NCBI RefSeq assembly: GCF_000271665.2
Contig: NZ_CP010978.1
Span: forward strand, 900,501-964,500
Length of the DNA: 64,000 nucleotides
Source of the DNA: Pelosinus fermentans JBW45
GTDB lineage: Bacteria; Bacillota; Negativicutes; DSM-13327
Direction of reading: 5' to 3'
Under the pieces are notes generated by a model, which was not told where the DNA came from, did not search any database, and worked only from the letters and a program-made list of their open reading frames with translations. Shown in pieces: positions 1-64,000 of the stretch (the stretch's first letter is position 1; each line of letters starts with the position of its first letter). Position numbers and translations under genes: made by a program.

Positions 1-267
1 TCCGAAGCATATATGGAACTAAAAGCAGGCGGTGTAGACGCAGTAGTGAATGATTTGCCAGTGAATGAATACTACTTAACGAAAAGCGGCGAGAAAAATG
101 CCAAAATTGTTGGCGATATCGTGAATGCCGAGGAATATGGCATGGCTGTAACTAAGAAAAACACGGAGCTAGTGGAAAAAGTAAATAAGGCAATCGATGA
201 ATTAAAGAAAAACGGCGAATATGAAAAAATTTATGTGAAATGGTTTGGTAAAAAACCACAACTATAA
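1..267 (+). CDS. Amino-acid ABC transporter substrate-binding protein, C-terminal part
   Basis: The gene enters from the left edge, in frame from base 1, and stops with TAA at 265-267; 88 residues remain. The text matches the last lobe of periplasmic amino-acid binding proteins of the glutamine/histidine type (SBP family 3): a GGVDAVVNDLPVNEYYL stretch followed by the usual ending with repeated Lys/Glu helices and a WFGK motif near the C-terminus. Such proteins deliver an amino acid to a membrane permease and ATPase, and those two genes follow at 1277-2648. A strong hairpin terminator follows directly. The ligand cannot be told from this fragment. Confidence 0.88.
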   Translation, partial: SEAYMELKAGGVDAVVNDLPVNEYYLTKSGEKNAKIVGDIVNAEEYGMAVTKKNTELVEKVNKAIDELKKNGEYEKIYVKWFGKKPQL

Positions 268-273
268 AAAAAT

Positions 274-317
274 GTAGAGGCTGCCTCAAGGGTTTATTGA
301 GGCAGCCTCTACTTTTT
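274..317. terminator. Rho-independent terminator after the binding-protein gene
   Basis: A perfect 16-bp stem (GTAGAGGCTGCCTCAA and its complement) closes a 7-base loop and is followed by five T. It sits between two convergent genes, and the A-run on its left flank lets it serve the minus strand as well. It ends the binding-protein transcript before the permease gene. Confidence 0.9.
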
Positions 318-338
318 CCTTACCATACGAGAGGAAAC

Positions 339-923
339 TTATATCCCGAACATAATTTCCGAATCACCTTCATCATTTTCCTTGTTAATGCCTCCTATAT
401 TAAAGCGATAGGATAAGCCCCAATAAAAACCATCACATTTTTTATCGTTAAACTTTGAAATCCGGTAAGTAAAATTGGTTTTTAAATCATCGGTTAGCTT
501 ATAATTTAATCCCACTTGTGATTCGCGGAAATGACTGCCAATGATCTGGGAAGCATAGTAATCCCAGTCTTCATTGAGAATGCCGCCAGTTGCTCCTCCC
601 CAAAAAGGCTTGCTATGAGAATCCATCGATACATTGCCGACAATGAATCGAGAGCTAGGACCAAAATTAAATTGGGCATAGGTTTCAGTTGCTTTGTAAC
701 CAGCAGAACGCCAATTACTCTTTTCGAATCCAACTGTCAGTGAATGTGTAATTTTATAATCAAAGTTATAATTACTCCCACTATCATTACTGTTATGAAT
801 CATGAAGTCTACATTAAGATCTCCAATTTCCAAATTTTTAACTGGAGCAGCCAATGCGGTGCCAAGCATTAGATAGGTGCAAAAAAAAGATACCGCAGCT
901 GTTTTTGTTCTTTTTTTCAACAT
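339..923 (-). CDS. Probable outer-membrane beta-barrel protein with signal peptide
   Basis: 194 residues. The N-terminus has basic residues (MLKKRTK), a hydrophobic core and an ALAAP-type cleavage site, so it is exported. The mature part has alternating polar and hydrophobic short strands rich in Tyr, Phe, Gly and Asn (for example THSLTVGFEK, ESQVGLNYKL, YWGLSYRFNIGG), which is what small outer-membrane barrels look like. No catalytic motif is visible. The start has a strong Shine-Dalgarno (TTTAGGAGG, 8 bases upstream). It lies between the binding-protein gene and the permease gene of one transporter, on the opposite strand. I do not recognise a named family; the barrel call is from pattern only. 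Confidence 0.6.
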   Translation of the reverse strand: MLKKRTKTAAVSFFCTYLMLGTALAAPVKNLEIGDLNVDFMIHNSNDSGSNYNFDYKITHSLTVGFEKSNWRSAGYKATETYAQFNFGPSSRFIVGNVSMDSHSKPFWGGATGGILNEDWDYYASQIIGSHFRESQVGLNYKLTDDLKTNFTYRISKFNDKKCDGFYWGLSYRFNIGGINKENDEGDSEIMFGI

Positions 924-1044
924 GAAAAGATCCCTCCTAAAGATTTTAATGAACTTTCAATTACATCAATTATCGCTGCTCAACTTTGTTTTTTGCTTTG
1001 AAAATAAAAAAGGCTGCTTCGAGGCAGATTCTTTGGAGATCATA

Positions 1045-1130
1045 AATAAAACCCTTTGTGTCCTTTGCGTCTTTGTGGTTCAATCCGTTTTATATGTTTT
1101 AAAGGGCGCACAGCGTTTTTCTTATGCTGA
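1045..1130 (+). repeat. Dispersed repeat copy 1: right arm and tail only (ACAAAGG subfamily)
   Basis: A single arm (CCTTTGTGTCCTTTGCG, then TCTTTGTGGTTCAATC) followed by the tail GTTTTATATGTTTTAAAGGG and a short GC/T-rich stretch. The same arm plus tail recurs near 3027, 32717, 34021 and 38554. The left arm is missing here. The rest of the 924-1191 gap holds nothing else I recognise. Confidence 0.8.
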
Positions 1131-1191
1131 GACAGGACGGACCCTTAAAAGAATCTCATATTCTAAAGGATATATAGCATTTCAAATAGGA

Positions 1192-1220
1192 TTGACAGCA
1201 TTGTCCTGTGTGTTTATAAT
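1192..1220 (+). promoter_or_regulatory. Perfect consensus sigma-A promoter of the permease-ATPase pair
   Basis: TTGACA at 1192-1197 and TATAAT at 1215-1220 with exactly 17 bases between them. Transcription would start near 1227, about 50 bases before the permease start. This gives the permease and ATPase their own transcript, separate from the terminated binding-protein gene. Confidence 0.8.
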
Positions 1221-1276
1221 CATAGTGTTGCGTTATTATACATGCATACATATTTTTTGAATTAAGGGTGAAGACT

Positions 1277-1942
1277 ATGAACTTTGATTTTGATTTAATT
1301 GTGCGTTCCTTTCCCCTTTTACTAGTCGGTGCAGGGGTAACGGTGCAAATTACAGCATTTAGTGTGAGTCTGGGTTTGCTAATTGGAATGTTTGTTGGAA
1401 TCGCACGTTTATCCAATACTTGGATTATTAAAGCATTAGCTGCAGTGTATGTGGATTTTATTCGCGGCACACCGTTGTTAGTGCAAATTTTTCTTATTTA
1501 TTTTGCACTTCCCATTATTGTAGGGCAGCGGATTGATCCTTTTATTGCTGCGATTACCGCTTGCAGTATTAACAGCGGTGCCTATGTTGCAGAGATTTTC
1601 CGTGGCGGGATTCAATCCATTGACAAAGGGCAGATGGAAGCGGGACGTTCTCTTGGTATGACTTGGGGACAGACGATGCGTCATATTATTTTGCCCCAGG
1701 CTTTCAAACGCATCATCCCACCTCTGGGGAATGAGTTTATTGCAATGATGAAAGATTCTTCTTTGGTATCGGTAATTGGTTTTGAAGAGCTTACGAGAAG
1801 AGGGCAGTTAATTATTGCCCGCACCTACGGGTCTTTTGAAATATGGTTATCTGTAGCATTTATTTATTTGATTATGACCTTCACAATTTCACGTTTGGTA
1901 GATTATTTGGAGCGGAGGTACAAAATCGATGATAAACATTAA
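1277..1942 (+). CDS. Amino-acid ABC transporter permease (HisM/GlnP type)
   Basis: 221 residues from ATG 1277, chosen because AGGGTG lies 7 bases upstream; an in-frame GTG at 1268 would add three residues but overlaps that site. This is a polar amino-acid permease of the His/Glu/Gln/Arg/opine family: several membrane helices, the signature [13 protein letters not shown], and the cytoplasmic EAA loop ([22 protein letters not shown]) that docks on the ATPase. It forms the membrane channel for the protein encoded at 1-267. Its end overlaps the ATPase gene by 14 bases, so the two are translationally coupled. Confidence 0.93.
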
Positions 1943-2648
1943 AAATGTTCATAAACATTTTGGTAAACTCCATGTCTTAAAAGGGATTAATGCTGATATA
2001 GCTGAGAAAGAAGTTGTCGTTGTCATTGGACCAAGTGGTTCGGGTAAGAGTACATTACTCCGCTGCATTAATTATTTAGAGGAGCCAACAGAGGGCGAAA
2101 TTATAGTGGATGGCATTCCTCTTACGAATGAAGCCAATATTAATAAAGTGCGGGAAGAAGTAGGGATGGTTTTTCAGCGCTTTAATTTGTTTCCTCATAA
2201 ATCAGTATTAGAAAATATCATCCTGGCGCCTATGACTGTGCGAAAAACACCGAAGTCTGAGGCGGTAAAAATAGCCCAGGATTTACTTGTAAAGGTTGGG
2301 CTGGCCGATAAGGAACATGCCTATCCAGAGCAACTGTCAGGTGGACAGCAGCAGCGAGTGGCGATTGCCAGAGCATTGGCTATGAAACCGAAAATCATGC
2401 TGTTTGATGAGCCCACTTCCGCCCTTGATCCGGAAATGGTCAAAGAAGTGCTGGATGTTATGAAATCCTTAGCTCATGAGGGGATGACAATGGCGATTGT
2501 TACTCATGAAATGGGTTTTGCCCGGGAAGTTGGAGATCGGGTTCTTTTCATGGATGAAGGACGTCTTGTAGAAGAAGGCACGCCAGAAGAGATTTTCTCT
2601 CATGCGAAAGAAGATCGAACTAAATCTTTTTTATCTAAGATATTGTAA
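1929..2648 (+). CDS. Amino-acid ABC transporter ATP-binding protein (GlnQ type)
   Basis: 239 residues. Walker A is GPSGSGKST (about residues 34-42), the Q-loop lies in [17 protein letters not shown], the signature is LSGGQQQR, Walker B is [13 protein letters not shown] and the switch histidine is in VTHEMGFA. The wording MVFQ-FNLFPH and SALDPEMV is typical for polar amino-acid importers. It hydrolyses ATP on the cytoplasmic face to drive import through the permease just upstream. Start ATG 1929 has GGAGG 10 bases upstream inside the permease gene. Confidence 0.95.
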
Positions 2649-2687
2649 GAAAAAGGATGATTTCTTATAAATTCCAGCCTGTGCGAT

Positions 2688-2716
2688 TTGACACACATAT
2701 CCAGGAATGTTATACT
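2688..2716 (+). promoter_or_regulatory. Sigma-A promoter of the cold shock gene
   Basis: TTGACA at 2688-2693, 17-base spacer, TATACT at 2711-2716. Predicted start near 2723 gives a leader of about 53 bases, shorter than the long temperature-sensing leader of E. coli cspA. Confidence 0.8.
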
Positions 2717-2775
2717 TTAGATAGTGGTCACGTGGTTGGCCTCAGTTTATTGTTTATTTTAGGAGGAGTTTCATA

Positions 2776-2973
2776 ATGATTGGTAAAGTAAAATGGTTTA
2801 GTTCTGAAAAAGGCTATGGTTTCCTTGAAAGAGAAGATGGTGGCGATGTATTCGTACATTTCTCAGCAATTCAAGATCAAGGCTTCAAAACTTTAACTGA
2901 AGGTCAACAAGTTGAGTTTGATATTGTTGATGGCGCACGTGGACCGCAAGCAGCTAACGTTGCTAAAGCTTAA
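2776..2973 (+). CDS. Cold shock protein (CspA/CspB family)
   Basis: 65 residues, the normal length of a single cold shock domain. Both RNA-binding motifs are present: KGYGFLER (RNP1-like, about residues 12-19) and DVFVHFSAI (RNP2, about 24-32). The protein binds single-stranded RNA and DNA and melts secondary structure. TAGGAGGAG lies 7 bases before the ATG. The gene is monocistronic, with its own promoter at 2688 and a terminator directly after it. Confidence 0.96.
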
Positions 2974-2991
2974 TAGATTTTGAGCAAATAT

Positions 2992-3018
2992 ACCCGGCTA
3001 TTATAGCCGGGTTTTTTT
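2992..3018 (+). terminator. Terminator of the cold shock gene
   Basis: Perfect 9-bp stem ACCCGGCTA/TAGCCGGGT with a 3-base loop, followed by a run of T. Confidence 0.92.
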
Positions 3019-3026
3019 GATTATAT

Positions 3027-3107
3027 AAACCCTTTGTGTACTTTGCGCCTTTGTGGTTCAATTCGTTTTAAATGTTTTAGAGGACGTGTCAGCATTCTCT
3101 TATTACT
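3027..3107 (+). repeat. Dispersed repeat copy 2: right arm and tail only
   Basis: AACCCTTTGTGTACTTTGCG with CCTTTGTGGTTCAATTCG, then the tail TTTTAAATGTTTTAGAGGAC and GTGTCAGCATTCTC. It has the same orientation and the same arm-then-tail order as copy 1. Confidence 0.8.
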
Positions 3108-3205
3108 AGCATATATAATTATCGAAATAGTTAAAATTTATAAAGGACTTTAGTATCTCTATGGAGAATCATACTTAGTAAGACACTGAAAGGAGATGGG
3201 CGATT

Positions 3206-3736
3206 ATGGCAATCATCGTACGAGGCAAAAATATTGAGATTACACCAGCATTAAAGGAGTATGTAGTAAAACGTGCTAGTAAGATTACGAAATACTTCGA
3301 TACTCTAGGAGAGATTACAGCTATTTTGGCTGTAGAAAAAGGTCGCCATATTATTGAATTGACTGTGCCGGTTAATGGTATGATTCTCAGAGGCGAGGAA
3401 GCCACTGCTGATATGTATACTTCCATTGATCTAGTTGTAGACAAAATTGAAAAACAAATTGAAAAATATAAAACTAAAATTTCTCGCCGCATGAAAGTTG
3501 GTGCCTTTAAAGGGGAATTAGTTGCTGCTACTGCCGCTCCAGAGGTAGAAGAACTCCATGTTGTGAAGACCAAGCGATTTGCTGTTAAACCGATGGATAT
3601 TGAAGAGGCTATCTTGCAAATGAATCTTGTGAATCATGATTTTTATGTATTTAGCAATTCAGAAACAGAAGAGGTCAATGTAGTATATCGCCGTAAAGAT
3701 GGAAGATATGGTTTGATTGAACCTGATTTTAACTAA
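3206..3736 (+). CDS. hpf: Ribosome hibernation promoting factor, long form
   Basis: 176 residues, the length of long HPF. Residues 1-100 form the S30AE/YfiA domain that sits in the decoding centre of the 30S subunit; residues about 120-176 (AVKPMDIEEAILQM to RRKDGRYGLIEP) are the C-terminal dimerisation domain that pairs two 70S ribosomes into 100S particles. It silences ribosomes in stationary phase. AAAGGAG lies upstream of ATG 3206. It precedes secA and prfB as in many Firmicutes, with one small opposite-strand gene between. Confidence 0.96.
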   Translation: MAIIVRGKNIEITPALKEYVVKRASKITKYFDTLGEITAILAVEKGRHIIELTVPVNGMILRGEEATADMYTSIDLVVDKIEKQIEKYKTKISRRMKVGAFKGELVAATAAPEVEELHVVKTKRFAVKPMDIEEAILQMNLVNHDFYVFSNSETEEVNVVYRRKDGRYGLIEPDFN

Positions 3737-3741
3737 ATAGA

Positions 3742-3793
3742 CAAAAAAGCCGTCCTCCATGAACGATCGCGTTTCATGGGGGACGGCTTTTTG
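3742..3793. terminator. Bidirectional terminator after hpf
   Basis: Long stem AAAAAGCCGTCCTCCATGAA with its near-perfect complement, loop CGATCGCG, ending in T5. An A-run on the left makes it usable for the convergent minus-strand gene that ends at 3828. Confidence 0.9.
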
Positions 3794-3827
3794 CACGTAG
3801 ATGAAAGTACTGACAATTCCGAGAGGC

Positions 3828-4046
3828 TTATTTTTGATTGGATAAAAGTTCTAGACGGCGATTGGATACAAGCTGGCTCAGGCTTGTGGTATCAAGGTCT
3901 CTGGCCTTATGTGCAAATTCTTCTCGGGTAAAAATTTTTTTCTCAATGAGTAAATCAATTAACACTGTGATTGCCAAGGTATTCTTATAATCTGTATCTT
4001 TTAAATCCGCAATTTGTCCAATGAGATGAATCGAGTTTAGCTGCAA
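3828..4046 (-). CDS. Small conserved-looking protein of unknown function
   Basis: 72 residues, mostly predicted helix, with many charged residues and no Cys, signal peptide or membrane segment. The start is TTG at 4046, supported by AAGGAGG 7 bases upstream, one of the best ribosome binding sites in the window; this is why I accept so small a gene. The order LIDLLIEKKIFTREEFAHKA resembles the helical N-terminal stretch seen in many small Firmicute proteins, but I cannot name a family. It is convergent with hpf and shares its terminator. Confidence 0.65.
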   Translation of the reverse strand: MQLNSIHLIGQIADLKDTDYKNTLAITVLIDLLIEKKIFTREEFAHKARDLDTTSLSQLVSNRRLELLSNQK

Positions 4047-4154
4047 GCTAATTCCTCCTTAAAATAAAAAATGAGTCTATATTCTCAGGTATTCCCATTT
4101 TATGAATACTTTATACCTATAATATATTTTTGTGAGAGAGCTGGAAAGAATGAT

Positions 4155-4285
4155 TGAACCGCAGAGACGCAGAGAGCGCTGAGGGGTATTTTCTTATTCT
4201 ATTAATTATCTTTTCTCTGTGTTCTCTGCGCCTCTGTGGTTCGATTGCTTTGTTTTTAAAGGACGTGCATTTGCTCTGTGTCATA
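4155..4285 (+). repeat. Dispersed repeat copy 3: complete inverted repeat with tail
   Basis: Left arm TGAACCGCAGAGACGCAGAG, about 30 bases of AT-rich loop, right arm TTCTCTGCGCCTCTGTGGTT, then the tail (CGATTGCTTTGTTTTTAAAG, GACGTGCATTTG). This is a GCAGAG-subfamily copy. It fills most of the 386-base gap before secA; the rest holds the secA promoter. Confidence 0.85.
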
Positions 4286-4328
4286 TACGTTTATTGCTTA
4301 CTGTGAGGTCAAGTAATCTTTATTTACT

Positions 4329-4357
4329 TTGACTTATGCATTATCTTTTGATAAAAT
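4329..4357 (+). promoter_or_regulatory. Sigma-A promoter of secA
   Basis: TTGACT at 4329-4334, 17-base spacer, TAAAAT at 4352-4357. Predicted start near 4364, about 70 bases before the TTG start codon. Confidence 0.7.
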
Positions 4358-4432
4358 TTAGAATTAGGCATATACTGTAAACTAAGAGAAGTTTTTTCAT
4401 GGATGTGCTAACTTTTAAGGAGTTGATACCAG

Positions 4433-6952
4433 TTGTTTAAGTTTCTAAAAAATCTCTTTGGCGATGATAATGAAAAAGAAATAAAACGTATGATGGAATA
4501 TGTAGAAGAAGTGAATACATTTGAGCCTGCCATGCATAAATTAAGCGATATTTCACTGGCTGCTAAGACCGGTGAGTTTAGACGTCGCTTAGAAAACGGC
4601 GAGACATTGGATGATATTTTGCCAGAGGCCTTTGCTGTTGTGCGGGAAGCCTCTCGCCGTGTATTGGGTATGAGGCATTTTGATGTTCAGCTGCTAGGCG
4701 GTATTACGCTGCATGAAGGTAATATTGCTGAGATGCGTACAGGGGAAGGTAAAACACTCGTAGGTACTCTAGCTACATATCTGAACGCTCTGACTGGTAA
4801 AGGTGTCCACGTTGTTACCGTTAATGACTATTTAGCAAAACGTGATAGTGAGTGGATGGGCAAAGTATATCGCTTTTTAGGTTTAACAGTGGGACTCATC
4901 GTACATGGCCTGGATTTCGTTGATCGTAAACAAGCGTATCATGCGGATATTACTTATGGTACGAATAATGAATTTGGTTTTGACTATCTGCGGGATAATA
5001 TGGTTATTTATGCAGAGCAAATGGTACAGCGTCCATTAAATTACGCTATTGTGGATGAAGTGGATAGTATTCTAATTGATGAAGCACGTACACCTCTCAT
5101 TATTTCCGGACCAGGGGAAAAATCAACCGAGTTATATCATGTCTTAGCAAGAATTACCCCGAAACTAAAAGAAGGTGAAGATTATACGGTCGATGAAAAG
5201 ACCCGTACCGTAGCACCAACGGAAAGTGGTATCGCCAAAGCAGAAAAACTGCTTGGAATTACCAATTTGTATGACCATGCCAATATCGAGATGTCTCACC
5301 ATTTTAATCAGGCCCTGAAAGCTAAGGGATTAATGAAACGGGATCGGGATTATGTGGTAAAAGACGGAGAAGTCGTCATTGTAGATGAATTTACGGGTCG
5401 CTTAATGTTCGGTCGCCGCTACTCTGATGGTCTGCATCAGTCCATTGAGGCAAAAGAAGGAGTAAAGGTAGAACGGGAAAGCCAAACCTTAGCGTCCATT
5501 ACCTTCCAAAATTATTTCCGTATGTATAACAAATTGTCTGGTATGACAGGTACTGCCAAAACGGAAGAGGCAGAGTTCCGGAAAATTTATAAACTGGACG
5601 TTATTACGATTCCGACTAATAAAGAAGTAAGCCGTACGGATCTGCCGGATGTAATTTATAAAACTACCGGGGCAAAATATAGAGCCGTAGTCAATTCCAT
5701 TGTAGAACGTCATGCAAAAGGACAGCCGGTACTCGTAGGTACGACTTCCATTGTGCAGTCAGAACATTTGAGCGATATGCTAAAAAAGAAAGACGTGCCT
5801 CATAATGTACTAAATGCCAAGTATCATGAAATGGAAGCCCAAATTATAGCCCAAGCCGGACAGCCGGGAGCCGTGACCATTGCTACGAATATGGCAGGTC
5901 GTGGTACGGATATCGTGTTAGGTGAAGGTGTGGCTGATATGGGCGGACTTCATATTATTGGTACAGAACGGCATGAAAGCCGTCGTATCGATAATCAGTT
6001 GCGTGGTCGTGCCGGTCGTCAAGGGGATCCTGGATCTTCTCACTTCTTCTTATCCTTGGAAGATGATTTAATGCGTTTATTTGGCTCTGATAATATTGCG
6101 ACAATCATGGATAAATTGGGCATGGAAGAAGATGAGCCCATTGAACATAGCTTAATTACACGCTCCATTGAACAGGCTCAGAAGAAAGTCGAAGGCCGTA
6201 ATTTTGACATGCGTAAACATGTATTAGAATATGATGATGTAATGAACCAGCAGCGGGAAGTCATCTATGGACAGCGTCGCCAGATTCTGACAGGCGAAGA
6301 TATGAAAGAAAACATTTTCCATATGATTGAGAAACTTATCAATCGCGGTATGGAACTGTTTGCTGACGAAAAATTATATCCAGAAGATTGGAATACCCAA
6401 GGTTTGGTTGAATACTGTGAAGATATTTTTGCCCCAGAGGGTCAGTTAAAGGCAGAGGAACTTGGCAATTTAAGTCGTACAGAGCTGCAGGAAGAATTGC
6501 TCAAGGTAGCAACGGATTCCTATAATGCTCGTGAAGCCTTATTTGGTTCTGATAATATGCGGGAGATGGAAAAGGTTGTTATGCTGAAAGTGGTTGATTC
6601 CAAATGGATGGAACATTTGGATGCCATGGATATGCTAAGAGAAGGCATTAGTCTTCGGTCCTACGGTCAGCGTGATCCATTGATTGAATATAAGATTGAA
6701 GCCTATGACATGTTCCAGCAGCTTATTGATATCATCCAGGAAGATATTGTGAAATATATCTATCGGGTCAACATTGTTGCTCCTCCTGAAGATCGCTTGC
6801 AGCAGGCACATGCAACTCATGGAGAAGAAGAAGAGGCGAAAGAACAAAAAGCGCAGCAGCCAATCGTCAATGCAGAACAAATTGGCCGTAATGACTTATG
6901 CCCATGTGGTTCAGGTCAGAAATACAAAAAATGCTGCGGAGCTGCAAAGTAA
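4433..6952 (+). CDS. secA: Preprotein translocase ATPase SecA
   Basis: 839 residues, normal for a Firmicute SecA. Walker A GEGKT is at about residues 104-108, the DEAD-type box is in [16 protein letters not shown], and helicase motifs [10 protein letters not shown] and [11 protein letters not shown] lie in the second motor domain. The C-terminus carries the zinc-binding SEC-C motif ([13 protein letters not shown]) that contacts SecB or ribosomes. SecA pushes unfolded preproteins through SecYEG. The start is TTG 4433, with AAGGAG 10 bases upstream. Neighbours hpf and prfB match the common Firmicute order. Confidence 0.98.
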
Positions 6953-6957
6953 GAGAT

Positions 6958-7042
6958 TTGAACCACAAAGGCACAAAGGACACAAAGGTTTAAATAATTT
7001 TTTGTGTTGCGCGTAAGCGCAATTGTGCCTTTGTGGTTAATG
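6958..7042. repeat. Dispersed repeat copy 4: complete inverted repeat without tail
   Basis: Left arm TTGAACCACAAAGGCACAA, a middle with a small hairpin (TTGCGCGTAAGCGCAA), right arm TTGTGCCTTTGTGGTTAA. ACAAAGG subfamily. It lies between secA and prfB and separates two genes often cotranscribed elsewhere. Confidence 0.85.
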
Positions 7043-7076
7043 ATTTTTAAAACTTAATTAATTGGAGTTGATACAG

Positions 7077-8178
7077 TTGTTGTTAGAAGATTTGCGAGTA
7101 CAGATTGCTGCTTTTGAACAGAAATTAGTTGAAGTGAGGGCTTCTCTTTGACGTTGCTGGCAAAGAAGAGCGTATTTCCTTACTAGAAGATACAATGGGG
7201 GGACCAGGCTTTTGGGATGATCCTGATAAAGCGCAAAAAGTAGCCCAGGAGCTAAATGTCTTGAAAGATGGTGTGGCTCAATTTGAGCAGCTATCCACAG
7301 CCTATGAGGATTTAAGTCTGTTATGGCAAATGGGCATGGAAGAAAAGGATGAAAGCATCTATCCGGAAGTCTTGGAAGCCGTTGATAAGATGACTAAGGA
7401 TATTGAACGATTGGAAGTTGCTTTAATGCTGTCAGGGGAGCATGATGGCAGCAATGCCATACTAACACTCCATGCTGGCGCTGGCGGTACGGAGGCTCAG
7501 GATTGGGCTCAAATGCTGCTGCGCATGTATGTGCGCTGGGCAGAGAAGAACGGTTATAAAGTAGAGACCATGGATTTTCTGGCGGGTGATGAAGCTGGAG
7601 TGAAAAGTGCTACGATTTTAGTTTCTGGTTTAAATGCTTATGGCTATTTAAAATCAGAAAAAGGGGTACATCGTCTAGTACGTATTTCTCCATTTGATGC
7701 CAGCGGTCGTCGTCACACTTCCTTTGCTGCTGTAGATGTTATGCCTGAAATTGATGATAATGTAGACATTGATATTAATATGGCTGATGTTCGTGTAGAC
7801 ACCTATCGTGCCAGCGGGGCGGGCGGTCAGCATATCAACAAAACGGATTCCGCCGTACGCATGACACATGTTCCAACCGGTGTTGTAGTGCAGTGTCAGA
7901 CGCAGCGTTCCCAGATCAAGAACCGTGAACAATGTATGAAAATGCTGCGGGCTAAATTATATGAATTAGAACGCCAAAAACAGGAAAATATAAAAAATGA
8001 GCTTGGCGGCGATTATCAGGCCATTGAGTGGGGCAGCCAGATTCGTTCTTATGTATTTCATCCTTATAATATGGTAAAAGATCATCGCACCAATGCGGAA
8101 ACCGGTAATGTCCATGCTGCCATGGATGGAGACCTTGGTCTTTTCATCGAGGCATATTTAAAACAAGGAAAGAAGTAA
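7077..8178 (+). CDS. prfB: Peptide chain release factor 2, with programmed +1 frameshift
   Basis: Read as two segments, 7077-7148 and 7150-8178, giving 366 residues. The first 24 codons start at TTG 7077 (GGAG 9 bases upstream) and end at an in-frame TGA; after a +1 shift the frame runs to 8178. The joined N-terminus matches RF2 proteins (VRASLDVAGKEERISLLE). SPF, which reads UGA and UAA, is at residues 204-206, and GGQ, which triggers peptide release, at 249-251. RF2 ends translation at UGA and UAA and controls its own level through the frameshift. Calling only the long frame from ATG 7195 would lose 39 residues. Confidence 0.97.
7137..7152 (+). promoter_or_regulatory. RF2 autoregulatory frameshift site
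   Basis: The sequence AGGGCTTCTCTTTGAC contains the slippery CTT, the in-frame TGA at 7149-7151, and the following C that weakens termination. The AGGG just upstream acts as the internal Shine-Dalgarno that promotes slippage. The layout is the one known from E. coli prfB. Confidence 0.95.
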
Positions 8179-8189
8179 ATTGGATGACG

Positions 8190-8345
8190 ATTTAACCGCA
8201 GAGAGCGCAGAGAACACTGAGGAGACATGTGAAAGTATGTCATTGCGAACGGTAGTGAAGCAATCTCTCAACTGTATTAGTATTGTCATATTTTAAAGAG
8301 TTTTTTTAACATTTTCTCTGTGTTCTCTGCGTCTCTGCGGTTAAC
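8190..8345. repeat. Dispersed repeat copy 5, with a second repeat nested in its loop
   Basis: Outer arms TTTAACCGCAGAGAGCGCAG and TTCTCTGCGTCTCTGCGGTT. The loop is longer than in other copies because it carries GTCATTGCGAACGG and TAGTGAAGCAATCTCTC (about 8237-8275), a separate repeat also found near 16260 and 24283. Confidence 0.85.
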
Positions 8346-8430
8346 ACACCCCGCCTTACGGCACCCCTCTCAAGAGGGGAATTAGAATGTGTAGTGTTCT
8401 TTTGAACTCAAAAATAAGGAGGCGTATCCT

Positions 8431-9120
8431 GTGACAAAAGGCTTGCGTCTTGTGATAGTGATATTGTTGTTAGCAGTTGCCAGTGAGGTACTGCTGCCAA
8501 TGATATTATCGGATATAGTAGCCAAAGGTATGAGGGGCTTGGTAGGTAGTGAGCAAGTGACGGCTACGTTGACCAAACGCCCAGCTCTTCTCATGTTGGG
8601 CGGTAAATTTGATAATATTACCGTCAATGCCCAGCAGGCAAAAGCAGATAAACTGGTATTTGATGATATGAGTATTGCATTAAAAGATGCGCAGTTAGAT
8701 ATGGGAGCGCTCATTACTCGCCGTTTGGTTGCCTTTCAGTCCGTTGGTGATGTAGAGATTCGGGGCACAGTGACTCAAGATGAACTGGCGCGGTATTTAA
8801 ACCAAACCGTTAAAGGGGTAAAAAATGCCGTAGTGGATATTCAATCTGACAAAATAAAGGCCAGCAGCAGCTTTGCCCTTGGAGGCTTTGCCAATGTGGC
8901 TGTAAGTTTAGAGGGAAAGATTGTGGGTGACGGACAAAAGATCAAATTTGTTACGGACCGATTCTTACTGAATAATCGAATGACTGGTAATTTAGGAGGC
9001 GCTCTTTTAACAGAGATCCCTTTAGTCGATTTGAATAAGTTGCCCTTCCATGTAAATGTCCGTGACATTGTAATGGAAAACGGGAAAGTGATTTTATATC
9101 TAGATAATCGTTCACACTAG
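8431..9120 (+). CDS. DUF2993 (LmeA-like) envelope protein
   Basis: 229 residues from GTG 8431, with AAGGAGG 8 bases upstream. The first 25 residues form one hydrophobic helix (LRLVIVILLLAVASEVLLP), an export signal or membrane anchor. The rest matches the DUF2993 pattern: TLTKRPALLMLGGKFDNITV near the N-terminus, a TQDELARYLN helix and short beta-strands to the end. DUF2993 proteins are thought to bind lipid in the cell envelope; in mycobacteria LmeA supports mannan lipid synthesis. The role in this organism is unknown. It stands alone between two repeat copies. Confidence 0.78.
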   Translation: MTKGLRLVIVILLLAVASEVLLPMILSDIVAKGMRGLVGSEQVTATLTKRPALLMLGGKFDNITVNAQQAKADKLVFDDMSIALKDAQLDMGALITRRLVAFQSVGDVEIRGTVTQDELARYLNQTVKGVKNAVVDIQSDKIKASSSFALGGFANVAVSLEGKIVGDGQKIKFVTDRFLLNNRMTGNLGGALLTEIPLVDLNKLPFHVNVRDIVMENGKVILYLDNRSH

Positions 9121-9181
9121 TACAGCGTCAACTCTAAAACAGCCCGACAATATCACGCCGATTAGGGTTGATGCTGCACGA

Positions 9182-9205
9182 GCCCTTATCAGGGCAATTT
9201 TTTTT
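9182..9205 (+). terminator. Terminator after the DUF2993 gene
   Basis: Stem GCCCT/AGGGC with a 4-base loop, then AA and eight T. Confidence 0.75.
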
Positions 9206-9246
9206 GTAATAGTAAATTACATACAATGCATAGTAACGAAGAATGA

Positions 9247-9350
9247 TTGAACCGCAGAGACGCAGAGTGCGCTGAGTTTTATTATTTACCCTATCTATCT
9301 TTTTTCTGTGTTCTCTGCGCCTCTGCGGTTCGATTATGTTTTAGAAGGTA
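9247..9350 (+). repeat. Dispersed repeat copy 6: complete inverted repeat with a degenerate tail
   Basis: Left arm TTGAACCGCAGAGACGCAGA, loop about 40 bases, right arm TTCTCTGCGCCTCTGCGGTT, then CGATTATGTTTTAGAAGGTA as a drifted tail. It occupies the middle of the 394-base gap 9121-9514; the remainder (9351-9514) is AT-rich and shows no feature I trust. Confidence 0.85.
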
Positions 9351-9514
9351 TTAGTATTTTTATGACGCGCAGTTTTTTTATAAAAATTATCCTTAAAAAG
9401 CAGGATATTGGAGTGTTCTGCCAGAATATGATGAAGTTGCATAAAGTATTGTAACTAGGGGTTACAATAGTGTTTATATGACCGTATTTGATAGATAAGG
9501 TGGGATAGATTGTT

Positions 9515-11566
9515 TTGAGAGATTTTAAATATAATAAGATATTATTATTATGCATCGTCATCGGTCTAGCGGCAGCTTTAACCATTGTCTGGCAGCGCCA
9601 TAAAATAGAAGAAAGCAGCACGACCATTGAGATGGTTATGGAGTATGAAGATGTTGTGGAACTGGCTCAGCTTGAAGGGGTTCCTACCGAACATGTGATG
9701 CGGCGCATGAAAGAGGCTGGAATTACTTCTCTGGCAGTGTATGAGACTACGCTGGAGAAACTAAATAAAAGCGGCAAGGTAGCTGTTTTGTCGGGTGCCC
9801 AATTGCTGCAGCAGTATTATACAGGTATGCTAGGTGATGCAGTTTGGCGTAACTTAGTTGAAACAGGCCGTATTCAAGCAGAAGATGTCTATGTTGTTGG
9901 ACGTGATCCTGGGGTTTTCGCTGAGGTAAAAGAAGATCTGGTCGAAAGGTTGAGCCCCGAGAGGGTGGCAGTCCTTGACAGTCAGCGCCAGATTTTAGCT
10001 GTGAAAGCAAATTATGAAAAAGTAGTAAAATGGAATCTTGGCTTGCCGACCGATGAGATGCGGTATGTGTCTGGTCAAGGATTTTATGTAGTAGCAAGGC
10101 CAAGCAATTATACTAAAGTGGAAAAAGAGAACGTAGAAGGTGTATTTGCCCGCTTATCAGGTATTGAAAATGTTTCTGCGCTGATATTTGTTGGTGATGA
10201 GGCCTTGGGTTATCCTGATCTTCTGTCGTTAACTTTGGAGAAGGTCAAAAGCAAACAATTGACATTAGGCTTAATTGAACATCCTCTGCAATTACAGTTT
10301 TTTAAACAAGAGGGACTTGTTCCCATGGCTATAGCCAATGATTACAAGGCAGCTCGTGTGTATGTGATTCCTAAAGATGAACAGCCTAAATTAAAATCAG
10401 CCGAAGCAGTTCAACGCTGGATTGTAACGGATCAAGAACGCAATATACGCATTAATTTGCTTCGGAAATATGATAAAGCCGAACCGGGTAAAACTCTTTT
10501 AGAAACCAATTTGGAGTATGTAGCCAATGTGAGAGATGGTTTAATTGCCAGTGGTTTTACCATTGGTAAGGCAGGCATTTTCCATCCCTATTTCCCTCAA
10601 GTCTTCTTATTAGTGGCAATTACCATTGGAGCAGTGGCTGCGGGAGTATTATTTTTAACCTTAGTGCGTCCTTTTCCTGCCCGCTATCAATATGCACTAT
10701 TGCTGCTGATCTCTCTGGTCTTTGCATTTCCTTTGCTAAAGGGCAGCGGCAACGCAGTGCGCCAGGCAGTGGCCTTATGCAGTGCTGTTGTTTTTCCTGT
10801 TTTAGCTATGACGTGGCAGCTTGACCGTTGGAGAAAGATGTCGATAGAAGGGCGAGGAAGCCTTGCGGGGATTATAAAAGATGGAATAGGCGGATTAATC
10901 ATCACCGTTATGCTGTCCATGATTGGCGGTATGTATGTGGCAGCTGTACTGGGGGATGTACGTTTCTTTCTGGAAATGGAAATTTTCCGTGGTGTAAAGG
11001 TAACCTTTGTGGCTCCGTTGCTCCTCATTACTATCATTTATTTAGCTCGGTATAATTTATTTGAAAATGAAGAAGAGGATGAAAAAGACATTTGGCAGCA
11101 GGTTATAAAATTGCTGAATTATCCTTTGTATATTAAAACCTTATTTGTATTTGCCCTGGCAGCAATTGGTGCTTGGGTCTTCATTGGCAGATCTGGTCAT
11201 ACAGCAGGTGTGCCTGTACCGGATATAGAACTAAAAATGCGGGCTTTTCTAGAAAGGGCTATGTATGCCAGACCGCGTGGCAAAGAATTTATGATTGGGC
11301 ATCCTGCTTTTTTCTTAGCAGTTATGGCACTGTATCGTCAATGGCCTCGTGTGGTACACTATGCAATGATCGTAGTTGCTACCATTGCTCAGGGGTCCCT
11401 AGTTGAAACCTTTGCTCATTTGCGGACACCAGTGCTCATGTCTTTTGTTCGCGGCATAGATGGCATGGTAGCGGGGATTGGTGTAGGTATAGTAGCAGTA
11501 CTTGCAGTTCAAGTACTTTGTTACTTGTCTGTTGTCCTAGGAAGGAGATCTGTTAAGAATGAGTGA
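9515..11566 (+). CDS. DUF5693 family membrane protein
   Basis: 683 residues. An N-terminal membrane helix (ILLLCIVIGLAAALTIVW) is followed by a large soluble domain (about residues 45-355) beginning with EDVVELAQLEGVPTEHVMRRMKEAGI, and then by about eight membrane helices in the last 320 residues. This matches the DUF5693 family, which is regularly found beside csaB in Firmicutes; function unknown, probably in wall-polymer modification or export. The start is TTG 9515, with an AAGGTGGG-type site upstream at a longish spacing. It overlaps csaB by 8 bases, so the two are coupled. Confidence 0.75.
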   Translation: MRDFKYNKILLLCIVIGLAAALTIVWQRHKIEESSTTIEMVMEYEDVVELAQLEGVPTEHVMRRMKEAGITSLAVYETTLEKLNKSGKVAVLSGAQLLQQYYTGMLGDAVWRNLVETGRIQAEDVYVVGRDPGVFAEVKEDLVERLSPERVAVLDSQRQILAVKANYEKVVKWNLGLPTDEMRYVSGQGFYVVARPSNYTKVEKENVEGVFARLSGIENVSALIFVGDEALGYPDLLSLTLEKVKSKQLTLGLIEHPLQLQFFKQEGLVPMAIANDYKAARVYVIPKDEQPKLKSAEAVQRWIVTDQERNIRINLLRKYDKAEPGKTLLETNLEYVANVRDGLIASGFTIGKAGIFHPYFPQVFLLVAITIGAVAAGVLFLTLVRPFPARYQYALLLLISLVFAFPLLKGSGNAVRQAVALCSAVVFPVLAMTWQLDRWRKMSIEGRGSLAGIIKDGIGGLIITVMLSMIGGMYVAAVLGDVRFFLEMEIFRGVKVTFVAPLLLITIIYLARYNLFENEEEDEKDIWQQVIKLLNYPLYIKTLFVFALAAIGAWVFIGRSGHTAGVPVPDIELKMRAFLERAMYARPRGKEFMIGHPAFFLAVMALYRQWPRVVHYAMIVVATIAQGSLVETFAHLRTPVLMSFVRGIDGMVAGIGVGIVAVLAVQVLCYLSVVLGRRSVKNE

Positions 11567-12692
11567 GATTGTTATTTCAGGATACTATGGTTTTGGCAAT
11601 GCCGGTGATGAAGCCATGCTGGCAGCCATGATCGAGGTATTGACTGAACTTGCATCCGATATAAAAATTACAGTGATCTCCGGTAATCCAGAGGATACTT
11701 GCAGACGTCACGGAGTTGCGGCTGTATATCGTTTAAACTTCCCAGAGATTATCAAGGTTTTATCCCGAAGCCAGCTGCTAATCAGCGGCGGTGGCAGTTT
11801 GCTCCAGGATGTCACCAGTGAACGCAGCTTATATTATTACTTGAGCATTATGATATTAGCGAAAAAACTGGGTACTCCGGTTATGCTCTATGCTCAGGGA
11901 ATTGGTCCAGTGCGCGGTACATTGGCTAGAAGTGCTATGCGCTATATTGGTAATATGGTGGATTTGATTACTGTCAGAGATGAAGGTTCTCTTGCAGAGT
12001 TAAAGCGTCTGAACGTAATAAAGCCCCCAATCCATGTTACTGCCGATCCTGTACTGGCGATGCATCAGGTAGATAAGCAAATTGGCCGCAGGATTTTGCG
12101 GAATGCCGGAGTGGAAGGCAATGTACCTCTCATTGGTATATCGGTGCGGGAATGGAAGGATTGGAAGCATTATAAAGACGTTCTAGTGGAAGCGGCCAAT
12201 CAATTGGCAGAAGAATTTGGGGCAAGAATTGTATTCTTGCCCATGCAATGGCCGGAGGATTGTGCTGTATCAAAAAGAATGGCCATTCGTACGAAATCCA
12301 AGGCCATTGTACTCACCGAAGAGTATACCACCAGTGAATTATTGTCCTTAGTGGGAAACTTGGATATGCTGATTGGCATTCGTCTCCATGCTTTAATCTT
12401 TGCCGCAGTGATGCATGTGCCAATGGTAGGGATTTCCTATGATCCTAAAATTGATCGTTTTTTAGAGTCTTTGGGAGAATGTCATGCTGGAGATTTGCAA
12501 AATTTAGATGCCCAAAGTTTGGTAGAAAAAGTGCGCCAGCTATGGCCGACAAGTAAAGCGGCAAAACAATCCAAAGTTGAGCAGAGTACATATCTTAGGG
12601 ATAAAGCATTTCAAAATGCAGAATTAGCGTTGGAACTCATTTCTCAAAAAAAGTGGGGGAAGGCAAATCATGAAAAAAATAATATGGCGTGA
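11559..12692 (+). CDS. csaB: Polysaccharide pyruvyl transferase CsaB
   Basis: 377 residues. The fold is of the polysaccharide pyruvyl transferase family: the N-terminus SGYYGFGNAGDEAMLAAMI and the glycine-rich ISGGGSLLQDVTS (about residues 75-90) are characteristic. CsaB adds pyruvate ketals from phosphoenolpyruvate to cell-wall polysaccharide, creating the ligand for SLH domains of surface proteins. Start ATG 11559 follows AAGGAG. It overlaps DUF5693 upstream by 8 bases and yitT downstream by 23, forming one compact operon. Confidence 0.9.
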   Translation: MSEIVISGYYGFGNAGDEAMLAAMIEVLTELASDIKITVISGNPEDTCRRHGVAAVYRLNFPEIIKVLSRSQLLISGGGSLLQDVTSERSLYYYLSIMILAKKLGTPVMLYAQGIGPVRGTLARSAMRYIGNMVDLITVRDEGSLAELKRLNVIKPPIHVTADPVLAMHQVDKQIGRRILRNAGVEGNVPLIGISVREWKDWKHYKDVLVEAANQLAEEFGARIVFLPMQWPEDCAVSKRMAIRTKSKAIVLTEEYTTSELLSLVGNLDMLIGIRLHALIFAAVMHVPMVGISYDPKIDRFLESLGECHAGDLQNLDAQSLVEKVRQLWPTSKAAKQSKVEQSTYLRDKAFQNAELALELISQKKWGKANHEKNNMA

Positions 12693-13515
12693 TTATCTGG
12701 GAATTGCAGTAGGAGCTGCTATTACAGCGGTTAGCCTAAATATGTTTTTAATACCGAATAAAGTGGCAGCAGGTGGTGTCAGCGGTCTAGCCACGGTGCT
12801 GCATCATTTATTGAATTGGCCAGTAGGGATTATTATGCTGGCATTTAATATTCCTTTATTTATCATTGGTCTTAAGGTCATGGGGGCGCGTTATGGCATT
12901 AATACCTTATTTGGTGCTGCGATGCTTTCTATCGCGATTGATGTGATGGCTCCTTACACACCTGTGCTGACAGGTGATTTGCTGCTTAATTCCTTATATG
13001 GCGGTGTCATAGGCGGCATTGGTATGGGAATTGTCTTTCGATATAAAGGCAATACTGCAGGGACAGCTTTAGCGGCTGTTATTTTGAATAAATTACTGAA
13101 GATTCGTGTTGGGCAAGCTATGATGGCTGCTGATTTTTTTGTAATTGTCTTTGCCGGTTTGGCCTTTAAAAGCGCTGAACTTTCATTATATGCGTTGATT
13201 TCGATCTTTGTGACAGGACAGATTGTTGATTTGGTACAAGAAGGCCCTAGTACATCAAAGGCCTTTTTTGTTATGAGCAGTCAGCCAAAACAGGTAGCAG
13301 ATGCTATTATTAAGGAAATGGATCGAGGCGTAACTGTGCTCCAAGCCAAGGGCGGCTATACGGGAGATCCTCGAGAGATGCTATTGTGTGTGGTAAGTAC
13401 CAGTGAAGTGACACAGTTAAAAGAAGTGATTTATCATATTGATTCGAAGGCTTTTGTGATTGTGACCACTGCTCATGAGGTATTAGGTGAAGGTTTTACG
13501 GAAGTAAAAATATAA
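12670..13515 (+). CDS. YitT family membrane protein
   Basis: 281 residues. The first 200 carry the YitT membrane region with about five helices and the signature NMFLIPNKVAAGGVSGLATV; the last 80 (about 200-281) form the soluble DUF2179 domain (AIIKEMDRGVTVLQAKGGYTG). Family members are common in Firmicutes, often several per genome; the function is not settled. The start lies inside csaB, with GGGGGAAGG upstream, so it is translationally coupled to it. Confidence 0.88.
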   Translation: MKKIIWRDYLGIAVGAAITAVSLNMFLIPNKVAAGGVSGLATVLHHLLNWPVGIIMLAFNIPLFIIGLKVMGARYGINTLFGAAMLSIAIDVMAPYTPVLTGDLLLNSLYGGVIGGIGMGIVFRYKGNTAGTALAAVILNKLLKIRVGQAMMAADFFVIVFAGLAFKSAELSLYALISIFVTGQIVDLVQEGPSTSKAFFVMSSQPKQVADAIIKEMDRGVTVLQAKGGYTGDPREMLLCVVSTSEVTQLKEVIYHIDSKAFVIVTTAHEVLGEGFTEVKI

Positions 13516-13541
13516 AGCTTGATTTTAAGGAGGTCATAGAT

Positions 13542-14387
13542 ATGGCTGAAAAACTGACGCAAGAACAAGTATCCCAATTAGAAAAATATGCACAGTCCAT
13601 TCGCTATAGTATTGTGCAAATGGTTACGGAGGCTCAATCGGGTCATCCAGGTGGTTCCTTATCAGCGGCAGATATTCTCACAACATTATATTTTGCTGAG
13701 ATGAATGTAAATCCTAACGATCCTCAGGCAGCGGCCAGAGATCGTTTTGTTTTGTCCAAAGGTCATGCAGCTCCTGTTTTGTATGCTACATTGGCAGAGA
13801 AAGGCTTTTTTCCAAAGGAAGAATTACTAACGCTGCGTAGGATTGACAGTCGCTTGCAAGGACATCCCAGCATGAAAAATCTGCCAGGTATTGATATGTC
13901 TACCGGTTCTTTAGGACAGGGTTTGAGCGCTGCTGCAGGATTGGCACTAGCTGCTCGTCTTGATAATAATGCAAGCCGCGTATACACAGTGCTGGGGGAT
14001 GGCGAGCTGGAGGAAGGTATGGTATGGGAAGCTGCTATGTTTGCCGCCCATTACAAATTAGATAATTTGACTGCTTTTGTAGATTTTAATGGACTGCAAA
14101 TTGACGGTCCCATTTCCGAAGTATTATCACCATTACCAATCCCTGAGAAATGGGCTGCTTTCAACTGGCATGTGATTAAAATTGATGGACATGACATACA
14201 GGCGATTTATGATGCCATTCAAACTGCTAAAACAATAAAAGGCAAACCAACGATGATTGTTGCCCAAACGATAAAAGGTAAAGGCGTATGCCAAATGGAA
14301 AACATCGCTGATTGGCATGGCAAGGCTCCTAGCCGTGAACAATGTGAATTGTTCCTGTCCCAATTAAATGAATTAGAAACACAATAA
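13542..14387 (+). CDS. Transketolase, N-terminal subunit
   Basis: 281 residues covering the thiamine-diphosphate binding half. Visible are the substrate histidine in SGHPGGSLSAADILT, SKGHAAPVLYA, and the ThDP/Mg motif GDGELEEGMVWEA that extends to DFNGLQIDG. It pairs with the next gene to make one transketolase, moving two-carbon units between sugar phosphates in the pentose phosphate pathway. Split transketolases of this kind are usual in clostridia and archaea. TAAGGAGG precedes ATG 13542. Confidence 0.95.
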   Translation: MAEKLTQEQVSQLEKYAQSIRYSIVQMVTEAQSGHPGGSLSAADILTTLYFAEMNVNPNDPQAAARDRFVLSKGHAAPVLYATLAEKGFFPKEELLTLRRIDSRLQGHPSMKNLPGIDMSTGSLGQGLSAAAGLALAARLDNNASRVYTVLGDGELEEGMVWEAAMFAAHYKLDNLTAFVDFNGLQIDGPISEVLSPLPIPEKWAAFNWHVIKIDGHDIQAIYDAIQTAKTIKGKPTMIVAQTIKGKGVCQMENIADWHGKAPSREQCELFLSQLNELETQ

Positions 14388-14441
14388 AAAATAGGCAGAT
14401 TCAGATAGACGTTTTGAACTTGCCGTTGAGAGGTGTAGAGA

Positions 14442-15377
14442 ATGGGTTTAGCAACTCGTGAAGCATATGGAGAAATATTAAAAGAGCTTGGGGAAAAGTA
14501 TGAAAATATTGTTGTGCTAGATGCGGATTTATCCAAATCTACCAAGACAGCTGTATTTGCAAAAGCATTTCCTCAGCGTTTTTTTAACGTAGGAATTGCA
14601 GAACAAAACCTAATGGGCGTAGGAGCGGGTTTGGCTGCCGGCGGAAAGATACCTTTTGTATCTACTTTTGCTATGTTTGCTGCTGGTCGGGCTTTTGAAC
14701 AAATCCGGAATTCGATTTGTTATCCAAAACTGAATGTTAAGATTGCCGCTACTCATGCTGGTTTAACAGTTGGTGAGGATGGAGCTTCCCATCAAGCCAT
14801 TGAGGATATTTCTCTCATGCGCAGTATTCCTAATATGACAGTGATTGTACCGGCAGATGCTGAAGAAACTCGTAAAGCGATTACTTTTGCAGCAGAATAT
14901 GATGGTCCTGTTTATATTCGTCTAGGACGTATGGCAGTTCCCGATTTATTTACTGCTGATTATACATTCGAGCATGGCAAGGCTGTACAGCTGGCAGATG
15001 GTAAAGATGTTACTATTATTGCGACTGGTATTATGGTTGGCGCCGCAAAAGAAGCTGCTAAGCAATTACAAGATGCAGGTATCAGCGCCAGAGTGGTGAA
15101 TATCCATACCATTAAACCAATTGACAAGGAAGCAATCATAAAGGCCGCTGCTGACACAGGCGCCATTGTCACTTGTGAGGAACACAGCATCATTGGCGGT
15201 TTAGGCAGTGCTGTTGCGGAAGTATTGGTAGAAAACAGTCCTGTTCCCATGGAACGTGTAGGTGTATGTGATACCTTTGGTGAGTCCGGCATACCTAGCG
15301 CTCTTTTAAAGAAATACCACTTAACTGCAGAAGATATTGCTGCAGCTGCTAAAAAAGTAATTAGCCGCAAGAAATAA
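14442..15377 (+). CDS. Transketolase, C-terminal subunit
   Basis: 311 residues: the pyrimidine-binding domain (LDADLSKSTKT, FNVGIAEQNLMGVGAGLAAGG with the catalytic Glu in AEQN) and the C-terminal domain (about 190-311, TIIATGIMVGAAKEAA and VTCEEHSIIGGLGSAVAEVL). It complements the N-terminal subunit 54 bases upstream in the same operon. Both halves keep all expected catalytic stretches, so the enzyme should be active. Confidence 0.95.
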   Translation: MGLATREAYGEILKELGEKYENIVVLDADLSKSTKTAVFAKAFPQRFFNVGIAEQNLMGVGAGLAAGGKIPFVSTFAMFAAGRAFEQIRNSICYPKLNVKIAATHAGLTVGEDGASHQAIEDISLMRSIPNMTVIVPADAEETRKAITFAAEYDGPVYIRLGRMAVPDLFTADYTFEHGKAVQLADGKDVTIIATGIMVGAAKEAAKQLQDAGISARVVNIHTIKPIDKEAIIKAAADTGAIVTCEEHSIIGGLGSAVAEVLVENSPVPMERVGVCDTFGESGIPSALLKKYHLTAEDIAAAAKKVISRKK

Positions 15378-15390
15378 ATACCAATACCAA

Positions 15391-15437
15391 TAAAACGCCC
15401 CTCGCATGCATACACATGTAGAGGGGCGTTTTATTTT
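15391..15437. terminator. Terminator after the transketolase genes
   Basis: Stem ATAAAACGCCCCT with its perfect complement AGGGGCGTTTTAT and a loop of about 18 bases that contains GCATGC; T-rich exit on both strands. Confidence 0.85.
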
Positions 15438-15480
15438 CTAGGGTGTTATGAACCTTTTTTATGTGTATGGAGGGGAAAGG

Positions 15481-16230
15481 ATGAAGGCATGGCGGGTTGT
15501 CAGTTTAGGCAGGCGGGTGCTGAGTAAATTAGCCCTTTGTATGATGGGCTTTATTGCCATGCTGAAGATGGGGTCTACAGTAGCGATGGCGGTATCGATG
15601 ATTATTTCCATTCTGGTATATGCGATGGCTTTTGGCCTAAAATTCGCTGTTGGGTTTGTAATCCTATTGCTTCTGCATGAATGGGGGCATTTAGTGGCAT
15701 CTAAGGTTGTTGGCTTGCCTGTTTCACGTCCTATTTTTGTACCTTTTCTTGGTGCTGTTATACGTATCAAGAAACTGCCGATAAATGCCAAGATGGAAGC
15801 CAATGTAGCCATCGGCGGACCCGCCATGGGGACTTTGAGTGCATTGCTCTGTCTGGTACTTTACTTATGGACGGACAGTTTATTGATGCTGGTGCTTTCA
15901 TATACAGCTTGTCTTTTAAATTTATTTAATCTGATTCCTTGCGATCCTCTGGATGGAGGACGCATTGCTGTTGCTGTAACCCACCGTCTTTGGTGGCTAG
16001 GAAGCCTAATTATTGGCATACTATTCTTGCAGACATATAGTTTTTTTTTATTTATATTCTTTTTGTTTTCATTATACAGAACCTGGAAGAATGTCGATAT
16101 TAAGGAGAATTTCTCCTATTATCAGCTCACCATGAAGCAGCGTTTAGCAGTGGGCTGGTGGTACTTTGGCTTGGTTATCGTCCTAGGGGTCACTACGTTA
16201 TATATTGGGTCAATCTTTCACGGCCAGTAG
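15481..16230 (+). CDS. M50 family (site-2 protease-like) membrane metallopeptidase
   Basis: 249 residues from ATG 15481, chosen because GGAGGGG lies 5-6 bases upstream; an in-frame ATG at 15448 lacks a site. The zinc motif HEWGH is at residues 66-70 within a membrane helix, and the second metal motif NLIPCDPLDGGR at about 150-161 supplies the third ligand. About five helices. Such proteases cut membrane proteins inside the bilayer, for example anti-sigma factors or sporulation regulators. No PDZ domain is present, so it belongs to the short type. The substrate is unknown. Confidence 0.87.
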   Translation: MKAWRVVSLGRRVLSKLALCMMGFIAMLKMGSTVAMAVSMIISILVYAMAFGLKFAVGFVILLLLHEWGHLVASKVVGLPVSRPIFVPFLGAVIRIKKLPINAKMEANVAIGGPAMGTLSALLCLVLYLWTDSLLMLVLSYTACLLNLFNLIPCDPLDGGRIAVAVTHRLWWLGSLIIGILFLQTYSFFLFIFFLFSLYRTWKNVDIKENFSYYQLTMKQRLAVGWWYFGLVIVLGVTTLYIGSIFHGQ

Positions 16231-16247
16231 AAAGATTGATCCAATAT
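16202..16247 (+). other. Long hairpin over the stop codon of the M50 gene
   Basis: An 18-bp stem with one G-U pair, loop ACGGCCAGTA at 16220-16229. It overlaps the TAG stop at 16228-16230. No T-run follows, so it is more likely an mRNA 3'-end stabiliser than a simple terminator. Confidence 0.6.
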
Positions 16248-16258
16248 CATGGAAATGT

Positions 16259-16390
16259 AGGGGATTGCTTCGCTGATGCTCGCAAATGACAAACAGAGCA
16301 AATAGAACGATTTTAACCGCAGAGAACACAGAGAACAAGATAGATAGGGTTAAAAATCCCCCTCAGCGTCCTCTGCGTCTCTGCGGTTAT
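16259..16390. repeat. Dispersed repeat copy 7, composite with the second repeat family
   Basis: The first part (16259-16310: GGATTGCTTCGCTGATGC, then TCGCAAATGACAAACAGAGC) is the inverted form of the GTCATTGCGA repeat. The second (16311-16390) is a GCAGAG-subfamily inverted repeat. The whole 130 bases is close to the reverse complement of 24178-24325. The remaining bases of the gap up to 16536 are AT-rich with no clear signal. Confidence 0.85.
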
Positions 16391-16536
16391 TTGAGCAGCC
16401 TAATTTCTACAAAATACTACTCTGTAAAAGTTGGATGATGAAAATTAATAGCAAAAAAAAGGGATTTAGCTATTAACGTCAAAGATTTAATACTAGAATT
16501 GAAATTTTTCTGGTAGTGAGGGAGAGTGACGAAAGT

Positions 16537-17223
16537 TTGATTCATTTAGATGGTGTTTCTAAAATTTATGGCAATGGTTGTGTCGCCCTCTCTGATATTA
16601 CGCTTGACATTCCAAAAGGTGATTTTGTATTTGTGGTAGGTCCTAGTGGTGCAGGTAAGTCCACTTTTATAAAGTTGATTTTTCGGGAGGAACTTCCGAC
16701 AAAAGGTAAATTAATTGTCAATGGTCGTAATGTTGGTGAGTTAGAGCCTTCAGAGATACCATATCTGAGGCGTAATTTAGGTATCGTGTTTCAGGATTAT
16801 AGATTGCTGCCAAATAAAACCGTATATGAGAATGTGGCTTTTGCCATGCAGGTAATCGAGTCATCCCGCCGTGATATTCAAAAGCGGGTATCTCATGTAT
16901 TGGACTTGGTGGGTTTACGTCATAAAGCTAAAAATTTTCCAGGTGAGTTGTCTGGTGGTGAGCAGCAGCGTATTGCCATTGCTCGGGCGATTGTCAATAA
17001 TCCAGTGGTGGTCATTGCCGATGAACCCACGGGTAATCTTGATCCGGAAACGTCTTGGGACATTATGAGGATCTTTGAACGCATTAATCGAGATGGGACA
17101 ACCATTGTCATGGCTACTCATGATAAAAGCGTAGTGGATGCTATGAAAAAACGAGTTATTGCCATCGAAAAAAGCCGTATTGCTCGGGATCAGGTGAAAG
17201 GGGTATACGGCTATGAAGATTAG
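16537..17223 (+). CDS. ftsE: Cell division ATP-binding protein FtsE
   Basis: 228 residues from TTG 16537. This start is preferred because GGGAGAG lies about 10 bases upstream and the protein then begins like other FtsE ([14 protein letters not shown]); an in-frame GTG at 16516 would add seven residues but overlaps the ribosome site. Walker A is [10 protein letters not shown], the signature LSGGEQQR, Walker [14 protein letters not shown], and the H-loop is in MATHDK. FtsE powers FtsX to activate peptidoglycan hydrolases at the septum. It overlaps ftsX by 11 bases. Confidence 0.95.
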
Positions 17224-18100
17224 AACCATGGAGTATTTTATTAAAGAAGCTCTTTCTTCTCTGAAACGCAACGGGTTAATGAGCTTTGCATCGGTGACTA
17301 CAGTAGCCTTATCCCTGCTCATCTTGGGAATGTTTCTGGTCATGGTACTCAACTTAAATAATATGGCTTCTACGTTAGAATCACAGGTACAAATTTCTGT
17401 ATATTTGCAAGATGGCTTAACAGATCATGAAATGCGTGAGGTGGGGACCCGCATTACCAAGATTCCCGGTGTTGTGCAAGTGAATTTTGTAGGAAAAGAA
17501 GAAGCCATGAATCGATTTAAAGAGCGTCTAGGTGAGCAGCAAGGCCTACTGAATGCATTAGGAGAAGCAAACCCTTTACCGAATGCTTTTGAAGTAAAGG
17601 TGGACAAGACAGAACGTGTAAAAGCCGCTGCTCAGGCTATGATGCAGTTTAAAGGGGTAGAAAACGCTAAATTTGGTCAGGAAGTAGTCGAGCAGTTATT
17701 TGCTTTAACAAAAATGGTGCGCATTTTTGGTTTGGTTATCATTGTATTCTTGGCGTTGGCCGCTCTATTTATTATTTCGAACACCATTCGAATTACGGTA
17801 TTTGCCCGGCGTAAGGAGATTGGCATTATGAAATATGTAGGGGCTACCAATTGGTTTATTCGCTGGCCTTTCTTATTGGAAGGTATGATGTTAGGGTTTG
17901 GTGGAGCATTAGTTGCAGTCTTATTCTTAAACGAAACCTATGGGATTCTGATCCATCAGGTATACGAAACCTTGGCTTTTCTACCGCTAATTCCCCAATA
18001 CCCATTTATTACGAATATTAGTGTAGTGCTATTAGTGACAGGAACAGTAATTGGTGCTTTAGGCAGTACGATATCACTACGTCGCTATATGAGAGTATAG
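17213..18100 (+). CDS. ftsX: Cell division membrane protein FtsX
   Basis: 295 residues with the FtsX layout: one helix (about residues 21-45), an extracytoplasmic domain (about 46-170, beginning SQVQISVYLQDGLTDHEM) and three C-terminal helices that hold the FtsX domain (FVFARRKEIGIMKYVGAT-like stretch near 200). With FtsE it forms a transporter-like complex that changes shape to switch on a wall hydrolase outside; the M23 gene 20 bases downstream is the obvious partner. Confidence 0.95.
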   Translation: MKIRTMEYFIKEALSSLKRNGLMSFASVTTVALSLLILGMFLVMVLNLNNMASTLESQVQISVYLQDGLTDHEMREVGTRITKIPGVVQVNFVGKEEAMNRFKERLGEQQGLLNALGEANPLPNAFEVKVDKTERVKAAAQAMMQFKGVENAKFGQEVVEQLFALTKMVRIFGLVIIVFLALAALFIISNTIRITVFARRKEIGIMKYVGATNWFIRWPFLLEGMMLGFGGALVAVLFLNETYGILIHQVYETLAFLPLIPQYPFITNISVVLLVTGTVIGALGSTISLRRYMRV

Positions 18101-18120
18101 AGGGTAGCAGGAGGGATTGG

Positions 18121-19248
18121 ATGTTTAAAATTAGGCAGTATTTAGCCATGAGCTTAGCAGTTGTGATAATGTGCGTGGCGATTGGACCTGCATTAGCCAA
18201 TGAGTTGGCAGAGCAGCAGCAGCAGGTTCAGCAGCAGATGCAGATTCAGCAGGAAAAAGCTGCTGAGGCCAAACAGAAGGTCAATAGTGTTTCTGATCAA
18301 TTACATAAAGTACAGATCCAGTTAGAGAATGCCCAGGGAGATTATAATGCAATTCAGGCAAAGCGAAGTGCAACAGAAGAACTGATTGCTGTAAATACGA
18401 CTGTTTTAGCGAAAGCCGAAAAAAATCTATCTGAGCGCAGTTTGATATTGAATAAACGGATTCGCGATATTTATCAAAATGGTCAGCTAAGTTATTTGGA
18501 TGTCTTGTTTGGCGCCAATGACTTTAGCGATTTTACCACTCGTATGGATCTTTTGAAACGGATCATGGATAAAGATATTGAATTGATTATAAAAGTGAAA
18601 GCTGAACGAGAATTGGTCTTGCAAAAGAGAGCTGAATTAGAAAGTGATAAGGCTGCTATTTTACAGTTAGAAAAAGCAGCCATTGAAAAGAAAAAAATCA
18701 TTGAGTCCAGTAAGAAAGAAAGAGAAGCTGTTTTGGCATCGGCTGTTAATGAACGGGATACAGCAGAACAGTCCTATCAGGAACTTTTAGAAACTTCCCG
18801 TAACATTGAGCAGATGATCCGGCGCAGTCAAAATGGAAAACAAGGACCTAGCGGCGGTACAGGGGCTATGATGTGGCCTACGGATGTTACGGAAATTACT
18901 TCACCATATGGCTGGCGTACTCACCCGATTTTTGGCACATCCCGTTATCACAGTGGTATTGATATCGGAGCTGATTATGGGGATTCTGTACGGGCTGCTG
19001 ACAGTGGAGTGGTTATTTATGCAGATTGGATGGGTGGTTACGGTAAAGCCGTGATCATCGAACATGGAAATGGTATTTCTACGTTATATGGACATAATTC
19101 GGAATTGCTCGTAGTAGAAGGGCAAAGAGTGCGTAAAGGAGAAGTGATATCCCGTGTGGGTTCAACAGGTTATTCCACCGGGCCTCATTTGCATTTTGAA
19201 GTCCGTGAAAATGGTTCACCTACTAGTCCGATGGATTATTTGCCGTAA
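18121..19248 (+). CDS. M23 family murein hydrolase with coiled-coil, EnvC-like FtsX partner
   Basis: 375 residues. A signal peptide (to about residue 27, ALA-N) is followed by a long Gln/Glu/Lys-rich coiled coil (about 28-235), then a LytM/M23 domain (about 250-375). The zinc ligands are all present: HSGID (HxxxD) and HLHFE (HxH). E. coli EnvC, which has the same layout and also works with FtsEX, lacks these residues and only activates amidases; this protein should cut peptidoglycan cross-links itself. AGGAGGG precedes ATG 18121, and the gene sits in the ftsEX operon. Confidence 0.92.
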   Translation: MFKIRQYLAMSLAVVIMCVAIGPALANELAEQQQQVQQQMQIQQEKAAEAKQKVNSVSDQLHKVQIQLENAQGDYNAIQAKRSATEELIAVNTTVLAKAEKNLSERSLILNKRIRDIYQNGQLSYLDVLFGANDFSDFTTRMDLLKRIMDKDIELIIKVKAERELVLQKRAELESDKAAILQLEKAAIEKKKIIESSKKEREAVLASAVNERDTAEQSYQELLETSRNIEQMIRRSQNGKQGPSGGTGAMMWPTDVTEITSPYGWRTHPIFGTSRYHSGIDIGADYGDSVRAADSGVVIYADWMGGYGKAVIIEHGNGISTLYGHNSELLVVEGQRVRKGEVISRVGSTGYSTGPHLHFEVRENGSPTSPMDYLP

Positions 19249-19264
19249 ATGTAAACAGCATCAC

Positions 19265-19293
19265 GATAAGGGTACCCGCGGTGGGTGCCCTTA
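19265..19293 (+). terminator. Possible weak terminator after the M23 gene
   Basis: Stem ATAAGGGTACCC pairs with GGGTGCCCTTAT with one G-U pair and a 5-base loop. The T-run afterwards is poor, so ending of transcription may be partial and ctp may be read through. Confidence 0.55.
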
Positions 19294-19404
19294 TGGAATA
19301 TTTCATGGATTTTCTACATATATTTAATTATGTGTGTTTTTCATAGAGAAGAAAGTAGCGAAATTTGGTAATTCAAATTTCTAATTTGGAATTGGGGTGT
19401 ATAG

Positions 19405-20547
19405 ATGAGTCGTCGTAAGATTATAGTATCAGCCATTTTATTAATCGTCTTTACCTTTACGGTAACAGCTGGCGGATTTTTATATCTGTTAAAGGGAAAT
19501 TCTGCTGATGTTGTAAGTACCTTAAAGTTTTTTAGGGCCTTGCAGGTTGTGAAAGCCCGCTATGTAGAGCAAGTGGATACAGAGACCTTGGTAGCTGGGG
19601 CTGTCAAGGGAATGGTCAGCTCTTTAGGAGATCCCCATTCCATTTATATGGATGCCAAGATGTATAAGGACTTTATGGTAGAAACAGAAGGTTCTTTTGG
19701 CGGCGTGGGTATGGTTTTGGGAGTAAAAGAGAAGACCTTGACGGTTGTTTCGCCGATTGAAGGTACGCCCAGTGATAAAGCTGGAATCAAAAGCGGAGAT
19801 CAAATTCTTCAAATTGATGGCAAAGATACGAAAGATATGGCCTTAGATGAAGCCGTCAATAAAATTCGCGGTCCTGAAGGGACTACTGTCAGTTTAGCCG
19901 TTCGTCATGAAAGTGAACCTACAAAAGAGATTACTTTGACTCGGTCTAACATCCAAATTAAAACCGTAGCAGGTAAAATGCTTCCCGATAAGATTGGATA
20001 TATCCGAATATCCATGTTTAATGACAATACAGGCAATGATTTTGCTCAAAAGTATAAAGAGCTGGAAGCAGAAGGTATGAAAAGCATTATTCTCGATCTT
20101 CGGGATAATCCAGGCGGCTTATTAGAGGAAAGTGTTAAGGTTGCCAGTAAATTTGTGCCCAAAGGGCCAGTTGTTTCCGTTGTTACCCGGGATGGGCATC
20201 GTGAGACTCATTCTTCTACCTTAGAGGCGATTAAATATCCTGTAGCTGTGTTAGTTAACGGTGGCAGCGCCAGTGCCTCAGAGATTGTGTCTGGAGCAAT
20301 CCAGGATACAGCATCTGGAACATTAATTGGCACGAAGACTTATGGTAAAGGGTCAGTGCAAACCGTGCTTCGCTTAGATAGCGGCGCCATTAAGTTGACC
20401 ATTGCCAAATATCTGACACCAAATGATCGCTCCATAAATGGCATTGGTATTGAGCCGGATATAAAAGTGGAAATGGATAAGGATGCAAAGTCAGATGTAC
20501 AATTAGACAAAGCCATTGATTTTGTAAAAGAAAAGATGGGAAAATAA
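19405..20547 (+). CDS. Carboxyl-terminal processing protease (S41, CtpA/CtpB)
   Basis: 380 residues. An N-terminal helix (about 6-28) exports or anchors it; a PDZ domain lies at about 95-180 (GGVGMVLGVKEKTLTVVSPIEGT); the S41 protease core follows. The catalytic Ser is in NGGSASASEIVSGA and the catalytic Lys in TKTYGKGSVQT, as in CtpB. A short peptidoglycan-binding tail found in some homologs is absent. In B. subtilis ctpB lies next to ftsEX and minJ as here, and acts in sporulation signalling by cutting SpoIVFA. A terminator follows. Confidence 0.94.
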   Translation: MSRRKIIVSAILLIVFTFTVTAGGFLYLLKGNSADVVSTLKFFRALQVVKARYVEQVDTETLVAGAVKGMVSSLGDPHSIYMDAKMYKDFMVETEGSFGGVGMVLGVKEKTLTVVSPIEGTPSDKAGIKSGDQILQIDGKDTKDMALDEAVNKIRGPEGTTVSLAVRHESEPTKEITLTRSNIQIKTVAGKMLPDKIGYIRISMFNDNTGNDFAQKYKELEAEGMKSIILDLRDNPGGLLEESVKVASKFVPKGPVVSVVTRDGHRETHSSTLEAIKYPVAVLVNGGSASASEIVSGAIQDTASGTLIGTKTYGKGSVQTVLRLDSGAIKLTIAKYLTPNDRSINGIGIEPDIKVEMDKDAKSDVQLDKAIDFVKEKMGK

Positions 20548-20554
20548 AGGGTTC

Positions 20555-20583
20555 GCGGCTGGCTTTTGCTTAGCCGCTTTTTT
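20555..20583 (+). terminator. Terminator of ctp
   Basis: GCGGCT and AGCCGC form the stem, with an 11-base loop, followed by six T. Confidence 0.82.
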
Positions 20584-20608
20584 CTAATAGATAAAAATGA
20601 GATAAGGA

Positions 20609-20660
20609 TTGAACCGCAGAGGGCGCAGCCCCTCAGCGTTCTCTGCGCCTCTGCGGTTTA
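20609..20660. repeat. Dispersed repeat copy 8: shortest copy, arms with almost no loop
   Basis: TTGAACCGCAGAGGGCGCAG, then CCCCTCAGCG, then TTCTCTGCGCCTCTGCGGTT. The AT-rich loop of other copies is missing, so the element is reduced to about 52 bases. Confidence 0.85.
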
Positions 20661-20707
20661 ATCGTCTGCAATCTTTTACTATTACTTTTTAGATTAGAGG
20701 TGAAATT

Positions 20708-21964
20708 ATGTTCCCATGGCAGGAATTAATACGGCTTTCTGTGGGTGGTGTGGTAGCTGCTTTCTTTGAACCTATATTTTGGATGATCATTGCCTTAGTT
20801 GGTTTTCAATATTGGAAATTGCAAAAAAGCCAGCAGCGAATGTTTGGTGTATGCGGCTTTTCCTTGACTCAGCAGATTGCCTTAGCCATTTGTCTGGGGA
20901 GTATCGGCGGCATCGTGGGAACATTTCTGCTGACGCTGGTAGGCATCAATGTAGATCAATTGGGCCTTGCGTATATTTGGCCGGTAGCAATACTGCTGAT
21001 GATGGTCAATATGCGATTTCTATGTTTTGCTTATGCTGGAGGCGTGGTGGCTTTATCTAAAGTATTGTTTGGCTGGCCGAACGTTGACGTTTCCCAGGTA
21101 TTAGTTTTGGTCGCAGTTCTTCATATCACAGAAAGTATCTTAATCGCGATTAGTGGAATTTATGGCAGTATGCCGATTATTTTACAGCGTAAAAATGGAC
21201 AATTAGTCGGGGCCTTTAATTTGCAAAACTTTTGGCCTCTTCCTCTTTTGTTAATGTCAGCAGTTGCAGTACCAGAGTTAAAAGTACCTGAGAGTGTCTT
21301 AGACATGCCGGATTGGTGGCCATTGCTGCCAGTCCAAGGGGGACTGATGGAAGGACATATTTGGATGTATACGATGGTATCAGTAGTGGCTGCTTTAGGA
21401 TATACAGACATTGCAGTAGCCAGTTCACCGCAAATGCGCCGCCGTAAATCCGCTTTGCATTTGGGCCTTTATAGTATTGTACTGCTTACACTCGCTCTGC
21501 TGTCGGTTCATTATAAATGGCTGCAGTCAGTAGCGGCGATGGTATCCTTCTTAGGTCATGAGATGCTGATTCAGATCGACAGCCGCCAGGAGTTAGAGGC
21601 TCCTCCCCGTTATGTACCTCCTACTAAAGGTCTTATGGTATTAGATACTGTAGTGGATACTCCTGCCCAAAAGGCAGGGATAAAATCAGGCGATATTCTG
21701 CTAAGACTGCATAATCTGACCATTGATACTAAGGAGCAATTAGCAGAAGCCATATATCTTGCTCCCCCCGTATTTATAATAGAAATTTTGCGTGACGACC
21801 GCAGGATCGAAAGAAAAGTGAAATTTTCTCAAAACCATAAAATGTTAGGTGTAATATTAGTGCCGGAAGGCAATGAATTATATTATGTTCAATTAGCAGA
21901 AGACAAATTTTGGCTATGGGAAAAAGCAAAAGAGATATGGGGAAAAAATAACAAAAAAATGTAA
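20708..21964 (+). CDS. MinJ-like membrane protein with C-terminal PDZ domain
   Basis: 418 residues. About eight membrane helices occupy residues 1-290, and the last 100 (about 300-385) form a PDZ domain (TKGLMVLDTVVDTPAQKAGI). This is the layout of B. subtilis MinJ, which bridges DivIVA to the MinCD division inhibitor, and the position between ctp and uvrB is the same as for minJ in Bacillus. The call therefore rests on architecture and synteny; sequence identity was not measured. No divIVA or minCD gene is in the window. Confidence 0.75.
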   Translation: MFPWQELIRLSVGGVVAAFFEPIFWMIIALVGFQYWKLQKSQQRMFGVCGFSLTQQIALAICLGSIGGIVGTFLLTLVGINVDQLGLAYIWPVAILLMMVNMRFLCFAYAGGVVALSKVLFGWPNVDVSQVLVLVAVLHITESILIAISGIYGSMPIILQRKNGQLVGAFNLQNFWPLPLLLMSAVAVPELKVPESVLDMPDWWPLLPVQGGLMEGHIWMYTMVSVVAALGYTDIAVASSPQMRRRKSALHLGLYSIVLLTLALLSVHYKWLQSVAAMVSFLGHEMLIQIDSRQELEAPPRYVPPTKGLMVLDTVVDTPAQKAGIKSGDILLRLHNLTIDTKEQLAEAIYLAPPVFIIEILRDDRRIERKVKFSQNHKMLGVILVPEGNELYYVQLAEDKFWLWEKAKEIWGKNNKKM

Positions 21965-22023
21965 TATTTATTATTAAAGAATTATTATATAATAGATTTA
22001 CATTCAATAGGTTCCATAGAAGT

Positions 22024-22068
22024 TTGACCGAACGTATGTACTGTGATAAAATTACAGTACATACGTTC
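22024..22068 (+). promoter_or_regulatory. uvrB promoter with a LexA-like double operator
   Basis: TTGACC (22024-22029), 17-base spacer and TAAAAT (22047-22052) form a promoter. A perfect 15-bp inverted repeat, GAACGTATGTACTGT at 22030-22044 and ACAGTACATACGTTC at 22054-22068, straddles the -10 box. Each arm starts or ends with GAAC-N4-GTAC, one base from the Gram-positive LexA box GAAC-N4-GTTC. Binding here would block RNA polymerase. Confidence 0.7.
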
Positions 22069-22099
22069 TAATGAATATTTGTAAAGACTGGTGATGTTT

Positions 22100-24175
22100 A
22101 TGGCAACGGTTCCTAAACTGAATACGGTATACCATGAAGGCGGAATTCCTTTTAAGGTGGAAGCTCCTTTCGTACCAATGGGGGATCAGCCGACTGCAAT
22201 TCATAAGCTGAAAGATGGTATTGTAGCAGGGCAAAAGGCGCAGGTTCTACTGGGAGCGACGGGGACAGGCAAGACCTTTACCATTGCAAAATTGATTGAA
22301 GAAGTGCAGAAGCCAACCTTGGTAATCGCTCATAACAAGACATTGGCAGCTCAGCTTGCCAGTGAGTTCAAAGAATTTTTTCCTCATAATGCTGTAGAAT
22401 ATTTTGTAAGCTATTATGATTATTATCAGCCAGAGGCGTATATTGCTCATACGGATACCTATATTGAAAAAGATTCTTCTATCAATGATGAAATTGATAA
22501 ATTGCGTCACTCCGCGACCAGTTCTTTATTCGAGCGCCGTGATGTGATTATTGTAGCCAGTGTATCTTGTATTTATGGACTAGGATCTCCTGATGAGTAT
22601 CATGGTCTCGTGTTATCTCTTCGCCAAGGTCAAACCAAAGACCGAGATGAAATCTTGCGAAAATTAGTAGCGATTCAGTATGAACGCAATGATATTAATT
22701 TTGTTCGCGGGAAATTCAGAGTGCGAGGAGATGTAGTTGAAATCTTTCCCGCCGCCTATGGAGAAAGAGCTATACGAGTGGAATTATTTGGTGATGAAAT
22801 TGAACGAATTTTAGAGATTGACACGCTTACAGGAGAAATCTTGGCAGAGCGCAAACATATTGCTATATATCCTGCGTCTCACTATGTAACGTCACGAGAA
22901 AATATGCTGCGATCCGTAGCGGATATTGAGGCAGAACTGGAAGTACAGCTGGCGGCATTCAAGGCAAATGGGAAATTGGTAGAAGCCCAGCGATTGGAGC
23001 AGCGTACCAAGTATGACCTGGAAATGATGCAGGAAATGGGATATTGTTCGGGAATCGAAAATTATTCCAGACATTTGACGGGACGGAATCCAGGGGATTC
23101 TCCTTATACCTTAATTGATTATTTTCCTGAAGATTTTTTAATCGTAATTGACGAATCTCATGTGATGCTGCCTCAGCTTCGTGCCATGTATGCAGGAGAT
23201 CGGGCTCGTAAAGCATCCTTAATAGAAAATGGCTTTCGTCTGCCATCAGCTTTTGATAATAGGCCCCTGACCTTTTTAGAGTTTACAGAGCGTATTAATC
23301 AGATTGTCTATGTATCTGCTACTCCTAGTGCTTACGAGCTGGGCGAAGCCAGCCAAGTTGCGCAGCAGGTGATTCGTCCTACAGGTCTCATCGACCCTGA
23401 AGTGGAAGTACGTCCCATTAAGGGACAAATGGACGACTTGCTTGGTGAAATTAAATTACGGGCTGCTGCAAATGAGAGAGTGCTGATTACGACCCTAACG
23501 AAAAAAATGGCAGAAAATCTTACAGAATTTCTAAAAGAAATGGGGATTCGCGTACGGTATCTGCATTCCGATATTGTGACCATTGAACGGGGCGAGATTA
23601 TTCGTGACTTAAGAGCGGGTGTGTTTGATGTACTCATCGGCATCAATCTTTTGCGAGAAGGATTAGATTTGCCGGAGGTTACATTAGTCGCCATTTTGGA
23701 TGCGGATAAAGAGGGATTTTTGCGGTCTGATACTTCCTTGATTCAGACCATCGGCAGAGCAGCTCGTAATGTAAATGGGCGGGTTATTATGTATGCGGAT
23801 GTGATTACCAAATCCATGGCACGAGCCATGGAAGAAACGGATCGCCGCCGTGATATCCAGATGGCGTATAACGAGGAATACGGCATTACTCCCACCACTA
23901 TTCAAAAGCGGGTTAAAGAGCTGATTGAAACGACAAAAGTGGCTGAAAGCCCCGAATTGTATCGAACTGACCGCTTAGGTAATATGAGCCAGAGTGAAAT
24001 GTTAGACCTGATCGGCAATCTAGAAAAGGAAATGCGTCTCGCCTCCAAACAACTGGAATTTGAACGCGCCGCCGAACTCAGAGATATGATCGTAGAACTA
24101 AAAGGTCGGGTGGGAAAAGCAAAATCGACAGGAAAAGAGAAGTCAGCGGGTAAAAAGACTGCAAGAAAAAAATAA
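22100..24175 (+). CDS. uvrB: Excinuclease ABC subunit B
   Basis: 691 residues from ATG 22100; GGTGA lies 6 bases upstream. In-frame GTG 22091 and ATG 22094 are alternatives with no better site. Walker A GATGTGKT is at residues 52-59, the beta-hairpin region ([11 protein letters not shown]) that inserts into damaged DNA follows, the DEAH-like box is DESHVM, and the UVR domain that binds UvrC is near residues 630-670. A Lys/Ala-rich tail ends the protein. UvrB checks damage found by UvrA and loads UvrC. uvrA follows, and uvrC is 5 kb away. Confidence 0.97.
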
Positions 24176-24177
24176 CC

Positions 24178-24325
24178 TAACCACAGAGGCGCAGAGAACA
24201 CAGAGAAAAGATAGACAGGGGTTAAAAATTCCCCTCAGCGTCCTCTGCGTCTCTGCGGTTAAATCGTTCTATTTGCTCCGTTTGTCATTGCGAGCAGTAG
24301 CGAAACAATCTCTTCTTGGTTGTCT
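24178..24325. repeat. Dispersed repeat copy 9, composite with the second repeat family
   Basis: GCAGAG-subfamily inverted repeat at 24178-24262 (left arm ACCACAGAGGCGCAGAG, right arm TCTGCGTCTCTGCGGTT), then TCGTTCTATTTGCTCCG and the second repeat (GTCATTGCGAGCAGTAGCG, AAACAATCTC). The unit is nearly the reverse complement of 16259-16390. Confidence 0.87.
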
Positions 24326-24405
24326 GAGAGTTGGAGAGAAACGTTATTTTTTATTCATTATACTTATGATAGATCATTAGATTAGGATCAGAAAGGAATA
24401 TACCA

Positions 24406-27240
24406 ATGAAAGAAAAGATTATTATTAAGGGTGCAAGACAGCACAATTTGAAAAATATTGATATTGAGATTCCGCGTAATGAGCTGGTTGTCATTACAGG
24501 GTTAAGCGGGTCAGGTAAATCTTCTTTAGCCTTTGATACCATTTATGCGGAAGGGCAGCGGCGTTATGTGGAATCTTTGTCTGCTTATGCTCGTCAGTTT
24601 TTGGGGCAGATGGACAAGCCGGATGTGGATTATATTGAAGGGCTGTCTCCTGCCATTTCCATTGATCAGAAAACAACCAGCCGTAATCCTCGTTCCACAG
24701 TTGGGACTGTAACAGAAATCTATGACTACTTGCGTCTGTTGTTTGCCAGAGCAGGCCGCCCTCATTGTCCGAAATGCGGTAAGCCCATTACCCAGCAAAC
24801 CATTGAGCAGATGGTTGACCAGTTAGTGGCTTTGCCTGAGGGGACTCGTCTGATGCTCATTGCTGGAGTCATACGAGGGAAAAAAGGCGAACATCAAAAA
24901 GTGCTGGAAGATATTCGTAAGAATGGATATGTCCGGGTACGAGTTGATGGTGAAATTCGTGATGTGGCAGATGAAATCAAGTTAGAAAAAAATAAAAAGC
25001 ACACCATCGAAGTGGTAGTAGATCGGATTGTCCTGCGAGAAGGAATCAATCAGCGGCTGGCGGATTCTCTGGAGACAGCTCTCACCTTGGGAGAAGGCGT
25101 GGTAAATGTGGATGTCGTAGGAGATCAGGAACGAATCTTCAGCCAGAATTTTGCTTGTATCGAATGCGGTATTAGTCTGCCTGAAATTGCTCCCCGGATG
25201 TTTTCCTTCAATAGCCCTTTTGGTGCGTGCCCGGATTGTACAGGCTTAGGAAACAATATGGAAGTGGACCGCTCTTTAATTATCCCTGATACTAGCAAGG
25301 CTCTTATTGATGGGGCCATCACTCCTTTAAGTAAAAATACGAATTCCTATTTTATGTGCCAGTTAGAAGCGGTACTGGATAAATATAATTACTCTCTACA
25401 TGACACCTGGGAAAATTTATCTTCACAAGTCCAAGAAATTATTATGACAGGTTCAGGTGTAGAACAGTTTGATTTTGAATATGATAACATGTATGGGGAA
25501 ACAAAAACTTATCACGCTGTTTTTGAAGGTGTAATCCCATTATTAAATCGTCGGTATCGGGAAACGGTATCTGATTGGTCCCGAGAAGATATTGAAGAAT
25601 ATATGAGTTCTAAACCCTGCCCCACATGTAAGGGAGCAAGATTAAAACCAGAAACCTTGTCTGTTAAGATCGGCGGTAAAAATATCTATGAGGTAACGGC
25701 GGGCACCATTGCAGAAACCCAGGATTTCTTTTCTAATTTAGATTTAACAGATAGAGAGAAAGCCATTGCTCACCAAATTCTAAAAGAGATTCATGCTCGA
25801 TTGGGATTTTTGCTGAATGTGGGATTAGATTATTTGACTCTCAGTCGGGCCGCAGGTACCTTATCAGGGGGAGAAGCCCAGCGCATACGGCTGGCTACTC
25901 AGATTGGCTCCGGGCTGGTTGGGGTACTGTATATACTGGATGAACCAAGCATTGGTTTACATCAGCGGGATAATAACCGTCTGTTAACGACCTTGAAGCA
26001 TTTACGGGATGTAGGCAATAGCCTGCTGGTAGTTGAGCATGACGAAGATACCATGTATGAAGCCGATCACATCATTGATATTGGTCCGGCTGCTGGTGCC
26101 CATGGCGGACAAGTGGTAGTTCAAGGAACCGTAGAAGAGATCAAGGCTTGTTCAGAATCCATCACAGGTCAATATTTGAAGGGAAGTAAGTATATCCCGG
26201 TACCTGCTGTGCGGCGTAAACCCAATGGAAAATGGCTGGAAGTAGTGGGAGCGAAAGAAAACAATCTGAAAAAATTAACAGTGAAATTTCCTTTAGGTGT
26301 GTTTACTGCTGTGACAGGTGTATCTGGCTCAGGCAAGAGTACCCTGGTAAATGAGATTTTATACAAAGGGCTGGCAGGACGGGTGTATCGAGGTACTAAG
26401 ACTCGGCCTGGTGCTCATGATGATATTCGTGGTGTAGAATATATTGATAAAATTATTGAGATTGATCAGTCGCCCATCGGTCGTACCCCTCGCTCCAATC
26501 CCGCTACGTACACAGGCTTATTTGATGTCATTCGCGAAGTATTCAGCCAAACTCAGGAAGCCAAAATGCGGGGATATAAGCCTGGACGCTTCAGTTTTAA
26601 TGTAAAAGGCGGACGATGCGAGGCCTGCCGCGGTGATGGGATTATTAAGATTGAAATGCATTTTTTACCTGACGTATATGTTCCTTGTGAAGTGTGCAAA
26701 GGGGCTCGCTATAATCGGGAGACCCTAGAGGTTCGTTATAAAGGGAAGAGTATTTCTCAGGTGTTGGATATGGTGGTGGATGAAGGAGTAGAATTTTTCC
26801 AAAACCTCCCCAAAATTCAGCGTAAACTGCAAATTTTACAGGATGTTGGATTAGGATATATTAAATTAGGACAACCTGCTACGACCCTTTCTGGAGGAGA
26901 AGCTCAGCGGATTAAATTAGCAACGGAATTGGCAAGACGCAGTACCGGTAAGACACTCTATATTCTCGATGAGCCAACCACCGGTTTGCATACTGCTGAT
27001 ATTCACCGCCTGCTTACCGTGCTGCAGCGTTTGGTCGATGGAGGGGACACCGTTGTAGTGATTGAGCATAATCTGGATGTCATTAAGACTGCGGATTATG
27101 TAATTGACCTAGGGCCAGAAGGCGGCAGCCGTGGTGGTACCATTGTTGCCAAAGGAACCCCGGAAGACATCGTAAAGGTCAAGGCTTCCTACACAGGACA
27201 ATTTCTGGCGCCAATTTTGAAAAGAGGAATACGGGAGTAA
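24406..27240 (+). CDS. uvrA: Excinuclease ABC subunit A
   Basis: 944 residues, full length. Two ABC ATPase modules: Walker A motifs [14 protein letters not shown] (about residues 31-44) and [14 protein letters not shown] (about 640-653), signatures [14 protein letters not shown] and [14 protein letters not shown]. Zinc modules are seen as CPKCGKPI with [12 protein letters not shown], and CEACRGDGI with [10 protein letters not shown]. UvrA dimers scan DNA for bulky lesions and hand them to UvrB. AAAGGA lies 7-8 bases before ATG 24406. A composite repeat separates it from uvrB, so coexpression is not assured. Confidence 0.98.
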
Positions 27241-27244
27241 GTTT

Positions 27245-27333
27245 TTAACCGCAGAGACGCAGAGAACACAGAGAGGATGGCGAAGAGTTTTTAGATTATT
27301 TCTCCTCTGCGCCCTCTGTGTGCTCTGCGGTTA
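27245..27333. repeat. Dispersed repeat copy 10: complete inverted repeat
   Basis: Arms TTTAACCGCAGAGACGCAGA and TCTGTGTGCTCTGCGGTTAA with a 40-base middle that pairs poorly. GCAGAG subfamily, no tail. It lies between the convergent uvrA and biotin carboxylase genes. Confidence 0.85.
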
Positions 27334-27378
27334 ATGTTCTTTTTTACTATATTGCACAATTATAATTGCTGAGAACAT

Positions 27379-27403
27379 AAAAAAGAGTAGGCATAGTGCC
27401 TAC
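27379..27403 (-). terminator. Terminator of the biotin carboxylase gene
   Basis: On the minus strand, stem GTAGGCA/TGCCTAC with a 3-base loop, then TC and six T. It overlaps the stop codon of the gene. Confidence 0.85.
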
Positions 27404-28782
27404 CCTTGGGAATAGTATTTTTTATTTTCACTGTCAATTTCACATTCTACTTCTTGAATAGGAGTCATACGTTTGTAAACGAATTGAGTATCAATATTGC
27501 CGCTGCAGAAATGAGGGTTATTTAAGATTTCCTGTTGAAAGCTAATATTGGTTTTAATACCAGAAATGCGGTATTCCGCCAAGGCTCTGCGCATAATTTT
27601 AATGGCATCCCCTCTGGTACGTCCATGGGCAATGACTTTTGCAACCATGGAATCATAATGGGGCTGTACTGTCATACCGGCACATACACCACTATCGACT
27701 CGAACCCTTGGACCGCCTGCTTCGTGGTAAAAGTCAATATGACCAGGAGAAGGAATAAAACACTGTTCTGGATCTTCGGCGTTAATGCGGCATTCAATGG
27801 CATGACCGATAAACAAAATGTCTTCTTGCTTTTTGTTTAAAGGTTCACCCGCAGCAATCCGGATTTGTCGACGAACTAAATCAATACCCGTAACCATTTC
27901 TGTTACAGCATGTTCTACTTGAATACGAGGATTAATCTCCATGAAATAGAACTTGCCAGTTTTCACATCCAGTAAGAATTCTACTGTTCCTACATTGGTA
28001 TAATAAATGCTTTTGGCGGCGCGAATAGCCATTGCTCCAACAGTGGTACGCATTTCAGGGGTTAAGGCACTGGATGGGGATTCTTCGAGTACCTTTTGAT
28101 TACGGCGCTGTATGGAACATTCTCGTTCACCCACGTGAAGGACATTGCCATAGGTATCTGCCATGATTTGTACTTCTATGTGTCGGGCTTCAGAAATATA
28201 AGTTTCCAAGTAAAAAGGACTGCGTGTTACATCAACCTTGTTTAAGGCACTGATTAGTTCTAATTGGCTATTGGCAACATACATAGACTTGCCGCCGCCG
28301 CCAGATACTGGCTTTAAAATGACTGGATAGCCAATTTCACCGGCTAAATCACAGGCATGTTCATTATTGACAATCGGTTCACTACCTATTGTCATAGGCA
28401 GACCAGCTGCCTTCATGGCCGCACGAGCTGCATCTTTATTTCCTACCTGGCGGATGATTTCGGCACTAGGTCCGATAAAGATCAAGCCTGCTTTCGTAAC
28501 TTTCTCGGCAAAATCAGCATTCTCTGACAAGAAACCATATCCTGGATGAATGGCTTCTGATTTTGAAGCTTTAGCAGCCATAATGATGGCATCCATATTT
28601 AGGTAACTTTTCATTGCATCTGCAGGTCCGATGTTATACGCAAAGTCGGCCAGTTGGACATGTAGGGCTTCGGCGTCAACATCTGAATATACAGCAACTG
28701 TTTCAATATCTAGTTCCTGACAGGCTCGAATGATTCTAACGGCAATTTCACCACGATTGGCGATGAGTATTCTTTTGAACAT
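27400..28782 (-). CDS. Biotin carboxylase (AccC-type)
   Basis: 460 residues from ATG 28782, chosen because GGGAGG lies 9 bases upstream and the protein then begins MFKRILIANRGEIAVRI, the standard AccC start. The ATP-grasp glycine loop is KPVSGGGGKSMYVA (usually GGGGRGM; here GGGGKSM), with metal and catalytic residues in EINPRIQVEHAVTEMVTGID. The enzyme carboxylates biotin on a carrier protein. No carrier (accB) or carboxyltransferase gene is nearby, so it could serve acetyl-CoA carboxylase or another biotin-dependent complex. The C-terminus after about residue 440 is short and acidic. Confidence 0.9.
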   Translation of the reverse strand: MFKRILIANRGEIAVRIIRACQELDIETVAVYSDVDAEALHVQLADFAYNIGPADAMKSYLNMDAIIMAAKASKSEAIHPGYGFLSENADFAEKVTKAGLIFIGPSAEIIRQVGNKDAARAAMKAAGLPMTIGSEPIVNNEHACDLAGEIGYPVILKPVSGGGGKSMYVANSQLELISALNKVDVTRSPFYLETYISEARHIEVQIMADTYGNVLHVGERECSIQRRNQKVLEESPSSALTPEMRTTVGAMAIRAAKSIYYTNVGTVEFLLDVKTGKFYFMEINPRIQVEHAVTEMVTGIDLVRRQIRIAAGEPLNKKQEDILFIGHAIECRINAEDPEQCFIPSPGHIDFYHEAGGPRVRVDSGVCAGMTVQPHYDSMVAKVIAHGRTRGDAIKIMRRALAEYRISGIKTNISFQQEILNNPHFCSGNIDTQFVYKRMTPIQEVECEIDSENKKYYSQG

Positions 28783-28913
28783 CAATAGCGACCTCCCATT
28801 TGCAAATATCAAGTGAAATATTTTGAACGTTAATGGACTTAATTATAGTACATAACATTTAAATCGACAATGAGTTTATTGCATGTATACATTGAACCTT
28901 TTAAAAAAAATTA

Positions 28914-28941
28914 TTAGCTGGTACTAAAAGTATGTTACAAT
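28914..28941 (+). promoter_or_regulatory. Possible extended -10 promoter of uvrC
   Basis: TGTTACAAT (extended -10, hexamer TACAAT at 28936-28941) with a weak TTAGCT 16 bases further upstream. No LexA-like box was found here, unlike uvrB. Confidence 0.4.
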
Positions 28942-29003
28942 TATCTCATACTTTTAGTCTTTTGGCAATGAGATATTATTTTCCAAAGGAGTATTTTAGC
29001 AAT

Positions 29004-30806
29004 ATGAATGATGAATTAATCGAGAAATTAAGCCATTTGCCGGATCAGCCAGGTGTTTATTTAATGAAGGATGCCCAGGAGCGTATTATTTATGTAGGAA
29101 AAGCCGTAGTACTGAAGAACCGTGTACGCTCTTATTTTCAATCCAGCCGTAATCATTCCCCCAAAGTGCAGTCCATGGTATCGCGGATTGCCAATCTGGA
29201 ATATATCGTTACAGCATCGGAAATTGAGGCTTTAATCTTAGAATGCAATTTAATTAAAAAACATCGTCCAAAGTATAATATTAGTTTGCGGGATGACAAA
29301 ACCTATCCTTATATAAAGGTAACGACAAATGAACAGTTTCCTCGTTTATATGCTACCCGAAGAGTACAAAAAGATGGTGCCCGTTATTTTGGTCCCTATA
29401 CCAGTGCAGGAGCGGTTCATGAAACCATCAAATTAATGCGTAAATTATTTCCTTTGCGCAGCTGCAGAATATTAGATGCCAGACGTCCTTGTTTAGAATA
29501 TCATATTAAGCGATGCTTAGCGCCTTGTGCTGGTTTTGTAGATGCGGTAACGTATCAAGGTATGATAAAAGAAGTTTGTCTGCTGCTGGAAGGCCGCAGT
29601 GATACTGTAGTGCAAAGCCTGAAGAAGAAAATGGAGGTTGCAGCCCAGGAACTGGCCTTTGAACAAGCAGCAAAGCTCAGGGATCAATTGGCTGCAGTGG
29701 AAAAAGTCAGGGAAAAACAAAATATTGTTACAGGGGCAGGGGATCAGGATGCCATTGGCTTAGCTCGCTCTGCCCTCGGAACTTGCGCTCAGGTATTTTT
29801 TATTAGAAGCGGAAAAATGGTAGGGCGGGATCATTTCTTGTTAGCAGGCAGTGACCAGGAAGAGGATGAGGCGGTTCTAGCCGCTTTTCTCAAACAGTAT
29901 TATAGCCAAAGTACATTTATTCCGAAAGAAATCTTATTGCCGATGCACATCGAAGAGCAGTCCTTGTTAGGGGAATGGTTAAGCCAGTTAAAGGGCAGTC
30001 GAGTGGCTGTGGAAACACCCAAACGAGGTACGAAAAAAGATATTGTCACCATGGCAGACGGCAATGCAGTCCTAGTGCTTCAAGAGCAAGAAGGAAAGAT
30101 AAAGGCGCATTCTGAGCAAACAGAAGGAGCGTTAGCTGATCTGGGAAGATACTTAGGGTTAGATGGTCCGCCAGAACGCATGGAGTGCTTTGATATTTCC
30201 CATATTCAAGGATCAGAGACGGTGGCATCGATGGTGGTATTTGAAAGTGGTATGCCGAAGAAAGAAGAGTATCGTCGTTACAAATTGTTGACAGTGGAAG
30301 GAAAACCAGATGATTTTAAATCCATGCAGGAGGTAGTAAGCAGGCGATATGCCCAAGGAGGGCAGCCTCCCCCTGATTTAATCATCATTGATGGTGGTAA
30401 AGGACAATTAAGCTCTGCTTTAGAAATCATCCGTGGCGCTGGCTGGCTGCAGGTTCCTGTTATTGGCCTGGCAAAAGAATTTGAGCATATTTTCCGTGAA
30501 GGTGATAGTGAGCCTTTGATTTTGCCCCGGCATTCACAAGCTTTATATCTGATTCAACGTATTCGGGATGAAGCCCATCGTTTTGCTGTAACCTATCACC
30601 GAAAGCTCCGCTCCAAACGAAATATGGTGTCAGTACTCGATCATGTTTCAGGGATTGGCGGGAAACGGCGTAAAGCATTATGGGATCATTTTGGCAGTTT
30701 GGCTAAAATGAAAGCAGCTACGGTTGAGGAAATGGCGGCAGTAAGCACTATGACTTTTCCAGCGGCACAAGCCGTATATAATTTTTTCCGCCAGCAAGGA
30801 CATTAG
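29004..30806 (+). CDS. uvrC: Excinuclease ABC subunit C
   Basis: 600 residues from ATG 29004, where AAAGGAG precedes by 12 bases and the protein begins MNDELIEKLSHLPDQPGVYL as in homologs. The GIY-YIG nuclease (3' cut) is at about residues 14-95, a UVR domain binding UvrB at about 205-240, the RNase H-like nuclease (5' cut) with FDISHIQGSETVASMVVF at about 390-410, and a tandem helix-hairpin-helix at the end (LDHVSGIGGKRRKAL). UvrC makes both incisions in excision repair, completing the set with uvrA and uvrB here. Confidence 0.97.
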   Translation: MNDELIEKLSHLPDQPGVYLMKDAQERIIYVGKAVVLKNRVRSYFQSSRNHSPKVQSMVSRIANLEYIVTASEIEALILECNLIKKHRPKYNISLRDDKTYPYIKVTTNEQFPRLYATRRVQKDGARYFGPYTSAGAVHETIKLMRKLFPLRSCRILDARRPCLEYHIKRCLAPCAGFVDAVTYQGMIKEVCLLLEGRSDTVVQSLKKKMEVAAQELAFEQAAKLRDQLAAVEKVREKQNIVTGAGDQDAIGLARSALGTCAQVFFIRSGKMVGRDHFLLAGSDQEEDEAVLAAFLKQYYSQSTFIPKEILLPMHIEEQSLLGEWLSQLKGSRVAVETPKRGTKKDIVTMADGNAVLVLQEQEGKIKAHSEQTEGALADLGRYLGLDGPPERMECFDISHIQGSETVASMVVFESGMPKKEEYRRYKLLTVEGKPDDFKSMQEVVSRRYAQGGQPPPDLIIIDGGKGQLSSALEIIRGAGWLQVPVIGLAKEFEHIFREGDSEPLILPRHSQALYLIQRIRDEAHRFAVTYHRKLRSKRNMVSVLDHVSGIGGKRRKALWDHFGSLAKMKAATVEEMAAVSTMTFPAAQAVYNFFRQQGH

Positions 30807-30888
30807 TAGTTGGAAAAAATTGTGCTGTTCATTTCCTGTAAAGTTGGATAGAATGTAAGTAACATAATGTTAAGGAGGATTCAATAAT

Positions 30889-31443
30889 ATGAACAAAACA
30901 GTGTGGATTGTGCTTGCTCTAGTTGCAGTGCTGGTGATAGGCGCATTCTCTGGCTATAATAGCTTAGTTAATATGGATGAAGCGATAAATGGCAAGTGGA
31001 GCCAAGTAGAAAATCAGCTGCAGCGTCGGGCCGATTTAATTCCGAATTTAAATGCGACTGTATCCGGATATGCGCAGCATGAACAAGCAGCCATTAAAGC
31101 AGTAGCCGATGCAAGAGCAAAACTTGCCGGAAGTCAAGGCGTTGCTGCTAAAGCAGAAGCAAATAACGAACTAGGCGGTGCACTTTCCAGATTATTGGTC
31201 ATCGCAGAAAACTATCCGAACCTTAAAGCGGATCAGAACTTTAGACAGCTGGCTGATGAATTGGCTGGTACTGAAAATCGCATTGCAGTAGCACGTAAAG
31301 ATTATAATGATGCAGTGCAGATATACAACTCAAAAATCCGTACGTTCCCATCAAATATTTATGCAGGAATGTTAGGCTTTGGAGCAAAAGAATACTTCAA
31401 AGCAGCAGAAGGCGCACAGCAAGTACCGCAAGTGAAGTTTTAA
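30889..31443 (+). CDS. LemA family protein
   Basis: 184 residues. An N-terminal membrane helix (about 5-22) is followed by the four-helix LemA domain with the hallmark YNSLVNMDEAINGKWSQVEN and QLQRRADLIPNLNATVSGYA, and the closing NSKIRTFPSNIYA. LemA proteins sit in the membrane with the helical domain outside; their job is not firmly known. TAAGGAGG precedes the ATG. It is followed by a TPM-domain gene, a pairing seen in many bacteria. Confidence 0.93.
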   Translation: MNKTVWIVLALVAVLVIGAFSGYNSLVNMDEAINGKWSQVENQLQRRADLIPNLNATVSGYAQHEQAAIKAVADARAKLAGSQGVAAKAEANNELGGALSRLLVIAENYPNLKADQNFRQLADELAGTENRIAVARKDYNDAVQIYNSKIRTFPSNIYAGMLGFGAKEYFKAAEGAQQVPQVKF

Positions 31444-31457
31444 ATAAAGAGAGACGA

Positions 31458-31572
31458 TTTAACACAGAGGACACAGAGAACCACAGAGTACAGTTCTCTG
31501 CGCCTCTGCGGTTAAAATAGTCCTCTTGTATCCTTCGTTCCGCGATAGCGGCTTTGCGTCTTCGTGTTTAAA
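31458..31572. repeat. Dispersed repeat copy 11: irregular copy between lemA and its partner
   Basis: Left arm TTTAACACAGAGGACACAGA, a short middle, right arm TTCTCTGCGCCTCTGCGGTT, then a second right-arm-like stretch (GGCTTTGCGTCTTCGTGTTT) from the ACAAAGG subfamily. It looks like two partial copies joined. Confidence 0.75.
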
Positions 31573-31644
31573 CGTTCTCTCTTTTTTTAGAAGGAAGAGT
31601 CTAGTTTTCTTCTTATGTATTATTCGTATAAGCGAGGGAAGAAT

Positions 31645-32406
31645 ATGAAAAAGAGGCTAGCCTGGATTGTGTTTGTGGCATATCTGTTGATCGCTGCAGT
31701 AGCCTGGGCACAGCCGCAAGTACCGCCAGCTCCGACAAATAGCATTTACATTCAGGATTATGCTGGCGTAGTAAGTCCAGAAACAAAGTCCCGGATCAAT
31801 AATTTAGGAAGCCAGCTAGCTGCTAAAACAAAGGCGCAAATTGTGGTCATGACCACTAAAACACTAGAGGGAGCACCTTTGGAGGAGTATTCTTTAGAAG
31901 TTCTCAGGCAGTGGGGTGTGGGTGATAAAACCCTCAATAATGGAGTTCTTATTTTAGTAGCTGTGGACGATAAACAGTCACGCATTGAAGTTGGCTATGG
32001 CCTGGAAGGTGCACTGCCAGATGCTAAGACTGGGCGTATTCAAGATAATTATATGATTCCTTATTTTCAACAGGGCGATTATGACAAAGGCATTTTAAAT
32101 GGCTATCTGACGGTTGCCACGGAAGTAGCAAAAGAATATAAGCTCGAACTTAAAACCGATGCAAAACCTGTACAGCGGGCACAAGCTGCCAGTCAGGAAG
32201 GAGGGTGGGATGCACTTCCTTGGTGGGCGAAAATTGCTATTGCTGTTGGGGTTATCTTACTGCTTATGATGGATTGGCTATTTTTTGGCGGAGCCATAAC
32301 TTATATGCTGTTGTCCGTTTTGTCCCGACGCGGTGGCGGCGGAGGAGGCGGTGGCGGTTTTGGCGGCGGCTCTGGCGGAGGCGGCGGTTCCAGCCGCAGG
32401 TGGTAA
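31645..32406 (+). CDS. TPM domain protein (YgcG family) with Gly-rich tail
   Basis: 253 residues from ATG 31645 (GAGGGAAG upstream); an ATG at 31615 is in frame but lacks a site. Signal peptide to about residue 22 (AWA-Q), TPM domain at about 35-160 (IYIQDYAGVVS, IVVMTTKTLEGAPLEEYS, RIEVGYGLEGALPDAKTGRI), a membrane helix at about 200-225, and a C-terminus of almost only Gly and Ser ending SSRRW. The glycine tail is a usual trait of the family. It probably works with LemA at the cell surface; function unproven. Confidence 0.9.
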   Translation: MKKRLAWIVFVAYLLIAAVAWAQPQVPPAPTNSIYIQDYAGVVSPETKSRINNLGSQLAAKTKAQIVVMTTKTLEGAPLEEYSLEVLRQWGVGDKTLNNGVLILVAVDDKQSRIEVGYGLEGALPDAKTGRIQDNYMIPYFQQGDYDKGILNGYLTVATEVAKEYKLELKTDAKPVQRAQAASQEGGWDALPWWAKIAIAVGVILLLMMDWLFFGGAITYMLLSVLSRRGGGGGGGGGFGGGSGGGGGSSRRW

Positions 32407-32431
32407 ATGACACTTGGATAATGAATAGTAG

Positions 32432-32459
32432 TTGCTAATTTTTATAAATATGGTAAAAT
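32432..32459 (+). promoter_or_regulatory. Promoter of the rubredoxin gene
   Basis: TTGCTA at 32432-32437, 16-base spacer, TAAAAT at 32454-32459, with TGG just before the -10 (extended -10). Start near 32466, about 38 bases before the ATG. Confidence 0.65.
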
Positions 32460-32503
32460 GGTAACAGATTAACTAAATTTACAAGAAAAAGGAGCGATTA
32501 AAC

Positions 32504-32665
32504 ATGGAAAAATGGGTTTGTGTAGTTTGTGGCTATGAGTACGATGAAGAAGCTGGTGATCCAGATAGCGGTATCGCCCCTGGCACTAAATTTGAAGATA
32601 TCCCTGAAGATTGGGTCTGTCCATTGTGTGGAGTTGGCAAAGACCAATTCGAAAAACAAGCATAA
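32504..32665 (+). CDS. Rubredoxin
   Basis: 53 residues, the normal size. The two iron-binding knuckles are CVVCG (Cys 6 and 9) and CPLCG (Cys 39 and 42), with the conserved [14 protein letters not shown] and [14 protein letters not shown] between. It carries single electrons in the cytoplasm, in anaerobes often to rubrerythrin or oxygen and peroxide reductases. AAAAGGAG lies 9 bases before ATG 32504. The gene is monocistronic, with its own promoter and a strong terminator. Confidence 0.97.
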
Positions 32666-32680
32666 TAAAAGAACGAATAA

Positions 32681-32710
32681 AAAAAACCTTCCAACATTGG
32701 AAGGTTTTTT
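32681..32710. terminator. Terminator of the rubredoxin gene
   Basis: Perfect 14-bp stem AAAAAACCTTCCAA with its complement around CA, giving T6 on either strand. Confidence 0.92.
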
Positions 32711-32716
32711 GTTCGG

Positions 32717-32808
32717 CGCAATGCCGCTGATGCGGCACACAAAGGAGTGCGTCTTTGTGGTTCGATTGTTTTATAAGTTTTAAAGGGATGCGTCAGCGTT
32801 TCTTTTTA
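32717..32808 (+). repeat. Dispersed repeat copy 12: partial left arm, inner palindrome, right arm and tail
   Basis: Contains AATGCCGCTGATGCGGCA (a small palindrome also in copies 13 and 15), ACACAAAGGAGTGCG, TCTTTGTGGTTCGATTG and the tail TTTTATAAGTTTTAAAGGG then ATGCGTCAGCGTTTC. It reaches the end of the DUF3231 gene. Confidence 0.82.
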
Positions 32809-33345
32809 ATGTTCAATTTTAGCCAGTCTGGGGAGCCAGCCGCGTTGTAACATAAGCTGCAATAGACGATAATCCCACTCGAGACCGGCATCTAGCATTC
32901 TGCGATACATTAATGCGACTTCGACTTGGTAAGATTGGTGCAGGGCGGCTAATAAGGCCATTTGCGCTGCTTTACCCATGGTCCCGACAGCGATGGCAAC
33001 TTCGCTATCCGTTAGATGAGCATCTGTGGGAATGTTTAAAGAGTCTTTGTGCAAAGTACGTTGACTGAAGGATAATGTTGGGATTCGACCACCGCTTTCT
33101 TGCAGCAGATCTTCGGAATGCTCGATAATCACTTTGCTTTGTCTGTCAATTGCTTCCTTAATTAATGCTTTTAAATCATGATCTTGGGCATGATTATAAA
33201 GAACCTCGAGGGCAGCGACATTATAGCGGCCTTGGGCAATGATTCCATATAATCCAGCTGCTTCTAAATAGTTAAGAGGTTCTTTGTCAAAAAACATGTT
33301 AAAGATACCACGAGTCTCTGAACTTACTTTGTCTAGGATCGTCAT
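32806..33345 (-). CDS. DUF3231-like helical protein
   Basis: 179 residues, no signal or membrane segment, predicted all-helical. The pattern EPLNYLEAAGLYGIIAQGRY at residues 22-41, paired helices with ALKEAIDRQ-type heptads and LTDSEVA near the middle resemble DUF3231, a ferritin-like helical-bundle family linked in Bacillus to spore coat proteins. The assignment is by pattern. GGGAGG lies 8 bases before ATG 33345. It is convergent with the rubredoxin gene and divergent from the zinc-ribbon gene. Confidence 0.6.
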   Translation of the reverse strand: MTILDKVSSETRGIFNMFFDKEPLNYLEAAGLYGIIAQGRYNVAALEVLYNHAQDHDLKALIKEAIDRQSKVIIEHSEDLLQESGGRIPTLSFSQRTLHKDSLNIPTDAHLTDSEVAIAVGTMGKAAQMALLAALHQSYQVEVALMYRRMLDAGLEWDYRLLQLMLQRGWLPRLAKIEH

Positions 33346-33389
33346 GTAAATTAGCCTCCCTATAGAAATTTTAGGTTATTGTAATCAAA

Positions 33390-33429
33390 AATAGTATGTA
33401 CAGCTTTTTTCTGCTTCATGCATACTATT
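33390..33429. other. Inverted repeat in the divergent gap (possible operator)
   Basis: AATAGTATG at 33390-33398 and CATACTATT at 33421-33429, 22 bases apart, perfect 9-bp match. It lies 45 bases upstream of the DUF3231 gene start. It may be an operator or a hairpin; no T-run. Confidence 0.4.
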
Positions 33430-33503
33430 AAAAATATAACTCCCAATATTTATCAAAAAAAGGAAATAATATAAAAAAATAGAGAGAAATTTATAGAAAA
33501 AAC

Positions 33504-33531
33504 TTTACTTTTAAAAAAATAATAGTATACT
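33504..33531 (+). promoter_or_regulatory. Promoter of the zinc-ribbon gene
   Basis: TTTACT at 33504-33509, 16-base spacer, TATACT at 33526-33531. The predicted start near 33538 leaves a leader of about 120 bases, long for so small a gene. No known riboswitch fold was recognised in it. Confidence 0.6.
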
Positions 33532-33658
33532 TATAGTAGAGCCCAAGTACATAGGTCTAGTGAGATTCCATTATATATCCTTCTCAAGTAGGTTTTTGGT
33601 AAGGACAGTAGTGAACCCTATACCATTTGGGCCAGAAAATTTGAGGGGGACTATTACA

Positions 33659-33967
33659 ATGGTTCAAGACAAAACTTTAGCATGCCGCGAATGTGGCGCA
33701 GAATTCGTGTTCTCAGCTTCAGAACAAGAATTCTATAACGAAAAAGGCTTCACTAACGAGCCTGGCCGTTGCCCACAATGTCGTGCAGCTCGTAAACAAA
33801 GAAATAATGGCGGTAGCAGCTTTAACCGTGGTGGCGCTCGTCCACAACGCGAAATGCATGATGTAACCTGTGCAGCTTGCGGTGTAGAAACACAAGTGCC
33901 TTTCCGTCCAAGCAGCGATCGTCCAGTATATTGCCGCGATTGCTTCAGCAAAAACAGCGGTCGTTAA
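33659..33967 (+). CDS. Zinc-ribbon protein with two CxxC pairs in each half
   Basis: 102 residues from ATG 33659 (GAGGGGGA upstream); the longer frame from 33560 has no ribosome site. Residues 1-45 match the probable zinc-ribbon family (CRECGAEFVFSASEQEFY, RCPQCRAARK). The middle is Gly/Asn/Arg-rich, and the second half holds another pair (CAACG and CRDC). The first domain is the type found in cold-shock-like and RNA-associated small proteins of Firmicutes; a nucleic-acid binding role is likely but not shown. Confidence 0.85.
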   Translation: MVQDKTLACRECGAEFVFSASEQEFYNEKGFTNEPGRCPQCRAARKQRNNGGSSFNRGGARPQREMHDVTCAACGVETQVPFRPSSDRPVYCRDCFSKNSGR

Positions 33968-33983
33968 TATCTCAACAAATCAG

Positions 33984-34013
33984 CCCTTCTGCAATTGTAG
34001 AAGGGTTTTTTTT
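33984..34013 (+). terminator. Terminator of the zinc-ribbon gene
   Basis: Stem CCCTTCT/AGAAGGG with an 8-base loop, then nine T. Confidence 0.88.
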
Positions 34014-34020
34014 AGTATAA

Positions 34021-34155
34021 TGAACCACAAAGGCACAATGCCGCGATGCGGCACACAAAGGAGAACACGAAAATATAAAATAGAACCCTTTGTGTCCTTC
34101 GTGTCTTTGTGGTTCGATTCGTTTTATAGGTTTTAAAGAATGCGTTGATATTCTG
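34021..34155 (+). repeat. Dispersed repeat copy 13: best complete copy of the ACAAAGG subfamily
   Basis: Left arm TGAACCACAAAGGCACAATG, inner palindrome GCCGCGATGCGGC, ACACAAAGGAG, AT-rich loop, right arm CTTTGTGTCCTTCGTGTC and TTTGTGGTTCGATTCG, tail TTTTATAGGTTTTAAAGAAT. All parts of the element are present in order. The remaining 34156-34350 is AT-rich upstream sequence of mdh without a promoter I can fix with confidence. Confidence 0.88.
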
Positions 34156-34350
34156 CTACCTGACAAATAGATTTTCTTACTATGTTTATTCTTTATCTAG
34201 TTTCACAATATTGTATTATTTTTGCAATAGTATGTAATTTAATTCACTTGAGCTCTATACAAACCTATGAGAAGAGAGTTATAATTGTTAGTAGGGTTAA
34301 CACATACTAAAAGCAAAAGAATGTACAAACTTTAGGAGGATGATGTCAGG

Positions 34351-35289
34351 ATGAAAATTACAGTTGTTGGTGCTGGTAATGTAGGCGCAACATGCGCAAA
34401 CGTAATTGCTCAAAGAGAATTAGCAAGCGAATTGGTATTATTGGATATCAAGGAAGGGGTTTCCGAAGGTAAATCATTGGATATGATGCAAACTGCAACC
34501 TTGCTTGGTTTTGATACTAGGGTTACTGGTAGTACCAGTGACTATAGTAAAACTGCAGATTCCGATGTAGTTGTAATCACTTCTGGTATTCCTCGTAAAC
34601 CTGGTATGACGCGTGAAGATTTGATCGGCACCAATGCAGGTATTGTTAAAGGTGTAGTTGATAATATTTTAAAATATTCCCCTAAGGCTATTTTTGTAAT
34701 CATTAGTAATCCAATGGATACAATGACATATCTTGCGTTAAAAGCAAGCGGCCTGCCTAAAAATCGTATCATTGGTATGGGCGGTATTTTGGATAGCTCT
34801 CGCTTCAAGTGTTATTTGAGCCAAGCTCTTAATGTTCCTGCTACTGACATTCATGGTGTAGTAATTGGTGGTCATGGCGATACTACAATGATTCCTTTAA
34901 CTCGTTTTGCTACATATATGGGTATTCCTGCTGCTGAATTATTAGATGCAGCAACATTAGAAAAAGTAGCTGCTGATACGATGGTTGGCGGTGCTACATT
35001 AACAGGTTTATTAGGTACTTCTGCTTGGTATGCTCCTGGCGCTGCAGGTGCTTTACTAGTAGAAGCAATCGTTCGCGATGAGAAGAAAGTATATCCATGC
35101 TGCGTGGCTTTAGACGGCGAATATGGACAAAAAGATATCTGCTTAGGCGTTCCAGTTGTAATCGGCAAAAATGGTTGGGAAAAAGTTGTTGATTATAAAT
35201 TAAATGCAGAAGAACAAGAAAAATTCAATAAGAGCGCTGACGCTGTTCGTAAAATGAATGCAGTATTAGTGGATCTGAAAGTAGTATAA
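34351..35289 (+). CDS. mdh: Malate dehydrogenase (LDH-like, NAD-dependent)
   Basis: 312 residues. The Rossmann motif GAGNVGATCA is at residues 7-16, Asp of LLDIKEG suggests NAD, the substrate loop GIPRKPGMTREDL carries the Arg that picks malate over lactate, and the catalytic His lies in GGHGDTTMIPL. It interconverts malate and oxaloacetate in the cytoplasm, in fermenters often toward succinate or propionate. TAGGAGGATG lies upstream. It stands alone and is followed by a terminator. Confidence 0.96.
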   Translation: MKITVVGAGNVGATCANVIAQRELASELVLLDIKEGVSEGKSLDMMQTATLLGFDTRVTGSTSDYSKTADSDVVVITSGIPRKPGMTREDLIGTNAGIVKGVVDNILKYSPKAIFVIISNPMDTMTYLALKASGLPKNRIIGMGGILDSSRFKCYLSQALNVPATDIHGVVIGGHGDTTMIPLTRFATYMGIPAAELLDAATLEKVAADTMVGGATLTGLLGTSAWYAPGAAGALLVEAIVRDEKKVYPCCVALDGEYGQKDICLGVPVVIGKNGWEKVVDYKLNAEEQEKFNKSADAVRKMNAVLVDLKVV

Positions 35290-35319
35290 TAAAAAAATAG
35301 AAGACAAGCATACAAAAAT

Positions 35320-35366
35320 TACCCTCTCTGCAAATTTCAGCAATGAAATAAGCAGAGGGGGTATTT
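35320..35366 (+). terminator. Terminator of mdh
   Basis: Stem TACCCTCTCTGC with GCAGAGGGGGTA (one mismatch), loop about 20 bases, then ATTTTCTG. Confidence 0.75.
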
Positions 35367-35468
35367 TCTGTTTTAGCAATTGAAATGAAGCAATTAAAAT
35401 AGAAGGATTCTATGTGTTGTCAGCCGAAAAGATAAAAAGCCGCTTTATTTTTACAAGAAGGAAGTGTA

Positions 35469-35963
35469 ATGATGCAACAAATGCATACAATACTAGAAAC
35501 AGATTGGGGTTACATGAACGCTGTCTGGACAGATATAGGACTGTGGCAGCTTGATTTTCCTTTAAAAACAAAACCTCAAGAACCAGAGGGTACTGCCACG
35601 CCAGATGTTGATTTGTGGTCAGAGCAATTGAGAAAAGAGCTAAACATGTATTGGCGTGGGTTTGTTGTTCATTTTGGTGTACCCATTGATTGGCGTGGTT
35701 ATACTTCTTTTCAAAAATCTGTGCTTACTTATACGGCAGCTATTCCCTATGGTCAAACCATTTCCTATGGAACATTAGCCAAAGAAATAGACAATCCAAA
35801 GGCTGTGCGGGCGGTAGGGGGAGCGTTACATATCAATCGGGTACCAATTGTAATACCCTGTCATCGAGTGATCGGCGCTAATGGCAGCCTGACAGGATTT
35901 GGCGGGGGAGTTGAATTAAAACAAGCTCTGCTATTGTTGGAAAGCGGTATTGCTGAATCATAA
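35469..35963 (+). CDS. Methylated-DNA-protein cysteine methyltransferase (Ogt/MGMT)
   Basis: 164 residues. The active-site motif PCHRVIGANGSLTGFGGG is at about residues 133-150, with the acceptor Cys in PCHR; the DNA-binding helix (TISYGTLAKEIDNPKAVRAVGGALHINRVP) precedes it. The protein removes methyl groups from O6-methylguanine by transferring them to its own Cys. An N-terminal Ada-like regulatory domain is absent. AAGGAAG lies before ATG 35469, with a second ATG next to it. Confidence 0.94.
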   Translation: MMQQMHTILETDWGYMNAVWTDIGLWQLDFPLKTKPQEPEGTATPDVDLWSEQLRKELNMYWRGFVVHFGVPIDWRGYTSFQKSVLTYTAAIPYGQTISYGTLAKEIDNPKAVRAVGGALHINRVPIVIPCHRVIGANGSLTGFGGGVELKQALLLLESGIAES

Positions 35964-36115
35964 CGTCTCATTGTACCAATCAGGGGGTTAAGAAGTCTTG
36001 ATAAGCAATGAAAGACTTGATTAGATGAAAAAAATATTGTCAATAATTTGTCCTACGGTATATAATAAAAGACAGTGTTATTTAATGAGTTATAGATGAT
36101 GAGGAGGGTCAAGGC

Positions 36116-36460
36116 GTGTGCGGTTTTCTGCTGCGTATGATTTTAAATGGTGTATTATTGTTTTTGCTTACCATAAAATTACCTGGGATCTTCGTTGATA
36201 CCTTAGGCGGTGCATTGCTGGGAGCTGTTGTTATTGGATTAGCTAATAGTGCTGTAAGACCCTTGCTTGCGTTGAAAACGAAACCTTTAAATTGGTTCAC
36301 TTTAGGTGGATTGACGTTTTTTATGAATATATTGACTCCTATGTTAGTAATAAAAACCTTACCAGGTTATCAAATTTACAGCATGGCTGCACCTGTGACA
36401 GGTGTATGTTTAATGACCCTTTGCAGTTGTACTTTATCGAAAGTAATCAAGGACCGATAA
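36116..36460 (+). CDS. Small membrane protein of the phage holin 4 superfamily type
   Basis: 114 residues with three to four membrane helices, starting with GTG 36116 after GAGGAGGG. The text (GALLGAVVIGLANSAVRPLL, LTFFMNILTPMLVIK) matches the Phage_holin_4_2 family, widespread chromosomal membrane proteins despite the name. No phage gene is near. It ends 21 bases before the HAD hydrolase, so the two are probably cotranscribed. Function unknown. Confidence 0.78.
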   Translation: MCGFLLRMILNGVLLFLLTIKLPGIFVDTLGGALLGAVVIGLANSAVRPLLALKTKPLNWFTLGGLTFFMNILTPMLVIKTLPGYQIYSMAAPVTGVCLMTLCSCTLSKVIKDR

Positions 36461-36481
36461 CGAGATAGCGGAGGTTATTGC

Positions 36482-37279
36482 ATGGCAATTAAATTAGTGG
36501 CCGTAGATATGGATGATACATTGTTGGATGGAACGCTAAAAGTTTCACCGCGCACTTGTGAAGTGATTCAGAAGGCTCATGAACAAGGGGTTCTTGTAAC
36601 TATCGCTACAGGCAGAATGTTCAGCTCGGCAATGCCTTTTGCCCAAGAACTTAATATACGGACACCGATTATCACTTATAATGGTGGTATGATTCGGTCT
36701 GCTTTTACCAAGGAAATGTTATTCCATAAGACCATTTCTCCAGAAGTAGCTGGCAAAATTGTAGAGTTTTTTCATGAAAAGGGCTGGTATCTGCAATCAC
36801 ACATGAATGATGAATTATTTGTAGTAGAACGCAATGAAAAGGCGAAGCTTTATGAGTCGATAGCGGGTATTTCGGCAGTTCCTATTGGTGATACGTTTTA
36901 TTCCATGCGGCACGAGCCTACTAAAATGCTGGCGATAGCTGAACCCCATGAAATACTTGAGATACAAAGAAAAATCAATAATGAGTTTGCTGGAGACATC
37001 TATGCGGCCTCTTCTAAATCGAATTATTTAGAAATGATGCACCCCAGTGTCAATAAAGGGCATGGTTTAGAATTACTAGCACAGAGCCTAAATATTACCC
37101 GTGAGGAAGTAATGGCAATTGGTGATTCGAATAATGATATTCCAATGCTTGAATATGCTGGTTTTGGTGTAGCCATGGGAAATGCAACTGATAAAATAAA
37201 AGCGGTTGCTCAAGCTGTTACTGGTCATCACAATGCCCACGGCGTAGCCGAGGCCATTGAAAAATATGTATTAAAGTAA
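36482..37279 (+). CDS. Cof-type HAD superfamily phosphatase
   Basis: 265 residues. HAD motif I is DMDDTLLDG (residues 9-17), motif II sits in TIATGRMFSS, motif III is the Lys near GHGLELL, and motif IV is IGDSNNDIPML. The large C2-type cap between residues about 85 and 190 marks the Cof/YkrA group, which act on sugar phosphates and FMN-like compounds. Cytoplasmic; the exact substrate cannot be told. GGAGG lies 6 bases upstream of the ATG. Confidence 0.93.
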   Translation: MAIKLVAVDMDDTLLDGTLKVSPRTCEVIQKAHEQGVLVTIATGRMFSSAMPFAQELNIRTPIITYNGGMIRSAFTKEMLFHKTISPEVAGKIVEFFHEKGWYLQSHMNDELFVVERNEKAKLYESIAGISAVPIGDTFYSMRHEPTKMLAIAEPHEILEIQRKINNEFAGDIYAASSKSNYLEMMHPSVNKGHGLELLAQSLNITREEVMAIGDSNNDIPMLEYAGFGVAMGNATDKIKAVAQAVTGHHNAHGVAEAIEKYVLK

Positions 37280-37280
37280 T

Positions 37281-37323
37281 AAAAAACTTCGTTCTTAGGG
37301 AAAATAAGAGCGAAGTTTTTTAT
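37281..37323. terminator. Terminator of the HAD gene
   Basis: AAAAAACTTCGTTCTTA pairs with TAAGAGCGAAGTTTTTT with one mismatch around a short loop. Confidence 0.88.
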
Positions 37324-37496
37324 TACTTGACAGCCAGAGCTACAGACGTTATTAAAGTATGATTTTGGTTACTATAATACTAAAAAGTATGTACTTGTAA
37401 AATAGTGATCGATACGATAGAATGAAGCCATGAATTGGTATAATTTTGAATCTTATTCGATTGATAATTTTATGAATAGATGAAAGGATGGTATAT

Positions 37497-38507
37497 ATGT
37501 TATTTACTCCTATTTCCTTTAAAAACTTGACATTAAAGAATCGGATTGTTATGCCGCCCATGTGTATGTACAGTGCGGCAGATGATGGTATGGTGACGGA
37601 CTGGCATGTTATTCATTATGCCACAAGGGCCGTAGGGCAAGTGGGGCTGATTATTGTAGAAGCTACTGGTATTGAACCTCGTGGACGTATTTCCAATCAG
37701 GATTTAGGTATTTGGGATGATGCCCATATCCCAGGTCTTAAAAGAGTGGTTGATCAGGTTCATGCTCAAGGGGGAAAAATTGGGATTCAACTGGCTCATG
37801 CAGGCAGAAAGAGCGGCGTTGTTAATAGCACACCCGTAGCACCTTCCGCTATTGCTTTTAGCGAAGAATACGCCTTACCTAAAGCTTTGACCTTGCAGGA
37901 AATTAAAGAAGTTGTTCAAAAGTTTGCCCAGGGAGCAAAGCGGGCAGTCGCTGCTGGCTTTGATATTCTTGAAATTCATGCAGCTCATGGATATTTGATT
38001 AATGAATTTTTATCGCCGTTAACCAATACTCGTACTGATGAGTATGGAGGAAGCCTGGAAAAGAGAGTGCGTTTCTTAGAAGAGGTTCTGCTTGCCGTCA
38101 AACAGGTCATTCCGCGGGAAATGCCAATCACTGTTCGGGTATCGGCAGATGACTACCATCCAGAAGGAAACACACCAGAACTTGTCGCTGCTATGCTAAA
38201 CCTGGTGAAGCATCATGGAATTGATGTGGTGAATGTAAGTTCTGGCGCTGTTATATCGGCAATGCCACGTGCCTATGCTGGATATCAGGTTGCCATGGCA
38301 CTTACGATTAAAGAGAAAACACAGCTGCCTGTATTGGCAGGAGGGCTCATTACAGAGCCTGCTCAAGTTCTACAAATGCTTAAGGCTGGTATTGACTTGG
38401 TGTACACAGGCAGAGAATTGCTGCGAAATCCTTATTGGCCTTTGCAGGCCGCCCATGTGCTGCAGGAAGAAATACAATGGCCCGAAGCCTATGTGCGAGC
38501 CAAATAG
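37497..38507 (+). CDS. Old Yellow Enzyme family NADPH dehydrogenase (YqjM/NamA type)
   Basis: 336 residues from ATG 37497; AAAGG lies 9 bases before it, while an in-frame ATG at 37488 touches that site. The FMN-binding (beta/alpha)8 barrel shows PMCMYSA at the N-terminus (with the Cys that tunes the flavin in YqjM), HAGRKSG, the active-site AAHGYLINEFLSPLTNTRTDEYGG, and LAGGLITEP near the end. The enzyme reduces activated C=C bonds, and in B. subtilis it responds to oxidative stress. It is monocistronic, with a terminator after it. Confidence 0.94.
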   Translation: MLFTPISFKNLTLKNRIVMPPMCMYSAADDGMVTDWHVIHYATRAVGQVGLIIVEATGIEPRGRISNQDLGIWDDAHIPGLKRVVDQVHAQGGKIGIQLAHAGRKSGVVNSTPVAPSAIAFSEEYALPKALTLQEIKEVVQKFAQGAKRAVAAGFDILEIHAAHGYLINEFLSPLTNTRTDEYGGSLEKRVRFLEEVLLAVKQVIPREMPITVRVSADDYHPEGNTPELVAAMLNLVKHHGIDVVNVSSGAVISAMPRAYAGYQVAMALTIKEKTQLPVLAGGLITEPAQVLQMLKAGIDLVYTGRELLRNPYWPLQAAHVLQEEIQWPEAYVRAK

Positions 38508-38521
38508 TAAATTAGAAAAAT

Positions 38522-38553
38522 GGAGGCTATCGTAAAGATAGTCTCTATTTTTT
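38522..38553 (+). terminator. Terminator of the Old Yellow Enzyme gene
   Basis: Stem GAGGCTATC/GATAGTCTC with a 5-base loop, then TATTTTTT. Confidence 0.85.
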
Positions 38554-38628
38554 CTCAGTGCTCTCTGCGCCTCTGCGGTTCGGTTTACTTTCTATGTTTT
38601 AAAGGACGCGTAGCATTTTTCTTATCCG
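38554..38628 (+). repeat. Dispersed repeat copy 14: right arm and tail only (GCAGAG subfamily)
   Basis: TGCTCTCTGCGCCTCTGCGG followed by the tail (TTTCTATGTTTTAAAGGAC, GCGTAGCATTTTTCTTAT). It begins directly after the terminator of the preceding gene. Confidence 0.83.
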
Positions 38629-38649
38629 CAAATTTTTGCTGCAAAAGAA

Positions 38650-38678
38650 TTTACATTTTGTAGTGAGAAGTGTATGAT
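38650..38678 (+). promoter_or_regulatory. Promoter of the biotin cluster
   Basis: TTTACA at 38650-38655, 17-base spacer, TATGAT at 38673-38678. The predicted start near 38685 falls inside the first BirA-like half-site, as expected for repression. Confidence 0.72.
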
Positions 38679-38682
38679 AATA

Positions 38683-38714
38683 TTGTTAACCTTTAATTAG
38701 TAATTGGTTTACCG
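38683..38714 (+). promoter_or_regulatory. BirA-like biotin operator 1
   Basis: TTGTTAACC at 38683-38691 is a perfect match to the left half of the Firmicute biotin operator (TTGTTAACC-N14/16-GGTTAACAA). After 14 bases comes GGTTTACCG, matching 6 of 9 of the right half. Confidence 0.78.
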
Positions 38715-38755
38715 ATTAGAACACATGCCGTAACCGTTTTTTTTATTTAAACAAT

Positions 38756-38786
38756 AGGTTAACCTTAAAAAAATATCAGTTAACAA
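38756..38786 (+). promoter_or_regulatory. BirA-like biotin operator 2
   Basis: AGGTTAACC at 38756-38764 and AGTTAACAA at 38778-38786, 13 bases apart, match 7 and 8 of 9 consensus bases. It abuts the ribosome binding site of the first gene. With site 1 it makes a tandem arrangement about 70 bases apart. Confidence 0.65.
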
Positions 38787-38802
38787 AAAGGAGGATTCCA
38801 GC

Positions 38803-39297
38803 GTGTACTATAACACTCGAAGATTGACGGAGACTGCGCTGCTGACTACTTTGATTACCATTTCTGGTGCGATTAAATTGCCTGGCTTCATTCCAGGTAC
38901 CGAGTTTCAATTATCAGCTCCTTTGGCGGTGGCTATCTGTGGTGTTTTTGGCTTTACCAAGTACATAACGGCAGGTATATTATCGAGTCTCATTGGACTT
39001 ATATTGGGTACCCAGAATTTGCTGAATGTGGGTATTGCCATGATTTTTCGCTTAGTCGTAGGCATTTGCGTGACTGCTTTAGGGACATCGTGGCCTGTGT
39101 TAGTGATGGCGGGACCCTTAGGATCCAGCGTGGCTCGCCTGGCTCTTGGAGGTATATTGGGTAAGGGAGCAATACCTCTTTTGCTGGCAGCAGTACCAGG
39201 TATGATTTATACAGCACTGACTGCTTGGCCTCTTACTTTATTATTAAAGAAGGTGAAGCTGCAAACGGAGAAGGTGGTACAAAGTGTACAGCGTTAG
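38803..39297 (+). CDS. Unknown membrane protein of the biotin cluster (S-component-like)
   Basis: 164 residues, about five membrane helices, first gene after the biotin operators. The opening RRLTETALLTTLITISGAIK and the loop with FQLSAPLAVAICGVFG resemble in style the substrate-binding (S) subunits of energy-coupling-factor transporters, which include biotin carrier BioY, but I do not see the usual BioY wording. Start GTG 38803 follows AAAGGAGG. It overlaps bioW by 14 bases, so it is tied to pimelate activation. It may import pimelate or biotin; that is inference. Confidence 0.6.
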   Translation: MYYNTRRLTETALLTTLITISGAIKLPGFIPGTEFQLSAPLAVAICGVFGFTKYITAGILSSLIGLILGTQNLLNVGIAMIFRLVVGICVTALGTSWPVLVMAGPLGSSVARLALGGILGKGAIPLLLAAVPGMIYTALTAWPLTLLLKKVKLQTEKVVQSVQR

Positions 39298-40030
39298 AAT
39301 GCGGGCGGCCCAGGGAGGACGGCATGAAGAGGGCGGGCGTCATATTTCTGGTGCAGAGCGGATCGTTCCTTATGATAAAGTGGAGCAGACAGCTGCTGGG
39401 ATGCTGGAAAGAGCTTTCACTCACAGTCGGGGACAGGCTGATTTTATTAATATTACGATAGAAACAGTACAGCCCAGTAGGATACAACAAGTACCTTTGC
39501 TGCCTGTTTATCCTTCTTCCTCCCTTACGGTAGAGGAAGGGCATAAGGCAGTAGAACATGCATTAGTCGCAGCAGGGGTAACTTCTAGTGGGGCAAAGCA
39601 AGGGATTCTAAGCTTGTTGTCTTTAGCTGACAGTATGCGCGGAGCCATGTTGTTATGTGCTGTTACGGGTCAGCGTCTTGATCATACAAAAGACAGAGGC
39701 ATTCGGGTATCTCGTATGGATATTGAAAACGAAGATGCATTGATTGATAGATTGGTAAAGCAGGGGATTCACAATTTGCATGTACAAGAAGCGCTGGTGC
39801 TGGCAAGTAAAGTAGCTGCTGGTCCTGGTGTAGTAGCTGAACTTTGTTGGTCTGATGATCCTGAATATACAACGGGGTATGTTGCTTCTGCTAAGGGATA
39901 CATTCGCATTCCCCATTGCAAACCCTTAGGAAATCCTGTAGGCGGGCGAATCTTTTTTGTAAATCCTACTGCGGATAGATCCCTTTTGGAGAATTATTTA
40001 CAGCACCAGCCTGTGCTTGTAACACTATAA
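39284..40030 (+). CDS. bioW: 6-carboxyhexanoate-CoA ligase (pimeloyl-CoA synthetase) BioW
   Basis: 248 residues from GTG 39284, with GGAGAAGGTGG upstream. The text follows B. subtilis BioW closely: YSVRMRAAQGGRHEEGG at the start, HISGAERIVPYDK, RGIRVSRMD and VVAELCWSDDPEYTTGYVAS. BioW joins pimelate to CoA using ATP, giving the first intermediate of biotin synthesis for BioF. Using BioW rather than BioC-BioH means that the pimelate is either taken up or made separately. It overlaps the membrane protein gene and leads into bioF 15 bases later. Confidence 0.95.
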   Translation: MYSVRMRAAQGGRHEEGGRHISGAERIVPYDKVEQTAAGMLERAFTHSRGQADFINITIETVQPSRIQQVPLLPVYPSSSLTVEEGHKAVEHALVAAGVTSSGAKQGILSLLSLADSMRGAMLLCAVTGQRLDHTKDRGIRVSRMDIENEDALIDRLVKQGIHNLHVQEALVLASKVAAGPGVVAELCWSDDPEYTTGYVASAKGYIRIPHCKPLGNPVGGRIFFVNPTADRSLLENYLQHQPVLVTL

Positions 40031-40045
40031 AGGACAAGGTACAAT

Positions 40046-41212
40046 ATGGAATTTTGTAAAACATATCTTTTAAAGGTTCAGGAACAGAATTTATACCGAA
40101 ATCCAGTGAGTTATCGATTCTTAGATGCGGTTCACGTAGAGCTGGAAGGTAAAAGCTATTTATCATTATCGACGAATAATTATTTAGGATTAACCCATTC
40201 TTCTGCTGTACAGCAGGCAGCTATAGATGCTATTTCTCAGTATGGCACAGGATCAGGAGGAGCCAGGCTGACAACGGGGAGCCATCCTCTGTATCAAAAG
40301 TTGGAGCAAGGGCTGGCAGCCTTTAAGAAAACGGAAGCTGCTGTAGTTTTTAATACAGGTTATATGGCCAATGTAGGAGTGATTAGTGCTTTATCTGGTA
40401 AGGGAGATGTAATCTTTAGCGATGCACTCAATCATGCCAGCATTATTGATGGCTGCTGCTTGTCCAAAGCTCATAGGGTGGTATATCGTCATGGGGATAT
40501 GGATGATTTGGCAGAGAAACTAAAAGATACCCCTTGCTCAGGCCGGCGTCTCATTGTCACTGACGGGGTATTCAGCATGGATGGTGATATTGCACCTCTG
40601 GATGATATTGTTGCCTTAGGAGAAACCTATGAGGCTATGATTATGGTGGATGATGCCCATGCAGTAGGGGTCTTGGGGCGTGGGGGCTGCGGTACGGTGG
40701 ATCATTTTGGTCTACAGGGAAGGGTCGATATCCAAATGGGAACACTGAGCAAGTCCCTGGCATCAGAAGGTGGTTATGTAGCTGGCAGCCAAGCGCTAAT
40801 TGCATACTTGATGAATAAAGCTCGCAGTTTTATTTTCTCTACCGCTTTATCTCCAGCGACAGTAGGGGCCGCTCATGGGGCATTGATGGAGTTGCAAAAT
40901 CACCCGGAGCTGGTTGAGACTGTATTACAGAATGCTCAATATGTACGAGAGGCACTAACTTTTGCTGGCATGCCTGTGGAAGGAAATATGACTCCTATAC
41001 TGCCGATTATGGTAGGAGAAGCAGCCCTTGCGGTAAAGATGGTTGAGTTATTAAAAGAAGAAGGCTTACTCGTATCAGCCATTCGCCCGCCGACAGTACC
41101 CCCTGGCAGCAGTCGATTACGCCTGACAATATCCGCTGCCCATGACAGGAAAGAATTAGCCCAAGCGGTGGAAAGCATCATTGCAGTGAGTAGAAGGGTA
41201 AAGCTAATATAA
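40046..41212 (+). CDS. bioF: 8-amino-7-oxononanoate synthase BioF
   Basis: 388 residues, PLP-dependent alpha-oxoamine synthase. Seen are NNYLGLTHS, GTGSGGARLTTGSHPLYQKLE, the PLP Asp region VDDAHAVGVLGRGGCG, and the Schiff-base Lys in GTLSKSLASEGGY. It condenses pimeloyl-CoA with alanine, the step after BioW. The same fold includes 2-amino-3-ketobutyrate CoA ligase, but the position directly after bioW decides for BioF. AAAGGAC precedes ATG 40046. Confidence 0.94.
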   Translation: MEFCKTYLLKVQEQNLYRNPVSYRFLDAVHVELEGKSYLSLSTNNYLGLTHSSAVQQAAIDAISQYGTGSGGARLTTGSHPLYQKLEQGLAAFKKTEAAVVFNTGYMANVGVISALSGKGDVIFSDALNHASIIDGCCLSKAHRVVYRHGDMDDLAEKLKDTPCSGRRLIVTDGVFSMDGDIAPLDDIVALGETYEAMIMVDDAHAVGVLGRGGCGTVDHFGLQGRVDIQMGTLSKSLASEGGYVAGSQALIAYLMNKARSFIFSTALSPATVGAAHGALMELQNHPELVETVLQNAQYVREALTFAGMPVEGNMTPILPIMVGEAALAVKMVELLKEEGLLVSAIRPPTVPPGSSRLRLTISAAHDRKELAQAVESIIAVSRRVKLI

Positions 41213-41229
41213 GTGATGTTAACAAATCA

Positions 41230-41345
41230 ATGAACCACAAAGGTCACAATGCCGCTGACGCGGCACACAAAGGAGTGCGCAAAAAATAAGTTATAAATAA
41301 CCCCCTTTGTGACCTTTGCGTCTTTGTGGTTCAATTTCGTTTTTT
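41230..41345 (+). repeat. Dispersed repeat copy 15, inside the biotin cluster
   Basis: ATGAACCACAAAGGTCACAA, inner palindrome TGCCGCTGACGCGGCA, ACACAAAGGAGTGCG, loop, right arm CCCTTTGTGACCTTTGCG and TCTTTGTGGTTCAATTTCG; only the beginning of the tail follows. A loose extra piece (TTTTCTCTGTGGTTCATTAT) lies at about 41353-41372. It separates bioF from bioD. Confidence 0.86.
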
Positions 41346-41416
41346 ATCCTATCTTTTCTCTGTGGTTCATTATGCTTTCTCCAGCTTATAGGTATTTATA
41401 TTTTAAAATAGGATGA

Positions 41417-43548
<2,132 letters not shown>

Positions 43549-43591
43549 ATATAAGAAAAACACTTCGCGTGCTTTAAAACAATAAAGTAAA

Positions 43592-43679
43592 ACGAACCGC
43601 AGAGAACACTGAGAAAAGATAAATAGGGTTAAAAACCTCTGTGCTCTCTGCGAACTCTGTGTCCTCTGTGTTCAAACGT
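43592..43679. repeat. Dispersed repeat copy 16: last copy in the window
   Basis: Left arm ACGAACCGCAGAGAACACTG, loop AAAAGATAAATAGGGTTAAA, right arm with TGCTCTCTGCGAACTCTG and CCTCTGTGTTCAAACG. No copy was found from here to 64000. Confidence 0.8.
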
Positions 43680-43795
43680 TCTTCTTGAACCTATATAATT
43701 TCGAAAGAGTGCATAAATTAGATGCGCTCTTTTGCTTTTTTAGTGGATTTGCCATATAATTGAGAGATAATATAGGTAATAAGGAGGGCGAGAGT

Positions 43796-44527
43796 ATGAA
43801 AATTGTCGCTGATTTACATATTCATACGGTAGCAAGCGGTCATGCCTATAGTACGATATTGGAAAATGTGACTGCAGCAGCAGAAAAAGGTCTTGAAATG
43901 ATTGCAATTACGGATCACGGTCCAGATATGCCAGGAGGCCCTCATGCCTATCACTTTGGCAATTTAAAAGCAGTACCAGCTGAATTATTTGGTGTTCGTA
44001 TTCTAAAAGGGGTAGAGGCGAATGTGATTGATCATGAGGGGAATTTAGATTTGGCAGAAGACCGGCTCGCCAGCCTTGATATTGTATTAGCTGGCTTGCA
44101 TACAGTTTGTTCCCCAAACGGCTCTGTAGCCAAAAATACGCAAATGATGGTTAATGCCATGAAAAATCCTTGGGTGGATGCGATTGTTCATCCAGGTAAT
44201 CCTGAATATTTGGTGGATGCTGAGACGATTGTAAAAGCGGCTGTAGAATATGATGTAGCTTTAGAGATTAATAATAGTTCTCTTAAGGTATCTCGCGTGG
44301 GCAGTAGACCTTATTGTGAAAATATTGCTGCCTTGGCGAAACAGTATGGGGCGAAAATTATCCTGGGGACGGATAGTCATTTTGCCTTGGCCATAGGAGA
44401 TTTCAGTAAGGCCATTGAAATATTGGATAAATATAAAATTTCCCCTGATTTAGTGATCAATACATCGATTGAAAATGTGCTGCGTCATTTAAATCGTCGT
44501 TCCAATCGAAAAAGCAGCGTGAATTAG
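43796..44527 (+). CDS. PHP domain phosphatase (YcdX type)
   Basis: 243 residues from ATG 43796 (AAGGAGGGCGAG upstream). Metal-binding motifs of the PHP fold are visible: DLHIHTVASGHAYST at residues 5-19, ITDHGPDMPG near 45, GVEANVID near 75, LAGLHTV, AIVHPGNPEY and GTDSHFALAIGDF. The order and length match the E. coli YcdX group, trinuclear-metal phosphatases with unclear natural substrate. It lies 19 bases before rapZ and starts the rapZ-yvcK-whiA operon here. Confidence 0.92.
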   Translation: MKIVADLHIHTVASGHAYSTILENVTAAAEKGLEMIAITDHGPDMPGGPHAYHFGNLKAVPAELFGVRILKGVEANVIDHEGNLDLAEDRLASLDIVLAGLHTVCSPNGSVAKNTQMMVNAMKNPWVDAIVHPGNPEYLVDAETIVKAAVEYDVALEINNSSLKVSRVGSRPYCENIAALAKQYGAKIILGTDSHFALAIGDFSKAIEILDKYKISPDLVINTSIENVLRHLNRRSNRKSSVN

Positions 44528-44546
44528 TGACTTGGAGGTGTAGAAT

Positions 44547-45437
44547 ATGGACGATGTTCGTTTGGTGATTATCACGGGCATGTCAGGTGCAGGTAAGACT
44601 CAGGTGGTGAGAACCATGGAAGATCTGGGATATTTTTGTGTGGATAATTTGCCTCCTATGCTGATTCCTAAATTTGCCGAACTTTGCACCCAATCGGCAG
44701 GGCGGGTCAATAAAGTCGGTTTAGTAGTGGATATTCGCGGCCGAGAGTTTTTTGATACCCTGATACAAGCTTTAGAAGATTTAGAAAAGCAGGGCTATCG
44801 TTATGAAATGCTTTTCTTAGAAGCTTCTGATGAAACCCTAATCCGGCGTTATAAGGAAACTAGGCGTCGGCACCCTATGGCACCCCATGGCCGTATTATA
44901 GAGGGGATTAGCCGTGAACGAGAAAAAATTGACCACGTAAGAGGACGAGCTACGCAAATTATAGATACATCGGAATTAAGCACTGCCAAGCTCAGGGAAA
45001 AAATCACTGGGCTCTTTACCAGTGAACATGAACAGCAGCGTATGAATATTACCGTTGTCTCTTTTGGATTTAAATATGGCATTCCTTTAGATGCAGATAT
45101 GGTTTTTGATGTTCGCTTTTTGCCCAATCCTTTTTATGTCGAGTCTTTGCGCCGCAAAAGCGGAGCGGTAGCGGAAGTGGGCGAATATATTTGGAAATGG
45201 CCGATTACACAGCAGTTTATGGAACAGGTTTCCGGTTTTGTAGACTTTTTAGTGCCTAATTACATCAAAGAAGGAAAAAGTCAGCTTATCATTGCTATTG
45301 GTTGCACTGGCGGCATGCATCGCTCTGTATTTGTCGCTGGTAAAATCTACGAAGGTTTAAAGAACAAAGGCTATAAAGTAAATGTAGATCATCGGGATAT
45401 TAAACACAATGTTTTAGAAGCACCTGTTGAGGGGTAA
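44547..45437 (+). CDS. rapZ: RNase adapter / nucleotide-binding protein RapZ (YvcJ)
   Basis: 296 residues. Walker A is ITGMSGAGKT (residues 8-17), Walker B is VVDIRG, and the C-terminal domain shows SFGFKYGIPLDADMVFDVRFLPNP and GCTGGMHRSVFVA, hallmarks of RapZ. In E. coli RapZ guides RNase E to a small RNA controlling glucosamine synthesis; in Bacillus the homolog YvcJ hydrolyses GTP and affects competence. The order rapZ-yvcK-whiA is conserved across Firmicutes and Actinobacteria. Confidence 0.95.
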   Translation: MDDVRLVIITGMSGAGKTQVVRTMEDLGYFCVDNLPPMLIPKFAELCTQSAGRVNKVGLVVDIRGREFFDTLIQALEDLEKQGYRYEMLFLEASDETLIRRYKETRRRHPMAPHGRIIEGISREREKIDHVRGRATQIIDTSELSTAKLREKITGLFTSEHEQQRMNITVVSFGFKYGIPLDADMVFDVRFLPNPFYVESLRRKSGAVAEVGEYIWKWPITQQFMEQVSGFVDFLVPNYIKEGKSQLIIAIGCTGGMHRSVFVAGKIYEGLKNKGYKVNVDHRDIKHNVLEAPVEG

Positions 45438-45511
45438 CATAGTATAGATGAAGTACATTGCTGAAAAGCGACGAGTGGTAGTGGTGAGATAGAAATTGAG
45501 GTGTAATATAT

Positions 45512-46876
45512 ATGCACTTTTTAAAGTGGATGTACCCAGGCATTAAGGTGAAACGGTGGCTGTTATTATTTTCTATGGGCGTTATCATAGCCAGTATGGG
45601 GCTTGCCATCGTATTCAATTATAAATATGTAGGCAATTTTGAAGAGACGATTTTCAGAATGGTGTACCTGACGACGGGCAGGTATTATTATGCGGTTACG
45701 ACCATTGTGGGGATCTTTATTATTGCAGGTGGCTTGGTCTTGATGACGCTGGCCACCAAGCAGATTATTGCTTCGGTGATCAGTGTACTCATTCCCGACG
45801 GGTCTGAACGATTGATCGAGCTCATTTTTCAGAAACGTAAACTCAATCGGGGACCAGCAGTGACGGTTATTGGCGGTGGAACAGGCTTATCCGTACTGTT
45901 AAGAGGTATTAAGAGTGTAACCAGTAATATCACAGCGATCGTTACGGTTGCTGATGATGGCGGTTCTTCTGGGCGAATACGGCAGGATTTGGGCATGATT
46001 CCTCCAGGAGATTTGCGAAACTGTTTGGTGGCATTAGCAGATACCGAGCCACTGATGGAAAAACTCTTTCAGCACCGATTTGGTGGTACAGGGGGACTGG
46101 CGGGACACAATTTTGGCAACTTATTCATCGCTGCGATGACAGAAGTACTAGGAGATGTAGAGCAGGCTTTAAAGGAATCCAGTAAGGTTTTAGCGGTACG
46201 GGGTCGAGTATTGCCGGCATCGACCCAAACAGTACGGTTATGGGCTAAAATGACGGATGGCAGTATCGTGGAAGGCGAGTCGCAGATTCCTCTTGTCAAT
46301 AAACGGATTGAAAGAGTGTATTTGCAGCCGGAAGAAACCATGCCCGTGGAAAGCTCTCTGGAAGCCATACGAGATGCAGACGCCATTATTTTAGGACCTG
46401 GCAGCTTATATACCAGTATTCTTCCTAATCTGTTGGTGCGGGGAGTGGCGGAAACATTGCGGAAAAGCCAGGCTGTCAAAATCTATATCTGCAATGTAAT
46501 GACCCAGCCGGGAGAAACAGATGGCTATAGCGCATCAGAGCATGTGCAGGCGATTTTAGATCATGTAGGTCCTGGGGTTATTGATTATGTTGTGATCAAT
46601 AATCAAAATGTAGCAGAAGAATTGCAGCAAAAGTATGCGGATCAAGGGGCCTATCCTGTAAAAAACGATGCAGAGAAAGTGGAAGCAATGGGGATCAAAG
46701 TGACCCAGGCAGATGTAATTAATGAGACAAATTTAGTGCGCCATGATCCTCTTAAATTGTCTCGAACCATTGTTTCCATGATCTATAAGCTTAAGACCAA
46801 CTCGGAGCGTATGCGATTATTGGATTATTATTTAATTGCGGAAAGTATCAAGGATCTTAAGAAAACGGAGCGCTGA
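45512..46876 (+). CDS. YvcK/GlmR-type regulator with N-terminal membrane segments
   Basis: 454 residues. Two membrane helices (about residues 13-33 and 55-82) precede the usual YvcK domain from about residue 110: VIGGGTGLSVLLRGIKSVTSNI, VADDGGSSGRIRQDLGMIPPGDLRNCL, AGHNFGNLF. This CofD-like fold binds UDP-sugars; in Bacillus YvcK (GlmR) steers carbon to peptidoglycan precursors. Bacillus YvcK lacks the membrane part, so this is the longer form. GAGGTG lies before ATG 45512. Confidence 0.93.
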   Translation: MHFLKWMYPGIKVKRWLLLFSMGVIIASMGLAIVFNYKYVGNFEETIFRMVYLTTGRYYYAVTTIVGIFIIAGGLVLMTLATKQIIASVISVLIPDGSERLIELIFQKRKLNRGPAVTVIGGGTGLSVLLRGIKSVTSNITAIVTVADDGGSSGRIRQDLGMIPPGDLRNCLVALADTEPLMEKLFQHRFGGTGGLAGHNFGNLFIAAMTEVLGDVEQALKESSKVLAVRGRVLPASTQTVRLWAKMTDGSIVEGESQIPLVNKRIERVYLQPEETMPVESSLEAIRDADAIILGPGSLYTSILPNLLVRGVAETLRKSQAVKIYICNVMTQPGETDGYSASEHVQAILDHVGPGVIDYVVINNQNVAEELQQKYADQGAYPVKNDAEKVEAMGIKVTQADVINETNLVRHDPLKLSRTIVSMIYKLKTNSERMRLLDYYLIAESIKDLKKTER

Positions 46877-46921
46877 GTTTTGCGGCGTTAAGGCAAAGCA
46901 GCTTTACGGGGGTGAAGTAGA

Positions 46922-47860
46922 TTGGCTTCTTATTCTGCTGAAGTAAGAAATGAATTGGCTCGGATCGTAGAGGAGCAAGAGTGCTGCAATATGGCAGAAT
47001 TGGCCTCTCTGATTCGTATGGGCGGTACCATGTTAATTGGCGGCAATAGTAATCTTGGGATTAATTTTACTACGGAGAATGCTGCTGTAGCACGTAAAGC
47101 TCTCACCTTGATTAAAAGTGGCTTTCATTTAAAAACAGAAGTTGTTGTTACCCGTGGTCGTCGTTTAAAGAAAAACAATTCCTATTTGATCAAAGTAGTG
47201 CCATCACCAGTGGTGACAGAGTTGTTAGCAGCTTTAGGGATTATGCGGGGCGAAAATTTGAATGTAAGCAGTGATAGCGGTATTTTGCGAAAATCCTGCT
47301 GTCGCCGTTCCTATTTACGAGGTGCTTTTTTAGGCGGTGGCTCTGTAAACAAGCCAGAAGGGGATTATCATCTGGAATTGGTTACAGGTAATTTAGACTT
47401 TGCAAAAGCACTCGTGCGTTTGATGAAGTTTTTTTCCTTGCCTGTTGGAATGACAGAGCGTAAAAATGATTATATTGTTTACTTAAAAGATGGTGATGCC
47501 ATTATTGATTTCCTGCGGTTGATTGGTGCTCATAATGCTCTTTTGACCTTTGAAAATGTTCGCGTAGTAAAGGGCATGCGTAATCAAGTCAATCGGCTGG
47601 TAAATTGTGAAACGGCTAACCTTCAGAAAACGGTGAATGCAGCGGTACGCCAAGTAAAATGTATTGAACTCATTGCCCGGCAAAAAGGGCTTGATAAACT
47701 GCCCCCGTCTCTGCTTATCGTTGCTAAGTTGCGACTCGCCCACCCAGAAGCTACCTTGCAGGAACTGGTAGATGCTATGGATGGCAGGGTAGGGAAATCG
47801 GGAATGAACCACCGGCTGCGAAAAATAGAACAGATTGCTATGGAGTTGGAACATGAATAA
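46922..47860 (+). CDS. whiA: DNA-binding protein WhiA
   Basis: 312 residues from TTG 46922 (GGGGGTGAAG upstream). The N-terminal two-thirds is the degenerate LAGLIDADG homing-nuclease fold (RSYLRGAFLGGGSVNKPEGDYHLE at about 125-148), and the C-terminal WhiA helix-turn-helix domain follows (LPPSLLIVAKLRLAHPEATLQEL). WhiA controls sporulation genes in Streptomyces and chromosome segregation in Bacillus. Its stop overlaps the start of the next gene. Confidence 0.95.
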   Translation: MASYSAEVRNELARIVEEQECCNMAELASLIRMGGTMLIGGNSNLGINFTTENAAVARKALTLIKSGFHLKTEVVVTRGRRLKKNNSYLIKVVPSPVVTELLAALGIMRGENLNVSSDSGILRKSCCRRSYLRGAFLGGGSVNKPEGDYHLELVTGNLDFAKALVRLMKFFSLPVGMTERKNDYIVYLKDGDAIIDFLRLIGAHNALLTFENVRVVKGMRNQVNRLVNCETANLQKTVNAAVRQVKCIELIARQKGLDKLPPSLLIVAKLRLAHPEATLQELVDAMDGRVGKSGMNHRLRKIEQIAMELEHE

Positions 47861-48605
47861 ATTTTTGGCATTTGGTGTCCTTGTTATGGTAGCGATTTTA
47901 GGCTGGCTGTTTTGGCCCACGAATGCTGTACCGATCTTAGCTTACCACCAGGTGGGTGAAGTGGATGAGGAGATTTACAGTGTGACTGCCGGTCAGTTTG
48001 AAGAACAAATGAAATACCTAAAGGAAAATGGATACCATGCTATCTCTCTAGAAGACTTATTTAATTCTTTTACTGGAAAGACAGTCTTACCTGAAAAGCC
48101 TATTGTGATTACCTTTGATGATGGATATGCAGACAATTATCTGACTGCACTGCCGATTATGGAACAGTACGGCATGTCAGCCACGGTTTTTGTTGTACCA
48201 AGCTTAATTGGTACAACAGACTATTTATCCTGGCAGCAGGTAATTGGCATGCAGGAAAGGCACACGGAAATTGGCTCTCACACCATGTCCCATGTGGGGA
48301 TGAATGAAATTAATGCTGCAGAACAGCAGCGGGAAGCGGCGGAATCAAAAGTGGCTTTGGAAAGACAGATTGGTACTCCCATTCAATTTTTTGCCTATCC
48401 CTATGGGCAGTTTTCGAAAGGTGCTCAGCAAATATTAAAAGAAACGGGATACCGAGGTGCTTGCTCCGGCCTTGCTGGATTAAATGATGCAAATACCGAT
48501 TCCTATGCATTAAAGCGGATTAATATGCCTCAGCCCAAATATGGCTTGTGGGAGTTTCGCTTGCGCCTCTTTAGAGCCCATTTGTACAGTAAGTTAGGAT
48601 TATAA
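47853..48605 (+). CDS. Polysaccharide deacetylase
   Basis: 250 residues from ATG 47853, overlapping whiA by 8 bases (GGAG 7 bases upstream inside whiA). An N-terminal helix (residues 4-22) exports or anchors it. The NodB domain is intact: VITFDDGYADNY holds the catalytic Asp and metal Asp, EIGSHTMSHVGM gives the two metal His, and FFAYPYGQFS follows. It probably removes acetyl groups from peptidoglycan or another surface polymer. It ends with a strong terminator. Confidence 0.92.
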   Translation: MNKFLAFGVLVMVAILGWLFWPTNAVPILAYHQVGEVDEEIYSVTAGQFEEQMKYLKENGYHAISLEDLFNSFTGKTVLPEKPIVITFDDGYADNYLTALPIMEQYGMSATVFVVPSLIGTTDYLSWQQVIGMQERHTEIGSHTMSHVGMNEINAAEQQREAAESKVALERQIGTPIQFFAYPYGQFSKGAQQILKETGYRGACSGLAGLNDANTDSYALKRINMPQPKYGLWEFRLRLFRAHLYSKLGL

Positions 48606-48611
48606 AAAATG

Positions 48612-48652
48612 AGTCAGAACCATAATTGTTATGGTTCTGACTTATTTTTTTT
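48612..48652 (+). terminator. Terminator of the rapZ-whiA-deacetylase operon
   Basis: Perfect 14-bp stem AGTCAGAACCATAA with its complement, 3-base loop, then TA and eight T. Confidence 0.93.
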
Positions 48653-48703
48653 ACCAAATATGGAATACTAGCATGGTAACTGGAAGATAAGTGGGAGGGC
48701 AAT

Positions 48704-49693
48704 ATGAACGAACAGGATGTAATCGTCCAGCAGACAACATATAGAAAAAGGTTTTTTCAGGTACTACATATCGTTACGTCTATGAAGGTTGCAATGGCAT
48801 TGCTTATGCTATTGGCTGGGGCAGCGATGATAGGGACTGTCATTTCACCTCAGAGATATGATATCTATCATAGTATTGGCTTTCGTTTATTGTTAACCTT
48901 GATTTGCGGCAGCACTTTTATTTGCAGCATGAAGCAGCTTGCTGCTTTATGCCTTTCAAATAAATGGCGCCATTTGGCTCCTTGGGGGACATTCGCAGTG
49001 CACACGGCTATTGTCCTCATTGTTTTAGGAGCGTTATATGGGAATGTCTATGGATTTAGCGAGGAAATCAATCTTCCTGTTGGGAAAGATTATGAAATCA
49101 ATCAGGAAAAATACAGGGGTATTGGTGAGCCGTTTACATTACATCTAGAGAATTTTGAAACCCAATATTATGCCGATGGAACAGTCTCAGATTGGATCAG
49201 TCACATTCGTATTGAACATAGTGGACAGAATGGATTTACTCAAGAGGTGAAAGTCAATCATCCTTTGATCTACCAAGGGGTAAGCATTTACCAATCTTCT
49301 TTTGGGATGGCAATACAAACCCAGTATTTAGATGCTGCTGGTAAGGTGCTGCAGGAAGCCAGCTTGAGTGAGGGACGAGGGATGGTGCTTGAGGGAGATA
49401 TGATGATTCTGCCAGTGCGGTATGTCGGAGGATTGACTCCTCAAATTATGTACATTGTCTATAAAGGTGGGCGAGAATATGATTGGGGAGCGGCACCTTT
49501 AGGCAGCAGCAGATTCATCGGTCCCCAAATGGGAATGGTGAAGTTTATAGAGGCACAGCCTTTTTCGGGACTGCTCATTAAACGGGACCCTGGAATACCC
49601 CTAGTGTGGTTTGGGTTTCTTCTGCTTGCCTTTGGCTTTTTTGCCAGTCTCTATAAAAAACAGTTTTGGCGAGTAATCAAAAAGGATAGGTGA
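48704..49693 (+). CDS. resB: Cytochrome c biogenesis protein ResB/Ccs1
   Basis: 329 residues. Helices lie near residues 25-45, 60-80 and 90-110, then an extracytoplasmic domain (about 115-290, rich in short strands) and a last helix at about 300-318. The opening TSMKVAMALLMLLAGAAMIGTVI and the end IPLVWFGFLLLAFGFFASLY are typical of ResB. With the CcsB-type protein it delivers heme to apocytochromes outside the membrane (System II). GGGAGGGCAAT lies before the ATG. It leads the nrf operon. Confidence 0.92.
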   Translation: MNEQDVIVQQTTYRKRFFQVLHIVTSMKVAMALLMLLAGAAMIGTVISPQRYDIYHSIGFRLLLTLICGSTFICSMKQLAALCLSNKWRHLAPWGTFAVHTAIVLIVLGALYGNVYGFSEEINLPVGKDYEINQEKYRGIGEPFTLHLENFETQYYADGTVSDWISHIRIEHSGQNGFTQEVKVNHPLIYQGVSIYQSSFGMAIQTQYLDAAGKVLQEASLSEGRGMVLEGDMMILPVRYVGGLTPQIMYIVYKGGREYDWGAAPLGSSRFIGPQMGMVKFIEAQPFSGLLIKRDPGIPLVWFGFLLLAFGFFASLYKKQFWRVIKKDR

Positions 49694-49699
49694 AATCAT

Positions 49700-50527
49700 G
49701 TGGGTGCTTTGGAAAAAGAGTTTTTTAATTCTGCTTTTGTTAGTTACTTCTTAGCAAGTTGCTTTAATATTGGACATCTCATTTGGCTGAAGGAAAAGCT
49801 TGGGCGCTGGGCGATTGCTTTGACGGTGATTGGCTTTGTAGTGAATACATTAGCGCTGACTTCCCGTACCTTGCAGGCTGGGCGCATCCCCTTCGCTAAT
49901 ATGTATGAATTTGGTATGGCTTTTGTCTGGGGGCTGATTTTTTTCTATTTGTACATTGCTTATCGTTACAAGAATTACTCTCTGGGTGCCTTTGTATTGC
50001 CGGTAGCCTTTGTTTTGACAGGCATATTTTCCAGCTTTTATCAAGAGGTTCGTCCTCTCATGCCTGCTCTTAAAAGCAATTGGTTGCTTATCCATGTCAT
50101 CACAGCGGTTATTGCCTATGGAGCACTGGCGATTTCTTTCGCGTTGGCAATTATGTATTTGTGGCGGCAGCGTATGGAAGAAGCGGGTGAACAAGGAGCA
50201 GTGACAAGCCTGCTGCCGTCCTTAGCCATATTAGACACCTTAGTGAATCGATGTATTCACTTTGCTGTCCCTTTTCTAACCCTGCTCATTGTAACAGGAG
50301 CCGTCTGGGCAGAGTATGCCTGGGGATCGTACTGGCGGTGGGACCCTAAAGAAACATGGTCACTGATTACGTGGCTAATTTATGCGATGTATCTTCATGG
50401 TCGTGTGGCGTTAGGCTGGCGAGGTAAAAAGGCAATGAATTGGGCAGTAATTGGTTTCATTACGGTACTCTTTACTTTTATCGGCGTGAATGTATTATTG
50501 CCTGGTTTGCATAGCTATGCCTTGTAA
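49700..50527 (+). CDS. ccsB: Cytochrome c biogenesis protein CcsB/ResC
   Basis: 275 residues from GTG 49700, 6 bases after resB; an ATG two bases earlier is out of frame and stops soon. Eight membrane helices with the tryptophan-rich heme motif WAEYAWGSYWRWDPKETWSLITW at about residues 208-230 (written here only by its core, WGSYWRWDPKE) and conserved His in HVITAVIAYG and YLHGRVALGW. It passes heme across the membrane for attachment to CxxCH sites. It supports the two multiheme proteins encoded next. Confidence 0.94.
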   Translation: MGALEKEFFNSAFVSYFLASCFNIGHLIWLKEKLGRWAIALTVIGFVVNTLALTSRTLQAGRIPFANMYEFGMAFVWGLIFFYLYIAYRYKNYSLGAFVLPVAFVLTGIFSSFYQEVRPLMPALKSNWLLIHVITAVIAYGALAISFALAIMYLWRQRMEEAGEQGAVTSLLPSLAILDTLVNRCIHFAVPFLTLLIVTGAVWAEYAWGSYWRWDPKETWSLITWLIYAMYLHGRVALGWRGKKAMNWAVIGFITVLFTFIGVNVLLPGLHSYAL

Positions 50528-50554
50528 AGTTTGAAATAGGAAGGAGTGGGGTGG

Positions 50555-51028
50555 TTGGATTTAGGAAAATTATTGGAGCGTAGTTCACTTAAATTAATTT
50601 TGCTGGGTATTGTGGTTGCGGTGGTGGGAATGGCAGTGTCCGGTGCTGGGTTTGTGTATTCCAGCGGTCCAGATTTTTGTGGCAGCTGCCACTCTATGAA
50701 TCATGTATATTATACGTGGCAGGGATCAAATCATAAAACCGTAACTTGCAGTGACTGCCATGTTCCTCATGACAATATTTTTTCCATGATGTACGTAAAG
50801 GGAGAAAACGGCATGCGGGATGTATATCATGAATTTTTGCGTGACTATCCTGATACCTTATATTTTACACCGAAAGGCAAGAGGATTACGGAGGGAAATT
50901 GTCTGCGCTGCCATTTTTCTACTGTGGAAAACACAGCCATGGCAGCAGGTGGACAAAGCTGCATAAAATGTCATCGTGGTATCGTTCATGGTCAAAATAG
51001 GAGTCCAGGAGGGGTTAGCGTTGAATAG
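50555..51028 (+). CDS. nrfH: Cytochrome c nitrite reductase small subunit NrfH
   Basis: 157 residues from TTG 50555, placed 8 bases after AAGGAG; GTG 50546 is in frame but inside the ribosome site. One N-terminal membrane helix (about residues 13-35) is followed by four heme sites: CGSCH, CSDCH, CLRCH and CIKCH. It belongs to the NapC/NirT family and takes electrons from menaquinol to feed NrfA. Its stop codon overlaps the start of nrfA, so the subunits are coupled. Confidence 0.95.
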   Translation: MDLGKLLERSSLKLILLGIVVAVVGMAVSGAGFVYSSGPDFCGSCHSMNHVYYTWQGSNHKTVTCSDCHVPHDNIFSMMYVKGENGMRDVYHEFLRDYPDTLYFTPKGKRITEGNCLRCHFSTVENTAMAAGGQSCIKCHRGIVHGQNRSPGGVSVE

Positions 51029-52304
51029 GGCGCAGAAATTTTTAGCTGTATTTTTAGGGATGATGATCGTTTTCTTTGGTGTTATTGTGGTTCGCGTATG
51101 GGCTGTTAAACCGCCGTCAACTATGAAATTATCACCTTTAGCTGCTGGCGAATATGATCCGGCTGTTTGGGGAAAAGCATATCCTTTGGAGTACGCCAGC
51201 TACCAAAAAAATTTAGAGATGGCAGTCTCACCAACGGGGTATGGAGGAAGCGTAAAAGTACAGAAAGCAGATATGCAGCCTGAAATTTACACTAATTTTA
51301 AAGGCAATCCCTTTAGTAAGGATTATACAGAAGACAGAGGACATCTGTATGCCATAGAAGATCTTAAGGAATCCAAGCGTATTGGACCTACTAGCAAAGG
51401 TGCATGCATTACCTGTAAAACACCCTATGTGGAACAATTTTATAAGGAATCGGGCTGGGGATTTGCCAATCAGCCTTTAACCGAGCTGCTTGATAAATCC
51501 AAGCACCCTGTCAGCTGCGCCAACTGTCATGATCCAGAGACTATGAATCTCAGGGTCATTAATCCTGCCTTCATTGAAGCAATGGGACGGCAAGGCATTG
51601 ATGTAAATAAGGCGAGCCGGGAAGAAATGCGCAGCTATGTATGTGGACAATGTCATTCGGAATATTATTTTGAACCAGGTACATCACGGGTCGTATTTCC
51701 TTGGGATCAAGGGACTACACCTCAGCAAATGTATCAATATTATGCTGCAAAACCCAATGGATTTCAGCAGGATTTTATACACCCAGATTCGAAAACACCC
51801 ATATTAAAAGCTCAGCATGCTGATTTTGAAGAATGGCAAAATGGTGTCCATGCCAAATTCGGCGTATCTTGCGCGGATTGCCATATGCCTTATATTCGTG
51901 AGAATGGACAGAAATACAGTTCTCATTGGATGACAAGCCCTTTAAAAAATTTGGATGCATCTTGTATGCCTTGTCATCGAGATGGTACAGACCAACTGTA
52001 TAATCAAGTAAAAGCTACCCAGGATAATGTTTGGCAGTTGCAGCATACTGCTGGATTGAACGTGGCTAAGGCCCATGAGATCATAACCAAAGCCGGGAAT
52101 ATCCCCAATGCCAATCAGACGCAGCTAACCAATGCACGGGAACTATTGCGTCAAGCTCAATGGTACTGGGATTATGTAGCGGCATCTAACAGTATGGGTT
52201 TTCACAACTCTGTGCAAGAACTGCATACTCTTGGGCAGTCCATTGATTTATCTCATCGGGCAATCGATGCTGCAAATCAAGCGGTAGGTTCAAATCAGCT
52301 GTAA
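51021..52304 (+). CDS. nrfA: Ammonia-forming cytochrome c nitrite reductase NrfA
   Basis: 427 residues from TTG 51021 (GGAGGGG upstream, inside nrfH). An N-terminal hydrophobic segment exports it. The catalytic heme site is CITCK, the Lys variant known only from NrfA-type enzymes, followed by four ordinary sites: CANCH, CGQCH, CADCH and CMPCH. It reduces nitrite to ammonium with six electrons at the outer face of the membrane. No nitrate reductase lies in the window. A hairpin follows the stop. Confidence 0.97.
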   Translation: MNRAQKFLAVFLGMMIVFFGVIVVRVWAVKPPSTMKLSPLAAGEYDPAVWGKAYPLEYASYQKNLEMAVSPTGYGGSVKVQKADMQPEIYTNFKGNPFSKDYTEDRGHLYAIEDLKESKRIGPTSKGACITCKTPYVEQFYKESGWGFANQPLTELLDKSKHPVSCANCHDPETMNLRVINPAFIEAMGRQGIDVNKASREEMRSYVCGQCHSEYYFEPGTSRVVFPWDQGTTPQQMYQYYAAKPNGFQQDFIHPDSKTPILKAQHADFEEWQNGVHAKFGVSCADCHMPYIRENGQKYSSHWMTSPLKNLDASCMPCHRDGTDQLYNQVKATQDNVWQLQHTAGLNVAKAHEIITKAGNIPNANQTQLTNARELLRQAQWYWDYVAASNSMGFHNSVQELHTLGQSIDLSHRAIDAANQAVGSNQL

Positions 52305-52311
52305 AATGCAC

Positions 52312-52367
52312 AATAAGACCCGTCAGATGATAAAATGTTACAAAAACTGACATAAGGGTCTTATTTT
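52312..52367 (+). terminator. Terminator after nrfA
   Basis: AATAAGACCC and GGGTCTTATT form the outer stem, with a smaller GTCAG/CTGAC stem inside; then TTTG. A two-step hairpin of moderate strength. Confidence 0.75.
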
Positions 52368-52372
52368 GTCAT

Positions 52373-52401
52373 TTTACATAAGATTAAGGTATTGGTATAA
52401 T
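52373..52401 (+). promoter_or_regulatory. Strong extended -10 promoter of the secreted-protein gene
   Basis: TTTACA at 52373-52378, 17-base spacer ending TGG, TATAAT at 52396-52401. The TGN just before TATAAT adds an extended -10. Start near 52408, about 24 bases before the TTG start codon. Confidence 0.8.
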
Positions 52402-52431
52402 GATGCTATGTCTTAACAAGGGGGTAGCATA

Positions 52432-53511
52432 TTGAATTGGATTAAGTTTGGCATAGTGCCGCTGATTATGTTTGTAACGTTACATAGTACAGCATTAGCA
52501 GTTGATACCTATTCGACTGTTAAATTAGATGGTTTGACCTTGCCGGAATGGCCGGTTGTCGTATCACCTTATGGTGGGAAATTAGTACTATCTGATAGTC
52601 CTGAGATGGTGTCTAATGACGGAATTATGTATCAAGATACAGTAAGTGGTGACATTCGTCTGTTCTTTCATCATGTGAATGCAACAGAGGTACCTAAGAA
52701 GATAGTGGTATTATTAGAGAATTATGGAAAAGATACAGCTCATATCACGGTAGTACAGCATGGATTAGGTGGTCCAAGTCTTGATTATTTGCAAGTTGGT
52801 AAAGAGGTACAGCAGGAATATTTAGAAGGTGGTAATCTGTATCTTATAGAAGTTCCCTGCAAAGAATCAAGAAGTTTGATTTCGTCTCTGGATCACAGTA
52901 TTGTAGAACCCAATATGCTGGTAAATGGCATGTATGACTTAAAAATTGATCATCCTGTTATCGTAAGGGTAATGATGATGCCTTTAGACGCTGATATTGC
53001 AGAATTTGCAGCAAAGGCAAAAGTATTGCCTGCTGATCCTGGTGAGCATCGTTTACGAGGAACTTTTGAAGGCAAAGATCGATTGGTTGTTGGTAAACAT
53101 ACTTATGATGGCATGAAAAGTGGTAGCGTTGCTGTTACTCTGGCGGACAATCATCTTGATCAATACGTCAGAGGTATTGATGCTACGGATGGCACGCCAA
53201 CGTTAAACTATGGAAATTATGGTATTGTATATAAAATATACCTGCCTTCCACTTCTGGTGATGAAATCTCTTACTATTTAAATCCTCGCGGAGGGGAATA
53301 TGCAGGATGGCTAGGCTTAGAATATCGTCATCAGGATGTACATACGATCCCAACCCCTGCCGATATCATGTCTTTTGGTTCTAACAAAATCAGTGAAAGT
53401 GCTTATCTTGGCACCTATGAAAGCGGCAAGTCCCTATGGATGACATTCAGCCCCCCAGGAGCTTCAAATTTACCTATTAAATTAATACTTGAGCCTGAAA
53501 AAGTAAAATAA
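52432..53511 (+). CDS. Secreted protein of unknown function
   Basis: 359 residues from TTG 52432, preceded by AAGGGGG. A signal peptide ends about residue 23 (STALA-V). The mature protein is rich in predicted beta-strands and has no Cys in a heme or zinc pattern. Internal phrases such as GDIRLFFHHVNATEVPKKIV, VLLENYGKDTAHI and MTFSPPGASNLPIKLILEP look like beta-sandwich or copper-amine-oxidase-associated envelope proteins common in Negativicutes, but I cannot fix a family. It has its own strong promoter and so is separate from nrfHA. Its role is unknown. Confidence 0.72.
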   Translation: MNWIKFGIVPLIMFVTLHSTALAVDTYSTVKLDGLTLPEWPVVVSPYGGKLVLSDSPEMVSNDGIMYQDTVSGDIRLFFHHVNATEVPKKIVVLLENYGKDTAHITVVQHGLGGPSLDYLQVGKEVQQEYLEGGNLYLIEVPCKESRSLISSLDHSIVEPNMLVNGMYDLKIDHPVIVRVMMMPLDADIAEFAAKAKVLPADPGEHRLRGTFEGKDRLVVGKHTYDGMKSGSVAVTLADNHLDQYVRGIDATDGTPTLNYGNYGIVYKIYLPSTSGDEISYYLNPRGGEYAGWLGLEYRHQDVHTIPTPADIMSFGSNKISESAYLGTYESGKSLWMTFSPPGASNLPIKLILEPEKVK

Positions 53512-53516
53512 TGATG

Positions 53517-53566
53517 AACCCCCTCCAAGATTCGTTGAGTATTCAGCAGTTCTTGGAGGGGGTTTA
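53517..53566. terminator. Terminator of the secreted-protein gene
   Basis: Perfect 14-bp stem AACCCCCTCCAAGA with TCTTGGAGGGGGTT and a 20-base loop, then TATCTT. Confidence 0.85.
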
Positions 53567-53569
53567 TCT

Positions 53570-53602
53570 TGTGGGAGGAGGGGACAGGTTCTTTGTCCCA
53601 CA
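53570..53602. other. Overlapping alternative hairpins (GGGACA-type sequence)
   Basis: TGTGGGA/TCCCACA (outer) and GGGACA/TGTCCC (inner) share the bases TCCC, so only one can form at a time. GGGGACAGG-like palindromes of this kind recur in other clostridial genomes to my knowledge; only one copy is in this window. Confidence 0.5.
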
Positions 53603-53616
53603 AAAATGCAGTCATT

Positions 53617-53655
53617 ATCCCAAAAGACCATCCAGCTAGGATGGTCTTTTGGGAT
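53617..53655. terminator. Second hairpin of the 53.5-53.8 kb gap
   Basis: Perfect 17-bp stem ATCCCAAAAGACCATCC with its complement, loop AGCTA. It lacks a T-run; it may be a backup terminator or a repeat unit. Confidence 0.6.
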
Positions 53656-53769
53656 TGACTTTATTTTAGACTTCAGTCTGTTGAGTAAGTGAAGCGCGCG
53701 AAACAAAAAACGATATTATCCGCGGTAAGGCTTGTAGGATATCAGAGGTACTCATATTTGTAGTATTGT

Positions 53770-53814
53770 AAAAGAATCTATAAAACGAAAAATTCGTTTT
53801 ATAGATTCTTTTTT
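53770..53814. terminator. Bidirectional terminator next to the IclR gene
   Basis: Perfect 20-bp stem (AAAAGAATCTATAAAACGAA and its complement) around AAA, giving T-runs on both strands. It overlaps the stop region of the IclR gene and should end its transcript. Confidence 0.92.
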
Positions 53815-54562
53815 ACTTGAAATTAACATTACCGAACTGTCTGCGGGCATTTAATAACAATTCGGTTATTAAATTTAATTTTTCTTTAGTCGCTCGAAAA
53901 TTAGGAACGCTAACGCTTAGGGCGGCAATTACATTGCCGTTGGACTCCAAAGGTACAGCATAGCAACATAGCCCCTTGGTAATTTCTTCGTATTCTTTAG
54001 CAATATGTTCTTTTCTAATTGTTAATAATTGATTATTTAAAATATCGAAATCCGTAATTGTATTTTCTGTATAAGAAATTAAGCCCTTTGGATATAATTT
54101 TTTTACTTCTTCAATTTCATAGTTGCTTATTAAAGCTTTTCCTAATGCGGTGCAATATGCGGGAAGTCGTTTTCCGACACGAGAGATAATACGAATATCC
54201 AAGCCTACTTCGGGTTCCTCTTTTAAGACGTATAAAACATTGTTTCCTTCTAAAACTCCCATTTGGCAGATTTCTTTAATTTCAGTAACGACATTTTTCA
54301 TTATAGACTTAGCGAATTCAAGCATGTATTCATCTTGAGAATAAGAAGATCCAATACAAAAAGTGGAAATGCCTAGTTTATAACGAAAAGAATCCTTACC
54401 GAGTTGGATGTAATTCATATCAGTCATCGTTTGTAAGATAGGGAAAAGCGTGCTCTTAGGAACCGAGATAGCTTTAGATATTTCTGTAAGAGTTAATCCA
54501 TCTGCATTAACAGATAAAAGATTTAATATATTTAATACTCGTTCTGTAGGTTTATGAGACAT
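53813..54562 (-). CDS. IclR family transcriptional regulator
   Basis: 249 residues. Winged helix at residues about 6-60 (TERVLNILNLLSVNADGLTLTEIS, VPKSTLFPILQTM) and the IclR effector domain from about 80 to 245, with the loop RISRVGKRLPAYCTALGKAL. IclR proteins bind small acids. It is divergent from a dehydratase-permease-aldolase operon; E. coli has the same arrangement with YjhI or YagI (XynR), the latter responding to xylonate, so it most likely controls that operon. ATAAGGAG lies before ATG 54562. Confidence 0.93.
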   Translation of the reverse strand: MSHKPTERVLNILNLLSVNADGLTLTEISKAISVPKSTLFPILQTMTDMNYIQLGKDSFRYKLGISTFCIGSSYSQDEYMLEFAKSIMKNVVTEIKEICQMGVLEGNNVLYVLKEEPEVGLDIRIISRVGKRLPAYCTALGKALISNYEIEEVKKLYPKGLISYTENTITDFDILNNQLLTIRKEHIAKEYEEITKGLCCYAVPLESNGNVIAALSVSVPNFRATKEKLNLITELLLNARRQFGNVNFK

Positions 54563-54685
54563 AAATACTCCTTATATAAATAATTTTTGTATTACTACCA
54601 TTTTATTGATTTCTAAAAAGAATGTCTACTTAAATATGAATTGTAATTTACTCGCTCAGTATACAAAGAATATTCAAAAATTAAA

Positions 54686-54721
54686 ATACTATTGCGAATA
54701 ATAGTATAAATGTGCTATTAT
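54686..54721. promoter_or_regulatory. Inverted repeats in the divergent gap, candidate IclR operator
   Basis: ATACTATT (54686-54693) and AATAGTAT (54700-54707) form a perfect 8-bp inverted repeat with a 6-base centre; a third half-site, CTATTAT at 54715-54721, pairs with ATAATAG at 54698-54704. The cluster sits between the two divergent genes. The rest of the 335-base gap is AT-rich. Confidence 0.5.
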
Positions 54722-54732
54722 CTAGTTAATAG

Positions 54733-54761
54733 TTCTCATAAACAAATTTGATTCGTATATA
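54733..54761 (+). promoter_or_regulatory. Tentative promoter of the sugar-acid operon
   Basis: TTCTCA at 54733-54738, 17-base spacer, TATATA at 54756-54761; weak -35. It lies just downstream of the candidate operator, leaving a leader of about 130 bases. Confidence 0.3.
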
Positions 54762-54897
54762 AGAATTATAAGCATGCGCATGATGACTTTAATTCGATTG
54801 AAATTTATGTGTAAAAGGAGTGGTTAACACCAGAAACAACCCCATCATATAGGTTGTAGTCTTAGAATGTAATAAAATTGTAAGGAGGGAACTGTTT

Positions 54898-56883
54898 ATG
54901 TCAATGAAATCAATTTATGATGTAAAAGATGTATCTTTATATAACATTTACACTCATGCTGAGGGGCCAAAGGGAAAGTTGCCTTTTAGTGAAGAGTATT
55001 TAAGAGAATCGCCAAGTGGACATATTTTTGGAATGACTCTAAATGCTGGTATGGGGTGGAATCCAGAAAGACTTAATGATGATGATGTACTTATTTTAAG
55101 TACTCAGGGGGGAATTCGTGGTGAAGACGGCAGCACTGTAGCTGTGGGGTTACATACAGGCCACTACGAATTAGGCTTGCAGATGCGTGCGGCCGCGGAT
55201 GAATTGGCAAAACATGGTGGCATACCATATGCGGCCTATGTTACAGATCCCTGTGATGGGAGAAGCCAAGGAACTACTGGAATGTTTGACTCATTGCCTT
55301 ATCGTAATGATGCTGCAATCGTATTTAGACGATTGGCCCGGTCTCTTCCAACAAGAAAAGCGGTAATGGGTATTGCTACTTGTGATAAGGGGTTGCCAGC
55401 GATGATGATGGCGTTGGCATCGATGCACGATTTTCCGACTGTTCTTGTGCCAGGAGGTGCAACGCTTCAACCCGTAAAAGGTGAAGATGCTGGGACGGTT
55501 CAGACAATAGGTGTTCGATTCGCTAGTGATGAAATTTCTTTTGATGAAGCGGCACAAGTGGGGTGTAGAGCCTGTGCATCTGCCGGTGGTGGGTGTCAAT
55601 TTTTTGGAACGGCAGGGACCTCTCAAGTAATAGCGGAATCACTGGGACTCGCAATTACACATTCTGCTTTAGCGCCTTCCGGGCAGCCTATTTGGGAAGA
55701 AGTTGCAAGACAGTCTGCTAGAGCTGTGATGGAATTAAAGGAAAAAGGTATTAAAACAAGCGATATTATTACGGATAAGGCAATTGAGAATGCAATGGTT
55801 CTACATGCGGCATTTGGTGGATCGACAAATTTACTTCTACATTTGCCAGCAATTGCTTTTGCAGCAAATTGTAAAGTGCCTACAGTAAATGATTGGGCCG
55901 CTATTAATAAAAAAGTTCCTCGTTTAGTAAGTGTTATGCCAGTTGGTCCGGTTAACTATCCAACGGTAAGCGTCTTTTTAGCTGGTGGAGTTCCAGAAGT
56001 TATGCTTCGCTTACGAGAACTTGGTTTGCTGCATGAAGATGTTATGACAGTTACAGGTGAGACGTTAGGAGCTAACTTGGATTGGTGGGAAAAATCGGAA
56101 AGACGTAAAAAATGTAGAGAGCGTTTAGAAGCATTAGATGGAGTAAATCCTGACGATGTCATTATGAATCCTGCCAAAGCTAAAGAGAAGGGATTACGAT
56201 CTACCGTAACATTTCCAGTTGGCAACATTGCGCCGGAAGGATCTGTTGTTAAATCTGCAGCTATTGACCCAACGGTGATTGATGAAGATGGTGTGTTCAG
56301 ACACACTGGCAAGGCCAAAGTATTTACATCCGAAAAGTCAGCAATTAAAGCAATAAAAGATAAAAAAATACAAGCTGGCGATATTATGATTGTTATGGGT
56401 GGAGGTCCAAAGGGAACCGGTATGGAGGAAACTTACCAGTTGACTTCCGCATTGAAAAAACTACCTTTTGGCAAACATGTTTCTCTGATTACGGATGCTA
56501 GATTTTCTGGTGTTTCTACAGGAGCTTGCTTTGGACATGTAGGGCCTGAAGCATTGGTTGGCGGGCCACTGGGTAAATTGCGAGATGGGGATTTAATCGA
56601 AATTATTGTTGATGGAAATCAGTTTGAAGGTTCACTTAATTTCATCGGAACAGAAGAAAATCGGCTTTCCTATAATGAGGCCGCTGAAGTATTGAAAAAA
56701 CGAGAGATGTATCCAGGATTGCAGCCAGATCTGGATTTGCCTGATGATACTAAATTGTGGGCAGAACTTCAGTCTATTAGTGGTGGAATATGGAAAGGCT
56801 GTGTCTATGATGTGGATAAAATCATAGAGGTTATTGAAGCAGGAAAAAAAGTTCTAGCAGATAAGAAAAAACTTGGTTTCTGA
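54898..56883 (+). CDS. IlvD/Edd family dehydratase, YjhG/YagF type (xylonate dehydratase)
   Basis: 661 residues, the length of the YjhG/YagF branch (IlvD itself is about 560-610). Iron-sulfur ligands are in CDG/CDKGLPAMM and CRACASAGGGCQFFGTAGTS; the C-terminal part has GGGPKGTGMEETY and DARFSGVSTGACFGHVGPEA. The branch dehydrates D-xylonate to 2-keto-3-deoxy-xylonate in E. coli; the gntP-type permease and class I aldolase that follow fit the same path. TAAGGAGGG precedes ATG 54898. Other pentonates or hexonates remain possible. Confidence 0.88.
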   Translation: MSMKSIYDVKDVSLYNIYTHAEGPKGKLPFSEEYLRESPSGHIFGMTLNAGMGWNPERLNDDDVLILSTQGGIRGEDGSTVAVGLHTGHYELGLQMRAAADELAKHGGIPYAAYVTDPCDGRSQGTTGMFDSLPYRNDAAIVFRRLARSLPTRKAVMGIATCDKGLPAMMMALASMHDFPTVLVPGGATLQPVKGEDAGTVQTIGVRFASDEISFDEAAQVGCRACASAGGGCQFFGTAGTSQVIAESLGLAITHSALAPSGQPIWEEVARQSARAVMELKEKGIKTSDIITDKAIENAMVLHAAFGGSTNLLLHLPAIAFAANCKVPTVNDWAAINKKVPRLVSVMPVGPVNYPTVSVFLAGGVPEVMLRLRELGLLHEDVMTVTGETLGANLDWWEKSERRKKCRERLEALDGVNPDDVIMNPAKAKEKGLRSTVTFPVGNIAPEGSVVKSAAIDPTVIDEDGVFRHTGKAKVFTSEKSAIKAIKDKKIQAGDIMIVMGGGPKGTGMEETYQLTSALKKLPFGKHVSLITDARFSGVSTGACFGHVGPEALVGGPLGKLRDGDLIEIIVDGNQFEGSLNFIGTEENRLSYNEAAEVLKKREMYPGLQPDLDLPDDTKLWAELQSISGGIWKGCVYDVDKIIEVIEAGKKVLADKKKLGF

Positions 56884-56913
56884 TAAGTACTCAGACACCA
56901 TCAGAATCCTTAA

Positions 56914-56971
56914 TTGTTATTACTTGGAATCAAGAAAATATTATATTTTCTGATTCCGAGTAAACAATAAC
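56914..56971 (+). other. Long intercistronic hairpin between dehydratase and permease
   Basis: GTTATTACTTGGAATCA and GAAAATA on the left pair with TATTTTC, TGATTCCGAGTAA and AATAAC on the right, around TTA, with a few bulges. No T-run follows. It may adjust mRNA stability so that the dehydratase and the permease are made in different amounts. Confidence 0.6.
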
Positions 56972-56997
56972 TCTGGTATAATTTAGGAGGTAGAACC

Positions 56998-58341
56998 ATG
57001 CCATTATTAATTGTAGCAATAGGCGTAATTTTATTGATTGTTTTAATATCTAAATTAAAAGTAAATACATTTGTTGCACTTCTAATAGTATCATTTTGTG
57101 TAGCACTTATACTGGGTATTCCTATGGAAAAAGTTGTTTCCACGATAGAAACTGGTATTGGCGGAACGTTAGGGCATATTGCACTCATATTTGGTTTGGG
57201 TGCCATGTTAGGCCGACTAGTGGCTGATGCTGGTGGTGCGCAACGAATTGCAATGACCTTAATTAATAAATTTGGAGAGACTAAAATAGAGTGGGCCGTT
57301 GTAGTTTCCTCATTTATTGTTGGAATCGCAATGTTTTTTGAAGTCGGGTTAGTATTGTTGATTCCAATTGTTTTCTCGATTGCAAGAGAAATGAAGGTAT
57401 CGCTGTTATCTTTGGGTATCCCAATGCTGGCAGCATTATTGGCCACACATAGTTTTCTTCCGCCACATCCAGGTCCTACGGTAATCGCTGGGGAGTACGG
57501 AGCTGATATTGGGAAAGTCTTGTTATATGGTATTATTGTGGCTATCCCCACTGTTATTATAGCTGGTCCTATCTTTACTCGACTGGCAAAAAAGATAGTT
57601 CCTTCGGCATTTGAGAAGAGAGGTAGTATTGATTCTTTAGGCGAACAAAAAGAATTTAATCTCGATGATACGCCTAGTTTTAATATTAGTTTATTAACAG
57701 CTATGTTTCCAGTGATTCTAATGCTGATTGCTACTGGTGTAAAAATGGTATTTGGCAATGCTGGCACAAATGGTGTGTTAAAAATCATTGCATTTGTTGG
57801 CGATCCATCCGTAGCAATGTTAATATCTTTAGTAATTGCAGTGTATACGATGGGAATTAACAGAAATATCTCTATAAAAGAAATTACTAAATCCTGTTCG
57901 TCAGCAGCAGCTTCTATCGGTATGATGTTATTGATTATTGGTGGCGGTGGAGCTTTTAAGCAAGTGCTTATTAATGGTGGAGTCGGCAAGTATATAGCAG
58001 TTATATTTGCTGGGACATCTATGTCTCCAATTCTTTTAGCATGGATTGTTGCAGCGATATTGCGTGTTTCTTTAGGCTCAGCAACTGTTGCGGCGATATC
58101 TACAGCTGGATTAGTTATTCCGATGTTAGCTCAATATGATGCTAATTTGGCATTGGTCACCCTTGCAACAGGTTGCGGCAGTGCCATTGCATCACATGTA
58201 AATGATGCTGGATTTTGGATGGTTAAGGAATATTTCGGCTTAACCTTGAAAGAAACGTTTGCTACCTGGACATTGTTATCGACAATTACTTCCGTTGTAG
58301 GACTGATATTTATTTTGGCGTTAGATGCAATACTTAAATAG
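56998..58341 (+). CDS. GntP family sugar-acid permease
   Basis: 447 residues with about 12 membrane helices, the size of GntP transporters. Typical stretches are GIGGTLGHIALIFGLGAMLG, FLPPHPGPTVIAGEYGADIG and SHVNDAGFWMVKEYFGL near the end. The family imports gluconate and related sugar acids with protons. Placed between the dehydratase and aldolase, it most likely imports the xylonate-like substrate, as YjhF and related permeases do in E. coli. TTAGGAGG precedes ATG 56998. Confidence 0.93.
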   Translation: MPLLIVAIGVILLIVLISKLKVNTFVALLIVSFCVALILGIPMEKVVSTIETGIGGTLGHIALIFGLGAMLGRLVADAGGAQRIAMTLINKFGETKIEWAVVVSSFIVGIAMFFEVGLVLLIPIVFSIAREMKVSLLSLGIPMLAALLATHSFLPPHPGPTVIAGEYGADIGKVLLYGIIVAIPTVIIAGPIFTRLAKKIVPSAFEKRGSIDSLGEQKEFNLDDTPSFNISLLTAMFPVILMLIATGVKMVFGNAGTNGVLKIIAFVGDPSVAMLISLVIAVYTMGINRNISIKEITKSCSSAAASIGMMLLIIGGGGAFKQVLINGGVGKYIAVIFAGTSMSPILLAWIVAAILRVSLGSATVAAISTAGLVIPMLAQYDANLALVTLATGCGSAIASHVNDAGFWMVKEYFGLTLKETFATWTLLSTITSVVGLIFILALDAILK

Positions 58342-58413
58342 TGATTATCCGAATAAATATAGTAAGGGTAATCAACAAGGTAGATTTAATTGTAGGTTAT
58401 AGGAGGAATTGAA

Positions 58414-59310
58414 ATGAATTGTAAATATATTAGTCCGATTTTGACATCAATCAATGCCGATGGGACGGTAGATTATGAAACGATGCATAAGCTGTACGAC
58501 AAATTGATTGATGCAGGAATAGATGGAATTTTGGTTGGAGGCAGTTCGGGAGAGTTCTATGCTTTTACGTATGAAGAGATTAAGGAATTTATCTTGGATG
58601 CGATATCATATATTGGTAAGCGAGCAATTGTGATGGCAGGTACAGGACGTATGGTATACAAAGAAACTGTGGATCTGTCAAATTTGGCTTTAAAGGCAGG
58701 TGCAACGTCAGTACTTGTAGTAGGTCCATATTATAGTGCTTGCAACCAGGAGGATGTATTTAACTATTATGATAATCTTTTAACAGATGTAAAAGGACCA
58801 CTTTATATCTATAATTACGAAGACCGTACTGGTTATGATGTAACAGTGGACACCTTTTTGCGCCTACTAGCTAAGCATGACCATCTAGAGGGCATGAAAG
58901 ATACGCATGCCGTGCTTCGACATACTCAAAAGTATATTCAACTCGTAAAATCTAAGTATCCGAATTTCATTGTTTATACTGGATATGATAATAATTGCAT
59001 TCCAACGGTTATTTCCGGTGGCGACGGTTGTATTGGTGCGTTATCTAATGTATATCCGTCTCTATGTGCTGAGGCTATAGAATCTCTTCGCAAGGAAGAT
59101 TTGAGCCAAATTGTAAAGGCGCAACGATTGATTGATGAAAGAATGCGTTTTTATGAAGTCTATACACCATTTAATCCTGTGATGAAATGGGCTATGGCGG
59201 AGTTAGGCACAGGTATGCAGGAAAACTGCAAAGCACCATTGACTGCGCTGACTGACGATACAAAAGCTTCTTTGTCTGGTTTTGCGGATCAGTTATGGCG
59301 TAATAAGTAG
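58414..59310 (+). CDS. DapA-family aldolase, YagE/YjhH type (2-keto-3-deoxy-pentonate aldolase)
   Basis: 298 residues. The class I aldolase barrel shows GILVGGSSGEFYAFTYEE near residue 30, the catalytic Tyr in YIYNYEDRTGY, and the Schiff-base Lys in GMKDTHA near 165. The same fold covers dihydrodipicolinate synthase and sialate lyase; the sugar-acid neighbours decide for cleavage of 2-keto-3-deoxy-xylonate to pyruvate and glycolaldehyde. It closes the operon. No glycolaldehyde-oxidising gene follows. TAGGAGG precedes ATG 58414. Confidence 0.88.
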   Translation: MNCKYISPILTSINADGTVDYETMHKLYDKLIDAGIDGILVGGSSGEFYAFTYEEIKEFILDAISYIGKRAIVMAGTGRMVYKETVDLSNLALKAGATSVLVVGPYYSACNQEDVFNYYDNLLTDVKGPLYIYNYEDRTGYDVTVDTFLRLLAKHDHLEGMKDTHAVLRHTQKYIQLVKSKYPNFIVYTGYDNNCIPTVISGGDGCIGALSNVYPSLCAEAIESLRKEDLSQIVKAQRLIDERMRFYEVYTPFNPVMKWAMAELGTGMQENCKAPLTALTDDTKASLSGFADQLWRNK

Positions 59311-59388
59311 GATAGTAGTGTATTTTAAATGATACAAAGCGGATACATAATTCATTAATCGTTCCAGAAAATTAGCTACTTGAATGTA

Positions 59389-59439
59389 AAAAAAAGAAGT
59401 AGAAAAAATCGATTTACGATTTTTTCTGCTTCTTTTTTT
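59389..59439. terminator. Terminator of the sugar-acid operon
   Basis: AAAAAAGAAGTAGAAAAAAT with near-perfect complement ATTTTTTCTGCTTCTTTTTT around CGATTTACG, ending in T7. Confidence 0.9.
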
Positions 59440-59519
59440 GTTTTGCATCCAATGGTATTAACCGTCGATAATGTTTCCCCATTTTACAAGCTACCTTCTC
59501 GTTTATCTCTAACACATAC

Positions 59520-59548
59520 TGTACAATGTTTTAAGTATATATTATAAT
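59520..59548 (+). promoter_or_regulatory. Promoter of the alanine symporter gene
   Basis: TGTACA at 59520-59525 (4 of 6 to consensus), 17-base spacer, TATAAT at 59543-59548. Leader about 45 bases. The 289-base gap holds no riboswitch that I can recognise. Confidence 0.5.
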
Positions 59549-59599
59549 CTCATATAGGAAAAGCTGCGTTGCAGTATAAAGTAAGTGAAGGAGTAGTAC

Positions 59600-60997
59600 A
59601 TGGAGTTTATAGAAAAAATTGTTGGAATAGGTAATGATATTTTGTGGTCTTATGTGATTATTTTCTTGTTAATTGTAATAGGGATATATTTTACACTTAG
59701 AACAAAGTTTGTTCAAATTCGTTTTGCGAGGGAAATGTTACGTCTCATTGTGGCAAGAGGAAATAATGAGTCTAGTAATAGTATTTCATCTTTTCAGGCT
59801 TTTTGTATTAGTACGGCATCGAGGGTTGGTACAGGTAATCTTGCAGGTGTTGCTATTGCCATTGCAGTTGGTGGACCAGGTGCAATTTTTTGGATGTGGT
59901 TAATTGCATTGATGGGATCTGCTACAGGGTTTGTGGAAAGTACACTTGGCCAAATATATAAAGTAAAAGATAAAAACGGTTTTCGTGGTGGCCCGGCCTA
60001 TTATATGGAAAAGGCTCTCCATATGCGCTGGTTAGGCATGATATTTGCGATATTGATTACAATTAGTTTTGGTCTCGTATTTAATTCGGTTCAGGCAAAT
60101 ACAATTGCTGCTGCGCTTAATGAAGCCTTTGGAATTCAAGACTTTGTAGTTGGTCTGGTACTAGCGGTTTTAACGGCGATTATTATCTTCGGCGGACTCA
60201 AACGATTAGCCAAAATTACAGAATGGTTGGTTCCTATTATGGCTGGTGGATATATTATTTTAGCATTATATATTATGCTTACCAATTTATCCTCACTACC
60301 TAAGGTATTTAGTCTCATTTTAGGAAGTGCTTTTGGTGTAAAAGCTGTAGCGGGTGGCGGGATTGGCGCTGCTATGTTGACGGGTATTAAAAGAGGTTTA
60401 TTCTCTAATGAAGCAGGTATGGGAAGTGTACCAAATGCTGCTTCAACGGCAGACGTTTCTCACCCTGTAAAACAAGGATTAGTTCAGGCTTTTGGGGTAT
60501 TTGTTGATACGTTAATGGTATGTAGTGCAACAGCATTTATCATTTTATTATCCGGAGCTATGGATCAGGGGTTAACTGGAGTTGCTTTGTTGCAAACAGC
60601 TCTTAGCGAACATATTGGTATATGGGCAAAAGGTTTTATCGCTTTGATTGTATTTTTGTTTGCATTTAGCTCTATTATTGGAAATTATTATTATGGACAA
60701 ACTAATATTGAATTTATAAAAAACAATTCTACTTGGATATTTGTATATCGCATAATGGTTGTTAGCATGGTGTTGTTTGGTTCCATGGCAAAGATAAGTT
60801 TTGTTTGGGATTTAGCGGATCTCTTTATGGCTTTAATGGCACTTATGAATATCATTGTTATTGGAATCCTTGGTAAATATGCTTTTGCAGCTTTGCAGGA
60901 TTATACCAAGCAAAAAAATGCTGGCAAAGATCCAGTGTTTTATAGCGATAACATTGAAGGTTTAGTGGGAGCTGAATGCTGGAAAAAGAAATCATAA
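59600..60997 (+). CDS. Sodium:alanine/glycine symporter (AGCS family)
   Basis: 465 residues, about 10-11 membrane helices. The AGCS signature regions are present: FQAFCISTASRVGTGNLAGVA near residue 72 (GTGN core), GGPGAIFWMWLIALMG, GLKRLAKITEWLVPIMAG and LFSNEAGMGSVPNAAST. The family brings in alanine or glycine with sodium. GAAGGAG lies 6 bases before ATG 59600. The C-terminus is hydrophilic. It is monocistronic; a degraded opposite-strand gene follows at once. Confidence 0.94.
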   Translation: MEFIEKIVGIGNDILWSYVIIFLLIVIGIYFTLRTKFVQIRFAREMLRLIVARGNNESSNSISSFQAFCISTASRVGTGNLAGVAIAIAVGGPGAIFWMWLIALMGSATGFVESTLGQIYKVKDKNGFRGGPAYYMEKALHMRWLGMIFAILITISFGLVFNSVQANTIAAALNEAFGIQDFVVGLVLAVLTAIIIFGGLKRLAKITEWLVPIMAGGYIILALYIMLTNLSSLPKVFSLILGSAFGVKAVAGGGIGAAMLTGIKRGLFSNEAGMGSVPNAASTADVSHPVKQGLVQAFGVFVDTLMVCSATAFIILLSGAMDQGLTGVALLQTALSEHIGIWAKGFIALIVFLFAFSSIIGNYYYGQTNIEFIKNNSTWIFVYRIMVVSMVLFGSMAKISFVWDLADLFMALMALMNIIVIGILGKYAFAALQDYTKQKNAGKDPVFYSDNIEGLVGAECWKKKS

Positions 60998-61015
60998 CTT
61001 AATTGATGAAGCAAT

Positions 61016-61316
61016 TTATAAGGCTTGTTTTGCTTCTTTCATGCGTTTTGCAACTCTTGTGTCTTCTGATTCAACTGTGCGGCTCATTCTCGGATCGACT
61101 TCTCTGTCGAGTCCTAAATAAAGAAGTTCGGGGCAAGGCATCTGTATTATCCCAACATTTGTGTTTAGTAAAGCTTTTGTCGGCTTCTAGGATTACACCA
61201 GGGTAATGTGCACAGGCATCAATCTTGGAGTTTTGATTTAAAACACAGTGGGCGGCGAGAACAATCTTCTTACTTCTCTTATCCTGAAACAGATAAATCT
61301 CTCCCTCAGTTAACAA
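61016..61316 (-). pseudogene. Frameshifted, truncated remnant of a 2-thiouracil-desulfurase/DUF523-like protein
   Basis: Reading down from 61316, the frame gives KKIVLAAHCVLNQNSKID and YPGVILEADKSFTKHKC, then goes off. Dropping one base in the minus-strand TGTTGGG (plus 61151-61157) restores KHKCGIIQMPCPELLYLGL, which continues DREVDPRMSRTVESEDTR to a stop at 61016. The pattern (HCVLN, MPCPE) fits cysteine-rich DUF523-like proteins of about 150 residues; the end is missing here. No good start or ribosome site is seen. The family name is from memory; the frameshift is directly visible and could be a base-calling error. Confidence 0.62.
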
Positions 61317-61410
61317 AGTATTTTGATATTGCTATTGACGAATATTACACTATAACTTCTTCGGTTTAATTTAGATACTACAGTATTCTTTTGCACAAAA
61401 TTTTATGGGG

Positions 61411-62562
61411 TCAGTAATCACAGAATTCATATAAATCCGAGGAAAGAATATAATCTAATTCTTTTTCATTTTTTTTCTGTGTTTGTGTGAAAACAAATCC
61501 GAATATATCAAGATTAGGGTTATTTACTTTGCGAAGTTCTAGGACATTTTCAAAGGAGTTATATAGTTTATCATAATTAAATACTGAGCAAGGAATCGAT
61601 TTATCGGGTTTATCCAGTAGAATTAAACTATACAGATGGCCCTCTTTCCCTTTTAATATTTCTGAAAAAGCTGGTTCTTTATTTTGTAAAAAGTATTCTA
61701 TCGTTCGAATTCCATATGCATAGTAAGCAACATCTGTGCAAGAAAGACCAGCAAAGCGCATAGGATTAAATTCAATTGGACAAATTACATTTCCATCTAC
61801 TCGTACTTCGACATGCATAGGAAAGTTTTTTAACTGTAAAAATTGATTTGCCTCAGTCAAAAACAATTCAAATGGATGCTTAAATGTATCAATAATTTCT
61901 TTACTTGTGTAGTACACCCTATCACTTACATCAGTGGTAGAAGCAAATCTATGAGTAAAAATATTCAGAATTACAGGCTTTCCACCATCATTATAATACG
62001 CATCGATAGCATACTCTGTTCCTGGAATATACTGCTCAAGAATGAATTTGGAATCGCCAATTACTGAATTGGGAAAATTTGATTTCCAATTCATTTTGCT
62101 TTCTTTTATATCTAAAATTGCGGCTTCTAGGTCTTGCCTATTATAGATTGTATATACCCCTAAACTTAGAAAACCAATTGAGGGCTTCAAAATAAAAGGG
62201 GGATTAAATTTTTCGAAATTGATTTCATCCAATTCTTCCTCTGTAACTTCTTTATATAAGAAATCAGGATACATTGGACGTAGTAATTCTCTGAATTTAA
62301 ACTTGTCTTTTAAAACACTTATCTTTTCAATAATTTCATGGTTAGACAAATTATTATATATCCAATCCAAAGCATTTTCCGATGTAGTATAGATCTTCCC
62401 ATTCCGTTCATATTCTGCTTTCATCTGAGAATCGGTCAACAAATTCAACTGATATCGTTTCGCGGATTCTCTTGCAAAGTCATTGGCTAATACGGGTATG
62501 TTATATTGGCTTAAATACTCTAACATCAAATCTGAAATATATGGTTTTTCTAATATAACCAT
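61411..62562 (-). CDS. ATP-grasp domain ligase of unknown substrate
   Basis: 383 residues from ATG 62562, where TAGGAG lies upstream; 23 further in-frame residues upstream lack a site. The ATP-grasp fold is visible: FNPPFILKPSIGFLSLGVY (nucleotide-binding Lys and Gly loop, about residues 140-160), FILEQYIPGTEYAID (ATP clamp and metal side), and VICPIEFNPMRFAGL with the E-x-N metal motif near 270. Such enzymes join a carboxylate to an amine, as in peptide, amino-acid or cofactor synthesis. No partner enzyme is adjacent; the divergent MocR regulator probably controls it. Confidence 0.82.
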   Translation of the reverse strand: MVILEKPYISDLMLEYLSQYNIPVLANDFARESAKRYQLNLLTDSQMKAEYERNGKIYTTSENALDWIYNNLSNHEIIEKISVLKDKFKFRELLRPMYPDFLYKEVTEEELDEINFEKFNPPFILKPSIGFLSLGVYTIYNRQDLEAAILDIKESKMNWKSNFPNSVIGDSKFILEQYIPGTEYAIDAYYNDGGKPVILNIFTHRFASTTDVSDRVYYTSKEIIDTFKHPFELFLTEANQFLQLKNFPMHVEVRVDGNVICPIEFNPMRFAGLSCTDVAYYAYGIRTIEYFLQNKEPAFSEILKGKEGHLYSLILLDKPDKSIPCSVFNYDKLYNSFENVLELRKVNNPNLDIFGFVFTQTQKKNEKELDYILSSDLYEFCDY

Positions 62563-62606
62563 TCTTTCAACTCCTAACAAATTTATAATATTGTTTGCTT
62601 TTTTGA

Positions 62607-62635
62607 ATTGTAACATTGCAATTGTCTGCATGCAA
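62607..62635 (-). promoter_or_regulatory. Promoter of the ATP-grasp gene
   Basis: On the minus strand TTGCAT (plus 62630-62635), 17-base spacer, TACAAT (plus 62607-62612). It overlaps the promoter of the divergent mocR gene by 20 bases. Confidence 0.65.
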
Positions 62636-62644
62636 TATTATAAT
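62616..62644 (+). promoter_or_regulatory. Promoter of the MocR-type gene
   Basis: TTGCAA at 62616-62621, 17-base spacer, TATAAT at 62639-62644. Direct-repeat-like words ATTGTCTGCATGCAA (62621) and ATTGTATGCAAAAC (62643) overlap it and are candidate MocR sites. Confidence 0.68.
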
Positions 62645-62681
62645 TGTATGCAAAACAATTTGGCTTAAAAGGAGAATTGAT

Positions 62682-64000
62682 ATGCCTGTCAATTCATTTG
62701 ACAATTACCCTATGACTTGGAAACCAAACCTATCTGGTAAAAAAACACCATTATATAAAGCATTAGCAAAGCTACTAGAAGAAGATATTAAAAACGGAAC
62801 TTTAAAACCAGGAGATATGTTACCACCGCAAAGAGAACTTGCTGATTATCTGGATATTAACGTAAGCACTATTTCTAGAGCTTTCAAGTTATGTGAACAA
62901 AAAGGAATGATAAGTGCAACAATCGGTAAAGGAACTTATATCTCATCTGATGTGCATGTTAACAGCAGACTTCTAACTCCTGCCAAAACAAGTGGGTTTA
63001 TTGAAATGGGACCTACCTATCCAACCTATAGTCAAAATGATGTTGTAATTGAATTTATTAAAAATATGCTGGATCAGTCCAATGCCGCCGATTTTTTACA
63101 ATATGTTTCACCTTCTGGATCATTGCCGCAAAAATCATCTGGTGTAAAGTGGCTTAAAAAGGCGAATTTAAATACTACTGAAGAACATATCATCCTTGCT
63201 TATGGTGGTCAAAATGCTTTGTGTGCAGTTCTATCTTCTCTTTTTCAACCTGGTGATCGTATTGGTACGGATCCATTAATTTATTCAGGTATGAAAACGT
63301 TAGCCAAAATGATAGGAATCCAATTAGTTCCTATTCAACAAGAAGATTATGAGATATCTCCTGCATCGTTACGTAATTATTGTAAAAATCAAGGATTAAA
63401 AGGAATATATTTGATTCCTGATTATCAAAATCCAACTACACATTCAATGTCTTTTAATACTAGGAAAGAAATTGCAAGCATTGCAAAAGAATATAACTTA
63501 ATCGTTATTGAAGATGCAATAAATAGCATATTAAGTGAAAATAAAGGTGTCCCTGTTGCCATGCTAGCTCCAGGGCAAACCGTATATATTTCCAGCACAT
63601 CTAAGGCATTGTGTGCAGGACTGCGGATTGGATTTATCGTTACGCCTTCCATTTATAAAAGCAATTTAGAATTATCACTGTATAATATTAATCTGGTGAT
63701 ATCACCTTTTAATGCTGAAATCATTCGCCAGCTTATAGACTCTTCCCTTGCCGATAAAATCGTTGAGGAACGAAAAGAGATGATTGCTATACGAAACAGG
63801 TTAATAGATTCCATCCTTAATGACTTTCATCTTCTTGGTGATAAATATTGCTATTTTCGTTGGCTGCTGCTCCCCGAAGGTTGGACAGGTAAAACCTTTG
63901 AAGCATGTGCAAAAAATGCAGGTGTCCAAGTATATTGCGCCGAACGTTTTGCAGTTGGTAATTCCCCTGTACCTGCAGCTGTTCGTATCGCTATAACGGC
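62682..64000 (+). CDS. MocR/PdxR-type regulator: GntR DNA-binding domain fused to aminotransferase, partial
   Basis: At least 439 residues, open to the right edge. The GntR winged helix spans about residues 22-90 (KPGDMLPPQRELADYLDINV, STISRAFKLCEQKGMI). A class I aminotransferase-like domain follows, with GSLPQK near 145, LIPDYQNPTTHSMS and the PLP Lys at about 308 in STSKALCAGLRIGF. Such proteins sense PLP or amino-compounds and control a neighbouring gene. AAAAGGAG lies 8 bases before ATG 62682. Its target is probably the divergent ATP-grasp gene. Confidence 0.92.
   Translation, partial: MPVNSFDNYPMTWKPNLSGKKTPLYKALAKLLEEDIKNGTLKPGDMLPPQRELADYLDINVSTISRAFKLCEQKGMISATIGKGTYISSDVHVNSRLLTPAKTSGFIEMGPTYPTYSQNDVVIEFIKNMLDQSNAADFLQYVSPSGSLPQKSSGVKWLKKANLNTTEEHIILAYGGQNALCAVLSSLFQPGDRIGTDPLIYSGMKTLAKMIGIQLVPIQQEDYEISPASLRNYCKNQGLKGIYLIPDYQNPTTHSMSFNTRKEIASIAKEYNLIVIEDAINSILSENKGVPVAMLAPGQTVYISSTSKALCAGLRIGFIVTPSIYKSNLELSLYNINLVISPFNAEIIRQLIDSSLADKIVEERKEMIAIRNRLIDSILNDFHLLGDKYCYFRWLLLPEGWTGKTFEACAKNAGVQVYCAERFAVGNSPVPAAVRIAIT

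Follow-up and report, generated by a model that had tools for sequence, protein, structure and literature searches.

What is a small membrane protein doing directly ahead of bioW, at the head of a biotin operon of Pelosinus fermentans JBW45? BioW acts on free pimelate (PMC7645780), yet a 2024 review states that its pimelate pathway 'remains unknown in B. subtilis or any other strains' (PMC11089781). The operon lies in the window analysed here, i.e., the whole 64,000-nucleotide stretch, found at 0.90–0.96 Mb of the complete 5.38-Mb genome. A preliminary description of the window treated the protein as unrecognised and as a possible importer of pimelate or biotin. We use X as shorthand for the gene at 38803–39297 (+) and its product, an orthologue of bioX, and also for its homologues elsewhere.

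The X gene and its operon

The open reading frame of X was inspected together with its neighbours, and the 164-residue frame of the preliminary description, including its overlap with bioW, was borne out. Translation would start at a GTG codon with a GGAGG ribosome-binding site in front, the overlap with bioW measures 14 nt, and bioW, bioF, bioD and bioA follow in that order (Table 1). Homologues with 47–97% identity to X occur in Pelosinus, Propionispira, Massilibacillus, one Bacillus and many further genomes. Such conservation across many genera indicates that the reading frame is real and excludes a chance ORF. No relatives of X were found in the viral contigs searched.

Table 1. Features of the X operon and its upstream region (positions are those of the window).
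Feature	Position	Strand	Basis
Possible sigma-70 promoter TTTACA-N17-TATGAT, just 5' of operator 1	38650–38678	+	Consensus match alone, 10/12
BirA-type operator 1, TGTTAACC-N14-GGTTTACC	38684–38713	+	14/16 positions of TGTTAACC-N14-GGTTAACA; 0.01 expected by chance in window
BirA-type operator 2, GGTTAACC-N13-AGTTAACA, 17 nt 5' of X start codon	38757–38785	+	14/16 positions; 0.01 expected in window
X, orthologue of bioX; six-helix protein of 164 aa that resembles ECF S components, predicted pimelate-binding subunit	38803–39297	+	ORF, models and fold searches, BioW co-occurrence, BioX orthology
bioW, 6-carboxyhexanoate(pimelate)--CoA ligase	39284–40030	+	PF03744 E = 3.5e-85; NF002360 and TIGR01204 (NCBIfam equivalogs) over cut-off
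bioF, KAPA synthase (aminotransferase I/II fold)	40046–41212	+	PF00155 E = 1.1e-61 and operon context
bioD, dethiobiotin synthase	41426–42166	+	PF13500 E = 1.6e-48 and operon context
bioA, DAPA aminotransferase	42163–43548	+	PF00202 E = 6e-108 and operon context
Terminator-like hairpin with T tract, 3' of bioA, 13 pairs	43702–43734	+	Consensus scan

X had also been described as the first gene under biotin control, and this is supported by the two BirA-type palindromes upstream of it. Operators of the form TTGTTAAC(C)-N13-15-GGTTAACAA, together with a BirA encoded in the genome that carries a DNA-binding HTH domain, place X in the BirA regulon. Sigma-70-type matches in the region are about as numerous as in shuffled sequence. 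An exact genome-wide search for BirA boxes with gaps of 13–17 returned 4 matches vs 8 for the reversed control and was not discriminating alone, so a comparison across genomes with control genes was used instead. When the highest-scoring box within 220 nt upstream was taken for each gene, with genes from the same loci as controls, boxes of at least 13/16 positions were seen to precede 32 of 60 X genes vs 6 of 353 control genes. Stand-alone X genes, which lie away from bio genes, retain BirA-like boxes at nine loci; all nine X genes scored outside any bio cluster have boxes of at least 12/16. Several of these stand-alone genes have lipoprotein-like and permease-like genes in their vicinity.

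Predicted fold of X

Two AlphaFold2 models of X, built with 11 and then 17 homologues, reached pLDDT values of 82.8 and 85.2 and pTM values of 0.77 and 0.80. Both predict six membrane helices, one more than the five of the preliminary description, along with a short hairpin in the first loop. When the models were compared with the PDB using Foldseek, the first matches were all energy-coupling factor (ECF) S components (RibU, BioY, PanT, ThiT and FolT), with E values of only about 1e-3 to 1e-2; the closest match by TM-score was BioY (0.69). VIA-align superposed X on BioY with Z scores of 14.1–14.2 (2.7–2.8 Å over 155–156 residues), and its top rows were nearly all S components and CbiM/NikM, with pMMO subunits at a Z score of about 11 and the rest at about 7 or less. 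The likeness to pMMO, to which Foldseek gives no support, was read as a common helical arrangement. The six-helix S-component fold appears in both predicted models (pLDDT 83–85), and on this modelling the assignment of X to the fold of an ECF S component is well supported.

The profile search against S-component families that had been proposed as a check of the preliminary description was also run. At E ≤ 10, Pfam yields no family for the X protein, which also reaches no curated family cut-off in Pfam or NCBIfam. It has a weak match over its N-terminal half to TIGR04522 (EcfS_MSC_0063, a putative ECF S component; E = 0.033), which it scores with 14.1 bits vs a cut-off of 60. A few relatives of X touch the ECF riboflavin S-component model (E = 0.0038), and a search of PDB sequences with a profile of the X family alignment gave a chance match only. 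The expectation of a protein that resembles ECF S components and is not clearly BioY was nonetheless borne out by the fold matches and by the lack of a BioY profile match.

Genes for the remainder of an ECF transporter, EcfA1, EcfA2 and EcfT, lie adjacent to one another at C1:4.297 Mb in the Pelosinus genome. TIGR04521 is over its cut-off and PF02361 matches with E = 1.6e-53, while TIGR04520 is near its cut-off in an ORF that is cut by the end of the examined locus.

Relationship to BioX and to QueT

A translated search of plasmids with X gave three staphylococcal matches. In the two plasmid genes examined, the homologue sits directly 3' of bioW, in the arrangements bioD-B-F-W-X and bioD-A-B-F-W-X. 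These near-complete biotin operons, which include both bioW and bioX, are carried on the staphylococcal plasmids NZ_CP013715.1 and NZ_CP077961.1 of food or farm strains. Staphylococcal BioX (bioDABFWX) resembles X in lying next to bioW, is 38% identical to it and keeps its residues K25, F35, Q36, Y54, S62, R83, R112, P132, G133 and T137, but it is encoded by the last gene of the operon and X by the first. S. equorum BioX can also be aligned with the X homologue of Bacillus ectoiniformans (41% over 147 aa, E = 5e-33). The BioX copies compared were those of S. equorum and a Mammaliicoccus plasmid; S. aureus BioX was likened via gene order only.

With bioW as its neighbour and homology over the full length, X is, as judged by sequence comparison, an orthologue of staphylococcal BioX. 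What had appeared to be an unrecognised protein thus belongs to a gene type that already has a name. The bioXWF cluster named in Bacillus sphaericus (PMC11089781) has the same X-W-F order as the window and is likened to it by gene order alone; orthology of its bioX to X is a lead.

Staphylococcal BioX is annotated as hypothetical or as a 'QueT transporter family protein'. QueT (PF06177), an ECF S component for a queuosine precursor, is the sequence family nearest to BioX, which matches it over its full length with E = 5.5e-6 and 27.2 bits vs a gathering score of 33.7. This match would provide a sequence bridge from X to the S components. X itself was rejected as a QueT, as the window protein has no PF06177 match, its orthologue falls below the gathering score, an Rfam search of the window found no element and hence no riboswitch, and the context of the gene is biotin synthesis.

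Co-occurrence with BioW

The distribution of X was examined in 300 genomes of the Negativicutes, the class to which Pelosinus belongs; X is present in 114 of them and BioW in 130. All 114 genomes with X have BioW, and X is absent from all 170 genomes without it (hypergeometric value 8e-66, a statistic that ignores phylogeny). The same held for a phylum sample of 299 genomes, where convincing X homologues occur in 11, all within the 21 genomes that have BioW. BioW does not need X, since 16 of the 130 Negativicutes genomes with BioW lack it. As controls, BioB scored above its cut-off in 265 genomes of this set, and BioY is present in 288 irrespective of BioW. At least 135 genomes therefore have BioB without BioW, and none of these has X. 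The dependence of X is thus specific to BioW, and its distribution tracks BioW, and neither biotin synthesis nor auxotrophy for biotin.

The two genes are also close neighbours. X adjoins bioW in all of the first 22 homologous loci, with other bio genes rearranged around the pair. Among the Negativicutes, X was placed upstream of bioW on the same strand and within 150 nt in 79 cases, inverted or downstream in 18, and on another contig in 11. X genes in the latter two groups still occur only with BioW, so the dependence outlives operon linkage. On a maximum-likelihood tree of BioW, for which X-less genomes were over-sampled, the presence of X changed by gain or loss at least 13 times, with a best estimate of 17, indicating that the one-way dependence has been replicated by evolution and is not one inherited accident. 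The one-way link of X to BioW is therefore well supported, though co-occurrence of this kind demonstrates linkage and says nothing on the direction of transport or the identity of the substrate.

Two further observations concern the arrangement of these genes. In one additional BioW genome of the phylum sample, the interval separating bioF from bioW contains an apparent broken remnant of X (L084:4180-4338), as if X had recently been lost and BioW retained. In several Negativicutes (eight loci), BioW and BioF are fused in a single frame of 635–745 aa.

Biotin genes elsewhere in the genome

A bioH-bioC operon lies behind a perfect BirA palindrome at C1:3412627-3414239 (L091:3627-5239), with BioC over its cut-off. 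A second bio operon, bioB-bioW-bioF-bioD-bioA (C1:4579333-4586538), has genes for BioY and an oxidoreductase upstream and contains no X. The BioW encoded there shares 54% identity with that of the window and brings the total in the genome to two. The bioH-bioC route yields pimeloyl-ACP without free pimelate; de novo synthesis in this organism can therefore proceed without BioW, which would, however, be needed if pimelate were imported. Given this de novo route behind a BirA box, BioW together with X looks like a means of salvage. Downstream of the second bio operon (L074:3-5300) lies a putative small biosynthetic cluster, whose genes encode an alpha/beta hydrolase, a protein resembling an acyl-carrier domain, and what may be a methyltransferase and an acyl-activating enzyme.

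Proposed role in pimelate import

X was found only alongside BioW in the several hundred genomes sampled, and is therefore most likely an importer of pimelate. We consider it probable that X/BioX serves as the S component in an ECF importer that takes up pimelate under biotin control, for which we infer transport, pimelate as the ligand, use of the shared ECF module and an external supply. At the cell surface, X would capture free pimelate (heptanedioate), and the shared EcfA1-EcfA2-EcfT module would power its delivery into the cytoplasm, where BioW, encoded by the overlapping downstream gene, would turn it into pimeloyl-CoA for BioF. BirA-biotinoyl-AMP would repress the X operon while biotin is sufficient, such that pimelate scavenging would start at biotin shortage. 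In Pelosinus, X and BioW would provide salvage as a second entry, next to de novo synthesis by BioC-BioH.

Across 63 homologues of X, Q36, Y54, S62, R83, R112 and T137 are invariant and position 25 is always K or R. Three of these positions, K/R25, R83 and R112, carry a cationic residue that is invariant or nearly so; they would suit a dicarboxylate and constitute a candidate site for it. X may not be the only way in: added pimelate supported the growth of C. autoethanogenum with bioYDA but without X (PMC6505512), which indicates that other entry routes exist, and BioY or diffusion may suffice for entry at high pimelate concentration.

Of the two substrates named in the preliminary description, pimelate is favoured by the distribution of X and biotin is disfavoured by it. 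If X, as an S component, bound biotin or a late vitamer (dethiobiotin, KAPA or DAPA), it would in effect be a second BioY, in keeping with BirA-type boxes of the kind that also control biotin transport genes and with BioY being its closest structural match. We regard this as unlikely, given that X is confined to BioW genomes (114/114) whereas BioY is widespread irrespective of BioW, and that the Pelosinus genome already has three BioY. A clear match to BioY, the outcome that had been named as refuting, was looked for, and X has no PF02632 match at E ≤ 10. Alignment of X with the genome's own BioYs (three sequences) using hhalign gave a weak probability of 25% over 35 columns. The D-x-x-K motif of BioY is involved in biotin binding. 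The P-G-D-x-x-K found at the last helix of the genome's own BioY1 and of 4dve reads P-G-M-x-x-T in X, and position 134 in the X family is M in 57 of 63 homologues and never D. The genome's BioY2 retains D-x-x-K and its BioY3 the D alone.

X could also carry pimelate mainly by recapturing endogenous free pimelate that has leaked from the cell, in the way that S. aureus BioY recaptures biotin (PMC12642757). B. subtilis forms free pimelate as an intermediate (PMC7645780), but the BioC-BioH route of Pelosinus does without it. The distribution data do not separate endogenous from environmental pimelate; overall, we find recapture quite unlikely as the main role.

Proteins with the S-component fold but no transport function exist (PMC11109136), and the fold is common to receptors too. 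Together with the overlap and near-constant adjacency of the two genes, this raises the prospect of X as a non-transport membrane partner that recruits or activates BioW, or frees pimelate from a membrane-derived precursor. Such a role appears very unlikely, as the dependence on BioW persists in the genomes where X is apart from, inverted to or downstream of bioW, and as X has the small size of a bare S component and lacks any extra catalytic or signalling domain. Finally, the suggestion that S. aureus BioX is an acyl carrier protein for pimeloyl, given as a possibility in a 2025 paper that cites earlier work (PMC12642757), is barely credible for a protein with six predicted membrane helices and no DSL motif in either the window X or its staphylococcal homologues, since acyl carrier proteins are small soluble four-helix proteins with a DSL phosphopantetheine site.

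Implications for biotin prototrophy

ECF S components are a known kind of machine, whereas pimelate as a substrate and a function for bioX would be new as far as the literature consulted goes. Nothing relevant on a pimelate transporter was found in that literature, with subscription journals mostly outside its scope, so earlier proposals may exist. On balance, BioX may well define the first system dedicated to pimelate uptake, with a vitamin precursor as the cargo of an ECF transporter. Pimelate uptake would also be of practical use in biotin fermentation.

The reading of X put forward here may explain bioX, so far a gene name without an established function. An S component confined to BioW genomes, as sampled here, offers a direct and testable answer to where BioW obtains its pimelate. 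If X does import pimelate, many 'biotin prototrophs' with BioW would depend partly on pimelate from their surroundings, and pimelate would be a shared nutrient in anaerobic communities. Genome-based calls of BioW organisms as 'biotin prototroph', of which 246 gut genomes of variant P2 are an example (PMC6593275), would then become 'prototroph or pimelate-dependent'.
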